Part shown: piece by piece, positions 1 through 64,000 of the stretch
Layout: each line of letters opens with the position of its first letter
Position numbering within the stretch: the stretch's first letter is position 1
Origin: Halosimplex rubrum
GTDB taxonomy: Archaea; Halobacteriota; Halobacteria; Halobacteriales; Haloarculaceae
Reading direction: 5' to 3'
DNA length: 64,000 nucleotides
NCBI RefSeq assembly: GCF_013415885.1
Contig: NZ_CP058910.1
Coordinates: 2,976,001 to 3,040,000, forward strand
Program-made: the position numbers and the translations under genes
Notes under the pieces: model-generated
Database searches by the model: none
What the model saw: only the letters and a program-made list of their open reading frames with translations
What the model was told of the DNA's origin: nothing

Positions 1-221
1 AGCGTGACTTCGACGTGTCGCGGGTGAAGGATCGGCACTTCTTCGAGTCGCTGTACGTCCGCGACGGCGGCGGCGTCCTGTTCGAACTCGCGACCGAGCG
101 CCCCGGACTCGGTGTCGCCGATAGGGAGCCCGACCCGGGCGGCGACCTCGTGCTCCCGCCCTGGCTGGAAGAGGACCGCGAGATGATCGCGGGGCAACTG
201 CCGCCGTTCGACGACGGGTGA
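1..221 (+). CDS. VOC (glyoxalase/dioxygenase) family protein, 3' end only
   Basis: Reading frame open from the window edge (codons begin at base 3) to a TGA at 219-221. About 72 C-terminal residues are visible, including FFESLYVRDGGGVLFELAT and LVLPPWLEEDRE. These closely parallel the C-terminus of the VOC protein encoded on the opposite strand at 276-1217 (KSIYARTAGGVLFEFAT and LVLPEWLEDRRAEI). The pattern of an aromatic/GGVLFE beta strand followed by LP.WLE is typical of the last VOC module of ring-cleaving dioxygenase-like proteins of the MhqO type. The two genes converge and end 54 bp apart, so they look like paralogues. The N-terminal module and start codon lie outside the window, so metal ligands cannot be checked. 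Confidence 0.8.
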   Translation, partial: RDFDVSRVKDRHFFESLYVRDGGGVLFELATERPGLGVADREPDPGGDLVLPPWLEEDREMIAGQLPPFDDG

Positions 222-275
222 GCCCGTCGCGGGGTCAGCTCCGACCGCTCACCGCTCGGCCGCCCGGCGACCCGG

Positions 276-1217
276 TCAGGCCTCGTGCGCGGCGGTCGAC
301 AGCTCGGGGAGATTCGGTTCGATCTCGGCGCGGCGGTCTTCGAGCCACTCGGGGAGGACGAGGTGCTCGCCGAGCTCGTCGACGCTCTCGTCGACGGTGT
401 AGCCGGGCGATTTGGTGGCGAACTCGAACAGGACGCCGCCGGCGGTCCGGGCGTAGATCGACTTGAACCACTTCCGGTCGATGATCTGCGTCGGGCGGAG
501 CCCGCGCTCGACGAGGGCGTCGTGCCACTGGGCCTGCTCGGCGTCGGAGACCTGGAAGGCGACGTGGTGGACCGTTCCGGTGCCCGACTCGCCCCGCGGG
601 GCCTCCGGGTCTTCGAGCACGTCGACGACGGCGCCCAGGTCGCCGCCGGCGCGGAACCGCTGGCGGTGGTTCTCGCTTTTGGTCGGCTGGAACCCCATCG
701 TCTTGAGCAGGTTCCCCGTCCCGCTGGCGGTCGCCAGCGAGAGGGCCACGCCGAAGAAGCCGCGGATGGCGTGCTGGTCCGGGACGGGGCCGTCTGGCGG
801 GTCGCCCTCGGGCGCGTCCGCCCGAGCGACGAGCTCCATCGGGAGGCCGTCGGGGTCCTCGAAGGGGATCACGGTGTCGCCGAACCGCTCGCGTGGCGGG
901 TCGTGGCCGACGCCCTCCGATTCGAGTCGGTCGGTCCAGTACTCGACGGAGCCGGCGGGGATCAGGAACTGGACGGCCGTCACCTGCCCCGTACCGACGC
1001 GGCCGGGCTGGGCGTCCGTGTAGGGGAAGTACGTCATGCTCGTTCCGGGCGTCCCGCTCCGGTCGCCGTAGAAGAGGTGATACACCGACACGTCGTCCTG
1101 GTTGACGCTGCGTTTCACCAGTCGCAACCCCAGCGCTTCGGTGAAAAACCGGTAGTTACGACCGGGGTCGTTCGCGATGGCCGTCACGTGGTGGATCCCG
1201 GGGATGTCTGCTGGCAT
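276..1217 (-). CDS. VOC family protein, MhqO-like ring-cleaving dioxygenase
   Basis: 313 residues from the ATG at 1217; a longer in-frame extension exists, but MPADIPGIHHVTAIA is the natural VOC start. There are two vicinal-oxygen-chelate modules: the first opens with GIHHVTAIANDPGRNYRFF and contains the beta strand MELVARAD, and the second contains VHHVAFQVSD and GGVLFEFAT. Paired VOC modules with HHV and E ligands fit a metal-dependent extradiol dioxygenase or glyoxalase-like enzyme acting on quinones or other electrophilic aromatics. The gene lies 90 bp downstream of an alpha/beta hydrolase on the same strand. This pairing resembles the bacterial mhqO/mhqD quinone-resistance pair, so a quinone detoxification role is inferred, not shown. 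The substrate cannot be read from the sequence. Confidence 0.8.
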   Translation of the reverse strand: MPADIPGIHHVTAIANDPGRNYRFFTEALGLRLVKRSVNQDDVSVYHLFYGDRSGTPGTSMTYFPYTDAQPGRVGTGQVTAVQFLIPAGSVEYWTDRLESEGVGHDPPRERFGDTVIPFEDPDGLPMELVARADAPEGDPPDGPVPDQHAIRGFFGVALSLATASGTGNLLKTMGFQPTKSENHRQRFRAGGDLGAVVDVLEDPEAPRGESGTGTVHHVAFQVSDAEQAQWHDALVERGLRPTQIIDRKWFKSIYARTAGGVLFEFATKSPGYTVDESVDELGEHLVLPEWLEDRRAEIEPNLPELSTAAHEA

Positions 1218-1307
1218 TGGGCCCGGTTCGACGGCGACCCCGATACCCCCTCTGCCGGCACACTCAACCCCCGGACTCTCCCGCACGAACTCCGAGAGGG
1301 AGCCCGT

Positions 1308-1967
1308 TCACCGATCCGAACGCCCGCCGGTTTCACCTGCCAGGAGGGCCTCGGCCAGGTCACCTACCGCCGCGAGTTCGGCGTCCGTGATCCCGTGGTC
1401 GTCGCCGGGCTCGATCCGCGTCCGCACGTCCCCGCCGAGCGCCTCGAAGACGGCCGCCGTCTCGCGGACGCGTTCGACCGGGACCCGCGGGTCGCCCTCG
1501 TGACCGCCGACGAGCACCGGCGTCTCGTCGAGGCTGCCGTCGTAGTCGCCGACCTCGGGACCCATCAGCCCGCCGCTCGACAGGACGACGCCGCCGTACC
1601 TGCGGGGGTTCCGCGCGGCGAACTCCGCGACGACGCAGGCGCCCTGGGAGATCCCGAGGACGACAACGCGCTCCCGCGGGACGCCCGCCTCGCGGACCGT
1701 CGCGACGGCGTCGGCGACCGCTTCGAGGGCCGCGGAGAACTCCGGTTCGTTGGCCTCGTGGGGTGCGAGAAACGAGCCGGGGAACCACCGGTTGCGCCGC
1801 GCCGCCGGCGCGACCAGCGCGAGGCCGTGGCGGTAGCACTCGTCGGCCAGTGCGACCATCCCGTCGGCGCTCCCGCCGCGGCCGTGGACGAGGACGACCG
1901 CCGCTCCGGCGACCGACAGGGGGGCGCCGGCGGTGACGAGCGGTCGGTCCCGGTGTGAGCCAGCCAT
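1308..1967 (-). CDS. Alpha/beta hydrolase (carboxylesterase/phospholipase-like)
   Basis: 219 residues from ATG at 1967. The N-terminal VLVHGRGGSADGM forms the oxyanion region. The nucleophile elbow is LGISQGACV (G-x-S-x-G with the catalytic Ser). The acid lies in the VLVGGHEGDPRVP loop and the catalytic His in the late GDDHGI segment. The length and GHxGDPRVP motif match the short carboxylesterase/phospholipase class (MhqD, YfhR type). It is cytoplasmic with no signal peptide. It sits just upstream of the VOC dioxygenase-like gene on the same strand, so the two are likely co-transcribed and may act on the same aromatic or quinone-derived compounds. The exact ester substrate is unknown. Confidence 0.8.
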   Translation of the reverse strand: MAGSHRDRPLVTAGAPLSVAGAAVVLVHGRGGSADGMVALADECYRHGLALVAPAARRNRWFPGSFLAPHEANEPEFSAALEAVADAVATVREAGVPRERVVVLGISQGACVVAEFAARNPRRYGGVVLSSGGLMGPEVGDYDGSLDETPVLVGGHEGDPRVPVERVRETAAVFEALGGDVRTRIEPGDDHGITDAELAAVGDLAEALLAGETGGRSDR

Positions 1968-2150
1968 CTCAGTCCCCCCGTCGCGCGGTCGTCGACGGTC
2001 CCGCAGGTGCGACCCCCATTCGTCGTCCGGTACGGGTTGAGACGACTTGAATCCCGCTTTCTCGCCGGTCGCTCACGTTTGCGACGGGCCCCGGCAGCAC
2101 CGGCCGGCTCCTCGCCCCTTTTCCGTCCGAACTCCCTAGTCGAGACACTC

Positions 2151-3641
2151 GTGCCCGACAGCTACGCGATCGACGACGACTGGAACGCACTGTACGTCGA
2201 CGGCGAGTGGACGGCCGCCGAGAGCGACGAAACGCTCGCCGTCGAGGACCCGTCGACGCGCGAGCGGGTCGCGACGGTTCCGGCCGCCGTCGAGGCCGAC
2301 GTGGACGCCGCCTACGAGGCGGCCGCCGCGGCACAGTCCGAGTGGGCCGACGCGCCGCCCGCGCGCCGCGCTGAAGTGATCCAGAACGCCATCGAGGCGC
2401 TCCAGGCCCACAGCGACGAGATCACCGAACTACTCGCCCACGAGGCCGGCGGCTCGGCGATCATGGGCGAGACTTCGGTCCAGATCGCCACCGACCAAGC
2501 CGGCGAGGCGGCGACGCTGCCCCGGCGGACGAAAGGCGACCACGCCGCCTCGAACGTTCCCGGCAAGGAGCACGTCGTCAAGCGACTTCCCCGGGGGGTC
2601 GTCACGGTCATCTCGCCGTGGAACTTCCCGCTCAACCTCTCGATGCGCGCCGTCGCGCCGGCGCTGGCGACCGGCAACGCCGTCGTCCTCAAGCCCGCGA
2701 CGAACACCCCGATCACCGGCGGGCTGCTGTTCGCCAAACTGTTCGAGGAGGCCGGCCTGCCCGCGGGCGTCCTCAACGTCGTCACCGGCAGCGGCTCGGA
2801 CATCGGCGACCGCGTCGCCGGCCACCCCGAGAGCGACGTGGTCGCCTTCACCGGATCGACGGAGGTCGGCCGCCACGTCGCCGCCACCGCCGGCGAGAAC
2901 CTCGCCGAGCAGTCGATGGAGCTGGGCGGCAACAACGCCCACGTCGTCACCGCCGACGCCGACATCGACCGCGCCGTCGACAGCGCCACCTTCGGCTCGT
3001 TCGTCCACCAGGGCCAGGTCTGCATCTCGATCAACCGCCACGTCGTCCACGAGGATGTCTACGACGAGTACGTCGCCGCGCTGGTCGACCGCGCGGAGTC
3101 GCTCGCGGTCGGCAGCGCCCACGAGGACGACACTATCGTCGGCCCGATCGTCGACGAGTCCCAGCGCGACGAGATGCTCGACTACGTCGAGCGGACCGTC
3201 GACGCCGGCGCCACGCTGGAGACCGGCGGCGAGACCCGCGACTACGACGGCGTCGACGACTCTCTCGTGGTCGAACCCACCGTCCTCTCGGACGTGACCA
3301 ACGACATGCCCGCCGCGTGCAACGAGCACTTCGGCCCCATCGCGCCGGTCATCCCCTTCTCCGACGTCGACGAAGCCGTCGAAATCGCCAACGACACCGA
3401 GTACGGGCTGGCGGGCTCGGTCCACGCCGGTGACCTCGGCGTGGGGATGGACATCGCCGACCGGATGGAGACCGGGCAGGTCCACATCAACGACCAGCCG
3501 ATCAACGACGAGGCCCACGTCACCTTCAGCGGGACCGAAGCCTCGGGCGTCGGCGGCTACAACGACGGCGCCATCCTCGAACAGCTGACCGAGACGAAGT
3601 GGATCTCGATCCAGCGCGAGCCCCGCGAGTACCCGTTCTGA
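2151..3641 (+). CDS. NAD(P)-dependent aldehyde dehydrogenase
   Basis: 496 residues from GTG at 2151. The open frame extends further upstream to 2007, but that part (RRLESRFLAGRSRLRRAPAA) is basic and unlike a haloarchaeal protein, whereas VPDSYAIDDDWNALYVDGEW is a normal ALDH N-terminus. The Rossmann/active-site hallmarks are present: SPWNFPLNLSMRA, GNAVVLKPAT, FTGSTEVGR, the general-base motif ELGGNN (Glu near residue 257) and the nucleophile motif GQVCISINR (Cys near residue 290). The usual ALDH length is about 480-500. It oxidises an aldehyde to an acid; the subfamily (benzaldehyde, succinate semialdehyde or similar) cannot be decided here. It is transcribed away from the hydrolase pair. 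Confidence 0.9.
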   Translation: MPDSYAIDDDWNALYVDGEWTAAESDETLAVEDPSTRERVATVPAAVEADVDAAYEAAAAAQSEWADAPPARRAEVIQNAIEALQAHSDEITELLAHEAGGSAIMGETSVQIATDQAGEAATLPRRTKGDHAASNVPGKEHVVKRLPRGVVTVISPWNFPLNLSMRAVAPALATGNAVVLKPATNTPITGGLLFAKLFEEAGLPAGVLNVVTGSGSDIGDRVAGHPESDVVAFTGSTEVGRHVAATAGENLAEQSMELGGNNAHVVTADADIDRAVDSATFGSFVHQGQVCISINRHVVHEDVYDEYVAALVDRAESLAVGSAHEDDTIVGPIVDESQRDEMLDYVERTVDAGATLETGGETRDYDGVDDSLVVEPTVLSDVTNDMPAACNEHFGPIAPVIPFSDVDEAVEIANDTEYGLAGSVHAGDLGVGMDIADRMETGQVHINDQPINDEAHVTFSGTEASGVGGYNDGAILEQLTETKWISIQREPREYPF

Positions 3642-3673
3642 GCGGGGCCAGTACCTCGGGCGGCGCCCGCCGT

Positions 3674-4504
3674 TCAGTCGGCGGCCTGCCCGCCGTCGAC
3701 GGGGAGCGTCGTCCCGGTGATGTAGGAGGCGTCGGACGAGCAGAGGAAGGCGACGGCGCCGGCCATCTCCTCGGGGTCGGCGATCCGGTCCATCGGCACG
3801 TCACGCATCGCGGAGGTGTCGAAGTCAGCCCGAAGCGTCCGGAGGATCATCCGGACCGTCCCCACGACCGAGCGAATTCGATCGAGTATCGACGACCCGC
3901 TCGAATCACCGACGATCCCCGACTGGATGTTCGTCTTCGTCGGCCCGGGCGCGATGGCGTTGACGCGGATATCGCGCTCGGCGTACTCCAGCGCGACCGA
4001 CTTCGTCAGGCCGACGACGCCGTGCTTGCTGGCCGAGTAGCTGGAGAGCCCGCCCATGCCCACGAGGCCGGCCTCCGAGGCGGTGTTGACGATGGCGCCG
4101 CCGCCCGTGCGCTCCATCGCGGGGAGTTCGCCCTTCATGCACGCCCAGATCCCCTTCATGTTGATGTCGACGATCCGGTCCCAGTTGGCCTCGCTGATGC
4201 CCGTCGTCTCCACGAAGTCGGTGAGGATACCCGCGTTGTTGTGCGCGAAGTCGAGGCGCCCGTAGGTGTCGACGGTGGCGTCGACCATCCGCTCGACCGA
4301 CGCCGTATCGGACACGTCGACCTCCACGAACGTCGCGTCGCCGCCGGCGTCCTCGATCAGGGCGACCGTCTCGCGGCCGCCCTCGACGTCGATATCGGCG
4401 ACCACGACGTTCGCGCCCTCTTCGGCGAATCGAAGTGCCGATGCACGTCCGATGCCCGATCCCGCTCCAGTGACGAGTGCCGTTTTTCCGGCCAAGCCGT
4501 TCAT
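3674..4504 (-). CDS. Short-chain dehydrogenase/reductase (SDR)
   Basis: 276 residues from ATG at 4504. It has the classical SDR motifs in order: TGAGSGIG cofactor loop near residue 13, D-I-D after beta 2 (suggesting NAD preference), NNAG near residue 90, catalytic Ser in NTASEAG, YSASK (Tyr and Lys), and the PGPTKTN loop. The C-terminal ITGTTLPVDGG is also typical. The substrate-binding region after PGPTKTNIQSG is unusually long: about 35 extra residues (GDSSGSSILDRIRSVVGTV and onward) precede the conserved MDRIADPEEMA. The protein is slightly longer than the usual 250 residues because of this. The substrate is unknown. Confidence 0.88.
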   Translation of the reverse strand: MNGLAGKTALVTGAGSGIGRASALRFAEEGANVVVADIDVEGGRETVALIEDAGGDATFVEVDVSDTASVERMVDATVDTYGRLDFAHNNAGILTDFVETTGISEANWDRIVDINMKGIWACMKGELPAMERTGGGAIVNTASEAGLVGMGGLSSYSASKHGVVGLTKSVALEYAERDIRVNAIAPGPTKTNIQSGIVGDSSGSSILDRIRSVVGTVRMILRTLRADFDTSAMRDVPMDRIADPEEMAGAVAFLCSSDASYITGTTLPVDGGQAAD

Positions 4505-4981
4505 GTTTCAGGGATTTTGTCGGGCAGTGAGGAAAGTGTATGCCTTCACCGGGTGGATTCTTCTGTGTGAACCGTGATATTGGTCCGAGTTCCCGCGGGT
4601 GTCGCCGCAGGCTGTGGGAACGTCAATACCGCTAGCTGCCCACTGCAGTGGACGCAGGAGTTCGACAGCATGGTGCGTATTCCTGCTGTTCCATGAGAGC
4701 AATGAAGTGGTTGACGTGCTCGCTAGAAGTCGTCAATCGCGATCAATCTCATCATTAGGGAGTAGAGCGCCACTGGCCGCACTGAGCTGAACAGACGGTA
4801 ACACAAGATTCCATGGAGCCAAGATTTCTTATCCCCGTCCACTATTGTTGATGTCGGACGGGCTGCACCTAAAGTCCATACAAATTAGACAAGATCCCTA
4901 CGATATGTTTGTTTGACTACAATAAAGGAGGAACCAGAAGAGTTACTAATCTCCCCTACTTCAGTCTAGTGAAAATAGAGT
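4505..4981. other. Intergenic region, GC-rich to AT-rich transition
   Basis: About 480 bp with no convincing gene. Base composition changes from GC-rich near the SDR gene to distinctly AT-rich after about 4800, marking the left edge of an island that runs to about 6650. A strong Shine-Dalgarno-like string (aaaggaggaa, 4924-4933) is followed within 20 bases by an in-frame stop and has no start codon at a usable distance, so it does not define a gene. The region must hold the promoter for the gene at 4982. Confidence 0.5.
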
Positions 4982-6058
4982 ATGGCCCAGAATAATCTCT
5001 CTGAGCGCTGGGAAGAGTACTATTCTACAGCAATTCAGAAAGGGCTGAAAGCTGCACTTGAAGATTCGTCCATAGAAAAATCATTTGATGAGATTGAAGA
5101 CGGCCACATCAAGTTGGACAAACTGATGTATATTGCGATGGCTGAACGTGGACTCCATGAAGAGATGCAGCACAGTTGGCATCGATACGGTGGTGACTTG
5201 GGAACCCTTGTTCCAAGTACTCATACCGTTGAACCAGCACCATTGGATAATCTACCAGCGACTGAACGGCCCGTTAGCCCATCAGATCAACAATCGAAAG
5301 ATAATATTTGGGATGAACAAGACTATCGTGAGTTCTTCAAAGATGTATCTATTGGAGCACTTGACTCTCTCGAAGCCATTCTGAATACCGACAAGACCAC
5401 TCTTCTTAGAGAGTTTTACACAGAATACAGCGGAGATATTGAGAACTGGGTTGATTTGTACTTAATTAATGTCCGCGTCCAAGAAGTTCTCCATCTGTAC
5501 AAAGATAGCGAGAGTTTAAACAATTTTGATCAGGAATCATATTTAGACTTCGTAGACACGCTAGAAGCTTTTGAAGCTGAAATGTATAGCCATCAAGAGC
5601 TGTCTCCAACCGGTCTTAGCGAATACGATCTGAGTCTATCCAAAGATGAGAATCCGGCAGATCTGCTGTCCGACTTCCTTGAGCTTATAGACGATATCTA
5701 TTTCACGATATCTCAGCGTGATATGGATCAATTCAGAGGGGATCTCTCGTATCAGCTCAGTATGGTTGAGGAGTTTTACCATGATCGGGCGTGGAATATT
5801 GTAACCAAAATTATATCTATGAACACAATGCACGGCCCCAATCAAGAGGCACTCTTGGAAGGCTCCATCTCAGATTTTGAAAGACTAATATCTGGATATT
5901 CTATCCGTATGGAGCGTATCGAATCTGAGTGCCGTGCAATTGAACTCTTGCCTAAGGAACAAGATAATCACAACCTGAGAGAGGAGTCGGTGAACTCTAA
6001 GAGTGGTCATCAGCTCCCAACGAGAGAAGAGTTCAGGCAGGCCTTGGAAGGTAAATAA
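4982..6058 (+). CDS. Hypothetical protein of an AT-rich island, possible Panacea/SocA-like N-terminus
   Basis: 358 residues from ATG at 4982 (MAQNNLSERWEEYYS). I do not recognise the family with certainty. The first 80 residues contain GHIKLDKLMYIAMAERGL followed by HSWHRYGGDLG. This resembles the arrangement in Panacea/SocA-like antitoxin domains, where a K-L-x-K-L-x-Y-[IL]-A helix precedes a W-x-[RK]-[YF]-G strand; the match is weak and by eye. The remainder is predicted mostly helical and acidic, with segments such as ISDFERLISGYSIRMERIE. Codon use is AT-rich and unlike both flanks, which suggests recent horizontal transfer. The downstream gene starts 15 bp after its stop, so the two are probably one transcript. 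Confidence 0.75.
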   Translation: MAQNNLSERWEEYYSTAIQKGLKAALEDSSIEKSFDEIEDGHIKLDKLMYIAMAERGLHEEMQHSWHRYGGDLGTLVPSTHTVEPAPLDNLPATERPVSPSDQQSKDNIWDEQDYREFFKDVSIGALDSLEAILNTDKTTLLREFYTEYSGDIENWVDLYLINVRVQEVLHLYKDSESLNNFDQESYLDFVDTLEAFEAEMYSHQELSPTGLSEYDLSLSKDENPADLLSDFLELIDDIYFTISQRDMDQFRGDLSYQLSMVEEFYHDRAWNIVTKIISMNTMHGPNQEALLEGSISDFERLISGYSIRMERIESECRAIELLPKEQDNHNLREESVNSKSGHQLPTREEFRQALEGK

Positions 6059-6073
6059 ACGGACTAGTATTAG

Positions 6074-6505
6074 ATGAGTACTGAGACTGGCCGGCCACGA
6101 TACGTAATCTATCTGAATGAGGCTTGTGAGCAATTAGATGACCTTGATAACTCTCTCGAAAGGCGAATCAGGAAGCAGAGTGAAGAATTTCTTCATGTCT
6201 GGAATGCCAGTGATGTCTTCAACAAGAGTGTAACAGATGACGTTGATTATATAAAGAAAGATCGAGGAGAAACTCGAGCATTTGGCACGTATATTGCATT
6301 GAATGGCTACCATATTCTGCTTGTGCTTACTGTATTTAAAGAAGATGTTAAAAACGATTATTGGCTACAAAATGCAATCTATCAATCAAGAGCCGAAGAC
6401 TATCAGGAAGAATTAGAAGATGTAAGCCAAGACGGCCCCTTAGACACATACATCGAAAATCTCAGAAATAATGACGATTACATTGTTGTGGGCCCAAGAG
6501 AATAG
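6074..6505 (+). CDS. Hypothetical protein, weakly RelE/HigB-like
   Basis: 143 residues from ATG at 6074 (MSTETGRPRYVIYLNEACEQL). It lies 15 bp behind the 358-residue gene with the same AT-rich codon usage. The order YVIYLNEACEQLDDL, basic ERRIRKQSEEF helix, then RGETRAFGTYIALNGYHILLVLTVF and QSRAEDYQEE recalls the RelE/HigB toxin fold: an N-terminal strand plus helices, then antiparallel strands and a final helix. The similarity is by pattern only, and the protein is longer than most such toxins (about 90-120). It may be the toxin half of a two-gene module, or an unrelated conserved protein. Confidence 0.7.
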   Translation: MSTETGRPRYVIYLNEACEQLDDLDNSLERRIRKQSEEFLHVWNASDVFNKSVTDDVDYIKKDRGETRAFGTYIALNGYHILLVLTVFKEDVKNDYWLQNAIYQSRAEDYQEELEDVSQDGPLDTYIENLRNNDDYIVVGPRE

Positions 6506-6674
6506 CTTGACTATGAAGCTAAATTAAGTATACTAACCGATGTGCGGAGATAGATCTCCTACTTGAGGGGGACTTAGCTCTCCAAATCAAATATCCATTC
6601 TATTGTCTAACTATTTATGCCAGATTATTCGTCCTGTGCCTGGACCCGGCTCCAAATCCCCTAAGACTAATTCC

Positions 6675-7973
6675 GTGCCACGCGCTACCGCACGAACGCA
6701 CCGAGCGGAGCCTTTATGTCCTCCGAGAGAACAGCATAGAGTACAATGTCCAATACTGAGGGCACGTCGGCTTCGCCGGCGGATCGAGTTCTTCCAGGGT
6801 ACTTTAAATAGTACCTCGGAAGTTCACGAGGCACGTATTTTCGACACCACGCTCCGCGACGGGGAGCAGTCACCACGCACGTCGTTCTCCTACGAAGACA
6901 AACGGGAGATAGCGGCGGTGCTGGACGACATGGGGACCCACGTCATCGAGGCGGGCTTCCCGGTCAACTCCGACGCGGAATTCGAGGCCGTCCGCGACAT
7001 CGCGGAATCGACCTCGACGACGACCTGCGGGTTAGCTCGGGTCGTCGAGAAAGACGTCGAAGCGGCACTGGACTCCGGCGTGGAGCTGGTTCACGTGTTC
7101 GTCTCGACGAGCGACGTACAGCTCGAAGACTCCATGCACGCCACCCGCGAGCAGGCCGTCGAGCGCGCCGTCCAGTCGGTCGAGCGCGTCAAAGAGGCGG
7201 GCGTCGACTGCATGTTCTCGCCGATGGACGCCACCCGAACGGACGAGGCGTTCCTGATGGAGGTCGTCGACGCCGTCAGCGAGGCGGGCACCGACTGGAT
7301 CAACATCCCGGACACCTGCGGGGTGGCGACGCCCGGCCGGTTCCGCGACATGATCGCGAAGGTCGTCGACCGCACCGACGCGGACATCGACGTACACACG
7401 CACGACGACTTCGGGCTGGCGGCGGCCAACGCGCTGTCGGGCTTCGAGGCGGGCGCATCGCAGGCGCAGGTCTCGGTCAACGGCATCGGCGAGCGCGCGG
7501 GCAACGCGGCCTACGAGGAGGTCGTGATGGCCCTGGAGTCGCTGTACGATGTCGATACCGGGATCGACACGACGCGGATCACCGAGATCTCCCGGATCAT
7601 CGAGGGCAAGAGCGACATTCCGGTGCCGGCGAACAAGCCGGTCGTCGGCCGCAACGCCTTCTCCCACGAGAGCGGGATCCACGCGGCCGGCGTCATCGAG
7701 AACTCCGACACGTTCGAGCCGGGGGTCATGACCCCGGAGATGGTCGGGGCCTCGCGCGAGCTCGTCCTGGGCAAGCACACCGGGCAGCATTCCGTCAGGG
7801 AGCGGCTGATCGACGCGGACTACGAGCCCACCGACGACGAGGTACGCGAGATCACCCGACGCGTCAAGGAGTTCGGCGCGGACGACAACCGCGTCACCAT
7901 GGAGGTCCTGGAGGAGTTCGCCCAGGACGTCGGCGTCGACCGCGAGGTCGAAAACGAGGAGGTCCGGGCGTAG
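6675..7973 (+). CDS. leuA: 2-isopropylmalate synthase (or citramalate synthase), LeuA/CimA family
   Basis: The body is unmistakable: RIFDTTLRDGEQSPRTSFSY with the catalytic R-D pair, metal-site HTHDDFG, and late RNAFSHESGIHAAG and LGKHTGQHS. It condenses acetyl-CoA with 2-oxoisovalerate for leucine, or with pyruvate in the citramalate route; sequence alone does not separate these. Its position ahead of ilvBNC-leuCD favours leucine. The regulatory LeuA dimer domain of long LeuA forms is absent. The start is uncertain: no ATG or GTG lies in frame between GTG 6675 and the catalytic core, and a CTG at 6756 and a TTG at 6603 also exist. The promoter evidence points to 6746 in another frame. I give GTG 6675 as the nearest in-frame standard start that keeps the core intact. 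Confidence 0.88.
   Translation: MPRATARTHRAEPLCPPREQHRVQCPILRARRLRRRIEFFQGTLNSTSEVHEARIFDTTLRDGEQSPRTSFSYEDKREIAAVLDDMGTHVIEAGFPVNSDAEFEAVRDIAESTSTTTCGLARVVEKDVEAALDSGVELVHVFVSTSDVQLEDSMHATREQAVERAVQSVERVKEAGVDCMFSPMDATRTDEAFLMEVVDAVSEAGTDWINIPDTCGVATPGRFRDMIAKVVDRTDADIDVHTHDDFGLAAANALSGFEAGASQAQVSVNGIGERAGNAAYEEVVMALESLYDVDTGIDTTRITEISRIIEGKSDIPVPANKPVVGRNAFSHESGIHAAGVIENSDTFEPGVMTPEMVGASRELVLGKHTGQHSVRERLIDADYEPTDDEVREITRRVKEFGADDNRVTMEVLEEFAQDVGVDREVENEEVRA
6713..6718 (+). promoter_or_regulatory. TATA-like box upstream of leuA
   Basis: tttatg within the sequence gcctttatgtc. It is centred about 29 bases upstream of the ATG at 6746, the spacing expected for a haloarchaeal TATA box serving a nearly leaderless transcript. 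It therefore supports a translation start at 6746 rather than at the upstream GTG codons of the leuA frame. Confidence 0.45.
6746..6811 (+). other. Short ORF overlapping the leuA 5' end (possible leader peptide or frameshifted start)
   Basis: ATG at 6746 opens a 21-codon frame (MSNTEGTSASPADRVLPGYFK) ending in TAG at 6809-6811. It begins right behind the TATA-like box. It overlaps the leuA frame in a different phase; the leuA frame here reads RRIEFFQGTLNSTSE. Either this is a leader peptide read before leuA, or it is the true leuA N-terminus separated from the body by a one-base frame change (real or a sequence error). A second TATA-like string (ctttaaata, 6802-6810) lies at its 3' end. Confidence 0.4.
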
Positions 7974-8089
7974 GACGATGCCCGCCTCCACGGCCGCCGA
8001 GCGCACACAGCGAGAGCTACCGTCACGGCGAGTCGCGCGACCGGTGTCGCGACGGTCGAACGGTGCGGGCGCGCGCCGGACACGGAAAA

Positions 8090-8095
8090 TTTATT
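8090..8095 (+). promoter_or_regulatory. TATA-like box for the ilvB transcript
   Basis: tttatt in the AT-rich string aaaattt-attg, within otherwise very GC-rich DNA. It is centred about 30 bases before the ATG at 8123 and so places transcription start close to that codon, about 160 bases before ilvB itself. It is the only obvious promoter element in the 306-bp leuA-ilvB gap. Confidence 0.5.
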
Positions 8096-8122
8096 GCCGC
8101 CGGTGTGTACAACTCCGTAGTG

Positions 8123-8203
8123 ATGACACCGACCGCTGGCGCCGGGGCTGCCGAACTCGCGTCCAGCGGCGCGCTTCGCGTCCGTATCGTAGGGGCCCCC
8201 TAG
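8123..8203 (+). other. Candidate leader peptide ORF upstream of ilvB
   Basis: A 26-codon ORF starts with ATG at 8123 and ends with TAG at 8201-8203, directly behind a TATA-like box. It starts MTPTAGAGAAELASS and ends ALRVRIVGAP, so L, V and I codons cluster near its end. The stop is embedded in a G4C5 stretch (8193-8207) that can self-pair. About 75 bases separate it from ilvB. The position and a branched-chain-rich end resemble bacterial ilv attenuator peptides, but attenuation is not established in haloarchaea, so function is inference. Confidence 0.35.
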
Positions 8204-8279
8204 CCCCCTCATCTACAGCAGTTCATTCTCGGCGGACGCATCGATTCGACGCACAGCGGATACGACGACCACACAACAC

Positions 8280-10115
8280 ATGAGCGAGCAAACACCAGTG
8301 TCGCCACCGGAGGGCGAACGGACGGACACCGAGGAACAGACGACGGAGACAGCGGCGACGGAGGCCGCCGAGGGCGCGAAGACGACCAACGACACCGTCT
8401 CGACGGGGGCGGAGTCGGTCGTCGCGGGGCTCGAACAGGCCGGCGCGGAGACGCTCTTTGGCGTGCAGGGCGGGGCGATCATGCCCGTCTACGACGCGCT
8501 GTACGACTCCGAGGAACTGACCCACGTCACGATGGCCCACGAGCAGGGCGCCTCCCACGCGGCGGACGCCTACGGCATCGTCTCGGGGAAACCGGGCGTC
8601 TGCCTGGCGACCTCCGGGCCGGGCGCGACCAACCTCGTGACCGGCCTCGCGGACGCGAACATGGACTCGGACCCGGTCATCGCGCTGACGGGCCAGGTGC
8701 CGACGAACTTCGTCGGGAACGACGCGTTTCAAGAGACCGACACCGTCGGCGTGACCCAGCCGGTCACCAAGCACAGCTACTTCGCCGCGGACGCGGACAC
8801 GGTCGGCACCGAGGTCGGCGAGGCGTTCGCGCTGGCCGACGAGGGTCGCCAGGGGCCGACGCTGGTCGACCTCCCGAAGGACGTGACCCAGGGCGAGACC
8901 GACGCGTTCCCCGGCGAACCGGAGACGCCGGACACCTACAACCCGCCGACTGAGGCCGAACCCGAGGCGGTCGACGCGGCGGCCGGCGCGCTCGCCGACG
9001 CGGAGCGCCCGGTCATCCTCGCGGGCGGCGGCGTCATCAAGGCCGACGCCAGCGACGAACTCCGGCAGTTCGCCACCGAGTACGAGATCCCGGTCATCAC
9101 GACGATGCCCGGTATCGGCTCGTTCCCGGAGGACCACGAGCTGAGCCTGGAGTGGGCCGGCATGCACGGCACCGGCTACGCCAACATGGCGATCACCAAC
9201 ACCGACTGCATGCTCGCCATCGGGACGCGCTTCGACGACCGGCTGACCGGCGGTGTCGAGACGTTCGCGCCGGACGCCGAGCTGATCCACGTGGACATCG
9301 ACCCCGCCGAGATCAGTAAAAATATCCAGGCGGACCACCCGCTGATCGGCGACGCGAAGCAGGTCCTGCGCCAGCTCGACGACGCGATGGCGGTCGCGTA
9401 CGAGGCGACCGATAGCTCGCCCGAGGCCTACGCCGAGTGGCGCGAGCGGTGCCAGGCCTGGAAGGACGAGTACGAGATGGAGTACGACATGCCCGAGGAC
9501 GAGCCGCTCAAACCCCAGTACGTCGTCGAGCGGTACTCCGAGCTGGCCGACGACGACGCCATCGTCACGACCGGCGTCGGCCAACACCAGATGTGGGCCA
9601 GCCAGTTCTGGACGTTCACCGAGCCACGGACCTGGGTCTCCAGTCACGGGCTGGGCACGATGGGCTACGGCGTCCCGTCGGCCATCGGCGCGAAGATCGC
9701 CGCGCCCGACCAGGAGGTCGTCTGCTTCGACGGCGACGGATCCTTCCTGATGACGGTGCAGGAACTCTCGGTCGCGGTCCGCGAGGACCTGGATATCACG
9801 TACGTCGTCCTGAACAACGAGGCGGTCGGGATGGTCCGCCAGTGGCAGGACGGTTTCTACGAGGGTCGGCGGATGGCCTCGGAGTACCCGTGGATCCCGC
9901 AGTTCGACATGCTCGCCGAGGCGTTCGGCGCTCGGGGTTTCCGCCTGGAGGACCCCGAGGAGGTCGACGAGGTCATCGAGAAGGCGCGCAACTACGACGG
10001 TCCGGCGGTGGTCGACGCGATCATCGACCCCGCGGAGAACGTCTACCCGATGGTCCCCAGCGGCGGGGACAACGGACTGTTCGCACTGAACGGCGACCAA
10101 CTGGGTGACCTCTGA
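8280..10115 (+). CDS. ilvB: Acetolactate synthase large (catalytic) subunit
   Basis: 611 residues from ATG at 8280. It makes acetolactate or acetohydroxybutyrate from pyruvate, the first shared step of valine, leucine and isoleucine synthesis. After an acidic, low-complexity extension of about 40 residues (QTTETAATEAAEGAK) come the three ThDP-enzyme domains. Visible are the catalytic Glu in HEQGASHAADAYG, FQETDTVGVT, the FAD-region IGTRFDDRLTGG, and the ThDP/Mg motif GDGSFLM followed by NNEAVGMVRQWQ. The N-terminal extension is typical of haloarchaeal acidic tails and has no targeting role in archaea. ilvN begins one base after the stop, so the two subunits are co-translated. Expression is probably driven from the promoter near 8090. 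Confidence 0.95.
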   Translation: MSEQTPVSPPEGERTDTEEQTTETAATEAAEGAKTTNDTVSTGAESVVAGLEQAGAETLFGVQGGAIMPVYDALYDSEELTHVTMAHEQGASHAADAYGIVSGKPGVCLATSGPGATNLVTGLADANMDSDPVIALTGQVPTNFVGNDAFQETDTVGVTQPVTKHSYFAADADTVGTEVGEAFALADEGRQGPTLVDLPKDVTQGETDAFPGEPETPDTYNPPTEAEPEAVDAAAGALADAERPVILAGGGVIKADASDELRQFATEYEIPVITTMPGIGSFPEDHELSLEWAGMHGTGYANMAITNTDCMLAIGTRFDDRLTGGVETFAPDAELIHVDIDPAEISKNIQADHPLIGDAKQVLRQLDDAMAVAYEATDSSPEAYAEWRERCQAWKDEYEMEYDMPEDEPLKPQYVVERYSELADDDAIVTTGVGQHQMWASQFWTFTEPRTWVSSHGLGTMGYGVPSAIGAKIAAPDQEVVCFDGDGSFLMTVQELSVAVREDLDITYVVLNNEAVGMVRQWQDGFYEGRRMASEYPWIPQFDMLAEAFGARGFRLEDPEEVDEVIEKARNYDGPAVVDAIIDPAENVYPMVPSGGDNGLFALNGDQLGDL

Positions 10116-10116
10116 G

Positions 10117-10773
10117 ATGACGCAAGGCATGGACGGCCCCCATCCCGACGAACGGATGCGACCGGCGGGCCGACGGAACTCGCAAGGTATTCGTATCGAC
10201 CCGGAAGCCGAGGCGACCCACCAGCCGCGCAAGGCGGTGCTGTCGACGCTGGTGAACCACGAGCCCGGCGTCCTCGCGGAGGTCTCCGGACTCTTCAGCC
10301 GCCGGCAGTTCAACATCGAGAGCCTGACCGTGGGCGCCACGGACGACCCGGAGGTCGCCCGGATGACGATCGTCATCGAGGAGCCCGAGCCCGGCGTCGA
10401 CCAGGCGAAAAAACAGCTGGAGAAGCTCGTGCCGGTCATCTCGGTTGAGGAGCTCGAACCCGAGGCCGTCCAGCGCGAGCTGATCCTCGTGAAGGTCGGC
10501 GGCGAGAAGCCCGACGACGTGAACGCGGTCGCGGACATGTACGACGGGTCGGTCGTCGACGCCTCGCCCGAGGCTATCACGGTGGAGATCACGGGTAGCC
10601 AGCAGAAGATCGAGGCCGCGGTCGAGGCGTTCGACCAGTTCGACGTGCAGGAGGTCGTCCGCACGGGCGCCGCGGCGGTCGAGCGCGGCGACGAGACGCT
10701 CGAAGACACCCGACGGAAAGCGGAGACGATATCAGAGACGGGCGAGACGCCTCAGACAGCTACAGATGACTGA
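10117..10773 (+). CDS. ilvN: Acetolactate synthase small (regulatory) subunit
   Basis: 218 residues from ATG at 10117, one base after the ilvB stop; a GTG at 10105 inside ilvB is less likely. After a polar leader of about 40 residues comes an ACT domain ([22 protein letters not shown], then FNIESLTVG), the site of feedback control by branched-chain amino acids in this family. The C-terminal half ([38 protein letters not shown]) matches the second regulatory subunit domain. The 3' tail is polar. Its stop overlaps the start of ilvC by 8 bases (10766-10773), supporting a single operon. Confidence 0.94.
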
Positions 10774-11764
10774 CGACTTCACCGTACCCGTCTACGACGA
10801 CGGCGACGCCGACGCATCGCACATCGAGGACAAGACCGTGGCCATCCTGGGTTACGGCAGCCAGGGCCACGCGCAGGCCCAGAACCTCGCCGACAGCGGC
10901 GTCGACGTGGTCGTCGGCCTCCGCGAGGGGTCGAGTTCGCGCGACGAGGCCGAAGCGGACGGCCTCCGCGTCGCGGTGCCGGACGACGCCGTCGCCGAGG
11001 CGGACATCACCGTGATGCTCGTCCCGGACACCGTCCAGCCGGCGGTCTTCGAGGCGGTGAAGGACGGCCTGGAGGAGGGCGACACGCTGCAGTTCGCCCA
11101 CGGGTTCAACGTCCACTACGGCCAGATCGAGCCGCCGGAGGGCGTCGACGTGACGATGGTCGCCCCCAAGAGCCCCGGTCACCTCGTCCGCCGCACCTAC
11201 AAGCGCGGCGAGGGCACGCCGGGCCTGATCGCCATCGAGCAGGACGCGACCGGGGCAGCCAAGGAACAGTCGCTCGCCTACGCCCAGGCCATCGGCTGCG
11301 CCCGCGCGGGCGTCATCGAGACGAGCTTCAAGGAGGAGGTCGAGACCGACCTCTTCGGCGAGCAGGCCGTCCTCTGTGGCGGCGTGACCGAGATGGTCAA
11401 GGCCGGCTTCGAGACGCTGGTCGACGCGGGCTACGCGCCGGAGATGGCCTACTTCGAGTGTCTCAACGAGCTGAAGCTGATTGTCGACCTCATGTACGAG
11501 GGCGGCCACATGGGCATGTGGAACTCCGTCTCGGACACCGCCGAGTACGGCGGGCTCACCCGCGGCGAGGAGATAATCGACCGCGACGGCTTCGACGAGA
11601 TCCTCGAAGGGGTCCAGAACGGGGAGTTCGCCCGCGAGTGGATCAACGAGAACCAGGCCCACCGGCCGGCCTACAAGCAGTACCGCGACGCCGAACAGAA
11701 CCACCAGATCGAGGAAGTCGGCGGGCGCCTGCGCGAGCTGTTCGCGTGGGCCGACGAGGAGTGA
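10766..11764 (+). CDS. ilvC: Ketol-acid reductoisomerase, class I
   Basis: 332 residues, the usual class I length. It converts acetolactate or acetohydroxybutyrate to dihydroxy acids using NADPH and two Mg ions. Present are the Rossmann motif [37 protein letters not shown], the metal-site [16 protein letters not shown] and the second acidic site in [20 protein letters not shown]. It overlaps ilvN by 8 bases and is followed after 19 bases by a small unknown gene, then leuC. This order (ilvB-ilvN-ilvC-unknown-leuC-leuD) is, to my knowledge, common in haloarchaea. Confidence 0.96.
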
Positions 11765-11783
11765 GACCAGCGGAACCAGATAG

Positions 11784-12098
11784 ATGACGGACGATTCGAA
11801 CGACACGACAGACGCGACGCGAACGACCGAGACGACCACCGCGACGGTCGGCGACGCCGCCCCGAACGCGACGATGGGCGAGTTCAGCCACACTAACCCC
11901 CACACCGGGAAGGCCTTCGGCGACGACTTCGCCTTCCAGCGGGGGCCCGCAGTGGCGGCCGACGGTGGGCACGCGGAAGCCGAATACGAAGCGGAGCAGA
12001 CGATGAAAGACGTCGACCACGAACATCCCGACGACGACGCGGCCGACGCCAACCGCGTCTTCCAGCGGGGCGCGGACGGACGAGACGGATCAGTATGA
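11784..12098 (+). CDS. Small conserved haloarchaeal protein between ilvC and leuC
   Basis: 104 residues from ATG at 11784. It is strongly acidic and Thr-rich at the N-terminus ([19 protein letters not shown]). A more ordered centre follows: [25 protein letters not shown], and near the end VFQRGADG, so the F-x-F-Q-R-G / V-F-Q-R-G pattern occurs twice. No known enzymatic motif. The stop overlaps the leuC start (ATGA at 12095-12098), so it is translationally coupled to leuC. The stable place inside the operon suggests a role linked to the pathway or to LeuC, but nothing in the sequence shows what. Confidence 0.8.
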
Positions 12099-13516
12099 GT
12101 CAGGGAACACTGTACGACAAGGTGTGGGACCGGCACAAAGTGACGACGCTGCCCAACGGGCAGGACCAGCTGTTCGTCGGGCTCCACCTCATCCACGAGG
12201 TCACGAGCCCGCAGGCGTTTGGCATGCTCCGCGAGCGCGACATCGAGGTCGCGCGCCCGGATCTGACGCTCGCCACGGTCGACCATATCGTCCCGACGGC
12301 CGACCAGTCGCGGCCCTACGGCGACGACGCGGCCGAGAACATGATGTCCGAACTCGAGGAGAACGTCCGCGAGGCGGGCATCGAGTTCCTCGACCCCACC
12401 AGCGGCGAGCAGGGCATCGTCCACGTCGTCGGCCCGGAGCAGGGGCTCACCCAGCCCGGCAAGACGATCGTCTGCGGCGACTCCCACACGTCGACCCACG
12501 GCGCGTTCGGCGCGCTCGCGTTCGGGATCGGGACCTCCCAGATCCGCGACGTGCTGGCCACCCAGACCATCGCGATGGAGAAACAGAAGGTCCGCAAGAT
12601 CCAGGTCGACGGCGAACTCGGCCGAGGAGTCGAGGCCAAGGACATCATCCTGGAGATCATCCGCCGTCTGGGCACCGAGGGCGGCGTCGGCTACGTCTAC
12701 GAGTACGCCGGCGAGGCCATCGAGGACCTGGACATGGAAGGGCGGATGTCCATCTGCAACATGTCCATCGAGGGCGGCGCTCGCGCGGGCTACGTCAACC
12801 CCGACGAGACCACCTACGAGTGGCTGGAACAGACGGACTACTTCCAGGAAAACCCGGAGAAGTTCGACGAACTCAAACCCTACTGGGAGTCCATCAGCAG
12901 CGACGATACGGCCGAGTACGACGACGTGGTCCGCATCGACGCGAGCGAGCTGGACCCGGTCGTCACGTGGGGCACCACGCCCGGCCAGGGCATCGGCATC
13001 CACGACCCGATCCCGGCGCCGGAGGACCTGGCCGACGACAAGGTCGACACGGCCCGGCGCGCCCAGGAGCACATGCGCGTCGATCCCGGCGAGACGATGG
13101 ACGGCTACGACATCGACGTGGCCTTCCTCGGCTCGTGTACCAACGCCCGCCTGCCGGACCTGCGCCGCGCGGCCCGGATCGTGAAGGGCCGACAGGTCGC
13201 CGACGACGTGCGCGCGTTCGTCGTCCCCGGCAGCCAGCGCGTCCAGAAGCAGGCCGAGGAGGAAGGGCTCAAGGACATCTTCGAGGAGGCCGGCTTCGAC
13301 TGGCGCAACGCCGGCTGTTCGATGTGTCTCGGCATGAACGAGGACCAGCTAGAGGGCGACGAGGCCTGTGCCTCGTCCTCGAACCGGAACTTCGTCGGCC
13401 GTCAGGGGAGCAAGGACGGCCGGACCGTCCTGATGAACCCGCGGATGGTCGCCGCGGCGGCGATCACCGGCGAGGTTTCCGACGTGCGCGACCTGGAGGA
13501 GGTGCAGGTGTCATGA
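12095..13516 (+). CDS. leuC: 3-isopropylmalate dehydratase large subunit
   Basis: 473 residues from ATG at 12095. It is the aconitase-family large subunit that carries the 4Fe-4S cluster and isomerises 2- to 3-isopropylmalate. Seen are VDHIVPT, the active-site [20 protein letters not shown], the cluster ligand in LGSCTNARL, and the C-x-x-C ligand pair in [13 protein letters not shown]. Length is typical. It is coupled to the small unknown gene in front (4-base overlap) and to leuD behind (4-base overlap, ATGA at 13513-13516). LeuC needs LeuD for activity. Confidence 0.96.
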
Positions 13517-14136
13517 GCGACGCCACCGAGGACATCCCGTCGGTCGACTACGTCGAGGGGTCGGGCATCCCGATCCGCGGCAACGACATCGACACCGACC
13601 AGATCATCCCGGCGCGGTTCATGAAGGTCGTCACCTTCGACGGGCTGGGCCAGTTCTCCTTCTTCGACCTGCGGTTCGACGACGACGACAACGAGAAAGA
13701 GCACCCGTTCAACGAGGAGCGCTTCGGGGACGCCAACGTCATGGTGGTCAACAACAACTTCGGCTGTGGCTCCTCCCGCGAGCACGCCCCACAGGCGCTG
13801 ATGCGCTGGGGCATCGACGCCATCATCGGCGAGGGCTTCGCGGAGATCTTCGCGGGCAACTGCCTCGCGCTCGGCATCCCGACGGTCACGGCCGACCACG
13901 AGACGATCAACGCGCTCCAGCAGTGGGTCGACGACAACCCCGATGGCGAGATCGAGGTCGACGTGCGCGCCGAGACCGTCACCTACGGCGACAACGAGAT
14001 CAACGTCAGCGTCGACCGCGCCCAGCGCGAGGCGCTGGTCGAGGGCAACTGGGACACCACCGCGCTGATGAAGGCCAACCGGAACGCCATCGAGGAGACG
14101 GCCGGCTCGCTGCCGTACCTCGGATCGGCGGACTGA
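13513..14136 (+). CDS. leuD: 3-isopropylmalate dehydratase small subunit
   Basis: 207 residues from ATG at 13513. The small swivel-domain subunit pairs with LeuC. Hallmarks are [31 protein letters not shown] (substrate-binding loop) and [16 protein letters not shown]-like sequence (here [19 protein letters not shown]). The frame is open far upstream inside leuC, but the ATG overlapping the leuC stop is the natural start. This is the last gene of the ilv-leu run; the next gene is on the opposite strand and leuB lies 5.3 kb away. Confidence 0.95.
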
Positions 14137-14210
14137 CTCGTTCGACCGACGCGCCCTTCGGAACGCGTTCGGTTGCAGTGGTTCGTCGACCCGTTCCTCG
14201 CCGCCAGTCG

Positions 14211-15044
14211 TCACTGGTCCGCGAGCAACGCGTCGGCGTCGTCACCGAGCGCGGCGGGCAGTTCGCCGTCGACGGCGTAGCGGTACAGGGCGGTCTCGAC
14301 GACGCCTCTGACGGTGGTAGTGAGAGCCGTCGCGGTGAACAGCCCGGCGACCGGTAACGCGACGGAGAGCGTGTAACCGCCGAGCGGCGGGACCTCGATC
14401 GAGAAGACACCGAGGACGGCCAGGACCGCGAGCGCTACCGACGTGATGATCGCCGACCAGACGATGCCCATCCCGACCGCGCGCGTGCCGGTCGCGGTGA
14501 CGACGGCGGTCCCCCAGCGCCGCTCGGCGGCCGCCCATACCTCCTCGGCGGTCTCCCCGAGCGACCCCTCGGAGACCGCGACGGCGGGGTAGAGGAAGCC
14601 GTTCAGGGCGCGCAGTGCCGTGGCCGAGGAGATACCGACCAGCCCGCCGAACGGGACCGAATCGTCGTCGCCCGACTCCGCCAGCAGCGACCCGAGACTC
14701 GCGAGCAGCGACGCGACGACGAGCACTCTGAACCTTGCGATGGCGCGCGCGATCCCTGAGCCCGGCGTCGGCGTCCGACCGGCGAACAGTTCGTCGAGCT
14801 CGTGGCAGTACGCCACCATCAACAACCCGAACAGGGGCGCGAGGCCGAAGAGGTAGATCGGGACGGTGAGCCAGACCAGTCGGATGTCGATCAGGCCCAG
14901 ACCGACCGCGATCACGGCCGGCAGCAGGAGTGCGAGCATCGACGCGAGGACCGGATACACGAGGACGTACGGTCTCCACAGGACGGCTCGAAGCGCGCGG
15001 AGCGCGACCGGACCCTGGACCCGTATCCGGCTCAGCCATCCCAT
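14211..15044 (-). CDS. Polytopic membrane protein of unknown function (DUF6159-like)
   Basis: 277 residues from ATG at 15044 (MGWLSRIRVQGPVALRALRAV); a longer frame starts at 15089, but its first residues are basic and non-conserved looking. There are about six hydrophobic segments: YPVLASMLALLLPAVIAV, LVWLTVPIYLFGLAPLFGLL, VVASLLASLGSLL, a glycine/alanine-rich GIVWSAIITSVALAVLAVLG, and TLSVALPVAGLFTATALTTT. The start plus a cytoplasmic helix ahead of paired membrane segments, and the mid-protein SSATALRALNGFLYPAVAV, look like the DUF6159 membrane family, a tentative match. No catalytic motif. It converges on leuD. Confidence 0.75.
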   Translation of the reverse strand: MGWLSRIRVQGPVALRALRAVLWRPYVLVYPVLASMLALLLPAVIAVGLGLIDIRLVWLTVPIYLFGLAPLFGLLMVAYCHELDELFAGRTPTPGSGIARAIARFRVLVVASLLASLGSLLAESGDDDSVPFGGLVGISSATALRALNGFLYPAVAVSEGSLGETAEEVWAAAERRWGTAVVTATGTRAVGMGIVWSAIITSVALAVLAVLGVFSIEVPPLGGYTLSVALPVAGLFTATALTTTVRGVVETALYRYAVDGELPAALGDDADALLADQ

Positions 15045-15193
15045 CGGTCGGTCCCCCCGAAACCGGGCTCGTCTCCCGGAGTGATCCACCGAGCGTGCAT
15101 CACGACGGTCGTGGCTCCCGATCCCTTTTGAACGTTCGCACGTGACGCGGATCTCCGGCGGGAGAAACGTCGACGCCGGGTTCCGGGCGCGGT

Positions 15194-18100
15194 TCAGTCC
15201 TCGCGACCGCCGTCGGAGGGGGACTCCGACGAGGTCGCGCTCTCCTCGCTCGCGCGACCGCCGTCGGAGTCGGCTTCCGACGAAGCCGCGCTCTCCTCGC
15301 TCGCGCGACCGCCGTCGGAGTCGGCTTCCGACGAAGCCGCGCTCTCCTCGCTCGCGCGACCGCCGTCGGTCGCCGCCGCGTCCGGATCGTCTCCGGTCGC
15401 CGCGGGGTCGTCGAGCGCGGGGTCGCCGCTTTCGTCGCCGCCACTCAGCGCAGGGTCGTCGCCGCCTCCGCCGCCGAATGCGGGGTCGTCGTCCTCGCTG
15501 GACCCGCTCCCGTCGTCGACGGTGAACTCGTCGAGCTGCTCGCGAAGCTGGTCGGCGAGGCCGTCGAGTTCGTCGGCGGTGCCGGCCATCTGCGTGGCGG
15601 TCATCGTCTGCTGTTCGGCGGCGGAGGCGACTTCCTGGGCCTCCGAGCGCGTCTCGCGGCTGGCGTCGGCCACGTCGTCGGCCATCGCGACGACCTCCTG
15701 GGCGGAGGCGGCCTGCTCGTCGGTTGCGTCGTTGATCGACTGGACGCCGGTGTTGGCCTCCTCGACGTGGTCGGCGATCTCTTGCAGAGTCCGCAGGCTC
15801 TCGTCGATGGTCTCGCGACCGTCCTCGACGGCCTCGTGCATTTCGCGCATGTCCGCGACGGTCTCGGTGGTCGAGGACTCGACCCCGTCGATGAGGCCGG
15901 CGATCTCGTCGGTCGCCTCGCTCGTCTCCTCGGCGAGATTTTTGACCTCGTTGGCGACGACGGCGAAGCCCTCGCCGGCCTCGCCGGCGCGGGCGGCTTC
16001 GATGGAGGCGTTCAGGGCGAGGACGTTCGTCTGCTCGGCGATGTCGTCGATGAGCGTGACGATCTCGTCGATCTCCGAGACCTCCCGTTCCAGCCGCTCC
16101 ATCTCGTCGACGGTCTCGTCGGCCTGGTCCTCGATGGTCTCGATCATCTCGATGGACTCCTCGGCCAGATCGGTCCCCTCGCGGGCGTCGGCGGCGGCCT
16201 CGGCGGAGAGTTCGGCCACCTCGTCGGACGAAGAGGCGATCTCCTCGACGGTGGCCGACAGGTCGTTCATCTCGCCGGAGACCTCCTCGAGGCTCCCGGT
16301 CTGTTCGGCCGCCCGGGCGGCGATGTCTTCGATGGATTCCGCGACCTCCTGGCTGGCGGAGGACACCTCGTTCGACCCGCGGGAGACCTGCTCGCTGACG
16401 CCCGCGACCTCGTCGCTGAAGCGTTTGATGTCGACGACGGTGTCCTCCAGTTCGCCGAGCATGGCGTTGAATTCGGTGGCGATGGTCCGCATGGCGTCGC
16501 TGTCGCGCGTTTCGTCCATCCGGGCGGTCAGGTCGCCGTCGGCCGCCCGTTCGAGGACGCCCGCGGCCTCCTCGGCCTGCCGTCGCAGGTCGGCGGCGAG
16601 CTGTTCGGCCTCCTCGCGGGCGGCCTCGGCCTCGCTGCGGGCCTCGTCGAGATCGGCGACGAACGCCTCGGTGTTCTCGTGCATGGTCGACAGGGCGGCG
16701 CCCAGCCGGCCGGGGACCTCCTCGTCGAGGACGGGCGCGTCGAACTCCTGGTCGGCCAGCGCGTCGGCCTGGGCGGCGGCCATCGAGAGGTTGCCGTGCA
16801 TCTCCTCGAAGGCGGTGACCATCTCACCGATCTCGTCGTTGCCGGCGTCGACGTCGAGCTGTTCGTCGAACTCGCCGCGGGCGAGCCGTTGGGCGTGGTC
16901 GCGGACCTGCTCGATCGGTCTGGCGAAGTACCGCGCTAGCCCGTAGCCGGTCGCGACGACGCCGACGAGGATGGCGCCGAGGATGAGCAGGATGGTCTGG
17001 CGGGTCGCGTCGGCCTCCGCGCGGAGCTGCGCGCCGAGGGCGGCCGCGGGGTCGGTCACGTCGGACTCGGGGACGGTCGCGACCATCGTGTAGGTCCGTT
17101 CGCCCACGTCGAGCGGGCGGAAGCCGATGTAGCGCTGGGCGGCGTCGGTGTCGTTGCCGAGGCTGTAGGTCGCGAGTCCCGCCTCGCCCTGGATCATCCG
17201 CTCGTTGACGGTCGTCGCCAGCGAGTCGCCGAGCGCTCCCTGTGCGAGGTTGGCCTTCTCCCGCAGCAGCGACTCGCGGGGGTAACTGACCAGTTCCCCC
17301 CGGTCGTTGACGATGTAGAGGTAACCCGACTCGGCGACGGTGACGCTGTTGGTGATGTTGGTGACGTGGTGGTAGTTGAACTCCGCGGCGAGGACGCCCG
17401 CCAGGCGACCGTCGTGGTACACCGGCGTCGCGAGCATGTTGCGCTGTTCGCCGCTTCGCATCGTGATCTCGCCGACGACGACCCGCCCGGGGCGGGCGCT
17501 CTTCGCCCGTGAGAACCACCCGGTGTCGGCGTAGGAGTTCTCGTCCTCCGAGACGTTGACCGAGCCGGCGTCGGTGCGGGTGACGCTGACGACCTCCCGG
17601 CCGTCGGCGTCGGTCAGGCGGAGGCTCCGGTAGGCCTGTGCGTCCTGGCCGTCGACCGTCATCGTCTGCGTCCAGAGCGCGCTCTCGAAGGAGCCCGCGA
17701 TGTTCGACCGAGCCTCGGTGACGCTGTTCCGGCGGAACTCGTCGACGAAGACGCCCGGTGCGATCACCCAGTCGAACCGGTCGTAGTAGGTGTAGGAGAC
17801 GACGCGGGTCCCCTCGGCGTCGTCGCCCGCTCCGGTCTCGGCGGTGTAGGTCTCGCTCGCCCAGTCCGCGCCCGTGCGGACGCCCTCGTCCGAGCGGACC
17901 GTCCGGTTGATCGCGTCGTAGGCCATCGACAGCCCGCCGGCGTCGCCGCCGAGGCGCTCGCCGTCGCCGACCTCGTGGTGGACGACGACGGCCCCCTCGC
18001 GGTCGGTGACCATCGCGTAGCCCGTCTCGCCGACGTAGCCGGGTCGGAAGGTGTCGGCGAGCGCGCCCGCGTCGGTCGTCCCGTTCCCGGCCGTGCCGGC

Positions 18101-18559
18101 GATCCGCCGCTCGACGGCGGTCTCGACGGCCATCTGTTCCTCGGCGCTCAGCTCCTCCCAGACCCGTCCGTCGTAGCGCTCTTCGAGGAGGGTCTCGGTG
18201 GTGCTCTCGACGGCGTCGCGGACGTGGAGCGCGACGTAGCCGAGCTGGCGCGCGCTCCGCTCGCGCGCCTGAGCCGACTCGCCGCTCGCCGCCGCGTAGT
18301 AGTCGCCGACCGCGGCGGTGCCCGCCAGCGACTTCACGTCGGCGCGCCGCTCGTTGAGGAGGTTCCCGATCTCTTCGGAGCGGGCCTCGACACTGTTGTT
18401 CAGCTCGTCGGTCACTTGCGCCTCCAGCGACGCCGCGCTCGCGCGCTGGGACTGCTCGCTCAGATCCGTCATGGACTGGTTCGCCGTCACCCCAACCACC
18501 GCCGTCGGTATCAGCGAAACCACCAGAAAGACGAGGATGAGCTTCGCACTCAGTCTCAT
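15194..18559 (-). CDS. Methyl-accepting chemotaxis transducer (Htr) with extracellular sensor, two HAMP domains and a repeat tail
   Basis: 1121 residues from ATG at 18559; the open frame continues upstream for 577 codons as a shadow. An N-terminal membrane helix ([18 protein letters not shown]) is followed by about 450 extracellular residues of dCache type ([17 protein letters not shown] near its end), then a second helix ([19 protein letters not shown]). HAMP follows ([23 protein letters not shown]), then a second HAMP-like segment ([14 protein letters not shown]) and a long signalling coiled coil. Its tip reads [19 protein letters not shown] then [14 protein letters not shown], the CheA/CheW-binding hairpin. 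The C-terminus is an acidic glycine-rich tail with three 17-residue repeats. It signals to the flagellar/archaellar motor through CheA; the ligand is unknown. Confidence 0.93.
15205..15357 (-). repeat. 51-bp tandem repeat, three units, in the transducer tail
   Basis: The string gaccgccgtcgg recurs at 15205, 15256, 15307 and 15358, exactly 51 bases apart, giving three full units and the start of a fourth. Units two and three are almost identical; the first is diverged. Each encodes a 17-residue acidic/Ser-rich repeat ([17 protein letters not shown]) at the end of the chemotaxis transducer. Such in-frame arrays commonly change copy number. Confidence 0.9.
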
Positions 18560-18703
18560 TATATCCCCAGATATCATCGGGTCTCTTATGCTTGATTCAT
18601 CAATTCTCAGTCGTGATATCGGTTCGGCGGCGTTTCGCGGGGTCGACGGGCTGGCCGCGACCGTCCCGACGGCCACTTCATCCGGGCGGGCGTAGGATCG
18701 CGG

Positions 18704-19375
18704 GTGAGACCGCTGGACCTCAGTCACTCGCTGGCGACCGACATGCCGGTGTACCCCGGTACCGAGCCGGTCCGCGTCGAGCCCGACGCGACTCTCGATA
18801 CGGACGGCTACCGGACGACCCGGCTGGATCTGGACTCCCACGCGGGGACGCACGTCGACGCGCCCGCACATCTCACGGACGGGCCGTCGCTCGACGAGTT
18901 CCCCGTCGACCGGTTTCGCTTCGACGCCGCCGCGGCGGATCTCCGGCCGCTCGACGCCCGCGAACCGGTCTCCCTCGACGCGCTCCGGGACGCGCTGGCC
19001 GTCGATCCCCACGAGGTCGACCTCGTCGCGGTCGTCACCGGCTGGGACCGCCACTGGGGGAACGACCGATACTTCGAGCACCCGTATCTCACCGCCGAGG
19101 CCGCGGCGTGGCTGGCCGACCGCGACTGCGACCTCGGGGTCGATACGGTCAACCCGGACCCGACGCCGGCCGAGCGGGCGGGCGACGACGAGCCCGACGG
19201 GTTCCCGGTCCACGAGCGGCTGTTCGAACGCGAGCGGGTGATCGTCGAGAACCTCCGCGGCCTCGACCGGACGCCCGAGCGGTTCGAACTGCACGCCTAC
19301 CCGTTGCGGTTCGCGGGTGCTGACGCCTCGCCGGTACGGGCAGTGGCGCACGCGGGGGACGGTGAGTCGCGCTGA
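18704..19375 (+). CDS. Cyclase family protein (kynurenine formamidase-like metal hydrolase)
   Basis: 223 residues from GTG at 18704 ([19 protein letters not shown]). The family motif H-x-G-T-H-x-D-x-P-x-H is complete in [17 protein letters not shown], providing the metal-binding His and Asp residues. DLSH near the N-terminus and [10 protein letters not shown] near the C-terminus are also typical. Members hydrolyse formamides or cyclic amides; here the substrate is unknown. It lies between the divergent transducer (145 bp away) and leuB, 69 bp ahead of leuB on the same strand. A polar readthrough into leuB is possible, but no pathway link to leucine is evident. Confidence 0.88.
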
Positions 19376-19444
19376 CATCGAGGGAACCGTAGTCCGCCGA
19401 GACACATCGACACCCTCTTTTCGGCACCCGGAGGACGTTGGGGC

Positions 19445-20425
19445 ATGACTCACGAGATCGCCGTGATCCCCGGCGACGGGATCGGACAGGAGGTCACACC
19501 CGCCGCGGTCGACGTGCTCGAAGCGGTCGACGCCGACTTCGACTTCGTCGAGGGCGACGCCGGCGACGCCGTGGAGGAAGCCACCGGCGAGGCCCTGCCC
19601 GCCGAGACCCGAGAGCTGGCCGCCGACGCCGACGCGACGCTGTTCGGCGCCGCCGGCGAGACCGCCGCCGACGTGATCCTCCCGCTGCGCGAGGTCGTCG
19701 GTTCGTTCGCCAACGTCCGCCCCGCGCGCTCCTACCCCGGCCTGGACGCCGTCCAGCCCGACACCGACCTCGTGTTCATCCGCGAGAACACCGAGGGCGT
19801 CTACGCCGGCATCGAGGCGGAGATCGACGACGGCGTCCGCACGCTGACGCGCGTGATCACCGAGGACGCCTCCCGGGAGATCGCCGAGTTCGGATTCAAG
19901 TACGCGAAACGGAACGGCTTCGAGAACGTCACCATCGCCCACAAGGCCAACGTCATGCGCGAGACCGACGGCCTCTTCCTGGAGACCGCCGAGGAAGTCG
20001 GCGATTCGTTCGACGTCGACTACGACACGGCGCTGATGGACGCGCTGGCGATGCACCTGGTCATGCACCCCGGCGAGTACGGGGTCGTCATCTGCCCGAA
20101 CCTCGCGGGCGACATGCTCTCGGACCTGGCCGCCGGACTGGTCGGCGGGCTGGGCCTGCTCCCGAGCGCGAACGTCGGCGAGGACAACGCGCTGTTCGAA
20201 CCGGTCCACGGTTCGGCGCCCGACATCGCCGGACAGGGGATCGCCAACCCCTCCGCGATGATCCTCTCGGCCGCGATGTTGCTCGACCACCTCGACTACG
20301 GCGACGAAGCGACGGCCGTCCGCGACGCCGTCGAAGGCGTCCTCGCCGACGGGCCGCGCACGCCGGACCTCGGCGGCGACGCTTCGACCGACGAGGTGAC
20401 CGCGGCGGTCGTCGACCGCCTCTGA
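19445..20425 (+). CDS. leuB: 3-isopropylmalate dehydrogenase
   Basis: 326 residues from ATG at 19445. The NAD-dependent beta-decarboxylating dehydrogenase of leucine synthesis. Visible are [17 protein letters not shown], the substrate-binding [12 protein letters not shown] (R residues), [12 protein letters not shown], the catalytic Lys in [13 protein letters not shown], the metal-binding D in [12 protein letters not shown], and [20 protein letters not shown] with [18 protein letters not shown]. It is shorter than bacterial LeuB (about 360), as usual for archaeal members; a homologous isocitrate or homoisocitrate dehydrogenase is less likely given the position. It is separated from leuCD by three unrelated genes. 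Confidence 0.93.
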
Positions 20426-20452
20426 GCGGACGATCGGCGAAAACGGGGCCGC

Positions 20453-20902
20453 TCACTCCCGCGCGAGGACGCAGACCTCTTCCCACTTCCCGCGCGATTC
20501 GAGTTTCTCCTGGAGGTCGCCGGCGTACATCTGGGCCATCTCCTCGGCCGCGGCCAACTGCTCGCGGTCGATGCCGTCGCTCCCACCGCCGAGCCCGAGC
20601 GCGTCCTTGACGCCGTCGAGGATGCCCCCGGAGTCGTCGGACTGCCGGCCGCCGCCCGCGGCCATCCCCGCCGCCTGGTCGACCTTCTCCAGTTCCGGGA
20701 CGATGCTCTCGACCTTGCTCGTGTTCGCCACCAGCCGGGCGGACTCGGGGTCGTCGGGGTTCTCGATCTCGAACTCGACGGCGGTCATGATGAGGCCCCA
20801 CTGCTGGCGCGAGAAGTTCGAGGCGGCGACCTTCTCGGCGAACTCCTGGTCGGTCTGCATCCGCTCGCCGACGATCCGGTCGCTCCACTCGCTGTCGCTC
20901 AT
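20453..20902 (-). CDS. Conserved haloarchaeal protein (DUF5799-like)
   Basis: 149 residues from ATG at 20902 (MSDSEWSDRIVGERMQTDQEF). The open frame continues upstream as a shadow through the neighbouring gene. Conserved-looking core: FAEKVAASNFSRQQWGLIMTAVEFEIENPDDPESARLVANTSK, then a glycine-rich, disordered middle (QSDDSGGILDGVKDALGLGGG) and a C-terminal helix (LAAAEEMAQMYAGDLQEKLES). I recognise this as the haloarchaea-specific family annotated DUF5799, from memory; no function is known. It is downstream of the TrkA-N/DHH gene on the same strand. Confidence 0.82.
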   Translation of the reverse strand: MSDSEWSDRIVGERMQTDQEFAEKVAASNFSRQQWGLIMTAVEFEIENPDDPESARLVANTSKVESIVPELEKVDQAAGMAAGGGRQSDDSGGILDGVKDALGLGGGSDGIDREQLAAAEEMAQMYAGDLQEKLESRGKWEEVCVLARE

Positions 20903-20973
20903 GGCTTCGAGTAACACGCTCTCCGGTATGTATCTCCCGCTCGCCTCGGGAACTCGGGACCGAGAGGCGCCCG

Positions 20974-22428
20974 TCAGCTGCCGTTGCTCTCGCCGGCCGA
21001 GTCGACGCCCATCGCGTCGAAGAGCTTCTTGCGGACGGCCTCCTCGGTGAGCTGCAGCAGCGTCTCGCGGTTGTCCTCGCTGGTCTCGATGCCCGTGAAG
21101 ATGCCCAGCGGGATCTCGACGGCGGCGTCGGTGGAGTGGCCCTTCGCCTCGCCCATCTCGCCGAAGGCGTCGTCTAACACCTTCCCGATGTTCATCCGGA
21201 TGTCCTTCGACCGGGCGGCGAGGTAGATGGTGTCGTCGGCGATGGCGAAGACGGCGGTCGTCGTGATTCCCTCCAGGTTCAGGAGGTGCTGGGCGGCCTG
21301 GGCCAGCGCGTCGCGGTCGCGGATGAACCCCGCGTTGGAGACGAGGTGGCTCCCGCTGACCTCCCGGTTGCGGATGGCCTCGGCGAGCACGTCCAGCGTC
21401 TCGGGCGACATCGACGGCGACTCGACCTGTTCGAGCGTGTCGTGGTCGGCGAACGGGTAGAGGTAGGCGGCGGCCGTCAGGTCGGCGGGCGTCGTGTCGC
21501 GTTTGAAGTCGAGCGTCTCGGCGCGGATGCCGTACAGCAGGGCCGTGGCGACCTCCTGGCTGAGGTTCAGGTCCAGTTCCTGGATGTACTTGGTGAGGAT
21601 CGTCGAGGTGGCCGAGACGTTCGAGCGCACGTCCTCGAAGCTGGCGTCGACCTCGTCGTCCTCCTGCTCGTAGTGGTCGACGAGGATGTCGATGGCCTCG
21701 GCCTCGGCGGGCGCGCCGCCCTTCGCGTAGTCGACCAGGGCGACGGTGTCGTAGTCGGTCATGTCGATTTCGTCCCGGGAGACCAGGTCGATGCCCAGGA
21801 GGTTGACGAACGCGCGATTCTCCTGGTGGCCGATCTCGCCCTCGTAGATGATGTCGGCCTCCACGTCGCGACTGGCCGCGATGTCCCGGAGGGCCGCGGC
21901 GCTGGCGATGGAGTCGGGGTCGGGGCTGCGGTGGACGAGGATCGCCATCCGGCCGTCCGTGTCGTCGATGACCTCGGCGAGGTTGCGGGCCTTGTACTCG
22001 AGTTCGCCGGTCTCCAGCGCGCGCAGCGCGGAGTCGGCGATGACGGCGGAGGGGTTGATCACCACGTCGGCGCCCAGATCCGTGAGTTCGTCGGCGGAGA
22101 CGGGGTCCGAAGCGCGAGCGACGATGAAGTGGTCGTCGCCGCGGGCGCGGATGTTCTCGACGGCGGCGGAGTTGGCTTCGACGTCGGAGGACATGATGAG
22201 GACCACGTCGCAGTCGGCGACCTCGTCGACGACCGACTCGTCGCGGATGTCGGCGACGTTGGCGTCGAGGTCCTGGTCGCGCAGCGCCTCGACCCGGCCC
22301 TCGTCGCGGTCGATGATCTCGACCTCCTTGCCCTCGCCCACGAGTTCCTCGGCGACGGCGTGACCCACGCTCCCGCACCCGAGGATAGCGTAGCGAGACA
22401 TCGACGCCATCGTGATGCCGGTACTCAT
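20974..22428 (-). CDS. TrkA-N domain fused to DHH/DHHA1 phosphoesterase
   Basis: 484 residues from ATG at 22428. The N-terminal half is a Rossmann RCK/TrkA-N domain: YAILGCGSVGHAVAEELVGEG, DRDEGRVEALRDQDL, DVVLIMSSDVEAN. From about residue 150 a DHH phosphoesterase follows: LVHRSPDPDSIASAAALRDIA (motif I Asp pair), ALVDYAKGG, and LVDHYEQ (a DHH motif variant with Tyr for the second His). The C-terminal DHHA1 region carries GSHLVSNAGFIRDRD and GEAKGHSTDAAVEIPLG. This NAD/nucleotide-sensing plus nanoRNase-like architecture is widespread in archaea; a role in oligonucleotide or cyclic dinucleotide turnover is inferred. It sits 71 bp upstream of the DUF5799-like gene. Confidence 0.9.
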   Translation of the reverse strand: MSTGITMASMSRYAILGCGSVGHAVAEELVGEGKEVEIIDRDEGRVEALRDQDLDANVADIRDESVVDEVADCDVVLIMSSDVEANSAAVENIRARGDDHFIVARASDPVSADELTDLGADVVINPSAVIADSALRALETGELEYKARNLAEVIDDTDGRMAILVHRSPDPDSIASAAALRDIAASRDVEADIIYEGEIGHQENRAFVNLLGIDLVSRDEIDMTDYDTVALVDYAKGGAPAEAEAIDILVDHYEQEDDEVDASFEDVRSNVSATSTILTKYIQELDLNLSQEVATALLYGIRAETLDFKRDTTPADLTAAAYLYPFADHDTLEQVESPSMSPETLDVLAEAIRNREVSGSHLVSNAGFIRDRDALAQAAQHLLNLEGITTTAVFAIADDTIYLAARSKDIRMNIGKVLDDAFGEMGEAKGHSTDAAVEIPLGIFTGIETSEDNRETLLQLTEEAVRKKLFDAMGVDSAGESNGS

Positions 22429-22530
22429 AGTGTCACGTCAAAGGCGACGACGCATATAATTCCCCCTTGTTCCGAGCTCCCCGGCCCGAACAGTAACGTA
22501 TTTCAGTCAACCTCCGTAACTCGAATTCGT

Positions 22531-22604
22531 GGGCCGGTAGCTCAGTCCGGCAGAGCGTCTGACTCTTAATCAGACGGTCAGGGGTTCAAATCCCTTCCGG
22601 CCCG
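22531..22604 (+). tRNA. tRNA-Lys (anticodon CUU)
   Basis: 74 bases. Acceptor stem GGGCCGG pairs with CCGGCCC at 22597-22603, with G as discriminator. D arm GCTC...GAGC, anticodon stem TCTGA/TCAGA with loop CTCTTAA giving anticodon CTT, and T arm with the GTTCAAAT signature. CCA is not encoded. No duplicated 3' end was found nearby, so this tRNA does not appear to be an integration site here. Confidence 0.96.
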
Positions 22605-22740
22605 CTTTCTGCCGCGAATCGTCTCGAACACGGGTTAGTACGTGTTCTGAGCCCGCAGGGGACCTACCACGTGGTACCCGTCTGCAGTGGTACCGCGGAA
22701 AACGCAGGAATCGGAGCCGAACGGCGCACCGACTGCGGCC

Positions 22741-22914
22741 TTACCGCCACTCGTCGAGCGAGCAGGCGTCCGTCTCCTCGATGGAGACCCACGCCTCGTC
22801 GCGGGCGATATCGGCGACGACGAACTGCGCCGCCCCGTCGGCGTCGTCCACCGTCGAGACGACCTCCCGTTCGTCCACCGATCGTTCGTCGACTGACCAC
22901 ACATCGGTGCTCAT
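22741..22914 (-). CDS. Small conserved haloarchaeal protein (DUF7556-like)
   Basis: 57 residues from ATG at 22914 to TAA at 22741-22743. It reads MSTDVWSVDERSVDE, then VVSTVDDADGAAQFVVADIA, RDEAWVSIEETDACSLDEWR. The frame is acidic and ends with the characteristic ...DEWR; the alternative frames here are Arg-rich shadows. I recognise the pattern (VDD-G--R-VIADI--D-AW--....-LDEWR) as a small haloarchaeal family annotated DUF7556, from memory. Function unknown. The preceding stretch 22605-22740 contains no other gene I can support. Confidence 0.8.
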   Translation of the reverse strand: MSTDVWSVDERSVDEREVVSTVDDADGAAQFVVADIARDEAWVSIEETDACSLDEWR

Positions 22915-23134
22915 ATCCAGATGATCGCCGTATTGTGTGATGAATGTTTTGGTATACGCCCCATCCCGCTATCCATCTAAAGAAGTATTCGGAATAACTG
23001 AACTCTCGTCCCGATTTCGACGATAGATGTGTACGGAGCCGATCGCTACTGTCGGACGCGAGCCGCTCGTCGTCCTTCTGTCCCTCCGAAACAGCGCTGA
23101 ACGCGGAAAAGAGGGCCGCACGCGGGCTGGGACG

Positions 23135-23977
23135 CTACTGGTGGATGCCGTACACGTCGCCCGACCAGTCGCGGGCCGGGTGGTCGTACACCGGTGCGTC
23201 GCGGTCGCGGTCGTCGAGCGTCTCCAGGTCCTCGTCGGCCATCGACCAGTCGAACAGGTCGAGGTTCGACGCGACGTGGTCGGGCGAGGAGGATTTGGGC
23301 AGGACGACGATATCGCGCTCGGTCGCCCACTTCAGGACGATCTGTGCCGGGTGCCTGTCGTACTCGTCGGCCAGCCGCTGGACGACCTCGTCCTCGAAGA
23401 CCTCGGTACGGGCCAGCGGCGCCGCGGCCTCGACCACGGTGTCGGTCTCGCGGCAGTACTCCACCAGATCCGGCCGCTGGAGCCACGGGTGGAACTCGAT
23501 CTGGTTGACCGCGATCGGTACGTCGGAGATGTGGTGGGCGCAGCTGAGCTGGTAGGCGCTGAAGTTCGAGACCCCCACGTTCCTGATCAGGCCCTCGTCG
23601 TGTAGCGTCGCCATCGCGTCCAGCGTCTCCCGAAGCGAGATCGCGGGGTTCGGCCAGTGGATCAGGTACAGGTCGAGGTAGTCCGTTCCGAGTCGGTCCA
23701 GCGAGTCCCGACAGGACTCGATCACCGAGTCGTAGTTGAGGTTCTTCGCGAGCACCTTCGACGTGAGAAACACGTCCTCGCGGTCGTAGTCGGCCAGCGC
23801 CTCGCCGATCTCGGCTTCGTTCTTGTACCCCTCCGCGGTGTCGACGTGAGCGTAGCCGGCGTCGAGGGCGGCGCGGACGCCCTCCTGGACCGTCTCGCCG
23901 CCGATGTTCCACGTACCGTACCCGATCTGCGGGAGTTCGTCGCCGCTCGGCAGTGTCTGCGTCGGAACGTCGGTCAT
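23135..23977 (-). CDS. Aldo/keto reductase
   Basis: 280 residues from ATG at 23977 (MTDVPTQTLPSGDELPQIGYGTW); 14 further in-frame residues upstream are less likely. AKR signatures in order: DAGYAHVDTAEGYKNEAEIGEAL with catalytic Asp and Tyr, FLTSKVL with Lys, LYLIHWPNP with His, IGVSNFS-type motif (here RNVGVSNFSAYQL), NQIEFHPWLQR, and LPKSSSPDHVASN for NADPH binding. It is a single-domain TIM-barrel, NADPH-dependent carbonyl reductase of broad substrate type (2,5-diketogluconate reductase-like). Stand-alone gene. Confidence 0.92.
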   Translation of the reverse strand: MTDVPTQTLPSGDELPQIGYGTWNIGGETVQEGVRAALDAGYAHVDTAEGYKNEAEIGEALADYDREDVFLTSKVLAKNLNYDSVIESCRDSLDRLGTDYLDLYLIHWPNPAISLRETLDAMATLHDEGLIRNVGVSNFSAYQLSCAHHISDVPIAVNQIEFHPWLQRPDLVEYCRETDTVVEAAAPLARTEVFEDEVVQRLADEYDRHPAQIVLKWATERDIVVLPKSSSPDHVASNLDLFDWSMADEDLETLDDRDRDAPVYDHPARDWSGDVYGIHQ

Positions 23978-24047
23978 AGAAGTCTCACCGGTCTCCAGTT
24001 GTGTCGCTCGCGGATTCAACCTACTGGTCGACAGCGAACTCGCCGGT

Positions 24048-24236
24048 TCAGCCCCGGTGGAACACCAGCCCCGTCAGCCCCGCCAGGAACCCGCACCCGA
24101 GCGCGAACGCGAACCGGTCGAGTCCCCATCCGTCGACCGGCGAGAAGACCAGCGGCGCGAGCGTGAGCGCGGCCGTCGTCCCCGCGACTATCTTCAGTTC
24201 TTCGGACGTGTAGCCGTAGTATCCCCCGTCGGTCAT
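24048..24236 (-). CDS. Small two-helix membrane protein
   Basis: 62 residues from ATG at 24236. Starts MTDGGYYGYTSEELKIVAG, then two hydrophobic stretches (VAGTTAALTLAPLVFS and FAFALGCGFLAGLTGLVF) separated by PVDGWGLDR. Normal acidic/haloarchaeal composition in this frame, while the overlapping frames are Arg- or Pro-rich. No recognised family. It is the last core-like gene before the mobile island at 24344. Confidence 0.6.
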   Translation of the reverse strand: MTDGGYYGYTSEELKIVAGTTAALTLAPLVFSPVDGWGLDRFAFALGCGFLAGLTGLVFHRG

Positions 24237-24343
24237 CGGTGTCTCCGTCGTCGACGGGCGCCGTGAACATTCCGATTTTTCAGGACGGAGATCGGTGTGG
24301 GCAACTCTTAAACTACGAGCACCGATCAGATATTCGAAAGAGA

Positions 24344-24622
24344 ATGTCGGATTACTGGTTGCAGCAGTTGGCCGAGCGGATTGTAGAGACGCTGGACCGT
24401 AAGGGCTGGTCGACGCCGAAGACGATCGCCCGCGAGAATCGGACTTCGTGCTCGAAGGGCCACGTCCACGAGCGTATCGAGAAGCTCCGGCACATCGAGT
24501 TCGTCGGCCAGCTCCACGGCGACATGTTCGTGTTGACCCGCGACGGGAAGCTCTATCTCGACGGGGAGATCGACGCGGATAATCAGCCGTGGCCGCCGGG
24601 CGACCGGATGCTAAGGAGATAA
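24344..24622 (+). CDS. Winged-helix transcriptional regulator, phiH1 repressor-like
   Basis: 92 residues from ATG at 24344 (MSDYWLQQLAERIVETLDRKG). The core is a winged helix: STPKTIARENRTSCSKGHVHERIEKLRHIEFV, then the wing GQLHGDMFVLTRDGKLYLDGEID. This pattern (short helix, S-x-x-H-x-x-x-R-x-x-x-L, wing, then T-x-x-G-x-x-Y-L-x-G/D-E) is typical of haloarchaeal virus phiH1 repressor-type proteins. A TATA-like cttaaac lies at 24307-24313. The 3' end (ggcgaccggatg-taaggagata) recurs in degraded form at 25831-25857, showing that this gene has a second, truncated copy. It opens the tandem-element island and may control its cargo. Confidence 0.82.
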   Translation: MSDYWLQQLAERIVETLDRKGWSTPKTIARENRTSCSKGHVHERIEKLRHIEFVGQLHGDMFVLTRDGKLYLDGEIDADNQPWPPGDRMLRR

Positions 24623-24627
24623 GGAAA

Positions 24628-25371
24628 ATGGATAATTCAAAGACTGCTCGCGTTTGTCGAAATGGGCATGTGAAAAAAGTAGTTGCTCACCCCAGTGCAA
24701 GAAATGATAATAAATGGAGCGTATACGAGGGAAACGCCTATTGTGGAAGATGTGGGGAGGAAATAATTAACAAATGCGAGTGTTGTGACTCGTTAATTGG
24801 ACTACAATCAGATTGGAATAAAGATTTCAACGAACTACCCAATAACTGCAAAAAATGCGGGACTGCGTACCCTTGGGTAGACCCGATCGAGAAAAACGAA
24901 GAGAGGGAAGGGAAATTTATAGAAATCGATGACAAAGAAATAGATGGTCACTTCTACCCATCGACAGTTTATGAGGCCAATCTCTGTTATCGAGTGAAAG
25001 CAGACCATGCTACGTTGATTCTGACGAGAAAACTAATTGAAAATCTGTTATTAGACATAATTCGTAAACACGTCAGCATGACTAATGTCCATGTGTTTTT
25101 CGATACGGAACAGAGACAGCATGCATCTTTCGGGGAGCTAATTGATGCTTTCAAAGAAAGAACGGATGAATTTCAGCAATATTTCACTGTTGAAGAAGAA
25201 GACATTGTCGATAAGATCTATCGAATCAAATATGACGGAGATGCCTCTGCTCACTCGATTGAAGAACGAGTAGATGCTGATGATTTAGAATCAATCTCTG
25301 ACGATGTTACGTATGTCGTAAAAGTCCTATTCCGACTCCGAAGGGAGGTAGAGACGGCACACAGGGGTTAA
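24628..25371 (+). CDS. Zinc-ribbon (DUF2321-like) plus DUF4145/HEPN-like protein, mobile cargo
   Basis: 247 residues from ATG at 24628, five bases after the winged-helix stop. N-terminal 75 residues are a multi-Cys zinc-ribbon region: CRNGHVKK, YCGRCGEEIINKCECCDSL, NNCKKCGTAYPW; a C-x-N-G-H followed by three Cys pairs is how DUF2321 proteins look. The C-terminal 130 residues (ATLILTRKLIENLLLDIIRKH, ASFGELIDAFKE, KIYRIKYDGDASAHS) match the DUF4145 pattern of a helical, HEPN-related domain in which the R-x-x-G/D-[ND]-x-x-A-H segment is conserved. AT-rich codons set it apart from the flanks. A role in defence or RNA cleavage is plausible for this domain pair but not demonstrated. Confidence 0.78.
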   Translation: MDNSKTARVCRNGHVKKVVAHPSARNDNKWSVYEGNAYCGRCGEEIINKCECCDSLIGLQSDWNKDFNELPNNCKKCGTAYPWVDPIEKNEEREGKFIEIDDKEIDGHFYPSTVYEANLCYRVKADHATLILTRKLIENLLLDIIRKHVSMTNVHVFFDTEQRQHASFGELIDAFKERTDEFQQYFTVEEEDIVDKIYRIKYDGDASAHSIEERVDADDLESISDDVTYVVKVLFRLRREVETAHRG

Positions 25372-25449
25372 CGTAGCGGTAATCATGGCTACCCGAGGAC
25401 TGGATGTTTCGAAGGTAGTTTTATGACCTATATTCGACATGACACACTC

Positions 25450-25593
25450 ATGATTATCGAAGGGATGCCAACGATTGTACTGTACATCGGATTCCTGCTC
25501 GCGGTCTTGGCCGGTGTCGGGCTCGTCGGGATGTACCTGTTCACCCACTTTCTGAAGGGATACAACAACGCTGCCGGGTACTCCGACGACTAA
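25450..25593 (+). CDS. Small single-pass membrane protein
   Basis: 47 residues from ATG at 25450. Reads MIIEGMPTIVLYIG, one hydrophobic helix (FLLAVLAGVGLVGMYLF), and a polar tail (KGYNNAAGYSDD). A TATA-like tttta-tg at 25419-25425 lies 28 bases ahead of the ATG, consistent with a leaderless transcript. Composition is normal for a haloarchaeon, unlike the AT-rich gene before it. Function unknown. Confidence 0.6.
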   Translation: MIIEGMPTIVLYIGFLLAVLAGVGLVGMYLFTHFLKGYNNAAGYSDD

Positions 25594-25834
25594 AGCCACT
25601 CAACTTTTCGCGCTCGCGCCGCTGCGCCTCCGGGGAGTGAGTCCCCCGATAGTGGTCGAGAAACGTCTCCAAATCGTCCCAACCGCCCCAGTCGCAGACG
25701 ACCATGGCATCTACATCCTCGCTCCGGAGACTCGTCGCCCAGGTCCGCCGGAGATCGGGAAGCCGACGTACTCCCAGCCCGGTTCATCTGCCTCGTCGAG
25801 CAGCTCGTCGGTGGCCTTCGCGGTTCACTGCCGG
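25594..25834 (-). pseudogene. Tyrosine integrase C-terminal fragment, copy 1 (frameshifted)
   Basis: About 240 bp nearly identical to 26631-26872. Reading the minus strand it encodes AKATDELLDEADEPGWEYVGF, then a one-base deletion at the catalytic His codon shifts the frame; the rest resumes as DLRRTWATSLRSEDVDAMVV, WGGWDDLETFLDHYRGTHSPE, and a second single-base deletion lies near the end (KLSG instead of KVEWL). So the Arg motif and the nucleophile Tyr (DHYRG) are still recognisable but cannot be made as one protein. The N-terminal half is missing; the fragment stops abruptly against a remnant of a winged-helix gene at 25831. Confidence 0.85.
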
Positions 25835-25857
25835 GCGACCGAATGTTAAGGAGATAG
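25831..25857 (+). repeat. Truncated copy of the winged-helix gene 3' end
   Basis: gccgggcgaccgaatgttaaggagatag matches the 3' end of the winged-helix gene at 24594-24622 with few mismatches, still encoding PGDRMLRR-stop. Nothing of the gene 5' to this remains; it abuts integrase fragment copy 1. It marks a deletion joining two element copies. Confidence 0.75.
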
Positions 25858-25895
25858 CTTTTTAGCACATAATAATCAGTAATTGGGACGTACTG

Positions 25896-26621
25896 ATGAG
25901 ACGGCGATATTTCCTCGCAACGGGTGCGCTTCTGACGACGGGATGTACTGGACTTACCGGAGATCAAGGTTCTGGCGACAACAGCGACGGTGGCGACGAC
26001 ATTCAAGACTCCGACGGTGACGGCGTGATCGACTCCGAAGACTACGCACCGAATGACCCGGACGTACAAGAGAAATCCGACCTACAAGGTGGATCTGGTG
26101 GTTCCGATGGGTCGGACGATACGCCGACACCGACCGAGACACCTACAGAGACACCGACGGACACGCCGACCGACACGCCGGAACCAACGCCCACGCCGAC
26201 CGACACGCCGGAACCGACGCCGACCAGCACGCCGGTTCCTGAGAGTTTCACGTACGACGAGACCCACGAGGTACCCGGTCCGGGCTACTATCAGGTTCCC
26301 TTCGAGTCGGTGAATCAGTTCACCCTGAACTGGACCGTCACGAACGAGCTAACGGATGAACGTGACTTCGACGTGTTCCTGATGTCGCGGAGCGAATTCA
26401 ATCAGTACATCGACTATATCGACGACGAGAGTGACCACAAACCGGAGGTGTTTCCGGGCGGGTCGGCCGAAGGGGTCACTCACGACGCGACACGCACGGC
26501 GACCCTCGACCCTGGAGAGTACAATCTCGTCGTCGACAACACCGATCTCGGTGACGCGGGAGACTGGGGAGAGGAGGACCCGCGTGAGGTCCGCATCGAG
26601 ATTTACGGCGAGGACAACTAA
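25896..26621 (+). CDS. Tat lipoprotein with Ca-binding-like repeat and Thr/Pro stalk
   Basis: 241 residues from ATG at 25896. Signal MRRRYFLATGALLTTGCTG has a twin-Arg stretch and a lipobox ending in Cys, so it is exported and lipid-anchored. Then an acidic segment with a thrombospondin type-3-like motif (DSDGDGVIDSEDYAPNDPD), a long Thr/Pro/Glu spacer (TPTETPTETPTDTPT and onward to about residue 110) likely O-glycosylated, and a C-terminal beta domain (FTYDETHEVPGPGYYQVPFE, ATLDPGEYNLVVDNTD) similar to small surface domains. A TATA-like ataata at 25869-25874 sits 25 bases ahead. It fills the cargo position of the second tandem element. Confidence 0.82.
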   Translation: MRRRYFLATGALLTTGCTGLTGDQGSGDNSDGGDDIQDSDGDGVIDSEDYAPNDPDVQEKSDLQGGSGGSDGSDDTPTPTETPTETPTDTPTDTPEPTPTPTDTPEPTPTSTPVPESFTYDETHEVPGPGYYQVPFESVNQFTLNWTVTNELTDERDFDVFLMSRSEFNQYIDYIDDESDHKPEVFPGGSAEGVTHDATRTATLDPGEYNLVVDNTDLGDAGDWGEEDPREVRIEIYGEDN

Positions 26622-26622
26622 C

Positions 26623-26919
26623 TCAGAGCCACTCAACCTTTTCGCGCTCCCGCCGCTGCGCCTCGGGCGTGTGCGTCCCTCTGTAGTGGTCGAGGAACGT
26701 CTGTAGGTCGTCCCAGCCGCCCCAGTCGCAGACGACCATCGCATCCACGTCCTCGCTCCGGAGACTCGTCGCCCACGTCCGCCGGAGATCGTGAAAGCCG
26801 ACGTACTCCCAGCCCGGCTCGTCGGTCTCGTCGAGCAGCTCGTCGGTAGCCTTCGCGGTCCATCGCCTGAGCGTCCGCGTTGACACGTCGACCACAGGCG
26901 CGTCTGTCGGCGTCCACAT
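26623..26919 (-). pseudogene. Tyrosine integrase C-terminal fragment, copy 2
   Basis: 98 codons open from ATG at 26919 to TGA at 26623-26625. Contains the second catalytic box HDLRRTWATSL, then WGGWDDLQTFLDHYRGTHTPE with the Tyr nucleophile. The N-terminal arm-binding and core-binding domains and the first catalytic Arg are absent, so it cannot be an active recombinase. It is a direct repeat of the fragment at 25594-25834 and has kept its frame. It converges on the lipoprotein gene, the two stops being almost adjacent. Confidence 0.85.
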
Positions 26920-26961
26920 CTCTCACTACCCTGCGATTGCGAGTCGTACCACTAGACCCGC

Positions 26962-27363
26962 TCACTCGGTATCGATTACGTCCACGTCGACGAGGTCGCG
27001 CAACACTGGCTTATCAAAATCTCGCTTGTTGTGGGTGATGAACGTGCCACCTTGGGCGTGAGCCGTCGCCACGTTCAGTAGGTCGACGGCATCGAGAGAC
27101 ACGCCCTGCGATCGTAGCTTCTCGTCCAGGTATGCAGCCTCCAGCGCCGTATCATCGGTGAACTGGAGGATCCGATCGAAGTTCTCTCGAAGCGTGCTCT
27201 GTATACGGAGCATCTCCGACCGTGACGACTGAGCCTTGTACGACTCCCACGCGACGAGCGAGGGGATCGTCCACTCTTCGGCGCTGTACTGCTGTAGGTG
27301 CTGGACTACATCAGCCTCCGATTCGGTGAGTTTGACCAGAACATCCCTGTCGAGGACGATCAT
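26962..27363 (-). CDS. vapC: PIN-domain toxin (VapC)
   Basis: 133 residues from ATG at 27363. PIN-domain ribonuclease layout: MIVLDRDVLVKL with the first Asp, ALVAWESY-type Glu (SLVAWESYKAQ), the DAVDLLNVATAH acidic pair, and the final THNKRDFDKP. Four acidic residues suited to metal binding are present. The start overlaps the vapB stop by 4 bases, the usual coupling of antitoxin first, toxin second on the minus strand. Lies between the integrase fragments and tRNA-Val, likely part of the mobile island. Confidence 0.88.
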   Translation of the reverse strand: MIVLDRDVLVKLTESEADVVQHLQQYSAEEWTIPSLVAWESYKAQSSRSEMLRIQSTLRENFDRILQFTDDTALEAAYLDEKLRSQGVSLDAVDLLNVATAHAQGGTFITHNKRDFDKPVLRDLVDVDVIDTE

Positions 27364-27584
27364 TCCTCGGTGCGCCGCTCGAGCGACTCGTTCAGTTCGT
27401 TGTGGGCTTCCTCCATCCGCTCTCCGAGATTCCCGTCGTTGATCGCACCCAGCGATCGCGCGATCTCCTCTACATCCTTCTCGCTCCGACTGAGTCGGTC
27501 GAGCAGGTCATTGAAACTCTCGTCTTCGCGTTTGAGGTCACGAAGACGCTCTTTCACGTCGTCGCTGACTCTGATGGTGCTCAT
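27360..27584 (-). CDS. vapB: VapB-type antitoxin
   Basis: 74 residues from ATG at 27584. N-terminal ribbon-helix-helix-like stretch MSTIRVSDDVKERLRDLKREDESFNDLLDRL, typical of haloarchaeal VapB, followed by an acidic tail for toxin binding (GERMEEAHNELNES). Overlaps vapC by 4 bases. Promoter lies between it and the tRNA-Val remnant region. Confidence 0.86.
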   Translation of the reverse strand: MSTIRVSDDVKERLRDLKREDESFNDLLDRLSRSEKDVEEIARSLGAINDGNLGERMEEAHNELNESLERRTEE

Positions 27585-27789
27585 ATGTATACGGTGTGTA
27601 CAAGCTCTTGTATCTCTTACGCCGTTACGGCCAGTTCACTCACTCACGAGGTCGCTCGCGACAGGACAGTGGGTTCGGGCGGATTGTGAACCGGAGGAAG
27701 ACGTGCTCACTTCGTTGCGCGCGTCTTCGAGGGTTCGAATCGCCCTCACGGATGTATTCGCTCCTCGCGTCCGCTCGTCGCAGAATACA
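27585..27789. other. Gene-free spacer with att-like tRNA remnants
   Basis: No supported gene. It contains a copy of the tRNA-Val 3' end (27671-27692), a T-arm-like fragment (gagggttcgaatcgccctc, 27728-27746) and repeated short GC-rich strings. It separates vapB from tRNA-Val. Confidence 0.5.
27671..27692 (-). repeat. Duplicated tRNA-Val 3' end (att-like)
   Basis: gggttcgggcggatt here is identical to 27791-27805 at the 3' end of tRNA-Val, followed by a near match to gaacc. Such a repeat is what a tyrosine integrase leaves at the far side of an element inserted into a tRNA. It is only 120 bp from the tRNA, so it probably marks one insertion of several. Confidence 0.65.
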
Positions 27790-27863
27790 TGGGTTCGGGC
27801 GGATTTGAACCACCGATCTCGGCCTTGTAAAGGCCGCGTCATAACCAACTAGACCACGAACCC
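27790..27863 (-). tRNA. tRNA-Val (anticodon UAC)
   Basis: 74 bases on the minus strand. Acceptor GGGTTCG (27857-27863) pairs with CGAACCC (27791-27797), discriminator A at 27790. The anticodon stem CGGCC/GGCCG closes the loop TTTACAA, giving TAC. T arm GGTGG-TTCAAAT-CCGCC. It is the likely integration site of the elements to its left. Confidence 0.95.
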
Positions 27864-27952
27864 TCGCTCGGATTTTCCCCCTGGGTCGGAATAACGCTTT
27901 CTCTCTGGACCGAACCCGCAGGCTTACGCCGGCGGCGACCCTTCCGCCGGCC

Positions 27953-28468
27953 ATGGTCGACGGTCGGATCGTCTGGGGGTTCGGAATCTGTCTGCTCCTA
28001 CTCGTGGGCGGCGTCTACGCGGTCCAGTCCGGACTGCTCTACCAGCTGAACCCGCCGGACGCCGACAGCTACGACCGGGTGACGGTCACCGCCTACGACG
28101 GCAACGGGACGGAACTCGCGACGGTGGAGGCCCTCGTGGCCGACACGCGGCCCAAACGGGTCGTCGGTCTCAGCAACACCTCCGAACTCGGGAGGGGCGA
28201 AGGGATGCTGTTCGTCCACGAAGAAGTCGGCAGCTACGGCTACGTGATGCGCGAGATGGCGTTCCCGCTGGATATCGTCTTCGTGGGGGCCGACGAGCGC
28301 GTCACGACGATCCACCACGCGGCCGTCCCGGAGGGGGACTACGAGCGGGCGTATCGCGGCCGCGGGAAGTGGGTGCTGGAGGTCCCGCGCGGGTGGACCA
28401 ACCGGACGGGCGTCGCGGTCGGCGACCGGATCGCGATTCCCGAGGCGGCGCACGACGCGAGCGGGTGA
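27953..28468 (+). CDS. DUF192 family protein, membrane-anchored
   Basis: 171 residues from ATG at 27953. One N-terminal helix (IVWGFGICLLLLVGGVYAV) places the rest outside the membrane. DUF192 core: VTAYDGNGTELATVEALVADT, VVGLSNTSELGRGEGMLFV, YGYVMREMAFPLDIVFV, and VLEVPRGWTNRTGVAVGDRI. The motif [SG]-x-x-x-L-x-x-x-x-G-M-[LI]-F and the M-x-x-x-x-x-P-L-D-I-x-F stretch define the family. Function is not established. It stands between tRNA-Val and the ABC transporter. Confidence 0.88.
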   Translation: MVDGRIVWGFGICLLLLVGGVYAVQSGLLYQLNPPDADSYDRVTVTAYDGNGTELATVEALVADTRPKRVVGLSNTSELGRGEGMLFVHEEVGSYGYVMREMAFPLDIVFVGADERVTTIHHAAVPEGDYERAYRGRGKWVLEVPRGWTNRTGVAVGDRIAIPEAAHDASG

Positions 28469-28568
28469 CCCGCAGGGGCGTCGCCCCGACGGACGGGCGA
28501 GTTCCGATACGGGAAGGTCTCTCACGGCTTCGACGCGCTTTAGGAACCTCGTCCCCTGAGCGTATGCG

Positions 28569-30515
28569 ATGAGTGTAGACCTCGACGAGGAGGAGGTCTT
28601 CGAGGACGTACGCGACCGGGTCGACTACCCGATGCGACGGCTGTTCGCCGAGTACGGACGGGAGAACGCCTTCCAGTTCGTGATCGGGTTCGTCAGCAGC
28701 GTCGCCGCGCGTATCCTCGATCTCCTCCCGCCGCTCCTGCTGGCAGTCGCTATCGACTCTATCTTCGGCGAGCAACAGTACAGCCTCTGGCTGGTTCCCC
28801 AGTCGTGGCTCCCGGAGTCGCAGATCGGACAGATCTGGCTGACCGTCGGCATCATCGCCGCCGCGTTCCTGATCGGAGCGGGCTTTCACTGGACGCGCAA
28901 CTGGGGGTGGAACTCCTTCGCCCAGAACATCCAGCACGACGTGCGCACGGACACCTACGACAAGATGCAGCGGCTGAACATGGACTTCTTCGCCGACAAG
29001 CAGACCGGCGAGCTGATGTCCATCCTCTCGAACGACGTGAACCGGCTGGAGCGCTTTCTCAACGACGGGATGAACTCCTTCTTCCGGCTGTCGATCATGG
29101 TGCTGGGGATCTCGGTCATCCTGTTCTCGATGAACTGGCATCTGGCGCTGATCGCCCTGGTTCCGGTGCCGGTCATCGCCTTCTTCACGAAGAAGTTCAT
29201 CGACGTGATCCAGCCCAAGTACGCGGACGTGCGGTCGTCGGTCGGCCAGCTCAACTCCCGGCTGGAGAACAACCTCGGCGGCATCCAGGTCATCAAGACC
29301 GCCAACACCGAAACCTTCGAGTCCGACCGCGTCGACGACGTCTCGGAGGACTACTTCGACGCCAACTGGGACGCCATCGACACGCGGATAAAATTCTTCC
29401 CGGGGTTGCGGCTCATCTCGGGGCTCGGGTTCGTGCTGACGTTCGTCGTCGGCGCGTTCTGGGTGGTCGGCGAGCCGCTCGGGCCGCTGTCGGGTGAACT
29501 GAGTTCCGGCGCGTTCGTCGCCTTCATCCTCTACACCCAGCGGTTCATCTGGCCGATGGCGCAGTTCGGACAGATAATCAACATGTACCAGCGCGCTCAC
29601 GCCTCCAGCGAGCGCATCTTCGGGCTGATGGACACGCCGAGTCGCATCGTCGAGGACCCCGACGCGGAACCGCTCGCGGTCGAGGAGGGGGGCGTCGAGT
29701 TCGACGACGTGAGCTTCGGATACGGGGACGGCCCCGAGGCCGAGACCATCGTGGAGGACGTCACCTTCGACGTCGAGGGCGGCGAGACGGTCGCGCTCGT
29801 CGGTCCGACGGGGGCTGGCAAGTCGACGGTGATGAAGCTCCTGCTGCGGATGTACGACGTGGACGAGGGCGCCATCCGCATCGACGACACCGACCTGCGG
29901 GAGGCGACCATCCCGAGCCTGCGCCAGGCGCTGGGCTACGTGAGCCAGGAGACGTTCCTCTTCTACGGGACGGTCCAGGAGAACATCGAGTACGGCACCT
30001 TCGACGCCGACCGCGCGGACATCGTCGAGGCGGCGAAGATGGCCGAGGCCCACCAGTTCATCCAGAATCTCCCCGACGGCTACGACACGAAGGTCGGTGA
30101 ACGGGGGGTCAAACTCTCCGGCGGGCAGCGCCAGCGGATCGCCCTCGCGCGGGCGATCCTCAAGGACCCGGACATCCTCGTGCTGGACGAGGCGACCTCG
30201 GACGTGGACACGGAGACGGAGATGCTCATCCAGCGCTCGCTGGACAAGCTGACCGCCGACCGGACGACCTTCGCCATCGCCCACCGCCTGTCGACGATCA
30301 AGGACGCGGACAAGATCGTCGTGCTGGAGGACGGCGCGATCGTCGAACGCGGGTCACACGAGGCCCTGCTGGAGGAGGACGGCCTCTACGCGAAGCTGTG
30401 GGCGGTCCAGGCCGGGGAGATCGACGAACTCCCCGAGGAGTTCGTCGAGCGGGCCGCGCGCCGGCGGTCGCAGGTCGACGCCGACGCCGAGGTCGAGGCG
30501 AGCGACGACGACTGA
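28569..30515 (+). CDS. ABC transporter, fused permease and ATPase (multidrug/lipid exporter type)
   Basis: 648 residues from ATG at 28569. An N-terminal exporter membrane domain with about six helices is followed by one nucleotide-binding domain: Walker A GPTGAGKST near residue 412, Q loop YVSQETFLF, signature LSGGQRQR near 516, Walker B ILVLDEATS near 539, H loop IAHRLSTI. Type IV exporter fold of the MsbA/BmrA class, expected to work as a homodimer. The tail is acidic (VDADAEVEASDDD). Substrate unknown. Stand-alone gene. Confidence 0.94.
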   Translation: MSVDLDEEEVFEDVRDRVDYPMRRLFAEYGRENAFQFVIGFVSSVAARILDLLPPLLLAVAIDSIFGEQQYSLWLVPQSWLPESQIGQIWLTVGIIAAAFLIGAGFHWTRNWGWNSFAQNIQHDVRTDTYDKMQRLNMDFFADKQTGELMSILSNDVNRLERFLNDGMNSFFRLSIMVLGISVILFSMNWHLALIALVPVPVIAFFTKKFIDVIQPKYADVRSSVGQLNSRLENNLGGIQVIKTANTETFESDRVDDVSEDYFDANWDAIDTRIKFFPGLRLISGLGFVLTFVVGAFWVVGEPLGPLSGELSSGAFVAFILYTQRFIWPMAQFGQIINMYQRAHASSERIFGLMDTPSRIVEDPDAEPLAVEEGGVEFDDVSFGYGDGPEAETIVEDVTFDVEGGETVALVGPTGAGKSTVMKLLLRMYDVDEGAIRIDDTDLREATIPSLRQALGYVSQETFLFYGTVQENIEYGTFDADRADIVEAAKMAEAHQFIQNLPDGYDTKVGERGVKLSGGQRQRIALARAILKDPDILVLDEATSDVDTETEMLIQRSLDKLTADRTTFAIAHRLSTIKDADKIVVLEDGAIVERGSHEALLEEDGLYAKLWAVQAGEIDELPEEFVERAARRRSQVDADAEVEASDDD

Positions 30516-30640
30516 GTCGCCGCGGTCGCGACCGGCGGGTCGCGAGGACGCAACGCGGGGGCGACACCGGTCGGCCCAGCGGGGTTCCCGGGCGGGTGCA
30601 GGCGGGAAGCTTTTTGCGTCCGGGCGTGGCACCGTCGGGT

Positions 30641-31006
30641 ATGAAGGTCCTCCTGGGCATGGGCGGGAGTCCGGACGGATTCGACGCGCTGGAGGAGACA
30701 CTGGTTCGGGCCCGCGACGCGGGCGACGAGCTGACGGTGGCGGTCCTCGACACGTCGGACGACCACGACCCCGACGACGTGGAGTCGGAGATCCGCGACC
30801 GGATCGACGAGGCGGGCGTCGAGGCCGGGGTGACCCAGCTCCCGGGCCACCCCGGGAGCCAGCTCTCGCAGTTCGCCGAGCGCGAGGAGTTCGACCGTAT
30901 CGTCATCGGGGGCGGCCAGCGCAGCCCGATGGGAAAGATCGAACTCGGCGAGGTCGCCGAGTTCGTGCTGCTGAACGCCGACACGACGGTGACTCTCGTT
31001 CGATGA
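30641..31006 (+). CDS. UspA-like small protein
   Basis: 121 residues from ATG at 30641 (MKVLLGMGGSPDGFDALEETL), with a T-rich TATA-like stretch (ctttttgcg, 30610-30618) about 27 bases ahead. It has the Rossmann-like UspA alternation of strands and helices, DRIVIGGGQRSPMGKIELGEVAEFVLLNADTTVTLVR giving the G-x2-G-x9-[ST]-like phosphate loop. Slightly shorter than standard UspA (about 140). Its stop overlaps the start of the acetyltransferase gene (ATGA at 31003-31006). Confidence 0.82.
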   Translation: MKVLLGMGGSPDGFDALEETLVRARDAGDELTVAVLDTSDDHDPDDVESEIRDRIDEAGVEAGVTQLPGHPGSQLSQFAEREEFDRIVIGGGQRSPMGKIELGEVAEFVLLNADTTVTLVR

Positions 31007-31530
31007 CCGGACGCACGTACCCCGACGCGACGGCCGGCTCGTTCCCGGAGCCGCCGGTCGAGTTCACCGACGGCGAGGACCGGGCGATCCGCATCGAGGA
31101 GAGCGGCGTCGACGACTTCGACCGACTGGTCGCGATGTACGACGCGTTCGACGCGGCCGACCGCGCCCAGGGTATCCCGCCGGTCAAGGAGGAGGCCGTC
31201 CGCGAGTGGCTGGACACGCTGCTGTCGGAAGGGTCGGTCAACGTCGTCGCCGTCCACGAGGGATCGCCGGTCGGTCACGCCATCCTCGTCCCCGACCGGG
31301 AGGCCGCCTACGAACTCGCCGTGTTCGTCCTCCACGACTACCAGAGCGCCGGGATCGGTACGGAACTGCTCGAAGCGCTGCTGGGGAGCGGTCGGGCCGC
31401 GGGCGTCGAGAAGGTGTGGCTCACCGTCGAGCGCTGGAACGAGCCGGCCATCGCGCTGTACAAGAAACTCGGCTTCGAGACGAGCAACGCCGAGAGCTTC
31501 GAGCTGGAGATGGCGATCCGGCTGGGCTGA
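31003..31530 (+). CDS. GNAT family N-acetyltransferase
   Basis: 175 residues from ATG at 31003. The acetyl-CoA motif A is visible as AVFVLHDYQSAGIGTELLEALLG (Q/R-x-x-G-x-G/A), followed by WLTVERWNEPAIALYKKLGFE (motif B). The first 30 residues are acidic. It overlaps the UspA-like gene by 4 bases, so both are made together. Acetyl acceptor unknown. Confidence 0.9.
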   Translation: MTGRTYPDATAGSFPEPPVEFTDGEDRAIRIEESGVDDFDRLVAMYDAFDAADRAQGIPPVKEEAVREWLDTLLSEGSVNVVAVHEGSPVGHAILVPDREAAYELAVFVLHDYQSAGIGTELLEALLGSGRAAGVEKVWLTVERWNEPAIALYKKLGFETSNAESFELEMAIRLG

Positions 31531-31594
31531 CCGGGCCGTCTACCCGGCCGGCCCGACCGGGCGGCCGCGGCGGTCGCATCCGGAGACCCGATTT

Positions 31595-32032
31595 CTACAC
31601 GGAGAGGACGGGCTGGCTGGCGTATTCGACGACGTACTGTGCGGACTTGCCGAGCGTCTCGTCGGGTTCCGTCCCGCGTTCGCGCGGGATGACGACGAAG
31701 TCCGCGGGGAGTTCCTCGGCCACGTCGAGGATGGCGCTGCCGGGGTGTTGGCGCAGCCGCGAGCGCGAGAAGCCGACGACCGTCGAGTGGGTGACCGGCA
31801 CGTCGTCGGCGAACTCGTCGGCGTCGTCGGCGAACGACACCTGCTCGTCGGCGACGGCCTCGGCGTCGACGTCGCCGGTCTCGATCCCCCGCTTGACGGG
31901 CTCGTCGATCACGTGCAGGACGTGGACGGCCGCGTCGTACTCGTCGGCGATCGCGAGGCCGTACCGGACCGCCTGCTCGGCCTGGTCCGTGGCGTCGACC
32001 GGCACGAGGACCTGCTCGATGTCCAGACTCAT
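31595..32032 (-). CDS. Universal stress protein (UspA family)
   Basis: 145 residues from ATG at 32032. Starts MSLDIEQVLVPVDATDQAEQAVRYG with the conserved Asp after the first strand; ends GTEPDETLGKSAQYVVEYASQPVLSV, where a GT-x-P replaces the usual G-x2-G. Haloarchaeal UspA length. It is divergent from the next UspA gene with 163 bp between. Confidence 0.9.
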   Translation of the reverse strand: MSLDIEQVLVPVDATDQAEQAVRYGLAIADEYDAAVHVLHVIDEPVKRGIETGDVDAEAVADEQVSFADDADEFADDVPVTHSTVVGFSRSRLRQHPGSAILDVAEELPADFVVIPRERGTEPDETLGKSAQYVVEYASQPVLSV

Positions 32033-32195
32033 TGACTACCGCTCGGTCGGGCGAGGGCAAAAAGTCACCGAGGTTCGACCGTCCGGGCCGTACGCCGCGG
32101 TCGCCGGGGCCCGCCGTGGCGGCCGACGACCCGGCGGGGGTGTCGTCGCGTCGGCGATGGCGTGGTTTATACCCCTGGCGGGGGATCACTCGACC

Positions 32196-32645
32196 ATGTT
32201 CGACACGGTGGTCATCGCGACCGACGGCTCGGACAGCGCCTCGCGCGCCGTCGACGTGGCGCTGGACGTCGCCGAGAAGTTCGCGGCCGAGGTCCACGCG
32301 CTGTACGTGGTCGACAGGGGGGACGTAGCGGCGTCGCCGGACGAACTGCGGAAGGAACTCGTCGACGCGCTGGAAGCGGCGGCCGACGAGGCCCTCGACG
32401 ACGTGCGCGACCGCACCGACGGCTCCGTCGAGACGGCCGTCCGCAACGGCCGCCCGGGCGCCGAGATCACCCAGTACGTCGAGGAGGTCGACGCCGACGT
32501 GGTCACGCTGGGCACCCGCGGCCGCCACGGCGACCACGGGTTCGTCCTCGGCAGCGTCGCCGAGGCCGTCGTCCGCCGGTGTGACCGCCCCGTCCTCACC
32601 GTCCGCCAGCTCGACGACGCGGAGGTCGCGGCGGCCGACGCCTGA
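32196..32645 (+). CDS. Universal stress protein (UspA family)
   Basis: 149 residues from ATG at 32196 (MFDTVVIATDGSDSASRAVDVALDV). ATP-binding loop GTRGRHGDHGFVLGSVAEAVVRRCDRPVLTVR, i.e. G-x2-G-x9-[GS]-[ST] as in ATP-binding UspAs. TATA-like tttata lies at 32166-32171, about 28 bases ahead. Divergent from the other UspA. Confidence 0.92.
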   Translation: MFDTVVIATDGSDSASRAVDVALDVAEKFAAEVHALYVVDRGDVAASPDELRKELVDALEAAADEALDDVRDRTDGSVETAVRNGRPGAEITQYVEEVDADVVTLGTRGRHGDHGFVLGSVAEAVVRRCDRPVLTVRQLDDAEVAAADA

Positions 32646-32649
32646 GCTG

Positions 32650-32714
32650 TCGCGCTCCGGCGGTCGCGTCTCGGCATCGCGCTCCGGCGGTCGCGTCTCG
32701 GCATCGCGCTCCGG
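32650..32714. repeat. 27-bp tandem repeat, 2.4 units
   Basis: tcgcgctccgg begins at 32650, 32677 and 32704, exactly 27 bases apart; the first two units are identical. It lies in the spacer after the UspA gene and before the DHH gene. No gene role seen; a slippage product is likely. Confidence 0.85.
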
Positions 32715-32766
32715 ACTCGCCCCTCGCAACCGGGGACTTGATACCCTCGCGGGCGCTCTCGGGCGT

Positions 32767-33861
32767 ATGGACGACTGGATCATCGACGGCGACCGGCTCC
32801 CGCTCGAGCGGAAGTCGGTCCTGCCGGGCGAGGGATTTTTCTACCCGGATTCGCTGCGTGAGACGAAAAAGGAGAGCGAGGCGGTCGAGGCGCTGTCGGG
32901 CGCCGAGACGGTCGTGATAGCCGACACCGACGCCGACGGCCTCGGCTGTGTCGCGCTGATCCGCGAGGTCCACGGCGACGACGCCGCCCTGGTCCCCTCG
33001 GGCCCGCACGAACTCCGCCAGAGCATCGAGTGGGCCGTCGAGTACGCACCCGACGACGCGGTCGTCTTCGTCTGCGACCTCTGTCCGGACGGCGAGGGCG
33101 ACATCGAGGGCATCGAGGCGCTCGCCGAGCGGACGACGGTCCGCTGGTTCGACCACCACCAGTGGGATGACGGGATCGCCGCCGCCGTCGAGGCCGCGGG
33201 GGTCGAGTTGACCGTCGGCGACTCCGACGAGGTCTGTACGACCGACGTGGCGCTCGCGCAACTCGACTACGGCTTCCCCGAGCAGTTCGAGGCGCTCGCG
33301 CGGGTCACGCGCGACCACGACCTGTGGATCAAGGAAGACGAGCGCAGCGACGACCTCGCGGACTACGCGATGTGGGCCGACCCCGAGGAGTACGTCCGCG
33401 TGATCCGCCGCTACGGCGTCGACTTCCCCGAGGCCGTCGAGGAGTTCCTCGCGGAGGAGCGGATCGAGAAGGAGGCGCTCATCGAGAAGGCCGTCGAGCG
33501 GGGCGAACTCCGCGAAGTCGGCGAGTGGACCGTCGGCGTCACCTACGGCCGCTGTTCGCAAAACGAGGTCGCCGAAGCGATGCGCCGGGAGGGCGCCGAC
33601 GCGTCGGTCATCGTCAAGCCGGCCGGCAGCGCCTCGATCCGCGGCTCCGAGGGGTTCGAGCGCGCCCACGAAGTCGCCGAGCAGGTCAACGGCGGCGGCC
33701 ACCCCCGCGCCGCGGGCTGCAAACCGCACATCTACGACGACATGCTCGACTACGCCCACCACTGGACGACCCGAGGTGCGGTCGCGAAGCAGGCCATCCT
33801 CGACGCGTTCCGCGCGCTCCCGCCCGAGGAGGAAGCGGAAGGCGTCGACACCGAGCGCTGA
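32767..33861 (+). CDS. DHH family phosphoesterase (RecJ-like)
   Basis: 364 residues from ATG at 32767. Motif I ADTDADGLGCVAL, motif II VCDLCPDGEGD, DHH motif FDHHQWDD, and C-terminal DHHA1 motif VNGGGHPRAAG with the GGGH loop. This is the compact RecJ-like form found in archaea; related proteins are single-strand exonucleases or nanoRNases. No OB fold is visible. It is the second DHH protein in the window but is unrelated in architecture to the TrkA-N fusion at 20974. Confidence 0.92.
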   Translation: MDDWIIDGDRLPLERKSVLPGEGFFYPDSLRETKKESEAVEALSGAETVVIADTDADGLGCVALIREVHGDDAALVPSGPHELRQSIEWAVEYAPDDAVVFVCDLCPDGEGDIEGIEALAERTTVRWFDHHQWDDGIAAAVEAAGVELTVGDSDEVCTTDVALAQLDYGFPEQFEALARVTRDHDLWIKEDERSDDLADYAMWADPEEYVRVIRRYGVDFPEAVEEFLAEERIEKEALIEKAVERGELREVGEWTVGVTYGRCSQNEVAEAMRREGADASVIVKPAGSASIRGSEGFERAHEVAEQVNGGGHPRAAGCKPHIYDDMLDYAHHWTTRGAVAKQAILDAFRALPPEEEAEGVDTER

Positions 33862-33865
33862 CCGC

Positions 33866-34963
33866 TTACAGCTCTTCGACGTTCTCACGGAGTCGCGTCG
33901 CTCGTTTCTCGCGGACCGACTCGTCGGCACCGCCCCACCAGTAGTCGAACCACCGGAGTTCGGTTATCCACGTCACGGCGCGGTAGAAGCGTTGTCGCTC
34001 CTCGAACTCGCCGCTCCCGCGTTCGAAGGAGCGTCCGCGTTCGCCCTCGTAGGCGTCGAACAGGGCGTCGCGGACGCGCTCGCCGACGGACGAGTCGAGC
34101 GGCGCTCGCGCGGAGAACTCGCGGACGACCCAGGCGAGTTCGTAGCGCGGGTCGCCGGCCTGGGCGGCGCCCCAGTCGAGGACGGCCGTCACCCGGCCGG
34201 TTTCGGGGTCGCCCAGCAGGTTCCCCGGGCGGTAGTCGCCGTGCAGGAGCGCGGCCTCGGCGGCGAAGTCGAGCGTCGCCAACCGCTCGTCGGCGTACTC
34301 CCGGAGGTCGGATTCGAGGTCGGCGAACCTGGTGTCAGCGAGACCGTCGAGCGAGAACGCTATCAGGGTCCCGACCCGGCCGGTCCAGGTGTTGTGGCCG
34401 TCGCGGACGACCGGTTTCGCGGCGGGGGATCCGCCGTCGGCCGTCGTCCGGCGGTCCGGGTCCGCGACGAGTTCTCCGAACGACTCGAACGTGCGCAGGT
34501 CGTGGATGCGGGCGAGATGCCGACCCGACTCGCGGAGCAGGCGGTCGGCGGCGCGCCCCTCGCCGGAGTCGTCGGGCGTCGGGTCGGTGACCGGCGGTGG
34601 GGAGTCGCCGGGCAGGTGCTCCATCAGGAACGCGGGCGCCGGCGCCGACTCGTGGGACTCGCGGACGCCGTAGCGTTCGGGCACCGGCAGGTCGGTCTCG
34701 CGGCCGACGATGCCCAGCAGGTCGACCTCGACGAGGAACCGCTCGGGCGTGTGCGTCGGCGACTTCCCGGGGCGAAAGCACTTGAGGACGGCCTCGCGGG
34801 GCTCGCCGTCGCCCTCGCGTACCGTGACGCCGTAGACGATGTCGCTGCCGTCGGGCATCGGCTCGGCGTCGACGAGTCGCCAGTCGGGCCGGACGGCCGC
34901 GACGGCCGCGGCCAGTTCGTCCGCCGAGAGCGACGCGTCGCGGCCGTAGCCCGGGGCGGTCAT
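33866..34963 (-). CDS. Aminoglycoside phosphotransferase (APH)-family kinase-like protein
   Basis: 365 residues from ATG at 34963. Kinase-like fold: VLKCFRPGKSP for the ATP-lobe Lys, FLMEHLPGDS hinge, catalytic loop LLHGDYRPGNLL (H-G-D-x-x-x-x-N) and VLDWGAAQAGDPRYEL (D-W metal site). It phosphorylates a small molecule; homologues range from choline and homoserine kinases to antibiotic kinases, so no substrate is assigned. The C-terminus reads RWFDYWWGGADES. It converges on the DHH gene with a 4-base gap. Confidence 0.88.
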   Translation of the reverse strand: MTAPGYGRDASLSADELAAAVAAVRPDWRLVDAEPMPDGSDIVYGVTVREGDGEPREAVLKCFRPGKSPTHTPERFLVEVDLLGIVGRETDLPVPERYGVRESHESAPAPAFLMEHLPGDSPPPVTDPTPDDSGEGRAADRLLRESGRHLARIHDLRTFESFGELVADPDRRTTADGGSPAAKPVVRDGHNTWTGRVGTLIAFSLDGLADTRFADLESDLREYADERLATLDFAAEAALLHGDYRPGNLLGDPETGRVTAVLDWGAAQAGDPRYELAWVVREFSARAPLDSSVGERVRDALFDAYEGERGRSFERGSGEFEERQRFYRAVTWITELRWFDYWWGGADESVREKRATRLRENVEEL

Positions 34964-34979
34964 CGTCGGACGGCAGCGC

Positions 34980-35411
34980 TCACTTCTCGCCGGCGAGCCA
35001 CTTCTCGGAGTAGGCGGTGCCGCAGGTACACTGGACGTAGGCGTGGATCACGTCGCCCTCGTTGTAGATCCCGTCGACCTCCTCGTTCTGTTCCTCGGCG
35101 AAGGCGAAGACGAACCGGGCGTCGTGCGGTCCCTCAGTGTCGTCGATATCGGGGCAGACGCCGCCGGTCGCGTCGGCGTCGACGGTCCCCTCGTTCGGCA
35201 TGGCCTGCTTGGCGAAGGCCATCGGGTCCGTGTCGGTCGCGCGCTGGAAGGCGCTGCGGCCGCTGTCGCCCTCGACGACGAGGACGACCCCGTCGTCGAC
35301 GCGCTCGCCGTGGCCCGCCAGGGCGTCGACTCCCGAGACGGCGTCGTCTGCGAAGTACATGAACACGTCTTCGGGCCGGTCGCCGGCCAGGAATGCCTCG
35401 CGGTCGCTCAT
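34980..35411 (-). CDS. Conserved haloarchaeal protein (DUF5807-like)
   Basis: 143 residues from ATG at 35411 (MSDREAFLAGDRPEDVFMYFAD). Contains VDDGVVLVVEGDSGRSAF and a C-terminal YVQCTCGTAYSEKW with two Cys. I recognise the pattern as DUF5807 from memory; function unknown. The frame is open much further upstream through modB as a shadow. It follows modB on the same strand with 71 bp between, where modC would be expected. Confidence 0.82.
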   Translation of the reverse strand: MSDREAFLAGDRPEDVFMYFADDAVSGVDALAGHGERVDDGVVLVVEGDSGRSAFQRATDTDPMAFAKQAMPNEGTVDADATGGVCPDIDDTEGPHDARFVFAFAEEQNEEVDGIYNEGDVIHAYVQCTCGTAYSEKWLAGEK

Positions 35412-35482
35412 GGCCGACGAGAGGCTTCCCCCGGTGAAAAAGGGCGCGTCTCCGCCCGGCCGTGGTCGGCCGCTCCGAGCGC

Positions 35483-36280
35483 TCACTCGCTCGGGAGAAC
35501 GAGCGACGACTCGCCGAGCAGGTCGATGCAGACCAGCGCGCCCGAGGCGAGGGCGAGGAGGACGACGGCGACCGGGAAGGCGGCGTCGAGGCCGCGACCC
35601 TGGAAGGTCGCCCAGATCTGGACCGGGAGAGTTCGGGGGTAGTACGCCAGCATGAGCGTCGCCCCGAACTCGCCGGCGGCGCGGGCGAACGCCAGCGTGA
35701 CCCCCGCGAGGATCCCCCGCCAGGCCAGCGGCAGGGTCACTCGCCGGAAGGTCCGCCACTCCGTCGCGCCGAGCGTCCGGGCGGCCTCCTCGGTGTGGGC
35801 GTCGACCCGCCCGAAGGCGCTCCTGGCGGTGAGGACGACGAACGGCGAGGCGACGAACGTCTGGGCGAGGACGACGCCGGCGAGGGTCCCGGTGATCCGG
35901 ACCCCGAGCAGTCCGCCGAGCCCCTCGCTCCCGACCGCGCCGACCAGGACCATTCCGCTGACGACGGGCGGAAGGACGAGCGGAAAGGCGACGACGGCGG
36001 TGACGAGCGTCCGCCCGCGGAATCGCGTGCTGGCGAGCCAGTAGGCCAGCGGCACGCCGAACAGCGTCGCCAGCGCGGTGCTGACCGTCGCCGAGACCAG
36101 CGTGTTCCGCGCGGCGCCGACGACGAACGGCGCGTCGAGCGCTGCGAGGACCGCCCCCGGCGGTTGCGCGACCAGCAGCCACGCGACCGGGGCGGCGTAG
36201 AGGACGAGCAACAGACCGCCGAGCAGGGGCGCGGCCGTCCCCCACGGCGAGGACTCACGGGCGGTGGCCACGCGGGACAT
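35483..36280 (-). CDS. modB: Molybdate/tungstate ABC transporter permease
   Basis: 265 residues from ATG at 36280 (MSRVATARESSPWGTAAPLLGG). About six membrane helices and the permease EAA loop EEAARTLGATEWRTFRRVTLPLAWRGI with the conserved G. PLVLPPVVSGMVLVG and GEFGATLMLAYYP are typical of ModB/WtpB. The start lies 26 bases inside the 3' end of modA, so the two are translationally coupled. No ATPase (modC) gene follows; the next gene is the DUF5807-like protein. Confidence 0.9.
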   Translation of the reverse strand: MSRVATARESSPWGTAAPLLGGLLLVLYAAPVAWLLVAQPPGAVLAALDAPFVVGAARNTLVSATVSTALATLFGVPLAYWLASTRFRGRTLVTAVVAFPLVLPPVVSGMVLVGAVGSEGLGGLLGVRITGTLAGVVLAQTFVASPFVVLTARSAFGRVDAHTEEAARTLGATEWRTFRRVTLPLAWRGILAGVTLAFARAAGEFGATLMLAYYPRTLPVQIWATFQGRGLDAAFPVAVVLLALASGALVCIDLLGESSLVLPSE

Positions 36281-37214
36281 CACCACTGTACTCGGGGAAC
36301 TCGTCGGGGACGACGACGCCGTGGTCACGCAGGTACTCGCCGCCGACGAGCGTCTCGAAGGCCTCGGCGACCGGTTCGTTGCCGCTCCTGGCGCGGGCGC
36401 CGTAGGCGATGGGTGCTCCGCGGACGGCCTCACCGCTCGGGAGATCGTAGCTCACCCCGTCGTACGCCGCCGCCCGAGCGGGGTCGCTCAGGTCGATCTC
36501 GGCGGGGAGGTCGACGTAGTCGTAGCCCCGGTCCTCGGCCATGCTCCGGTAGACGACCGCGGCGTCCAGATCCCCGGTCTCGAACCGCGAGAGCAAGGCG
36601 GTTTCGGGATAGACTCCCCGGGGGTCGGTGAGCGCCTCGCGCAGCCCCGGTCGGTCGTAGTGCTCGCTCGCGAGGTCAAGCGCGAACAGTGTCCGGTAGC
36701 CCAGCGGGTCGAGATCCGGGTCGGTCCGGCCGAGCGTCGCGTCGTCCGCGAGCAGCGGGTCGAACCAGCGGTCCGCCGCGCCGACGCGTCGGCCCGTCTC
36801 GCTGACATCGTCGTACGCGACCACGAGCGCGTTCGTCGCGAACTCGGCGTGCCAGTCGGCCGGGAGCACCCGGTCGAACAGCGCCGTGTCGGCCAGCGCG
36901 ACGATATCGGGGTCGCGCTTGCCCTCGGCGACGAGCCGCGCGGCCGTCACCGACCCGTGCGCTTCCACCTGCACCGGCCCGTCGACCGCCGCGCGGAGCC
37001 CCTCGGAGAACGCGAGCTGGAGGCTCCCCGCCGCGAGGACGGAGACGGGGTTACGTGCGGTCCCGCCGTCGCCCGCGTCCGCGACGCTCCCGACGTTCCC
37101 GACGCAGCCACTCAGGGCGGATACGGTTCCCACCGAACCGAGCGCCGCGAGGAACCCGCGGCGGCTCGTCCCGCCCCCTCGGGCGTCGCCCGACCGTTGT
37201 GTCGGCATAGACAT
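36255..37214 (-). CDS. modA: Molybdate/tungstate ABC transporter substrate-binding lipoprotein
   Basis: 319 residues from ATG at 37214. Signal SRRGFLAALGSVGTVSALSGC: twin Arg followed by a lipobox Cys, so exported folded and lipid-anchored. The mature part fits a class II binding protein: VSVLAAGSLQLAFSEGLRAAV, VEAHGSVTAARLVAEGKRDPDIVALAD, ALVVAYDD, GYRTLFALDLASEHY. It binds the oxyanion outside the membrane and delivers it to ModB. Promoter and start overlap a palindromic operator-like site (37220-37243). Confidence 0.9.
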   Translation of the reverse strand: MSMPTQRSGDARGGGTSRRGFLAALGSVGTVSALSGCVGNVGSVADAGDGGTARNPVSVLAAGSLQLAFSEGLRAAVDGPVQVEAHGSVTAARLVAEGKRDPDIVALADTALFDRVLPADWHAEFATNALVVAYDDVSETGRRVGAADRWFDPLLADDATLGRTDPDLDPLGYRTLFALDLASEHYDRPGLREALTDPRGVYPETALLSRFETGDLDAAVVYRSMAEDRGYDYVDLPAEIDLSDPARAAAYDGVSYDLPSGEAVRGAPIAYGARARSGNEPVAEAFETLVGGEYLRDHGVVVPDEFPEYSGDVPRGHRP

Positions 37215-37219
37215 ATCGA

Positions 37220-37243
37220 CGTTATGCCGGTCGAGACATAACG
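37220..37243. promoter_or_regulatory. ModE-type operator-like palindrome between modA and the ModE-like gene
   Basis: CGTTATG (37220-37226) and CATAACG (37237-37243) form a perfect 7-bp inverted repeat with a 10-base spacer. CGTTAT...ATAACG half-sites recall bacterial ModE boxes. It covers the position about 27 bases ahead of the modA ATG, where the TATA box should be, so binding would block modA transcription. Confidence 0.65.
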
Positions 37244-37273
37244 ATTTTGGTCGACGGGGTCGACTCGGGTGGT

Positions 37274-37978
37274 ATGGACGCGGGGTTCGAGGCCCACTTG
37301 CGAGTCGGCGAGGAAGCCTTCGACGAGCGGGACGCCGCGCTGTTGCGCGCGGTGGCTGCCGAAGGGTCGCTCAACGCCGCGGCGACGGCGCTCGGTCGGT
37401 CGTACTCGCGGGCGCACGCCCGAATCGGCGACCTGGAGGACGCAGCGGGGCCGCTCGTCGAACGCCGCCGCGGCGGGACGGAGGGCGGCGGCAGCCGACT
37501 GACCGACGAAGGCCGCGAACTCCTCGCCGAGTTCGACCGCCTGCGAGCGGCGCTATCGGGAACGGCGGCCACCGAGCGCCTCGTCCTCGACGGCCGCGTG
37601 ACGGGTCGGGACGGCGACCTCGCGACCGTGGAGACCGACGCCGGGACCGTCCGCGCGCTCGCGCTGACCGATGTCGACGACGTACGGGTGGCCTTCCGCT
37701 CGGACGCGGTGACGCTGCACGACCCCGACAGTGCTCCCGAGGGCGGCGAGACGAGCGCTCGAAACCGGTTCCGCGGCGCGGTCGTCGACGTCGACCGCGG
37801 CGACGGGACCGCGCTCGTCCGCATCGACGTGGGCGCGAGCGACCCGCTCGCGGTTCGGATCACCGAGACGAGTCTCGACGCGCTCGGGCTGGAACCCGGC
37901 GCCGAGGTGGTCGCCTCGTTCAAAGCCACCGCGACGCGCGCGACGGCGGCGCCCGGCTCCGCGGAACCTGAGGGGTAA
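37274..37978 (+). CDS. ModE-like molybdate-responsive transcriptional regulator
   Basis: 234 residues from ATG at 37274 (MDAGFEAHLRVGEEAFDERD). N-terminal ModE-type winged helix: LLRAVAAEGSLNAAATALGRSYSRAHARIGDLEDAAG, as in LysR-like ModE DNA-binding domains. Two TOBE-like oxyanion-binding segments follow: LVLDGRVTGRDGDLATVETDAG with VAFRSDAVTLHD, and RFRGAVVDVDRGDGTALVRIDVG with LAVRITETSLDALGLEPGAEVVASFKATA. It is divergent from modA across the palindrome, so it is expected to repress modAB when molybdate is plentiful. Confidence 0.88.
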   Translation: MDAGFEAHLRVGEEAFDERDAALLRAVAAEGSLNAAATALGRSYSRAHARIGDLEDAAGPLVERRRGGTEGGGSRLTDEGRELLAEFDRLRAALSGTAATERLVLDGRVTGRDGDLATVETDAGTVRALALTDVDDVRVAFRSDAVTLHDPDSAPEGGETSARNRFRGAVVDVDRGDGTALVRIDVGASDPLAVRITETSLDALGLEPGAEVVASFKATATRATAAPGSAEPEG

Positions 37979-37996
37979 GTCCGTCTCCCGTCGCTC

Positions 37997-38425
37997 TCAG
38001 ATCTCTTTCTCCATCTCGACGTGGTCGATGCCCGCCTCCTCGAACACGTCGCTGGTCCGTTCGTAGCCGAGTCGCTCGTAGAACGCTTCGACGCGCGTCT
38101 GGGCGTGCATCACCAGTCGGTCGATCCCGCGGTCGGCGGCCGCGGTCTCCAGCCGCGCCACCAGATCGCGCCCGACACCCTCGCCGCGGCGGTCGGCGAC
38201 CACGGCGACTCGCTCGACTTTGCCGACGCCCGACTCGACCTCCCGGAGTCGCGCCGCGCCGACCGGTTCGTCGTCGACGGCGACGAAGTGGACCGCCTCG
38301 TCGTCTCTGCCGTCCATCTCGATGTCTTCGGGGACGCCCTGTTCCTCGATGAAGACCTCGCGCCGAACGGCGAGGGCGATCTCGCGGTCGGCTTCACCCG
38401 CCGCGACGCGAACGTCGACGCTCAT
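37997..38425 (-). CDS. GNAT family N-acetyltransferase (ElaA-like)
   Basis: 142 residues from ATG at 38425. REVFIEEQGVPEDIEMDGRDDEA is characteristic of the ElaA/YjaB-type GNAT group; acetyl-CoA motif VAVVADRRGEGVGRDLVARLE; final FYERLGYERTSDVFEEAGI. Cytoplasmic. Acceptor unknown. Converges on the ModE-like gene. Confidence 0.9.
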   Translation of the reverse strand: MSVDVRVAAGEADREIALAVRREVFIEEQGVPEDIEMDGRDDEAVHFVAVDDEPVGAARLREVESGVGKVERVAVVADRRGEGVGRDLVARLETAAADRGIDRLVMHAQTRVEAFYERLGYERTSDVFEEAGIDHVEMEKEI

Positions 38426-38479
38426 GTCCGAACGAGGGGTCCCGACGGCCCTGAGAATTACGGTCGCGGGGGAGCGAAA

Positions 38480-39970
38480 TCAGGCGTCGTCGGGGCTGTA
38501 GTTGGGCGCCTCGTCGGTGATGACCACGTCGTGGGGGTGGCCCTCCTGCTGGCCGGCCTGAGAGACCTTGACGAACTCGGCGCGCTGCCTGAACTCGGGG
38601 ACGGTCTCGGCGCCGACGTAGCCCATGCCCGAGCGCATGCCGCCGACGAGCTGGTGGAGTTCGCTGGCGACCGAACCCTTGTACGGCGTCGCCGCCTCGA
38701 CGCCCTCGGGGACCATCTCCTCTTCCTCGTCCTCGTCGACGTCCTTGAGGTAGCGGTCGCCGCCGCCGGACTGCATCGCGCCGACGCTTCCCATGCCGCG
38801 GTACTGCTTGTACTTCTTGCCGTTCATCGTGACGACGCGGCCCGGCGCCTCGTCGGTGCCGGCGAAATAGGAGCCCAGCATGACCGCGTCCGCGCCCGCG
38901 GCGATGGCCTTGATGGCGTCGCCGGAGTAGCGGATGCCCCCGTCGGCGATGACCGGCACGTTCTCACGGTCGGCCACGTCGGCGACCTGCGCGACGGCGG
39001 TGATCTGGGGCATTCCGGCGCCCGTGACGACGCGGGTCGTACAGATCGAGCCCGGCCCGATGCCGACCTTGATGCCGTCGGCGAAGTCGACGACGGCCTC
39101 GGCCGCTTCTCTGGTGCCGACGTTGCCGACGACCACGTCGGCGTCGACCTCCTCGGTGATCTCGCGGGCGCTCTCGATGACGTTCAGGTTGTGCGCGTGC
39201 GCGCAGTCGATGAACAGCACGTCCGCGCCGGCCTCGTCGGCCGCCTGGGCGCGCTCGGCTTCGAAGGGACCGACAGCGACCCCCGCCCGGAGGGCGCCGT
39301 CGTCGTCGCGCGCCGCCGAGTCGTACTCGCGGCGCTGGAGGATGCCCTGCATCGTGATGAGGCCGATGAGTCCGTCGTCGTCGTCGACGATCGGGACGCG
39401 CTCGATCTTGTGCTCGTACATGAGTTCGAGCGCCTCGCGGGGGGTCACGTCCTCGGGCGCGGTGATGACCTCGTCGGTCATCGCCTCGCGCACCTCGTCG
39501 GACTCGCCGACCTCCAGGTACGGGCGGATGTCCGTGCCGGAGATGATCCCCAGCACCTCGTCGTCGTCGCTGACGACGGGCGCGCCGGAGACGCCAGCGC
39601 GGGCCATCATCTCGTCGACCTCGCGGACCGTCTGGTCGGGCGAGGCGGTCACCACGTCGCGGATGATGAGCTCGTCGGCGCGCTTGACGCGCTCGATCGC
39701 CGCGACCATCTCGTCGACGTCCATGTTGCGGTGCATGACGCCCAGGCCGCCCTCCCGGGCCATCGCGATCGCCATGTCGCTCTCGGTGACGGTGTCCATC
39801 GCCGCCGAGAGAACCGGCACCTGCAACTGGACGTTCTTCGAGACGCGCGTCGTCGTGTCGGCGTCGTCCGGTTCGACGCGGCTCTCCTTGGGCCGCAGGA
39901 GCACGTCGTCGAACGTCAGCGCCTCCGGTACGCGGAGTTTCTCCGAGAAAGGTTCGGGATCGTTCGCCAT
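38480..39970 (-). CDS. guaB: IMP dehydrogenase
   Basis: 496 residues from ATG at 39970 (MANDPEPFSEKLRVPEALTFDD). Oxidises IMP to XMP with NAD, the committing step to GMP. TIM barrel with FDDVLLRPKES, a pair of CBS domains from about residue 95 to 220 (VVSDDDEVLGIISGTDIR and VPIVDDDDGLIGLITMQ), VGNVGTREAAEAVVDFADGIKVGIGPGSICTTRVV with the catalytic Cys, DGGIRYSGDAIKAIAAGADAVMLGS, and the flap YRGMGSVGAM. Full length. The open frame extends upstream as a shadow. Confidence 0.96.
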   Translation of the reverse strand: MANDPEPFSEKLRVPEALTFDDVLLRPKESRVEPDDADTTTRVSKNVQLQVPVLSAAMDTVTESDMAIAMAREGGLGVMHRNMDVDEMVAAIERVKRADELIIRDVVTASPDQTVREVDEMMARAGVSGAPVVSDDDEVLGIISGTDIRPYLEVGESDEVREAMTDEVITAPEDVTPREALELMYEHKIERVPIVDDDDGLIGLITMQGILQRREYDSAARDDDGALRAGVAVGPFEAERAQAADEAGADVLFIDCAHAHNLNVIESAREITEEVDADVVVGNVGTREAAEAVVDFADGIKVGIGPGSICTTRVVTGAGMPQITAVAQVADVADRENVPVIADGGIRYSGDAIKAIAAGADAVMLGSYFAGTDEAPGRVVTMNGKKYKQYRGMGSVGAMQSGGGDRYLKDVDEDEEEEMVPEGVEAATPYKGSVASELHQLVGGMRSGMGYVGAETVPEFRQRAEFVKVSQAGQQEGHPHDVVITDEAPNYSPDDA

Positions 39971-40228
39971 GTAAACCGTCGCCCCCGCCGGCCCAAAAAC
40001 GTTGCGAGACGCCCGCTCCGTGCCAGCCGTTCCCGAGACACCGGACCGCCCGCGTCCGGCGATCCGCCGATCGGAACGATTGTTCGACTCACCGGTCAAG
40101 CAATTCGGGCCGGTGGTCGGACGGTTCGACCGCGCCGCCGTCCGAGTCCGTCTGTTCGTCGCGGAATCCCTCCGTCTCGACCGCCGAGCCACGGGTGCCA
40201 CACTGCATGTGGCCGTCTCTCACGCAAT

Positions 40229-40235
40229 TCTTATA
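40229..40235 (+). promoter_or_regulatory. TATA-like box upstream of the 40260 ORF
   Basis: cttatac lies 29 bases before ATG 40260 in an AT-rich patch amid GC-rich DNA, as expected for a leaderless haloarchaeal transcript covering the small ORF and the DUF5794-like gene. Confidence 0.4.
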
Positions 40236-40259
40236 CTCGATTGGAAAATAATGATAGAT

Positions 40260-40475
40260 ATGGACTCCGCCAGTCCCGCCACCGCTGGCATCGGTCAGAA
40301 GACCGCACGCGACGCGTCGAGCGTCGCGTTCACACCTTCTGCCGGCTTCTTCAAACGGGACTTCGCGGAGCACCCGACCTGGACCGTCGGCGCGAACTGG
40401 CAGTCCGTCGCCGGTCGCCCGTGCGCGCATCGCAGGTCGGACCCCCCACTGGCCACGGGAGACGGCCACGCCTGA
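40260..40475 (+). CDS. Small hypothetical protein ahead of the DUF5794-like gene
   Basis: 71 residues from ATG at 40260 (an ATG three codons earlier, 40251, is also in frame). Begins MDSASPATAGIGQKTARD, then VAFTPSAGFFKRDF and TWTVGANWQSVAG. No known family. Support comes from the TATA-like box 29 bases ahead and the 3-base gap to the next gene, which suggest an operon. Composition is less acidic than usual for a haloarchaeon, so it may also be a leader region without a protein. Confidence 0.4.
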   Translation: MDSASPATAGIGQKTARDASSVAFTPSAGFFKRDFAEHPTWTVGANWQSVAGRPCAHRRSDPPLATGDGHA

Positions 40476-40478
40476 CCG

Positions 40479-41378
40479 ATGAGTAGCTCCCAGCACCCGG
40501 TCGCACTCACCGTCGAGCGGCGCGTCGGCGGCGCGACGAAACTCCTCGCGACCATCATGTGTCTCCCGCTGGTCGACGGCATCTTCCCCGCCCTCGTCCT
40601 CGCGGGCGCGCTCGGCGACCCCATCGGCATCCTCGAAGTCGGCCTGCTAATCTTCGGCGGCAGCGCCACCGTCGCCGTCGTCCTCGCCGAGATGGACGGC
40701 TCCCGCCGCGAGGTCGCGACGGCCATCCTCGCCGTCGGCGCGGTCCTGATACCGGTCGCCGCCGTCGAGGCCGCGCTGGCGCCGACCATCCGCGACATGC
40801 TGAACATGCCGGTGTTCTCGCGGTTCGCCGGCCTCGTCATCCTGACCGTCGCCGCCAAGACCGCCAGCGCACGCATCGGCGAGTACCTCCCCCGGCCCGC
40901 CGTCGTCATCGCGCTCGGCCTCGTCGCGAGTTTCGACCCGAGCGGCGTCTCGCTGTCGGTGACGACCGACCCCGAACTCATCGGCCGGGCGGTCGCCGCG
41001 GCCGGCGTCGGCGTCGGCTTCGCCCTCTTCGTGGCCCTCTCGGGTCCGTGGCTCCGCGCCGTCGTCGACATCGACCGCTTCCGCTTCGGTAGTGCGGTCG
41101 CGCTCGGCGTCCTCCCGCTGTCGATCTTCGGATTGGTGCCGGGCGACGCGCCCATCGCGCTCGCCGTGCTCGGCGTCACCGCGCTGTTCGCCTTCGACCC
41201 GGGAGGCGACCGCGACTACGACGGCGTTCCCGGCGACGCGTCCGACGACGCCGCGGTCGCCGACGGCGGCGACCCCGAAGATGGCTCCGAGGAAGCGGCC
41301 GAGGACGACGAGGAGTCCGTGCCCGGCCGCGTCTCCGACTACGTCACCAGCGACGACGAACGCGCACCCTGGCTATGA
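40479..41378 (+). CDS. Conserved haloarchaeal membrane protein (DUF5794-like)
   Basis: 299 residues from ATG at 40479. Basic N-terminal segment (LTVERRVGGATKLLATIMCLPLVDGIFPALVLAGAL) then about six hydrophobic helices to residue 240, and an acidic disordered C-terminal tail (ASDDAAVADGGDPEDGSEEAAEDDEE split across two runs). Mid-protein SVTTDPELIGRAVAAAGVGVGFALFVALSGPWLRAVVD. I recognise it as the haloarchaeal DUF5794 family from memory. Function unknown. It is close to a DUF5795-like gene, consistent with their numbering as neighbours. Confidence 0.82.
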   Translation: MSSSQHPVALTVERRVGGATKLLATIMCLPLVDGIFPALVLAGALGDPIGILEVGLLIFGGSATVAVVLAEMDGSRREVATAILAVGAVLIPVAAVEAALAPTIRDMLNMPVFSRFAGLVILTVAAKTASARIGEYLPRPAVVIALGLVASFDPSGVSLSVTTDPELIGRAVAAAGVGVGFALFVALSGPWLRAVVDIDRFRFGSAVALGVLPLSIFGLVPGDAPIALAVLGVTALFAFDPGGDRDYDGVPGDASDDAAVADGGDPEDGSEEAAEDDEESVPGRVSDYVTSDDERAPWL

Positions 41379-41541
41379 GTCGTGAGGGTAACTATCTTCG
41401 ATTCCGACCGCACCGCTGTTGAGCTCGTGGTCACGCTGTTTGCGGTCGCTGTATCGATGCTCGATGTAGTCGCACACAGCCCAACCACGACTGCTAGCCA
41501 CGAGTGGAAGGGCTTACGGACGGGCGCGACGACGTACGGGT

Positions 41542-41772
41542 ATGGCAGACAACCGCGTCGTGCAGGGGCGGATGGTCACGCCCAAGCGCCTTGCCGAGCT
41601 GATCGAGGGCGAGTCGGTCATGGATGCCGAACCCATCGAAGACGCCGACCGGGACTGTCCCGACTGCGGCGAGAACGTACTGCAAGTCGGCTACATGCCG
41701 GGCGTCACCTCCTTCGTCACCGGCTACAAGTGCCAGGAGTGCGACTGGTCCGAGGTCGAAGACGACGACTGA
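41542..41772 (+). CDS. Small zinc-ribbon protein (DUF5795-like)
   Basis: 76 residues from ATG at 41542 (MADNRVVQGRMVTPKRLAELIEGESVMDAEPI). The C-terminal half has two Cys knuckles, CPDCG and CQECD, 26 residues apart, forming a zinc ribbon. The N-terminal RMVTPKRLAELIEG is characteristic. DUF5795 assignment is from memory; function unknown. An IS6 element is inserted 11 bp after its stop and does not disrupt the coding region. Confidence 0.88.
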   Translation: MADNRVVQGRMVTPKRLAELIEGESVMDAEPIEDADRDCPDCGENVLQVGYMPGVTSFVTGYKCQECDWSEVEDDD

Positions 41773-41791
41773 TCGGCCAGTCGATCGGCAG

Positions 41792-42488
41792 GGCAGTGTT
41801 CAGATAAGCCGATTCCATGCGAACGCGAAAGAGCTAAGCCAGTCATCGGCGGTTGCTGGATCGACATGACTGAAACAGTTTGAGAACGAATTAGTTCGGC
41901 GTTTTACCTCGCGAAAGACACGTTCGACGCTGTTGCGATTTCCATGGCGTTCGTATCTGAAATCGAGGCCGTGTCGGTCGCAGGCTTCTTTCAGCGGAGT
42001 GGCGCCGTCGACGAGAAACACGGCATCGTCGACATCGTGTTTCTCGCGGAGTTCACCGAAGAACATCTCGGCGAGAGCGTTCGTTCTCGTCGGTTCAAGC
42101 TTCGTGTGGAGTAATTCGTTCGAATCGGGATCGACGGCGGCGTACAGCCAGTACTGCTCGCCGTCGATCCGGATCACGGTTTCGTCAACCGCAACGTGAT
42201 CCGGTGACCGACCAGCCTCCGGCTGTAGATCGGCCTTGTGAACCCAGTTGTGAACGGTCGAACGAGCACGATTGACACCGAATACCTCTAGAAACGAAAC
42301 AGTATTCGAAAGCGAAAGTCCAGCAAGATGCAGCTGAATACTGAGCTTCATCAGCAGCTTCGGTGTCGCCTCGCGTTCAACAAACGCTAAGTCAATCTCG
42401 TCCAAACATCCACCGAGGCGGTCGTTTTCGGGCATAGATCACTTTGAAAACGTACCGCCTCACTCTTCATCCTTATCTGAACACCGCC
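41792..42488 (-). mobile_element. IS6-family insertion sequence, complete, with 8-bp target duplication
   Basis: 697 bp. The left end ggcagtgttcagataag (41792-41808) and right end cttatctgaacaccgcc (42472-42488) are inverted repeats of 17 bp with one mismatch. Identical 8-bp direct repeats ATCGGCAG flank the element at 41784-41791 and 42489-42496, the target duplication length typical of IS6. One transposase gene fills it. The perfect duplication shows a simple and probably recent transposition. Confidence 0.93.
41800..42435 (-). CDS. IS6-family transposase
   Basis: 211 residues from ATG at 42435 (MPENDRLGGCLDEIDLAFVERE). DDE catalytic core: first Asp in VAVDETVIRIDGEQYW, second in FLVDGATPLKEAC, Glu in NSVERVFREVKRRT. 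N-terminal helix-turn-helix (SNTVSFLEVFGVNRARSTVHNW). Length matches short archaeal IS6 transposases. The frame is open and all three catalytic residues are present, so it is probably active. Confidence 0.93.
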   Translation of the reverse strand: MPENDRLGGCLDEIDLAFVEREATPKLLMKLSIQLHLAGLSLSNTVSFLEVFGVNRARSTVHNWVHKADLQPEAGRSPDHVAVDETVIRIDGEQYWLYAAVDPDSNELLHTKLEPTRTNALAEMFFGELREKHDVDDAVFLVDGATPLKEACDRHGLDFRYERHGNRNSVERVFREVKRRTNSFSNCFSHVDPATADDWLSSFAFAWNRLI

Positions 42489-42543
42489 ATCGGCAGAGAC
42501 CGAAACCCCTTTAGTGCGATTGGGCTTATCCGGTGATGCAGGC

Positions 42544-42720
42544 GGGGTCGTGGCCAAGTCCGGCATGGCGACTGACTCCAGAGGCAACGGCGCCCGGGAC
42601 GACACTCCAGCTGATATACTGAACGGGTCGGCTGATCACTGACCCTGTGATGACCCTCTGGGGTTCCGAGGCGCTACCGGAGATATCAGTCGATCGGGGG
42701 TTCAAATCCCTCCGACCCCA
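42544..42720 (+). tRNA. tRNA-Trp (anticodon CCA) with a 103-nt intron
   Basis: Acceptor GGGGTCG (42544-42550) pairs with CGACCCC (42713-42719), discriminator A at 42720. Anticodon CCA at 42578-42580. For a 7-base loop closed by ACTGA/TCAGT, the intron runs about 42582-42684 (one base after the anticodon) and the mature tRNA is 74 nt. The intron contains box C-like tgatga (42648-42653) and CTGA boxes (42611-42614, 42619-42622). In haloarchaea the tRNA-Trp intron is known to fold as a box C/D RNA guiding 2'-O-methylation of the same tRNA. The 3' end is an integration site (see the copies at 45398 and 45551). Confidence 0.95.
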
Positions 42721-43233
42721 TATTCCCTCGTCCACGTTCGATAATCGCCAGACTGCAGTCCATCGGCTCCTCGTCCCTTATATATCAGACTGGAGATTCC
42801 ATCGTTTGATTTGAACGCTCTCATTTCGACCAGCGCGTCGTGTTGCGGTGACGGAGATTTGGACGCTCCATGTAAGTAATTGTCGTGGATGAGCATGGCC
42901 CTCTCCGATTCGGGGGAATCCACTAATGTATTCACAGTATCCAGATAATCTTAGGAAATATGACTCGACACCAGCACGTGATGTATGCTTCAAAGGGTAC
43001 TGTAGAGCAAGTCTATTCAGAATTATATGGCGATGTGAATCAGGTCACAATTGAGCAGGGATCGAGCGTTTCAGGATCTGTCCGAGGAAAATTGGGTGAG
43101 TTGGCTCTGTTGAAATCCTCAGTAATTGATGGTTTCGCTCCCTCAATCGCTCAGTACAGGTGATGAGGGGAGCGCTCATCATAGCGAGTGAAATGACACA
43201 AGACCTTTATCGAATATGCCATATACGAGGATC
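42721..43233. other. AT-richer region after tRNA-Trp, no firm gene
   Basis: About 510 bp of lower GC content inside the integrated segment. One weak ORF (42960-43163) is listed separately. Minus-strand ORFs here are short and lack any recognisable feature. Confidence 0.4.
42960..43163 (+). CDS. Possible small or truncated protein in the tRNA-Trp island
   Basis: 67 residues from ATG at 42960, beginning MTRHQHVMYASKGTVEQVYSE. The segment MYASKGTVEQVYSELYGDV looks like the start of larger haloarchaeal or phage proteins with a Y-x-S-[KR]-x-x-[VL]-x-x-[IVL]-Y pattern (DUF6414-like), which would make this a truncated remnant. Evidence is thin; it may not be expressed. Confidence 0.3.
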   Translation: MTRHQHVMYASKGTVEQVYSELYGDVNQVTIEQGSSVSGSVRGKLGELALLKSSVIDGFAPSIAQYR

Positions 43234-44169
43234 ATGTATCAATGCCGGAGAAGGACGGTTCTTACCGGCCTTGCGAGCCTTGTTGCGCTATCTGGGTGTT
43301 CTTTCGAGGAAAGTAGCCCAGAACGTCCAACGAGGTCGCAACCGAACGAAACCACAACCAGAAATCGCTCTCCTCCCAAAATTAGTTCTACCACCGAGAA
43401 GGCGACGCAAACACCGGAACTGTCTGTCAGAGAAGTTCTTCCCGAAGAAGGGGATGACTGGACGCTTCTCGATACCGGGGATGTCGTTCCCGCACCACTG
43501 ACTGCGGAATCTCACATCCGTGGCGATTATCGCGGTCCCAATGGGACGGACTTTCGCGTGATTGTCATCAAACTTCCCAGACCCGGGGTTGCGAACTTCA
43601 ATGCCGAACGCTTAGCTTGCGAGGCCCAGTGGAGCGTTGCACTTCAGTATCGAGCCTTTGCTATCGCGGCCAGTACCGGAACAACACAGAAAGAATTCAC
43701 CCCGGAACACCCCCCTCAGATGACCCAGACAGCCATTCCTGATACGAGTGCAGAAGCCAGACAACTCCTTCAGCAGTCACCCGTTTTGTCCCAAGAGATT
43801 ATCGAGGACAACGAAATTGATTCGTGCTAAGTTCGCAGTTCCCACCAACCGGCTGTTTCAGGTGAGAATATGTTTGAAGAATAGGATTTCAACAGAGCCG
43901 GGCAGACCTATATCGAAGTATCTGGTGAACGAAACAATATCAAGTTCCGTGGCGACACTTCTGTCGATAATTGGGGTCTACGAAGCCACATCATCCAATC
44001 TGTGCGTGCGGCGAAACATGGCGAAACATACCCGTATCAAGGACTAATGTGGCCGCTGTCGAAAACAAATGAGGAGAGAAACACAGTAGAATACGATGTG
44101 AATTATCTCCTAATCTGCGGCCCCCGAAGGGAATTAATGGATGATTGGTACGATAGAACTACGAGATGA
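43234..44169 (+). pseudogene. Tat lipoprotein gene interrupted by two in-frame stop codons
   Basis: The frame opens at ATG 43234 with a Tat/lipobox signal (RRRTVLTGLASLVALSGC) and runs 198 codons to TAA at 43828-43830. The same frame continues beyond it (VRSSHQPAVSGENMFEE), meets TAG at 43882-43884, then goes on as clearly coding sequence (DFNRAGQTYIEVSGERNN, GLRSHIIQSVRAAKHGETYP, YDVNYLLICGPRRELMDDW) to TGA at 44167-44169. The whole frame spans 311 codons plus the final stop. The second half keeps coding character in the original frame, so the gene seems to have been whole recently. A truncated 198-residue lipoprotein could still be made. Confidence 0.7.
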
Positions 44170-44177
44170 TTTGATTC

Positions 44178-45215
44178 CTATTCTAAATACTGTCGTCGAT
44201 TCTTTCTCGCCTTCTCCTCTGTACGGGCGTCGTAGTGTTTGTCGAGGACTTCCACTGACACATCTACCCGCTCGGACAGTTTTTCCTTGGGCCAGCCTTC
44301 GTTGATATGGTTCGTGATGGATCCTCTCCGAACTGGATGCAGCGACACGGAGGAAGGGCAAGACGGTGACTGTTCCTTGTTTTGTGCCGCCTCACAGTCG
44401 TCAATTACCCGGCTATGCGGGCAGTTCCCGCCGTGAACGCATGGCCGAGAAATTGCGACAATGTTCTTGTAGGCGCGCTGTCGATAGAGACGACCACTTG
44501 GGACGGTGAATAATGGTTCTCGTCCGTTCTCGTCGGTCGCGCCTTCCCGCCGCATAGAGATGTAGTCTTTGAGCGTTTCGGCTAACGGGTCGCGGATAGT
44601 GATCGCCCGCTGGCTCTTGTTCCCATTCTTCAGTGGCGTCCCCTCTGCTTCACGGTTCTTGAACCGGAGTACGTTATCTCCGTGTTCTTGGGGCTCAAAA
44701 TCATCGAGATCAAGGGACATGGCGCCGCTGATTCGACAGCCGGTGTACCACATCGTCTGAAAGAGCGCGTGATACAGACTGGCGTAATGATAGGTGTTCA
44801 GATAGGCAAGGACACTTTCGGCTTCCCCGGCTCGAAGGACTTCATCGCTGACCTTCCCGTCACCGGGTACAGCCGGAACCTCGATTTTGTCGTAGGTCCC
44901 GTACTCAACGAGATCAGCGCCTTCCAGCCACTTGATGAACACCCGAAGATGTTTGACGTTGTTGTGGACAGTGATTGGTTTGACTTCGTCTTGCCGTTTC
45001 TGCTTCCAGTTCTCGATGACGTAGCCGTTTACGTCACCCGGAACCTCAATGCCATGATTCTCGCAGAACTCGATAAAACTCTTAGTGGGATATTTGTACG
45101 CGCGAGCGGTCGATTCTTTCTGGGTTTCCTTTTTGTGGTTCAAGAAGTCACGTCGGGCTTTCCGTAGCTGTACGACCTCTGAAGGATCGCGGTCAGGATT
45201 TGGATTGAAGTCCAT
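44178..45215 (-). CDS. Tyrosine recombinase/integrase
   Basis: 345 residues from ATG at 45215 (MDFNPNPDRDPSEVVQLRKARR); 29 residues upstream are Arg-rich and less likely. An N-terminal SAM-like core-binding domain (TARAYKYPTKSFIEFCENHG, NVKHLRVFIKWLEGADLVE) precedes the catalytic domain: Arg I in WYTGCRISGAMSLDLDD, Lys in the beta-hairpin, H-x-x-R box HPVRRGSITNH, and nucleophile in VLDKHYDARTEE. All catalytic residues are present. It is encoded beside att-like copies of the tRNA-Trp 3' end, so it most likely inserted this segment into tRNA-Trp. It differs from the integrase remnants at 25.6-26.9 kb. Confidence 0.92.
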   Translation of the reverse strand: MDFNPNPDRDPSEVVQLRKARRDFLNHKKETQKESTARAYKYPTKSFIEFCENHGIEVPGDVNGYVIENWKQKRQDEVKPITVHNNVKHLRVFIKWLEGADLVEYGTYDKIEVPAVPGDGKVSDEVLRAGEAESVLAYLNTYHYASLYHALFQTMWYTGCRISGAMSLDLDDFEPQEHGDNVLRFKNREAEGTPLKNGNKSQRAITIRDPLAETLKDYISMRREGATDENGREPLFTVPSGRLYRQRAYKNIVAISRPCVHGGNCPHSRVIDDCEAAQNKEQSPSCPSSVSLHPVRRGSITNHINEGWPKEKLSERVDVSVEVLDKHYDARTEEKARKNRRQYLE

Positions 45216-45397
45216 GTGCTGTTTCCACCGCTCAGACTCCGCTGGTGGCCTGAGGCGCGATCTCCCGTCCGGAGATGGCGGGCCGATGACCTCACGCGCC
45301 ACACGAAGTGGGCGCGATGGGGTTGGAGGGTGAGCGCGTGGCAGTGTCCGCCGCGCGCGAACGCACCCCGCGACCGCCCGAACCCGTGAGGGCGGGA

Positions 45398-45430
45398 GCG
45401 TCGGGGGTGAAACGTCCCTCCGACCCCATA
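45398..45430 (+). repeat. Degenerate tRNA-Trp 3' end, copy 1 (att-like)
   Basis: tccctccgaccccata at 45415-45430 is identical to 42707-42722, covering the last 14 bases of tRNA-Trp and two bases beyond. The bases before it (cgtcgggggtgaaac) resemble the T arm of the tRNA. It bounds an element of about 2.7 kb with tRNA-Trp at the other end. Confidence 0.75.
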
Positions 45431-45550
45431 CTTCTGCGCCGAACTACTCGGCGAGCACCTCGTGTGCTCGCCAACCGTGAGGCGCGACGGATGTCTCGGT
45501 GGGATTTGAACCACGCGAGTCGCAGCGCGAACGGAGTGAGCGACCGTCTC

Positions 45551-45581
45551 GCATCGGGTGAAAATCCTCTCCGACCCCATT
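45551..45581 (+). repeat. Degenerate tRNA-Trp 3' end, copy 2 (att-like)
   Basis: gcatcgggtgaaaatcctctccgaccccat resembles the tRNA-Trp T arm and 3' acceptor strand; ctccgaccccat is exact. It lies 136 bp beyond copy 1, suggesting a second, earlier insertion at the same tRNA. Confidence 0.65.
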
Positions 45582-45705
45582 CCGTATTTAAATTCGCGTA
45601 GTTCAATCGCCAATTGGGACCAACTCATTCTTGGCGCAGAACCGCGATCCGCACAGCGGAATATTCCCTTGCGGAAGCCGTGCAATGGCGATCTGACTCG
45701 AAACC

Positions 45706-46707
45706 CTATGTATCGGCGAATTCGAGAACGGAGTGTTCGAATCTGTACGTCGATATCTCGTTCTCGTCGCAGTGGTCCTTGAGATTTGCTGGCTCGACCT
45801 CGCCCCCGAGTTGGCGCTCGAACGTGACGGTTACCTCTTCTCCAACCTCGACGGCGACCCCAACGTCGGGGTCGCTATACGACGGCTTGATCACGTAATC
45901 TCCTACAGTAAACGGATTTTCGGCGAATTTCAGGTTGTCGTGCTTGTAGGTGTAGAGGCTGATGTCTTGATCGTCACAGTAGGAAGACAGCAGCGCCCGG
46001 TCGAACTCCCGCCAATCCGCGGGACCCTCGTCCAGCGAACTCGGGAACGCAACCCGAACCCCTTCGCCATCCAACTCCTGCCCGTACAGTTCGATCTGCG
46101 TCTCCGGCGGCAGCACCTCGACGACGACTCCGACGGACGGGTCCGCCTCGCCCTTCTTCTCCACCCGGTCACCCGGCTCGAAGGGGTTCTCGGGCTTCTG
46201 GTTCATGTTCGCCATGTTCGGCCCGAGGTCCTGCAGATCGTTCATCGGCCTCGATGCCAGGTGTTTCAACTTCTCCGGCTCGTTCCCCGAAAACTCCGCC
46301 TGCGTCTGGACCTTCGACTGCAGCGTCTGGACGTGCTCCCAGCCGAGCAGAATCAGCGAATCCTCGTTGTCCCGGTGCCACGCCATGACGATGATGTCGT
46401 CCTCCGAATCGTTCTCGATCAGCGACTTCGGCAGGAACGCAGCCACGTCCCGGGAGGTCTTCACGTCGACCTCGTACCCGAAGACCTCGAAATCGTGGGC
46501 CGAGAAGCTTTCAGGATTACAGCGGCGGATCGCGTCCTCGTTTTCCCACTCCCACATCTCCGCCGGCAGATACTCGCGACAGAACTGCTCGAAGGCCAGC
46601 TCTCCCAGATTGCCGACTCGCTTCGCGTCCTTGTCCTCTGCGCCCTGCTTCTCCGCCTGATAGTCCGCCCGGACTCTGTCGATTTCGTCCGGAATATACT
46701 GATACAC
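45706..46707 (-). CDS. PD-(D/E)XK nuclease-like protein with two tandem C-terminal repeats
   Basis: 333 residues from GTG at 46707; a TATA-like aaatataaat (46731-46740, minus strand) is about 27 bases ahead, so the transcript is nearly leaderless. N-terminal domain: GNLGELAFEQFCREYLPAE (Glu36 helix), then AHDFEVFGYEVDVKTS with Asp72, Asp81 and Lys83 in the D...D-x-K layout of the PD-(D/E)XK fold. The C-terminal part has two similar units: NPFEPGDRVEKKGEADPSVGVVVEV...YTYKHDNLKFAE and NPFTVGDYVIKPSYSDPDVGVAVEV...YRFEHSVLEFAD. Each begins like an SH3/KOW barrel. Role unknown; a nuclease acting on foreign DNA is possible. Confidence 0.75.
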   Translation of the reverse strand: MYQYIPDEIDRVRADYQAEKQGAEDKDAKRVGNLGELAFEQFCREYLPAEMWEWENEDAIRRCNPESFSAHDFEVFGYEVDVKTSRDVAAFLPKSLIENDSEDDIIVMAWHRDNEDSLILLGWEHVQTLQSKVQTQAEFSGNEPEKLKHLASRPMNDLQDLGPNMANMNQKPENPFEPGDRVEKKGEADPSVGVVVEVLPPETQIELYGQELDGEGVRVAFPSSLDEGPADWREFDRALLSSYCDDQDISLYTYKHDNLKFAENPFTVGDYVIKPSYSDPDVGVAVEVGEEVTVTFERQLGGEVEPANLKDHCDENEISTYRFEHSVLEFADT

Positions 46708-46789
46708 ATCGTATCGACAAACGGCATTTGATTTATATTTTCACGTTCGCTCCACTGATGCCTGCCTCCCGCGTTACCCTCCTGCAACT

Positions 46790-47656
46790 TCACCCCAACC
46801 AAACACTCGCGAAGGAGTCGAAGTACTCGTCGCCGGTATCGACGACCACGTGCTCGCCACCGAGCGCGGTCACCCGCTCGTTCACCTCGTCGACGTGGGC
46901 GTCCAGCCGAGAGCGATACGTGTCGGCCAGCGACTGACTGAAATACGACCGACGAGTCGTCTCCGATTCCGGATCCGCGAACAGCGCGTCGCCCACGACG
47001 TCGGGGTCGCGCTCGTCGGGGGCCATCACGCGAACGAGCAACACGTCGACTTCGTTGCGCGCCAGCGCCGACACGCCCGATTCGATGGCTTCGGGTTCGG
47101 CGAGGCAGTCGGTCAGCACGACGACGAGCGAGCGCGAGCGGATCCGGTCGGCGTAGGCTTCGAGGACCGTCTCGAAGTCCGCCTCGCCCTCCGGGCGGAG
47201 GTCGTTGATCTGGTCGATCAGCTCCAGTACTTCGCCGCGGTTCGACCGCCCGGTGTCCAGCCGCTCGGAGCGCTCGCCCATCGTCGAGAAGCGGAAGTCG
47301 TTGTGCTCCTCGGCCGTGAGATAGCAAAAGCCCAGGCCGATCTTCGCCGCGTACTCGAACTTGTGGCTCTCGCCGTCGCCGTAGTCCATCGACGCGGAGG
47401 CGTCCAGCAGGACGTGGACGGTGAGGTTGCGCTCCTCCTCGAACTGCTTGATGTAGTACTCCTCGGTGCGGGCGAACAGCTTCCAGTCGACGAGGCGGGT
47501 GTCGTCGCCGGGGGAGTACCTGCGGTAGTCGCTGAACGTGAGCCCCTCGCCGACGCGGGGGGACTGCTGTTCGCCCTGGCGGACGGCGGCGGTCTCCCGG
47601 TCGAGCGCCGCGTCGAAGCGGTCGAGTTCGTCGAGGAAGTCGGGGTCGATCGCCAC
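46790..47656 (-). CDS. DUF58 domain protein (VWA-like)
   Basis: 288 residues from ATG at 47656 (MAIDPDFLDELDRFDAALDRE). The DUF58 hallmark VGEGLTFSDYRRYSPGDDTRLVDWKLFAR is intact, followed by a von Willebrand factor A fold with a MIDAS-type DASASMDYGDGES (D-x-S-x-S) and VVVLTDCLAEPEAI. It is the last gene of the MoxR operon, 3 bases after the MoxR stop. Such proteins usually work with MoxR ATPases in assembly or metal insertion of membrane complexes. Confidence 0.93.
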   Translation of the reverse strand: MAIDPDFLDELDRFDAALDRETAAVRQGEQQSPRVGEGLTFSDYRRYSPGDDTRLVDWKLFARTEEYYIKQFEEERNLTVHVLLDASASMDYGDGESHKFEYAAKIGLGFCYLTAEEHNDFRFSTMGERSERLDTGRSNRGEVLELIDQINDLRPEGEADFETVLEAYADRIRSRSLVVVLTDCLAEPEAIESGVSALARNEVDVLLVRVMAPDERDPDVVGDALFADPESETTRRSYFSQSLADTYRSRLDAHVDEVNERVTALGGEHVVVDTGDEYFDSFASVWLG

Positions 47657-47659
47657 GGG

Positions 47660-48610
47660 TCACTCCAGCAGGTCGGCGATCACGTCGTCGGGGGTCTGTC
47701 CGTCCCGCTCGGCGCGGAAGTCGAGGATGATGCGGTGGCGGAGGACGGGCGCCGCCAGCGCCTCGATGTCCTCCGCCGAGACGTGGTTGCGCCCGCGGAG
47801 GAAGGCTCTGGCCTTCGACGCGACGACGAGCGCCATGCTCGCGCGGGGGCTGGCGCCGAACTCGACTTCGTCGGCCTCGCGGGTCCGCCGGACGAGGTCG
47901 ATGGCCCGGTCGCGCAGGTCCTCGGCGATGGGGACCTCGCGGACCAGCGCCTGGGCCTCGCGGATCTCCGCGCGGGTGAGCGACTGCTCGACGGGGACCT
48001 GCTGGCTGCCGCTGGTGTACAGGTCGACGATGTCGCGCTCCTCGTCGGCTTCGGGGTAGTCGACCAGGAGCTTGAACATGAAGCGGTCGGTCTGGGCCTC
48101 CGGGAGGGCGTAGGTGCCGCCCTGGTCGATGGGGTTCTGGGTGGCGAGGACGAAGAACGGGTCGGGCAGTTCGTAGGTCTCGCCGCCGGCGGTGACCTGT
48201 CGCTCCTGCATGGCCTCCAGCAGCGCGGCCTGGGTCTTCGGCGTCGCGCGGTTGATCTCGTCGGCGAGCACGACGTTGGCGAAGATCGGCCCCTTCTCGA
48301 AGACGAACTCGCGGCCGTCGTCGGTCTCGCGGATGATCTCGGTCCCGGTGATGTCCGAGGGCATCAGGTCCGGGGTGTTCTGGACCCGCGAGAAGGCCAG
48401 ATCGGTCACCTCGGCGACGGTGCGGACCATCGTCGTCTTGCCGAGGCCGGGGTTCGATTCGAGCAGGGCGTTGCCGTCGGCGAGGATGCACACGAAGAGT
48501 CCTTCGAGCACCTCGCGCTGGCCGACGATGCGCTCGCCGACCTCCTCGCGGGCCGTCGCGAGTTTCGCCTGCAGTGCGTCCACGTCGTCCGTATCGGGTT
48601 CGTCTTGCAT
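47660..48610 (-). CDS. MoxR-family AAA+ ATPase
   Basis: 316 residues from ATG at 48610. Walker A NPGLGKTT at residues 53-60, Walker B VVLADEINRATPKTQAALLEAM, sensor region FVLATQNPIDQGGTYALPEAQTDRFMFKL, and C-terminal ASPRASMALVVASKARAFLRGRNHV. Typical MoxR length. A chaperone-like ATPase that remodels partner VWA proteins, here encoded on either side. Confidence 0.95.
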   Translation of the reverse strand: MQDEPDTDDVDALQAKLATAREEVGERIVGQREVLEGLFVCILADGNALLESNPGLGKTTMVRTVAEVTDLAFSRVQNTPDLMPSDITGTEIIRETDDGREFVFEKGPIFANVVLADEINRATPKTQAALLEAMQERQVTAGGETYELPDPFFVLATQNPIDQGGTYALPEAQTDRFMFKLLVDYPEADEERDIVDLYTSGSQQVPVEQSLTRAEIREAQALVREVPIAEDLRDRAIDLVRRTREADEVEFGASPRASMALVVASKARAFLRGRNHVSAEDIEALAAPVLRHRIILDFRAERDGQTPDDVIADLLE

Positions 48611-48620
48611 GGTAGGAGGG

Positions 48621-49577
48621 TCAGTTGGTGGCGTCGTCTCCGTCCTCGTCGTCTCCGCTCCCGTCGCGGATGCGGCGATTGTACTCGCGGACGAGGTCGG
48701 CGTCCTCGACCTGTTCGGGGGCGGCGAACTCCGCCTGCTGGCTGTCGACGCCGCCGGAGCTCCCGCCGGAAGCGCCGCTCGACTCGCGGTCGGGGAACGT
48801 GCGGTCGTCCTCGACGTCGCGGCCGCCGCCGGAGGACTCGATCTCGGCGGTCTGGTTGTCGTCGCCCGCGGAGACCGACTCGCGGTCGCCGAGGACGCGG
48901 TCGCCGTCGAGCAACCCGGTGTAGTTGTTCGGCTCGTCCGCCGAACCGTCCGTCGTCGGCTCGGGCCGGTCGAACAGCGCCAGGTCGACGACGGCCACCT
49001 GGACGGTCGCGAGGCTCAGCGCGGCGATCACGACCGCCACCGCGCCGAGCCGACCGACGTTCAGCAAGCCGACGGCCGAACTCTCGCGCAGGTCGGCCAG
49101 CACCTCGTCGTAGAGCCGGCGGGCCATCCGCGAGTCGGCGTCCGCCTCGACGGCGTCCCTGGCGGTCCGCAGCTTCTCGGACACCGCCGGATTGACCGCC
49201 TCGAACTGCTCGACGAGGGGTTCGCGCACCCGCAGCCACACCGCGGCCGCGAACGCGACTGCGCCGGCAGCGGCGGCCACCGTCGCGGATCCCGGGACTG
49301 CGACCGTCCCGAGGTCCCGGCCGAGCGCCGAGCCGACCGACTCCGTCAGGGCCGTCGGGACGGGGAGGCTGGCCGGGAGCCACGCCGGGTCCAGCGCCGC
49401 GAGGACGAGGTTGGCGCCGAGGAAGACCGCCGCCGCCACGACGGCCGCGGCCGTCACCGCCGCCTTCCATGCCTCCCGGCGGATCTCGGCGACCGCCGCG
49501 TCCATCCGCTCGCGGGAGTCGCCCTCCGGCCCGGCCTCACCGTTCGGCCCGCCTCTACCGTCCGACGGCTCGGTCAT
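48621..49577 (-). CDS. Membrane protein of the MoxR operon (DUF7519-like)
   Basis: 318 residues from ATG at 49577. About four hydrophobic helices: AVTAAAVVAAAVFLGANLVLAAL, ATVAAAAGAVAFAAAVWL, and LLNVGRLGAVAVVIAALSLATVQVAVVDLALF, then a long polar, disordered tail (SSGGGRDVEDDRTFPDRESS, and so on). The central part EPLVEQFEAVNPAVSEKLRTAR may be a small conserved motif. Overlaps the coiled-coil gene by 4 bases. Family name is tentative; function unknown. Confidence 0.8.
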   Translation of the reverse strand: MTEPSDGRGGPNGEAGPEGDSRERMDAAVAEIRREAWKAAVTAAAVVAAAVFLGANLVLAALDPAWLPASLPVPTALTESVGSALGRDLGTVAVPGSATVAAAAGAVAFAAAVWLRVREPLVEQFEAVNPAVSEKLRTARDAVEADADSRMARRLYDEVLADLRESSAVGLLNVGRLGAVAVVIAALSLATVQVAVVDLALFDRPEPTTDGSADEPNNYTGLLDGDRVLGDRESVSAGDDNQTAEIESSGGGRDVEDDRTFPDRESSGASGGSSGGVDSQQAEFAAPEQVEDADLVREYNRRIRDGSGDDEDGDDATN

Positions 49578-50386
49578 CGATACCCCTCACAGGCCGTCGC
49601 GTTCCGGCTCTCGCCGTTCGAACAGAGCTCGCGCAGGTCGGATTCGAGGTCGTCGATCGTCTCGTTTTTCGCGTTGAGCAGGACTTCGCGCGAGCGCACC
49701 TGCTCCTCCAGGTTCGCCACGTCCTCCTCCAGGTTCGCGATGGTCTCCTCGTCCCGCTCGACCTCGGACCGGAGGCTGCTCACGTTCGATTCGAGGTCGT
49801 CGATGCGCTCGTCGCGCTCGTCGAGCGCCACCTCCAGTTCGTCGACCTGCGTCTGTAGCGCCTCGGCGCGGTCCTCGGCCTCGGAGAGGTCCGCTTCGAG
49901 ACCGTCGACCTCGCTCTGCAGGTCCGACACCTGCGACTGCAGCTGGTCGCGGCGGTCCCGGAGGTCCGACACCTGCGACTGTAGCTCGTCGCGGCTCTCT
50001 TCGAGGTCGGCCACTTCGCCTTCCAGCCGGGAGATGTTCTCGTTGGCGTTCGCGAGCTGCTCGCGCGTCTGCGCGAGCTGGGCCTCGGTGGTGTTGAGCT
50101 GGCGCTCGGTCTGGTTGAGCGCCCCGGCGACCTGGTCGACATCTTCGGTCCGGGTGTTCAACTGCGCCCGCGTCTCGTTGAGCCGCTGGCGCGTCGCCCG
50201 CAGCTCGGTCCGGGTCTCGTTGAGCCGCGTGGTCAGCTGGGCTTTCTCGGTGCGGAGGGCGTCGCTCTGGGACCGGAGTTGCTGGGCCGAGTCCTGATAG
50301 AGGACGGTCGCGCCCGCCGCGCCCGAGGCGGTGAGGACGACCAGGGCGACCAGACCCAGACTGATCTTACGGCCGACTGCGCTCAT
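49574..50386 (-). CDS. Membrane-anchored coiled-coil protein
   Basis: 270 residues from ATG at 50386. One N-terminal helix (ISLGLVALVVLTASGAAGATVLY), then almost continuous heptads for about 220 residues (QSDALRTEKAQLTTRLNETR, ISRLEGEVADLEESRDELQ) with many N-glycosylation-type NET/NTT sites, and a C-terminal CSNGESRNATACEGYR with two Cys. So it likely extends outside the cell or periplasm-like space. Overlaps neighbours by 4 bases on both sides. It resembles a spacer or tether for the VWA complex. Confidence 0.85.
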   Translation of the reverse strand: MSAVGRKISLGLVALVVLTASGAAGATVLYQDSAQQLRSQSDALRTEKAQLTTRLNETRTELRATRQRLNETRAQLNTRTEDVDQVAGALNQTERQLNTTEAQLAQTREQLANANENISRLEGEVADLEESRDELQSQVSDLRDRRDQLQSQVSDLQSEVDGLEADLSEAEDRAEALQTQVDELEVALDERDERIDDLESNVSSLRSEVERDEETIANLEEDVANLEEQVRSREVLLNAKNETIDDLESDLRELCSNGESRNATACEGYR

Positions 50387-52818
50387 GGGAGACCACTCGT
50401 GAGTGAGGTGCGGCCGCGATACACTTGAACTCGCCGGACGATCACTTCGGTTGAGAAGACGACCAGCGCGGCGAGCAGCGCCGCCCAGCCCCAGGCGTCT
50501 CGCACCGAGCGGACACGCGTCGACTGCTCGCGGGCCAACTCCGCGATCCGGGCGCCCTCGTCGGGACCGAACTCCCGGCCGCCGGTCACGTCGACCAGCC
50601 GTTCGAGGTCGGGGTCGACGCCCAGGCGGGCGTACTCGACCGGGTAGTTGGCCGCGTAGGTCGCGTCGAGCAGTTCGTGATAGCCGGCCTCGCGGGGGGT
50701 GAACTCCCCGCGGAAGGTCCGCTCGGCGACCTGCCGGAAGGTGACGTTCGCGACGGTCGGGCGCTCGTCGCCGCGGTAGGTGAGCGTCGCCGGGCTCCCG
50801 ACGCGGGCGTCGCTCACGTCGGTCACGCCGGTCCGGCCCCGCGCCGGGTCGCCGATGGCGTAGTTGACCGACTTCGTGACGACCAGCGAGTCCGGTCGGT
50901 CGAGCAGGCCGTCCAGTCCGCCGGAATCGCCGTAGGCGGTCAGCGAGACGACGCGACCGAGCCCGAAGCGCCAGGAGGCGATCGCGGGCGTCCCCTCACC
51001 GGTCGCGACCTGGTAGTCCGCGCCCGCTTTGACCGCCACGTCGTTGGCCTGCGAGGGACTGGCCGTCAGCGTCACCCCGGAGGTGATGAACGTGTTCTGT
51101 CTGACGACGGTCAGGTTCTGGCCGCGGAACTGTCGGGAGCTCCCGCCGAACAGTAGGCGCAGGCGGCTGGTCTCGTTCGCCGCGAAGTACGAGCCGCCGG
51201 ACTCCCGGGCGATCCGACGGAGGGTGCCCTCGTCGACCCGGTCGCCGGCGCCGACGGTGATGACGCGGACGCCCTCCCGGCCGAGCTGGCTGGCGACCGC
51301 CGCCGGTCGCTCGACGTCGTCGGCGCCGTCCGACAGCAGGATGACCGTCCCGGGGTTGTCGCCGAGCATGTCGGCCGCGCCCAGCAGGCCGACGGCGATG
51401 TCGGTGCCGCCGCGAGTGGTCTGGAGCCGGCGGATCCGCTCGGCGACCGCGTCGCGGGCGTCCTCGAGCGGCTGGCGGTCGGCGATCCGGAAGGCCTCGC
51501 CGCCGAACGCGACGACGCCGACCTGGTTGCGGTCGCCCAGCTGGTCCAGCACGTCCAGGGCGATCCCCTTCTGGGTGGACAGCCCCTCCTCGGCGCTGCC
51601 GGAGATGTCGACGAGCACGACGATGTTCGTCCGGCCGCCGGTCGCGTTGCCCATCCTGACCGGGAGCATCGCCGCGATGGGCGACTCGCCGTAGCCGCCC
51701 CGCTGGTAGGCGTTCTCGCCGCCGACCGACACGAGCCCGCCGCCGTCGATGACGTGCTCCTGCAGGGCGCTGACGTTGCCCAGCCCCCCGGCGGGCGTGT
51801 CCTGCACCACGACCGCCGCGTAGTCGTCGAGGTCGCCGGGCACCGACGAGGCGTTGGTCACGTTGTACAGCGACCCCAGATACCCTCGCAGCGGGTACTC
51901 CCCCTGGGCGACGTACAGCAGCTTCGGCTTCTCGACGACCCGCACGTCGTGGTAGAAGACGTCGTTGCGCTGGTACACGTCGTCGCCGTCGACCCTGGCG
52001 GTCACGCGATGGTCGCCGACCGACTCGAAGGTGTGGTTGACCGCCAGCGACTCCCCGGCGGCCAGCTGCCCCGTTCGGACCTCCTCGCCGTCGATCTCGA
52101 CGGCGACCGGAACGGAGTCGTCGGCCTCGACGCCCGAGAGGGAGACGACGAACTCGGTCGGGAGGCCGACGCTCGCGGTCGACGGGCCGGCGACGGCGAC
52201 GGCTCGCTCGGTGCGCTCGGGCGAGAGTTCGACGGCGCTGACGGTCGCGTTCAGGCCGTTGGCGTCTTCGGCGGCGGCGGCGAGGCTTCGCCCGCCGGTC
52301 ACCTGTCCGTCGGAGGCGACGACGACGGTGCCGTTCTCCCGCAGATTCGCGGCGATGCCGTCGCCGAGCCGCGACTCGTCGCCGCTGCCGACGGTCGCGG
52401 TCGTCACCGGGACGCCCGCATCCTCGATCCCGGCCACGAGGTCGCCGGTCGCGTTCGGGAACGGCCCCATGCTCGCCGACTCGTCGGTCAGCAGCGTCAC
52501 GCGCGGCTCGCCCGGCGTCTCCCGCGTCTGGACCGTGTACGGCCCCATCGCGCCGACGACCAGCAGCGCGACGACCAGCAGCCGGCTGGCGAACAGCAGC
52601 TTCCGGCTCCGCGCCGAGGCCGACCGGGATCCCCCCTCGCCGCGGAAGATCAGGTACGCGAGCAGCGCGACGGCGACCGGCAGCGCCGCAAGCGGCCACA
52701 GGTGCTCGACGCCGACGGTCAGCCCGTCGACCGAGTACGAGACCGCGAGCGGGAGCGAGGGCAAGGGATCGGTCGTCGACGCGGCCGCCCCCGCGGCCGA
52801 CAGCGCGACCGCCATCAC
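50383..52818 (-). CDS. Large VWA-domain membrane protein (BatA/BatB-like, C-terminal anchor)
   Basis: 811 residues from ATG at 52818. Early hydrophobic helices (LWPLAALPVAVALLAYLIF and LLFASRLLVVALLVVGAMG) precede an extracellular region: LLTDESASMGPFP (D-x-S-x-S), CARDB-like beta domains, GGLVSVGGENAYQRGGYGESPIAAMLPV (glutamine-amidotransferase-like), and a vWA with NIVVLVDISGSAEEG near residue 400 and VILLSDGADD. A C-terminal helix (WGWAALLAALVVFSTEVIV) ends the protein. Overlaps genes on both sides by 4 bases. Partner of MoxR. Confidence 0.9.
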   Translation of the reverse strand: MMAVALSAAGAAASTTDPLPSLPLAVSYSVDGLTVGVEHLWPLAALPVAVALLAYLIFRGEGGSRSASARSRKLLFASRLLVVALLVVGAMGPYTVQTRETPGEPRVTLLTDESASMGPFPNATGDLVAGIEDAGVPVTTATVGSGDESRLGDGIAANLRENGTVVVASDGQVTGGRSLAAAAEDANGLNATVSAVELSPERTERAVAVAGPSTASVGLPTEFVVSLSGVEADDSVPVAVEIDGEEVRTGQLAAGESLAVNHTFESVGDHRVTARVDGDDVYQRNDVFYHDVRVVEKPKLLYVAQGEYPLRGYLGSLYNVTNASSVPGDLDDYAAVVVQDTPAGGLGNVSALQEHVIDGGGLVSVGGENAYQRGGYGESPIAAMLPVRMGNATGGRTNIVVLVDISGSAEEGLSTQKGIALDVLDQLGDRNQVGVVAFGGEAFRIADRQPLEDARDAVAERIRRLQTTRGGTDIAVGLLGAADMLGDNPGTVILLSDGADDVERPAAVASQLGREGVRVITVGAGDRVDEGTLRRIARESGGSYFAANETSRLRLLFGGSSRQFRGQNLTVVRQNTFITSGVTLTASPSQANDVAVKAGADYQVATGEGTPAIASWRFGLGRVVSLTAYGDSGGLDGLLDRPDSLVVTKSVNYAIGDPARGRTGVTDVSDARVGSPATLTYRGDERPTVANVTFRQVAERTFRGEFTPREAGYHELLDATYAANYPVEYARLGVDPDLERLVDVTGGREFGPDEGARIAELAREQSTRVRSVRDAWGWAALLAALVVFSTEVIVRRVQVYRGRTSLTSGLP

Positions 52819-54608
52819 AGCTCACCCCGCCGGCGCAGGTAGCCGACCTCGAGGACGGCCACGAGCAACGCCGCGACGGCCGCGAACTCGGTCACTCGCT
52901 GCGGGACCGTCCGCGTCTCCGACCGCGTGACGTTCCCGACCGGCCCCGACCGGTCGCCCAGGTCGGCGGCGTCGACGGTCGACTCCCGCTCGGAGAGCAG
53001 CGCCGCGCTCTCGGCGGTCCCGCCGGCGGTGTAGACGCCGGCCTCCCGGACGGTGACCGTGGGCCCCGACAGGCGCCCGGACGGCCCCTCGACGCGCTCG
53101 GCGCCGAACTGGACGGTGTCGCCCGTCTCGTGGTTCAGCGCCGACAGGGGCTCCCGGCCGGCCAGGTGGAAGACGGCGCGCTTCCAGAACACGGGGTACT
53201 GGTAGTTGTACTTGAAACTCGACCGGTCCTCGATGTAGCCGTAGTACAGCAGCCGGCCCCCGTCGCGGCGGTCGGTCGCGATCAGCGGCGTCCCGTCGCG
53301 CAGCTCGACGAGCGTCTCGCCCGACTGCAGCGACCCGGTCAGGTACTCGTCGGGCGCCTGGAAGTCGATGCCCTCCGTCAGGGCGGTCTCTGTGGTTCGA
53401 CGGACCGTCGGCGCCGTGTCCGTCCCGGAGGGCTCGATCAGGAGGAGGTCGCGCAGCCGGTCGGGCATCTCCTCCTGGGCCTGGACGGCGACCCCGCCGC
53501 CGCTCGCGACCGCGTCGCGGCCCGCCTGGACGTTCCCGGGCAGCAGCGAGTCGGCGTCGACGTTGCTGTAGAGTATCACGTCGTAGTCGTCCTCGACGGT
53601 CGTGGGCGGGTTGTCGACGGTCAGGTCGACCTGGTCGACCAGCGAGAGCGCGGTCGTCAGGTAGCGGTTGCGGTCGTTGGTCAACACGAGGGTGTCCACC
53701 GTCGGGTCCTCGGGGGCGACCACGGACACCGCATCGTCGGTCGCGAAGTCGTCACCGGGTGAGAGCCGGGCCTCGCTCGCGCCCGCGGGGACGGGGAACG
53801 TCACCGTCGCCACGTCGCCGCCGCCCAGCTCCAGTTCCCGCTGGCTGTCGCCCAGCGAGACGGTGCGCGTGACCGACTCCTCGCCGAAGTTCCGCACCGA
53901 GAACGTCACCTCGGAGCCGCCGAACCGGCGGTCGACGAAGCCGACGTTGCCCGCGCCGCCCCCGGCGAACTGCCGGAGGCTGACGCTCACGTCCCGGGCG
54001 CGCAGGCTCCGGACGGCGTCGACCCACTCCGAGCCCTGGAAGTCGCTCAGGACGACGACGCGCACGTCCTCCTCGGCGAGCGCCCGCGCCTGCGCGACGG
54101 CGCCCCGCAGGTCGCCGGGGGCGTCCGTCGCTCCGAGACCGCCGAGCGCGTCGCGGGCGGCGCTGGGCGGGCCGCGACGCACGAGGACCCGTCCGCCGCC
54201 GCTGGTCGTCACGACGGAGGTCCGGGTCGTCACCTCCTCGCGAGCCGCGGCGAGCGCGCGGTCGAGTCGCGTCCCGTCGCCGTCGGTCGTCGCCATGCTC
54301 GCGCTCGTGTCGACGACCAGCACCGTCTCCTCGACGACGGCCCGCTCCTGAACGGGGACGTACGGCGCGGCGAGCGACCCCGCCAGGAGCAGTATCGCGA
54401 GGATCTGGATCAGAAGCAGGAGACTCCGGGAGATCCGCTCGAACAGGGGAGTGGTCGCTCGCTGGCGCTGTTCGTCGGCGACGAAGCGGAACGTGGGCAG
54501 TTCGACGCGCTCGGGCTCCGGACGGATGAGATAGAGGACGACGACGGGAACCACGAGGAGGGCGGCGGCGAGGCCGAGCGGTGCGAGGAACACGTCGGAG
54601 AGGGCCAT
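52815..54608 (-). CDS. VWA/BatA-like membrane protein (first gene of the MoxR operon)
   Basis: 597 residues from ATG at 54608 (MALSDVFLAPLGLAAALLVV). The BatA N-terminal domain is clear: two helices around LYLIRPEPERVELPTFRFVAD, then ISRSLLLLIQILAILLLAGSLAAPY. Next comes a VWA fold with the MIDAS motif VLVVDTSASMATTDGDG and RVVVLSDFQGSEW. Later beta domains include GFVDRRFGGSEVTFSVRNFG and IDFQAPDEYLTGSLQ. A C-terminal helix (VTEFAAVAALLVAVLEVGYL) ends in RRRGEL. Overlaps the next gene by 4 bases. The operon order BatA-like, VWA, coiled coil, membrane protein, MoxR, DUF58 suggests one envelope complex. Confidence 0.9.
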   Translation of the reverse strand: MALSDVFLAPLGLAAALLVVPVVVLYLIRPEPERVELPTFRFVADEQRQRATTPLFERISRSLLLLIQILAILLLAGSLAAPYVPVQERAVVEETVLVVDTSASMATTDGDGTRLDRALAAAREEVTTRTSVVTTSGGGRVLVRRGPPSAARDALGGLGATDAPGDLRGAVAQARALAEEDVRVVVLSDFQGSEWVDAVRSLRARDVSVSLRQFAGGGAGNVGFVDRRFGGSEVTFSVRNFGEESVTRTVSLGDSQRELELGGGDVATVTFPVPAGASEARLSPGDDFATDDAVSVVAPEDPTVDTLVLTNDRNRYLTTALSLVDQVDLTVDNPPTTVEDDYDVILYSNVDADSLLPGNVQAGRDAVASGGGVAVQAQEEMPDRLRDLLLIEPSGTDTAPTVRRTTETALTEGIDFQAPDEYLTGSLQSGETLVELRDGTPLIATDRRDGGRLLYYGYIEDRSSFKYNYQYPVFWKRAVFHLAGREPLSALNHETGDTVQFGAERVEGPSGRLSGPTVTVREAGVYTAGGTAESAALLSERESTVDAADLGDRSGPVGNVTRSETRTVPQRVTEFAAVAALLVAVLEVGYLRRRGEL

Positions 54609-54769
54609 TCGTGTTGCGGGGACGACTGGAACCCACATTGGTCTTGTGGCGTTCGACCCGCGGACCCGGCGGCGATCCGGCGCCGTCTAGACTGATAGCC
54701 CCCGGTTCGCGGCGACGCTTCACACTGAGGTACAACGGCTTTGCCCGAACGGTGCCTGGACGATAGTAG

Positions 54770-55063
54770 ATGATGCAGTCATCCATCGGAACGGAGTTCA
54801 CCTACCGGATCGACGACGACCAGTCGGCCAGCGAGGCCGTCCTCGACGCGGTCGCGGAACGCGTGGGCGTGGACGTGCTCGACCTCTCGATACCGCTCTA
54901 CGACGCCGTCGACCCGGAGGCGCTCGACACCTTCTACCGGACGGCCGACGGGGCGGCGCCGACACGGGTCTCTTTCGCCTACTGCGGGTACGACGTGACC
55001 GTGTCCGGCGACGGGACGGTCGTCCTCGACGACGCGACTGACTGCGACGTGGTACTCGGGTAA
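54770..55063 (+). CDS. HalOD1 output-domain protein
   Basis: 97 residues from ATG at 54770 (or the adjacent ATG at 54773). HalOD1 layout: YRIDDDQSASEAVLDAVAERVGVDVLDLSIPLYDAVDPEALDTF, then VSFAYCGYDVTVSGDGTVVL, the G-x-x-V-x-[VI]-x-x-[GD]-x-[IV]-x-[VIL] ending of the family. Haloarchaea-specific domain, usually tied to signalling. The next gene starts 2 bases after its stop, so they are co-transcribed. Confidence 0.9.
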   Translation: MMQSSIGTEFTYRIDDDQSASEAVLDAVAERVGVDVLDLSIPLYDAVDPEALDTFYRTADGAAPTRVSFAYCGYDVTVSGDGTVVLDDATDCDVVLG

Positions 55064-55065
55064 CC

Positions 55066-55230
55066 GTGGCGTCGCCCGCCGACAGCGGTGGATTCGAGAC
55101 CTGCGCGCACTGCGGCGCGCGGCTGTCGGGTTCGGCGTGGTTCCCGGCGACGACTCGCGGTGACGGTGAGTCGTTCGCGGTTCTCTCCTTCTGCGACGGG
55201 GACTGTCTGACCGCCTGGCGCGAGAGGTAG
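55066..55230 (+). CDS. Small zinc-finger protein (DUF7576-like)
   Basis: 54 residues from GTG at 55066 to TAG at 55228-55230. Has FETCAHCGARLSGSAWFPAT and VLSFCDGDCLTAWRE, so two C-x(2,3)-C pairs that form one zinc knuckle. The pattern is like haloarchaeal DUF7576 proteins, from memory. Follows the HalOD1 gene after 2 bases. The downstream regulator on the other strand ends 1 base later. Confidence 0.82.
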   Translation: MASPADSGGFETCAHCGARLSGSAWFPATTRGDGESFAVLSFCDGDCLTAWRER

Positions 55231-55231
55231 C

Positions 55232-58189
55232 TCAGCCGTCGGGCGCGCCGGACTCGAACAGCTGCCGACAGAGCTTGCGGTGGGCGGCGCGGACGTGCGT
55301 GTTGAACGTCGGTTGCGCGATGTCGAGCGACTCGGCGACCTCGCTCCCGGTCCGGCCCCGCGGCGTGTCGAAGTAGCCGCCGAAGTACGCCGTCTGTAAC
55401 ACCTCGAGCTGTCGGTCCGTGAGTTCCTCCGTCAGCGTCGCCCGCAGCTCCGTCGGCGACTGGCGCGGCCGCTCGCGGCTCCGCTGGGCGACCAGCTCCG
55501 TGTCCGCGTAGGCGTCGGCGAAGACCTCGACGAACTCGCGAACGTCCGCGTCGGCCCCGAGTTCGACGACGAGGGTCGCGGCGCTCTCGGAGACGGTGAG
55601 CGTTCGCGGCCGCCCTCCGTGGCGCAGCGCCGTCTCGCAGAGGCTCCGCTCGCCCAGCGTCGCCTCGAAGAGACACACCGGCTCGTCGCCGTCCTCGTAC
55701 TGGGAGACGAGCGTCGCGTCGCTCGTCTCCAGGTCGACCGCGGTCGCGCGGAGGTCCTCGACGGCGGCACCGCGCGTCGAGGCGTACACTCTCGGTCGTC
55801 CCTCCGGAGTCGGGACGATCCCCTCCAGAGAGAGGTCACAGCCCGTCTCGGACGCGATTTCGACGACCCCAAGGTCGTCGTCGCCGACGACGAACTCCAG
55901 CTCGGTCACCTCGTCGCTGACCAGCGACCGCTTGCTCTCGACGGCGTTGATGGCGTAGGCGATGGTGTCGGCGAGCTCGGCCAGCACCGACCGCTCGAGC
56001 TCGTCGAACACGCCGGGCTGGTTGGCGTAGACGTTGAGCACGCCGTAGAGGGCGTCCTCGTAGACGAGCGGCAGGGCGATCGAGGCGTGGTAGCCGCGGG
56101 TCAGCGCCGCCTGGCGCCACGGCTCGAACTCCGGGGCCTCGACGATGTTGTTGACGACCTGCGGCTCGTGCGTCCGGACGGCCTCCCCCGAGGGGCCGCG
56201 CCCGGTCGTCCGTTCGTCGGCCGTGACCGTCGTCGCGTCGAGGTAGCCCTTCTCGGCGCCGGCCCACTCGCGGGGCGTGACCTCGCCGGTGACCGAGTCG
56301 TGGTCGCCGACCCACGCCAGCTCGTAGGGGCCCACGTCGGCCAGCTGCTCGCAGACCACCGTCTCGATCTCCCCGCGGGTCGACGCGCCCACGAGCGACT
56401 GCCCGATCGAGCGGATGGTGTCGTTGATGCGGTTGAGCCGCTCGAGCGAGTCGTTCTGCTCCTCGAGGGCCCGCTCGCGCTCCGCGAGGAGCCGCTCGCG
56501 GTCGGCCCGGCCGCAGGCCGTCTCGACCGTCGCGGCCGTCGTCTCGACGAACTCCAGGGCCGCCTCGGAGAACCCTCCGGACGCCTCGGTCGCGGTGACG
56601 AACACGCCGTGGGAACCCAACGGCACCGCCGCGATCTCGGTCACGTCGTCGCCGGCCCCCGATACGTCCACGTCGTCGACGACGCGCGTCTCGCCCGCCG
56701 TGAACGCCTCCCAGAGCGGTCCCGACGGCGTCTCGCTCAGCGCGGCCGTCGGGAGCTCGTCGACCGCCCGCTCGGTCCGCGCGGCCGTCCCCAGGCGCCC
56801 CTCCGCTCTCTCGTACCGGACGACCGCCGTCAGCGGCAGCGCGAGCGTCGCGGCCGCGTGGTCGACGGTCGCCTCGGCGATCGCCGCCTCAGTCTCGGCG
56901 TCCATCAGGTCGCGGCTCATCTCGTTGAGCGCGGCCAGTTGCGCCTGGCGCTGCTCGCGTTCGAGCTCGTAGCCGACCCACTGGGCGGTCAGCTCCAGGA
57001 AGGTCCGTTCGGCCTCGGAGAACGGCCGACCGCGCGCCTCCCGGGAGGCGAAACAGAGCGTCCCGTAGCGCTCGCCGCCGACGGTCACCGTCGTCCCGAT
57101 GTAGCTGTCGAGGCCGTACGTCTCGTAGGCCCGCTCGCCCGGCCAGTCTTCGGCGGGCGCGTCCGAGACGGCGACGACCCCGTCGGTCTCCAGTACCCGA
57201 CGACAGTACGTCCCCGAGAGGTCCGCCGTCCGCCCGGGCTGGACCAGTTCGTGCGGGCCGACCGCGTCCACCAGTTCGAACACCCCGCCCGCCGTGTGCG
57301 AGAGGAACCCGATATCGAGGTCGAAGTGGTGGCACCCGACCTCCAGAAACCGGCGGAGCTTCTCGGCGAACGTGCGGTCCGGCCGCGAGACGAGGTCGTG
57401 GTGTCTGCGGAGCGTCGCCGTCTGCTCGTGGAGCGACGCCTTCGCCCGGGCCCGCTCGCGCAGCGTCCCCAGCATCCGGTCGAGTTCGTTCTCGGGTCGG
57501 TCCGGTCCGCAGAACTCCGCGGGCGGCGTGTAGTAGACGTTGTGACAGACCGTCGTGTCGTAGATGAGGTGCGGGTGGACGCGGACGATCTCGATCAGTT
57601 CCTCGGCCGGGAACCGCTCGCGGTCGTACTGACAGAGCGCGATCGCGTCGGCGTCGTCGAACAGGTCGTTTATCCGGCTCTCGTACTCCATGAACGCCTC
57701 GATCGGGACGCCCTCCTCGAGGATCCAGTCCGTCTCGGCGACCACCCGGAGCGCCTCGAACTCCGCCGTGGCGGCCTCTATCTCGGCACCGTATACCTCC
57801 ATCATCGACTCCGGATCGAACGAGCTGTCCCGGAGGTACGTGTCCTGAACGCTCTCGAAGACGAGGGCGCCCGATTCGACCGCGCCGCCGACGTCGACGG
57901 CGCGGTCGCGGAGCAGGTCGGCGACCGTCTCCAGCGACCCTTCGTCGCCGACGTACAGACACTTCTCGCCCGCTTCGAGACCCTGTCGCAGGAACGGCAC
58001 CACCGCCGCGAACCGCTCCTCGCGACCCTCGTAGACGAGCGCGAAGTGGTCGTTGGCGTGTTCGTGGCCGTCCAGCGGTTCGACGGGCCCGCGGAACTCC
58101 GCGCTCTCCCGGAGCGCGTCGACTCCGTCGTTCAACCCGAGTACGCGGCTGTGACCCTCGCTCCGGCCCGGGCGGCCGTCCGCACTCAT
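55232..58189 (-). CDS. Multidomain sensor-regulator: MEDS, GAF and bacterio-opsin-activator HTH
   Basis: 985 residues from ATG at 58189 (MSADGRPGRSEGHSRVLGL). From about residue 50 an MEDS sensory domain: HFALVYEGREERFAAVVPFLRQGLEAGEKCLYV and the CQYDRERFPAEELIEIVRVHPHLIY segment. Then GAF domains around FAEKLRRFLEVGCHHFDLDIGFLSH, a second central GAF, and a third with IALPLVYEDALYGVLNVYANQPG. The C-terminal bacterio-opsin-activator region follows (VTELEFVVGDDDLGVVEIAS and onward) and the HTH_10 (LTDRQLEVLQTAYFGGYFDTPRGRTGSEVAESLDIAQPTFNTHVRAAHRKL). A cytoplasmic regulator that probably responds to redox, light or small ligands; the target is unknown. Confidence 0.92.
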   Translation of the reverse strand: MSADGRPGRSEGHSRVLGLNDGVDALRESAEFRGPVEPLDGHEHANDHFALVYEGREERFAAVVPFLRQGLEAGEKCLYVGDEGSLETVADLLRDRAVDVGGAVESGALVFESVQDTYLRDSSFDPESMMEVYGAEIEAATAEFEALRVVAETDWILEEGVPIEAFMEYESRINDLFDDADAIALCQYDRERFPAEELIEIVRVHPHLIYDTTVCHNVYYTPPAEFCGPDRPENELDRMLGTLRERARAKASLHEQTATLRRHHDLVSRPDRTFAEKLRRFLEVGCHHFDLDIGFLSHTAGGVFELVDAVGPHELVQPGRTADLSGTYCRRVLETDGVVAVSDAPAEDWPGERAYETYGLDSYIGTTVTVGGERYGTLCFASREARGRPFSEAERTFLELTAQWVGYELEREQRQAQLAALNEMSRDLMDAETEAAIAEATVDHAAATLALPLTAVVRYERAEGRLGTAARTERAVDELPTAALSETPSGPLWEAFTAGETRVVDDVDVSGAGDDVTEIAAVPLGSHGVFVTATEASGGFSEAALEFVETTAATVETACGRADRERLLAERERALEEQNDSLERLNRINDTIRSIGQSLVGASTRGEIETVVCEQLADVGPYELAWVGDHDSVTGEVTPREWAGAEKGYLDATTVTADERTTGRGPSGEAVRTHEPQVVNNIVEAPEFEPWRQAALTRGYHASIALPLVYEDALYGVLNVYANQPGVFDELERSVLAELADTIAYAINAVESKRSLVSDEVTELEFVVGDDDLGVVEIASETGCDLSLEGIVPTPEGRPRVYASTRGAAVEDLRATAVDLETSDATLVSQYEDGDEPVCLFEATLGERSLCETALRHGGRPRTLTVSESAATLVVELGADADVREFVEVFADAYADTELVAQRSRERPRQSPTELRATLTEELTDRQLEVLQTAYFGGYFDTPRGRTGSEVAESLDIAQPTFNTHVRAAHRKLCRQLFESGAPDG

Positions 58190-58562
58190 CCGTCGTGACT
58201 CACCACCCGAGCCGGCGGCCACCCGCGCTCGCGAACGGCGGGCCGGCGGCGCCGACCGCGCCGTCCCGTGGCGCCGGCGCCGTCACGCGCGCCCCGCCCG
58301 ACGCGCCGACCGAGTTCGATTCCGGATCCGGAGAGAGATGTTCGTGTCATGGTAGGGAGGCCGCGGAGCAGTCCCGCGGTTGTCGTCGAGGGTAGGAAGA
58401 CGCTAACCGGCATAAGGGACTCGATAGTTCGCTGACAATACGTGCCGGCTCCGCGTCGGAAACGCACGGTTGGTCGCCGGCTACGGCGGTCGAGGTGGCC
58501 GGATAGTTGCCGGCCCGGCGGCGGCGGCGGCGATCGAGGGGCCGCGGACGAGCGACGCGCGC
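58190..58562. other. Intergenic, very GC-rich, no supported gene
   Basis: About 370 bp between two minus-strand genes. It holds the promoter of the large regulator. A minus-strand frame (58186-58467) exists but is strongly Arg-rich (RRVGRGARDGAGATGRRGRR) and is judged not coding. Confidence 0.5.
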
Positions 58563-59618
58563 TCAGAAATCGGTGACGACCTCGACGCCGACAGTGTCGA
58601 ACTCGCTCATCGCCGCCAGCCGGTCGGGCACCTCGTCGAGCGCGACGCGGTCGGTCACCAAGGCCCCGGGGTCGACCCGCCCGGCGTCGACCATCGCGAA
58701 GATGTCGTCGTACCGGCGCGGGGGCATCCCCCGCGAGCCCGAAATCGTCAGGTCCCTCTGCACCAGGCGGTCGACCGGGAGGGAGACCTCGCCGCGGTCG
58801 TCGTCGCCGGTCAGCCCGACCTGGACGTGCGTGCCGCCGCTCCCCAGCGAGTCGACCGCCGTCCGGAACGTCTCGCCCGACCCCAGTGCGTCGACCGACA
58901 CGTCCGCGCCGCCGAAGCGTTCGCGGACGCGTGCGGGCGCGTCGACCTCGTCGGCGTTCAGCGTCGCGACGGCGCCGACCTCGGCGGCCAGTTCGAGCGG
59001 CGCGTCGCGCACGTCGACGGCGACGGGCGCGGCACCGAGCGCGGCGGCGACCTGGACCGCGGAGAGGCCGACGCCGCCGCAGCCGACGACGACCACCGCG
59101 TCGCCCCCGCCCACGTCGGCGGTCGCGTCCAGCGCCTCGAAGGCGGTGACGAACCGACAGCCCGTGCTCGCCGCGGCGACCGCCGAGACGCCGTCGGGGA
59201 GGTGGACCGCGTTCACGTCCGCCGCGGGCACGTGAAACCGCTCGGCGAAGGCCCCCGGCGCAGCCGGACCGAACCCGAGCGCGGTCGCGCCCTCGCAGTA
59301 GTTCTGTCGCCCCGCTCGGCAGGCCGGGCAGGTGCCGTCGGCGAGACTGAACGGGACGACCACCCGGTCGCCGACCGCGACCGTCTCCACGTCGGCGCCG
59401 ACCTCGCGGACGGTCCCCACCGGCTCGTGACCCAGCACCTGCCCCGTCGGGACGCGGTCGTCGACCCAGTCGCCGTGGCCCTGCCAGGCGTGCCAGTCGC
59501 TCCGGCAGATCCCGCAGGCCTCGGTCTCGACGACGACCCCCTCGGGGGCACAGTCGGGTTCGGGCACGTCGCGGAGTTCGAGCGGTTCGCCGTGCTCGGC
59601 GAGGACGACTGCGCGCAT
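58563..59618 (-). CDS. Zinc-dependent alcohol dehydrogenase (MDR family)
   Basis: 351 residues from ATG at 59618 (MRAVVLAEHGEPLELRDVP). Catalytic zinc ligands in EACGICRSDWHAWQGHG and VLGHEPVG (GHE); structural-zinc-type Cys in CPACRAGRQNYCEG. Rossmann motif VVVVGCGGVGLSAVQVAAALG. So NAD(P)-dependent, cytosolic, of medium-chain type. Substrate unknown. The frame continues into the shadow of the next gene upstream. Confidence 0.94.
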   Translation of the reverse strand: MRAVVLAEHGEPLELRDVPEPDCAPEGVVVETEACGICRSDWHAWQGHGDWVDDRVPTGQVLGHEPVGTVREVGADVETVAVGDRVVVPFSLADGTCPACRAGRQNYCEGATALGFGPAAPGAFAERFHVPAADVNAVHLPDGVSAVAAASTGCRFVTAFEALDATADVGGGDAVVVVGCGGVGLSAVQVAAALGAAPVAVDVRDAPLELAAEVGAVATLNADEVDAPARVRERFGGADVSVDALGSGETFRTAVDSLGSGGTHVQVGLTGDDDRGEVSLPVDRLVQRDLTISGSRGMPPRRYDDIFAMVDAGRVDPGALVTDRVALDEVPDRLAAMSEFDTVGVEVVTDF

Positions 59619-59704
59619 GGTCGCCCTTCCCGCCCGCGGAGGGTCACCGTTTCGGTCCCGGGACCGGCGGCCGGTCGCATCCGGTGCCCGCCCACCGTCG
59701 CCGC

Positions 59705-60787
59705 TCAGTAGGCGTGTCGCAGGACCGTCTCGCCGCTGCGTTCGACGACCACCGTGTCGTCCCCGTTGTTCCATATCGCCGAGTCGCTGCCCCAGTAGAG
59801 GGTGTCGTCGGTGTCGGTCCCCGAGCCCGTGCGGAGCGTCACCGTCTTGCCGACCGCGAGCGTGAACCCCGTCGGGAACGCGTACGTGTGGTCGGCCTCG
59901 TCGGCGACCGTCCAGCCGCCCAGCGCCAGCGACCCGTCGCCGTCGTTGCCGAACACGACGTACTCGTCGTCGCGGTTCTCGTGGTCGTTGCCCGCGGCGT
60001 CGGTGTGGACTCGCTCGACCGTCAGTCCCGACTCCGAGGTGGCGAGCGGGGCGTCCGCGCCGGATGGGGGTCCGCCGTCGCCGTCGTCCGAGGCGCCGCC
60101 CTCGCCGTCGGCCACGGTCGCGTTCGGGTCCCGACAGCGCCACAGTCCGCGCCGGTCGGCCTGGGCGTCCGACTCGGCGGCGTAGTACCGCTCCGAGCGC
60201 TGAAACGTGCTGTCGTACACCCGTGCGTGCCCGGTCGCGAGCAGTCGGTAGGTGAAGTCCGTGCGGTTCGCCGCGGTCGCGGTGCCGTCCGTCGCGGTTC
60301 TCCGGGTGGCCGTCACGCTCCCGTTCGCACCGCTCGCGTTCACGTGGACGTACGCCAGCAGCCGCCCGTAGCTACCCCGTCGGTCGGACGCCGGGTCGGT
60401 GACCAGCGTGACCCGCTCGCCGGCCAGCCACCGCTCGGCGAACGCGCTGGCGTCCTCCCCCGCCGATTCGAGGCAGGCCGCACCCGCCTCGTCGTCCGGC
60501 ACGCCCTCGTACTCCGCGGGGTCGGTGTCGGCGTGGACTTCGGGAGTGTCGACCCCCAGCAGCCGCACCGTGTCCGTCGACCCGTTCGCGTACCGCACGT
60601 CGATGGTGTCGCCGTCGACCACGTCGACCACGGTCGCCGCCGTCCCGTTCGCCACGTCCGGCGCCGCCGCCGTCGGCCCCGTGGGCGTCTCCTCGCCGAC
60701 CGAGACCGGGAATCCGGCGCAGCCGCTCAGGGCCGCCAAAAGAGCCACTGCGAAGACCGTCGCGACCCGGGCGGGTCGGCCGTTCAT
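59705..60787 (-). CDS. Thermonuclease-family lipoprotein with a C-terminal lamin-tail domain
   Basis: 360 residues from ATG at 60787. Lipoprotein signal: VFAVALLAALSGCAG, with the lipobox Cys near residue 23. Staphylococcal nuclease fold: ATVVDVVDGDTIDVRYANG, VRLLGVDTPEVHADT (catalytic R-D/E layout), YGRLLAYVHVNA, LLATGHARVY. The C-terminal 110 residues form a lamin-tail domain (NDHENRDDEYVVFGNDGDGSLALGGWTVADEADHTYAFP). So it is an exported, surface-anchored nuclease. The nuclease/lamin-tail fusion is also known in other archaea and bacteria. Confidence 0.9.
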   Translation of the reverse strand: MNGRPARVATVFAVALLAALSGCAGFPVSVGEETPTGPTAAAPDVANGTAATVVDVVDGDTIDVRYANGSTDTVRLLGVDTPEVHADTDPAEYEGVPDDEAGAACLESAGEDASAFAERWLAGERVTLVTDPASDRRGSYGRLLAYVHVNASGANGSVTATRRTATDGTATAANRTDFTYRLLATGHARVYDSTFQRSERYYAAESDAQADRRGLWRCRDPNATVADGEGGASDDGDGGPPSGADAPLATSESGLTVERVHTDAAGNDHENRDDEYVVFGNDGDGSLALGGWTVADEADHTYAFPTGFTLAVGKTVTLRTGSGTDTDDTLYWGSDSAIWNNGDDTVVVERSGETVLRHAY

Positions 60788-60875
60788 ACTGGCGTTCCGG
60801 TCGCCAGTCGCAAGAGCGTTGGTACCTCGGAGGGGACGGTGTTCGAACCGGAGCGCGTCGGCACCGTCCACAGTA

Positions 60876-62174
60876 TTACCCGTCGAGCGCGTCGGCGTCG
60901 GCTCGCAGTCGGTCGACGACCGCCGGCCGTCCGCGGACGGACAGCGCGACCGTTTCGGTCCCGTACTCGACGGATTCGACGACCGCCCGGTCGTGGGCTC
61001 GCGAGACGATCCCCATCGCGCCGTCGCGGTTGGGGAGCAGCAACTCGGCGCGCTCGGTCGGGAGTCGGTCGACGACCGCCGCGCGGAGGCGGTCGAGGTT
61101 CGTCCCCTCGCGGACGCTGACCGGGACCGGCTCGGGGGCGAGGTCGGCGACCGCCTCGCGGCGCTCGGCCAGCGCGGCGTCGTCGAGCAGGTCGACCTTG
61201 TTCAGCGCCGTGACGACGGCCGATCCGTCGACGCCCTGGCCGTCGAACACGTCCAGCGCGACTCCGACCTTCTCGCGCAACTCTGGGGGCGGGTCGCTCG
61301 CGTCGGCGACGAGGACGACCGCGTCGGCCGCCGCGGCGTCCGAGAGCGTCTCGCTGAACGACTCGACCAGCCAGTGGGGCAGGTCGGCGACGAATCCCAC
61401 GGTGTCGGTACACAGCACGCGCCGGCCGTCGACCGTCGCCCGCCGCGTCGTCGTCTCCAGCGTCTCGAACAGCCGGTCCCCCACTGCCGCCGTCACCGTC
61501 GCCGCGTCGGGGTGCTGTTCCGAGTCGCTCTCGGCGGTCCCCTCGGCCGCCATGTCGTCGGCCAGCCGGCGCAACAGCGCCGACTTCCCGGCGTTGGTGT
61601 AGCCGGCGAGGGTCACCAGGTCGAACCCCTGCTCGCGGCGCTCGGCGCGGTGCTGCTCGGCCGGGTGCGGGAGGTCCGCGAGTTTGCGTTCGAGGTCGGC
61701 GATCCGGTTTTTCACCCCGTCGAGGGGCGTCCCCTTCTCGGCGCGCCTGTTCAGCCCCTGCACGTCCGAACGCGCTTTCAGTCGCGGGAGGTCGTATCTC
61801 AACCGAGCGAGTTCGGTCTGCAGTTGCGCCCGACGCGCGCCCGCCCGGTCGGCGAAGATGGCGAGCACGAGCCGATAGCGGTCGAAGACCGCGGTTCCGT
61901 CGGGCAGCGCCTCCCTGATGGCGGCCGTCTGCCGGGGCGTCAGCTCCCCGTCGACGGCGACGAGGTCGGCGTCCGCTTCCCCCGCGCGTGCCGCGAGGTC
62001 GGCGACTTTCCCGACTCCGAAGCACGTGCCCGGATCCTCGGCGCGGGCCTGGGTCACCGCGCCGCGGACCTCGTAGCCCGCGGCCTCTGTCAACGCTCGT
62101 ATCTCCTCGGTGTCGACCGGTCGTTCGTCCGCTCGCGCCGCGATGATCGCCGTCGATCCCGTTCGTCGTCTCAT
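60876..62174 (-). CDS. hflX: HflX-family GTPase
   Basis: 432 residues from ATG at 62174 (MRRRTGSTAIIAARADERPVD). N-terminal HflX domain with GVGKVADLAARA and QTELARLRYDLPRLK, coiled stretch, then G domain: G1 TLAGYTNAGKSALL, G3 DTVGFVADLPHWLVESF, G4 NKVDLL. HflX binds the large ribosomal subunit and rescues stalled or stress-damaged ribosomes in bacteria; the archaeal role is less studied. Typical length. Confidence 0.94.
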   Translation of the reverse strand: MRRRTGSTAIIAARADERPVDTEEIRALTEAAGYEVRGAVTQARAEDPGTCFGVGKVADLAARAGEADADLVAVDGELTPRQTAAIREALPDGTAVFDRYRLVLAIFADRAGARRAQLQTELARLRYDLPRLKARSDVQGLNRRAEKGTPLDGVKNRIADLERKLADLPHPAEQHRAERREQGFDLVTLAGYTNAGKSALLRRLADDMAAEGTAESDSEQHPDAATVTAAVGDRLFETLETTTRRATVDGRRVLCTDTVGFVADLPHWLVESFSETLSDAAAADAVVLVADASDPPPELREKVGVALDVFDGQGVDGSAVVTALNKVDLLDDAALAERREAVADLAPEPVPVSVREGTNLDRLRAAVVDRLPTERAELLLPNRDGAMGIVSRAHDRAVVESVEYGTETVALSVRGRPAVVDRLRADADALDG

Positions 62175-62654
62175 GTTCGTGTGGATGTCTCTATCGTGTC
62201 GGTCTGCGTGCGATACCACCGCCCCGGCCGCCGGACCGCTGCCCGACAGCGGCCGGGCTATCGACCCGTCAGCAGTCGCCGGTCACGGCGACAGCGAACC
62301 GTCACACCGTCGCGAGCGGGCCCGTACGCGGTCGCCTCTTCCGGAGACGACACGCCAGGGCCGATGACCGGTCAGCAGAAGTGTCTGATCTCCATCGCCG
62401 TGTTCACACCGTCTCTCGCGTCCGTCAAGAGCGTTACCGTGGGGCGACACTCGTTCGCACACCTTCCAGAAAGCGCCCACTGTCGCTGGTCGGCGTCGAA
62501 CGACCGTAGGGGGTCCACGGTTTCCGCCTCCATTCGACGTGAGTTTCGCGTATACTTTGTATGTTCCCGAATACACAGACGAAGGCACGGCCCTCCGCCA
62601 CGGTCGGTCCGCGCCCGTAACGATTATGCGACCGACACCGGTAGCGAGCGGCCC
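62175..62654. other. Intergenic region, no supported gene
   Basis: About 480 bp between divergent hflX and the Nudix gene. An open frame joins it to the Nudix gene, but its upstream part is Arg/Ser-rich and unlike a real protein. A TATA-like attatg (62623-62628) serves the Nudix gene. Confidence 0.5.
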
Positions 62655-63083
62655 GTGAGCTGGCGCGACATCCGGCCGGTAGCGGTCGGCGTTCCCCGAC
62701 GCGAGGACGAGGTGCTCCTGAGTCGACTCCGCGAGGACGACGACGACATCGAGACGTTCTATCGCCCGATCGGCGGCGGGATCGAGTTCGGCGAGTCGAG
62801 CGACGAGGCGCTGGCCCGGGAGTTCGACGAGGAACTCGACGTCGCGATCGCCGAGGCCGACCTGCTGGAGACCCTGGAGAACACGTTCACGTTCGACGGT
62901 CAGCGGGGCCACGAGATCTGGTTCCTCTACGAGGTGACGCTCGCGGAGTCGTGGCCCTACGAGCGCGACGAGTTCGAGGGCAGAGAGCCCGAGGCCGACG
63001 AGACCTACAGGGCGGTCTGGACGTCGGTCGACGCGCTCGACGGCGTGACCGTCTACCCCGAACACCTCGCCTCGCTGCTCTGA
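62655..63083 (+). CDS. Nudix hydrolase
   Basis: 142 residues from GTG at 62655 (VSWRDIRPVAVGVPRREDEVL), with attatg 29 bases ahead supporting a leaderless start. The Nudix box is complete: GGGIEFGESSDEALAREFDEEL fits G-x5-E-x7-R-E-x2-E-E. ENTFTFDGQRGHEIWFLYEV follows. It hydrolyses a nucleoside diphosphate-linked substrate; the exact one is unknown. Confidence 0.9.
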   Translation: MSWRDIRPVAVGVPRREDEVLLSRLREDDDDIETFYRPIGGGIEFGESSDEALAREFDEELDVAIAEADLLETLENTFTFDGQRGHEIWFLYEVTLAESWPYERDEFEGREPEADETYRAVWTSVDALDGVTVYPEHLASLL

Positions 63084-63216
63084 CTCGCCCGACGCGCCGC
63101 CCACGGCGCGCAACCAGCGATGTCCGGAATCGACAGGCGCAAATCGCCCGAGAGCGTGCCGATCGTACGGGGTACGTGCCGCCGAGAAACAACCAGGCAC
63201 GGCTTCGAACCCGACC

Positions 63217-63813
63217 ATGGCAGACCCAACCCTCGATCCGTCGAGAACCAACAGGATCGGCACGGCGATCGGACTCGTCCTCGAAGACCAGCGCACCGCC
63301 GAGCGACGGCAGGTGATCTACACCGACGCGCGGGTGGTGCTCCTGCGCGACGAATCCGGGGGCACGACGCTCGTCCGTCGCGACGCCTTCGACGCCGAAC
63401 TCGGGACGCGCTACCGGCCGCGACCGGGCGCCGAGACGCCGAGCGACGCCGGCCAGTACGACCGCCTCCGCGAACGGCTCGCCGCCTACGAGCGCGCGGA
63501 GGGCCGCAAGGCGAAACACAAGGCCGACGCCCTCCGCGAGGCGCTGGACCTGCTCGCCGCCCCGAGCGACGGGGACGCAGACGGTGGCAGCGGCGATACG
63601 GACGACGGCGACCCGGAGGAGAGCGGCGGCGACACCGACCCGGAGGTCCCCTTCGAGGAGGTGTCCGGGATCGGCCCGAAGACCGCCGGGAAGCTCCGGA
63701 CCGCCGGCTACGTCACCGAGAGCGACGTGCGCGGCGCGGCGGACGACGCGCTGCTGGCGGTCGCCGGGCTCGGCCCGGAGAGCCTGTCGAGCCTCCGCGA
63801 GTTCGTCGGCTGA
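63217..63813 (+). CDS. Helix-hairpin-helix protein with an N-terminal conserved module
   Basis: 198 residues from ATG at 63217. The N-terminal part (RQVIYTDARVVLLRDESGGTTLVRRDAFDAELGTRY) is a small beta-rich module of a haloarchaeal family (DUF7409-like, uncertain). After a disordered acidic linker (DGDADGGSGDTDDGD) the C-terminus has two HhH-like units: FEEVSGIGPKTAGKLRTAGY and VAGLGPESLSSLREFVG. That favours DNA binding. Function unknown. Confidence 0.85.
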   Translation: MADPTLDPSRTNRIGTAIGLVLEDQRTAERRQVIYTDARVVLLRDESGGTTLVRRDAFDAELGTRYRPRPGAETPSDAGQYDRLRERLAAYERAEGRKAKHKADALREALDLLAAPSDGDADGGSGDTDDGDPEESGGDTDPEVPFEEVSGIGPKTAGKLRTAGYVTESDVRGAADDALLAVAGLGPESLSSLREFVG

Positions 63814-63817
63814 GGCC

Positions 63818-63857
63818 CGGCTACCACTCCAGCAAGGCGCGGCTACCACTCCAGCAA
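63818..63857. repeat. 22-bp tandem duplication at the end of the SAM hydroxide adenosyltransferase-like gene
   Basis: cggctaccactccagcaa occurs at 63818-63835 and again at 63840-63857, 22 bases apart. The second copy holds the stop and last codons of the minus-strand gene; the first lies outside it. Confidence 0.85.
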
Positions 63858-64000
63858 CACGCTGTCGCCGACGGACAGGCCGAACGCCTCGTCGCCGCGG
63901 CCCCTGTTGACGGCGAGTTCGACGTTGCCGTGGCTGCCGACGGTGACGAGCCTGTCGCCGGGATCCCGGGCCGCGTAGGCGTCGCGGACCGGGATCAGTT
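63843..64000 (-). CDS. SAM hydroxide adenosyltransferase-like protein (DUF62), 3' end only
   Basis: Open from the window edge to the stop at 63843-63845 (minus strand). The last 52 codons include LVTVGSHGNVELAVNRG and AFGLSVGDSVLLEW, matching the C-terminal beta domain of S-adenosyl-L-methionine hydrolase/hydroxide adenosyltransferases. The N-terminal catalytic domain lies outside the window. The HhH gene converges on it. Confidence 0.75.
   Translation of the reverse strand, partial: LIPVRDAYAARDPGDRLVTVGSHGNVELAVNRGRGDEAFGLSVGDSVLLEW

What the first reader, a model, noticed from the sequence alone, without database searches (positions are those of the whole stretch)
4982..6505. AT-rich two-gene cassette, possibly a Panacea-like antitoxin with a RelE/HigB-like toxin
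Two co-oriented genes 15 bp apart with codon usage far from both flanks, inserted between a dehydrogenase and the leu operon. The first has K-L-x-K-L-x-Y-[IL]-A then H-S-W-H-R-Y-G near its start, the second a HigB-like order of strands. Panacea-domain antitoxins are known to pair with varied toxins. The 358-residue partner is long and has about 250 extra residues, which would be a new arrangement.
Basis: inference. Interest (0 to 1): 0.66.

Follow-up and report, generated by a model that had tools for sequence, protein, structure and literature searches.

The report
Haloarchaeal toxin–antitoxin pair with transplanted tail
Two foreign-looking genes in a salt-loving archaeon look like a poison-and-antidote pair: the antidote belongs to an unnamed family found beside many different poisons, and its last 14 residues match a tiny free-standing peptide found next to a related poison in another species, which suggests that the neutralising part can be moved between antidotes.

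Summary
In detail: two co-oriented genes (A, 358 aa, 4982-6058; B, 143 aa, 6074-6505; 15 bp apart; GC3 0.43/0.36 against about 0.9 in flanking genes) lie in a 2.2 kb segment absent from a same-genus genome. Neither gene hits Pfam, NCBIfam, PHROGs or PADLOC.

A founds an unnamed family. A profile found it in 69 of 391 haloarchaeal genomes, nearly always as the first gene of a tight pair. The partners differ: mostly PIN-like nucleases, also PemK/MazF and RelE-like proteins. The loci often adjoin defence genes (DISARM, pAgo, type IIG R-M, HerA). A fails the Panacea model PF13274, but its N-terminus aligns with real haloarchaeal Panacea proteins far above controls. B's predicted structure is RelE/HigB-like.

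The new point: B relatives occur without A, behind 37-41 aa peptides or a genuine Panacea protein, and upstream C-termini track the toxin. A ends LPTREEFRQALEGK; the Halarchaeum peptide ends LPTQEEFGAVLNGE (best of 2,238 C-termini). A's nearest relatives have PIN partners.

Best reading: a type II toxin-antitoxin pair in which a portable tail neutralises the toxin on an interchangeable carrier. Toxicity and neutralisation are untested.

The parts
4982..6058 (+). Gene A: predicted antitoxin, 358 aa, unnamed family (helical carrier plus C-terminal tail)
   Evidence: ORF; family; no hit in four libraries
5024..5206 (+). Panacea-like N-terminal module of A (about residues 15-75, with KLDKLMYIA...HSWHRYGG)
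   Evidence: invariant K47, W66, G70; hhalign against 28 haloarchaeal Panacea proteins, prob 74%
6014..6055 (+). C-terminal 14 residues of A, LPTREEFRQALEGK: predicted toxin-neutralising tail
   Evidence: 8/14 ungapped identity, C-terminally anchored, with LPTQEEFGAVLNGE of the peptide upstream of B in G380
6074..6505 (+). Gene B: predicted RelE/HigB-like ribonuclease toxin, 143 aa
   Evidence: AF2 pLDDT 82.5, pTM 0.81; the top PDB matches are all RelE/HigB-type toxins
6275..6277 (+). Codon of Arg68 of B, conserved in all B relatives and aligned with an invariant Arg of family C; candidate equivalent of a RelE active-site Arg
   Evidence: the equivalence to RelE Arg61 is inference
4505..6672 (.). 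AT-rich segment without counterpart in same-genus genome G274 (487 unrelated bp there)

Best explanation
A and B form a type II toxin-antitoxin module acquired by horizontal transfer. B is a RelE/HigB-like toxin, predicted to cut mRNA on the ribosome. A is an antitoxin made of a conserved helical carrier with a Panacea-like N-terminal module, followed by a flexible linker and a short C-terminal segment that docks on the toxin. The carrier family is promiscuous: related carriers sit before PIN, PemK/MazF and two kinds of RelE-like proteins, often inside defence islands. For the RelE-like toxins the docking segment is portable: it occurs as a free peptide of about 37-54 aa, at the end of A-type carriers, or (for B in G216) at the end of a true Panacea protein. 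In the window an A carrier whose nearest relatives serve PIN partners now serves B. Shown by sequence: the pair, its foreign origin, the families, partner diversity, the tail-toxin association and the defence neighbourhoods. Inferred: toxicity, neutralisation by the tail, and release of the toxin during infection or on loss of the element.
For: Order A-then-partner at -56..+18 bp in nearly all of 78 distinct members. Partner classes: 47 PIN-like, 10 PemK/MazF, 4 RelE-like C, 1 B and a few others. PemK Pfam hit 3.4e-13; PIN Pfam hits in 10 of 31 and invariant Asp, near-invariant Glu. B fold: top Foldseek hits Cami1, RelE and HigB, prob up to 1.00. B and C related: hhalign prob 78%, E 1.7e-5. 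Tails: window A against the G380 peptide, anchored score 41 against next best 18 among 2,238 ORF C-termini, 8/20,000 shuffles, above all other A tails. G216 Panacea tail against the G217 peptide, 0/20,000 shuffles. Short peptides before C toxins in four haloarchaea end [ND]TASKxx[IL]ExxLK[FY], and the tails of the A proteins that pair with C resemble them more than other A tails do (p 0.0007-0.002, not corrected for relatedness). Tree: the window's A groups with two PIN-partnered A proteins, support 99. Neighbours: DrmA/B/C, pAgo, IIG R-M, DpdJ, HerA; DrmE.
Against: No experiment. Pfam, NCBIfam and PADLOC do not recognise A or B. Foldseek E-values for B (best 0.004) are modest, and A's model matches nothing in PDB or BFVD. 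The window is the only A-B pair found, so conservation of this exact pair cannot be tested. The window tail matches one peptide strongly, but the G034-type peptide only weakly (281/20,000 shuffles; 4 other A tails score as high). The window's own immediate neighbours are metabolic genes, not defence genes.
Confidence: 0.7

Rival explanations
1. A is a (very diverged) Panacea antitoxin whose Panacea-like domain itself grips the toxin, as described for PanA; the C-terminal tail is incidental.
For: N-terminal alignment with Panacea; partner diversity like that of PanA (PMC8832971); partner swaps on the A tree.
Against: Does not explain why toxins of the B and C families occur behind free peptides that carry similar tails and no Panacea or A domain, nor why a true Panacea antitoxin before B shares its tail with a free peptide. 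PF13274 is not met.
Confidence: 0.17
2. The pair is part of an antiviral defence system rather than a classical TA: A senses infection or is degraded and releases a nuclease (abortive infection).
For: Relatives sit next to DISARM, pAgo, IIG R-M, HerA and DpdJ genes; an A-PIN pair is carried by an archaeal pleolipovirus.
Against: No defence genes immediately beside the window copy; the two readings overlap, since TA modules are common in defence islands and on viruses.
Confidence: 0.1
3. A and B are not a toxin-antitoxin pair but an unrelated AT-rich foreign gene pair; the RelE-like fold and the tail match are coincidental.
For: No library hit; modest Foldseek E-values; only one A-B instance.
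Against: Consistent operon architecture with known toxin families in the A family, tail match far outside the C-terminus background, Panacea antitoxin before a B relative.
Confidence: 0.03

Closest known systems
Panacea (PanA, PF13274, DUF4065) antitoxins (PMC8832971, PMC10440598)
   Same: Antitoxin-side gene paired with many unrelated toxins; N-terminal helix, KLxKLxYxA and aromatic-x-x-G motif in register; found in haloarchaea
   Different: A fails PF13274, is about 340 aa with a long helical body, and appears to carry a toxin-matched tail
RelBE / HigBA type II systems
   Same: RelE/HigB-like fold of B; short antitoxin segment predicted to dock on the toxin
   Different: B and C hit no Pfam family; antitoxins are bare peptides of about 37-54 aa or large carriers, not the usual RHH/HTH DNA-binding proteins; antitoxin gene first (HigBA is usually toxin first; from general knowledge)
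VapBC and MazEF systems
   Same: Partners of other A family members are PIN (VapC-like) and PemK/MazF proteins
   Different: Upstream gene is the A carrier instead of VapB or MazE; the PIN partners are 216-270 aa, longer than typical VapC
NetFlax combinatorial TA network (PMC10440598)
   Same: Promiscuous antitoxin domains shuffled among toxin folds, overlapping with phage defence
   Different: No haloarchaeal A-type carrier was found in the main-text passages read here; supplementary data could not be checked, so a node could exist there

Membership tests
Panacea / PF13274 | Score above the PF13274 gathering cut-off | tested here: not met
   No hit for A or 27 relatives; PF13274 search finds none in the window's genome
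Panacea / PF13274 | Conserved N-terminal KLxKL...YG core | tested here: inconclusive
   Motif conserved in A and aligned in register, prob 33% (full) / 74% (N-terminus), above controls, but only about 50 columns; A's predicted structure matches nothing in PDB
Panacea / PF13274 | Paired with several unrelated toxin families | tested here: met
   PIN-like, PemK/MazF, RelE-like C, RelE-like B
Panacea / PF13274 | Direct neutralisation of the cognate toxin | not testable with these tools
   needs co-expression
RelE/HigB toxin superfamily (B) | beta-alpha-alpha-beta-beta-beta fold | tested here: met
   Predicted order E-H-H-(h)-E-E-E-H; top PDB matches are RelE-type toxins, target-normalised TM 0.57-0.72 for RelE chains
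RelE/HigB toxin superfamily (B) | Sequence-profile membership | tested here: not met
   No Pfam, NCBIfam or PDB sequence hit
RelE/HigB toxin superfamily (B) | Catalytic basic residues | tested here: inconclusive
   Arg68 invariant in B and aligned with an invariant Arg of C; equivalence to RelE residues not shown
Type II toxin-antitoxin module | Small adjacent gene pair, horizontally acquired, antitoxin partner-specific | tested here: met
   15 bp gap, foreign composition, absent from sister genome, toxin-tracking tails; co-transcription not tested
Type II toxin-antitoxin module | Toxicity of B and rescue by A | not testable with these tools
   experiment needed

The most novel reading that the evidence does not exclude
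Haloarchaea use a cut-and-paste antitoxin architecture: a short toxin-specific peptide works alone as a minimal antitoxin and is also grafted onto the ends of different carrier domains (A family, Panacea), so that a defence-associated carrier can change toxins by exchanging the tail-plus-toxin unit.
Probability: 0.42. Interest if true: 0.77.

Novelty: new variant of a known kind. Interest (0 to 1): 0.62.

Why it matters
If true it gives an unnamed, widespread (about 18% of sampled haloarchaeal genomes) antitoxin carrier family, often embedded in defence islands, and a natural set of matched constructs (free peptide, carrier plus tail, Panacea plus tail) that could separate what a hyperpromiscuous antitoxin domain does from what its tail does. 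How Panacea-like antitoxins neutralise so many toxins, and how TA modules swap parts, become directly testable. It also adds two RelE-like toxin families not recognised by current libraries.

Tried and rejected
Simple library annotation of A and B: nothing. Close relatives in viral contigs, GTDB contigs and plasmids for B: none, except the Halarchaeum locus already known as G380. Viral contigs for the RelE-like C family: none. PDB sequence search for B and C profiles: only chance hits. Foldseek of A against PDB and BFVD: nothing. The view that B relatives are solo toxins (my first reading) was rejected after three-frame translation showed short upstream ORFs. A shuffled Panacea control with score 132 was inspected and is a 9-10-column hhalign artefact. 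Wholesale recombination of the tail is not proved: the window A and its PIN-partnered relatives can still be loosely aligned through the tail, so convergent evolution of the last 14 residues remains possible. G161 has only a broken B remnant, with a stop codon inside.

Full report
Observation. Genes A (4982-6058, 358 aa) and B (6074-6505, 143 aa) are present as described, 15 bp apart, in DNA of 41-45% GC between flanks of about 68%, with GC3 of 0.43 and 0.36 against 0.90-0.93 for neighbouring genes. The same-genus genome G274 has the same SDR dehydrogenase and leuA, but 487 unrelated bp of 63% GC in place of the window's 2,168 bp. The segment is therefore lineage-specific and of foreign composition.

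Gene A. No Pfam, PHROGs, NCBIfam or PADLOC family reaches significance for A or, in Pfam and NCBIfam, for 27 relatives. Yet relatives are common: 40 of 391 class genomes with the single sequence and 69 of 391 with a profile. One is in the same chromosome (C1:824469-825437, with a PIN-like partner; L041). One was found in an archaeal virus record, Archaeoglobus veneficus pleomorphic virus 1 gp21, followed by the PIN-like gp22. One is on plasmid pHTIA of Halorhabdus tiamatea.

Partners. In nearly all of 78 distinct A proteins the A gene is followed by a same-strand gene at -56 to +18 bp (most at -11 to +18). Clustering the partners gives 47 PIN-like proteins (216-270 aa), 10 PemK/MazF, 4 RelE-like 'C' proteins (149-152 aa), B itself and a few small clusters. 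PemK is a strong Pfam match (3.4e-13). The PIN assignment rests on Pfam PIN hits in 10 of 31 members (best 1.4e-5), an invariant first Asp, a near-invariant Glu and the downstream D...TxDxxD pattern. The A tree needs 6 partner changes for 7 classes, the least possible, so partners are inherited but have been exchanged. The window's A groups with two PIN-partnered A proteins with support 99.

Gene B. AlphaFold2 on an alignment of 8 sequences gives pLDDT 82.5 and pTM 0.81. The best PDB matches are the RelE-type domain of ribosome-bound Cami1, RelE and HigB (best E 0.004, probability 1.00). B and the C family are related by profile comparison (prob 78%, E 1.7e-5). B is thus RelE/HigB-like in predicted fold, not by any sequence library.

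The tail. B relatives in other genomes lack A. Translating the DNA upstream shows what precedes them instead. In G380 (Halarchaeum nitratireducens) it is a 41-residue ORF ending LPTQEEFGAVLNGE. In five genomes it is a 40-residue ORF ending ALEMLPDEDEFEAEF. In G217 it is a 37-residue ORF ending LPLPEEVLEKNRSADDL. In G216 it is a 187-aa protein that scores 69 bits with a haloarchaeal Panacea profile and ends ASPQETLEQNSSAEDVFSLD. The window's A ends LPTREEFRQALEGK: 8 of 14 residues identical to the G380 peptide, without gaps and anchored at the C-terminus. Among 2,238 ORF C-termini from the same loci the anchored score is 41 and the next best is 18; 8 of 20,000 shuffles reach the unanchored score. 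G216 against G217 is reached by none of 20,000 shuffles. The second toxin family repeats the pattern: C relatives in Halolamina, Halobacterium salinarum pHSAL2, Haloarcula taiwanensis and Natribaculum follow short ORFs ending NTASKEDIESLLKF, NTASKEDLESLLKY, DTASKSDIEDVLKF and NTASKDEIEAVLKF, two of them annotated. The tails of the four A proteins that pair with C score higher against these peptides than other A tails do (p 0.0007-0.002, not corrected for shared ancestry). In A's model the tail is a short helix after a low-confidence linker, as expected for a flexible docking segment.

Panacea. A is not a Panacea protein by PF13274. With 74 A proteins against 28 haloarchaeal Panacea proteins, hhalign aligns the N-terminal helix, KLxKLxYxA and aromatic...YG in register. 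The probability is 33% for the full profile and 74% for the N-terminus, with scores of 34-36 against at most 16.8 for 149 of 150 column shuffles and 9.8 for the reversed profile. The one outlier is a 9-10-column artefact. Distant kinship of that module is plausible, not proved.

Setting. Neighbours of A family pairs include DrmA, DrmB and DrmC (DISARM), pAgo, type IIG restriction-modification, DpdJ, BrxH-like and HerA, and a DrmE gene on pHTIA. HerA-like genes and a gene that I read as NurA precede six A-PIN pairs (both names for these six loci are partly my reading). The search covered 71 neighbours selected by size and had no background set, so it shows presence, not enrichment.

Mechanism. 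The best explanation is a type II module: the C-terminal segment of A occupies the RelE-like toxin; loss or degradation of A frees B, which stops translation. The carrier may add stability, regulation or sensing. Sequence shows pairing, families, partner exchange and tail-toxin association; toxicity and docking are inferred.

Literature. Panacea as a hyperpromiscuous antitoxin domain, including haloarchaeal members, is described in PMC8832971, and the wider network in PMC10440598; the passages read do not name this family, and their supplements were not available. Paper searches on haloarchaeal toxin-antitoxin systems gave no description of it.

Noticed in passing
L041:6470-8171 (G000:C1:824469-826171): Second A family pair in the same chromosome, with a PIN-like partner; a natural specificity control.
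   Followed up: partly
L140:4462-5875 (BK065155.1, AvPV1 gp21-gp22): A family gene plus PIN-like gene in an archaeal pleolipovirus record; both are annotated only as hypothetical proteins.
   Followed up: partly
L056, L071, L072, L075, L077, L081: HerA-like and NurA-like genes directly upstream of A-PIN pairs in six genomes: a recurrent four-gene unit that could be a defence system of its own.
   Followed up: no
L080, L082, L085, L087, L088, L089, L102, L105: Large helicase-like proteins near A-PIN pairs in eight genomes, in most of them together with a TFB-like protein: another recurrent, unnamed neighbourhood.
   Followed up: no
L147:2240-2851, L148:1828-2444: RelE-like C toxin with a 50-residue upstream peptide on haloarchaeal plasmids, both annotated only as hypothetical proteins.
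   Followed up: yes
L045:3939-4348: Antitoxin-like ORF and a short RelE-like remnant just upstream of the G217 peptide-B pair, suggesting a TA hotspot beside argG.
   Followed up: no
L080 and L085 (G098, G193): Genome search reported an A frame running through a TGA in these two related loci; not examined further.
   Followed up: no
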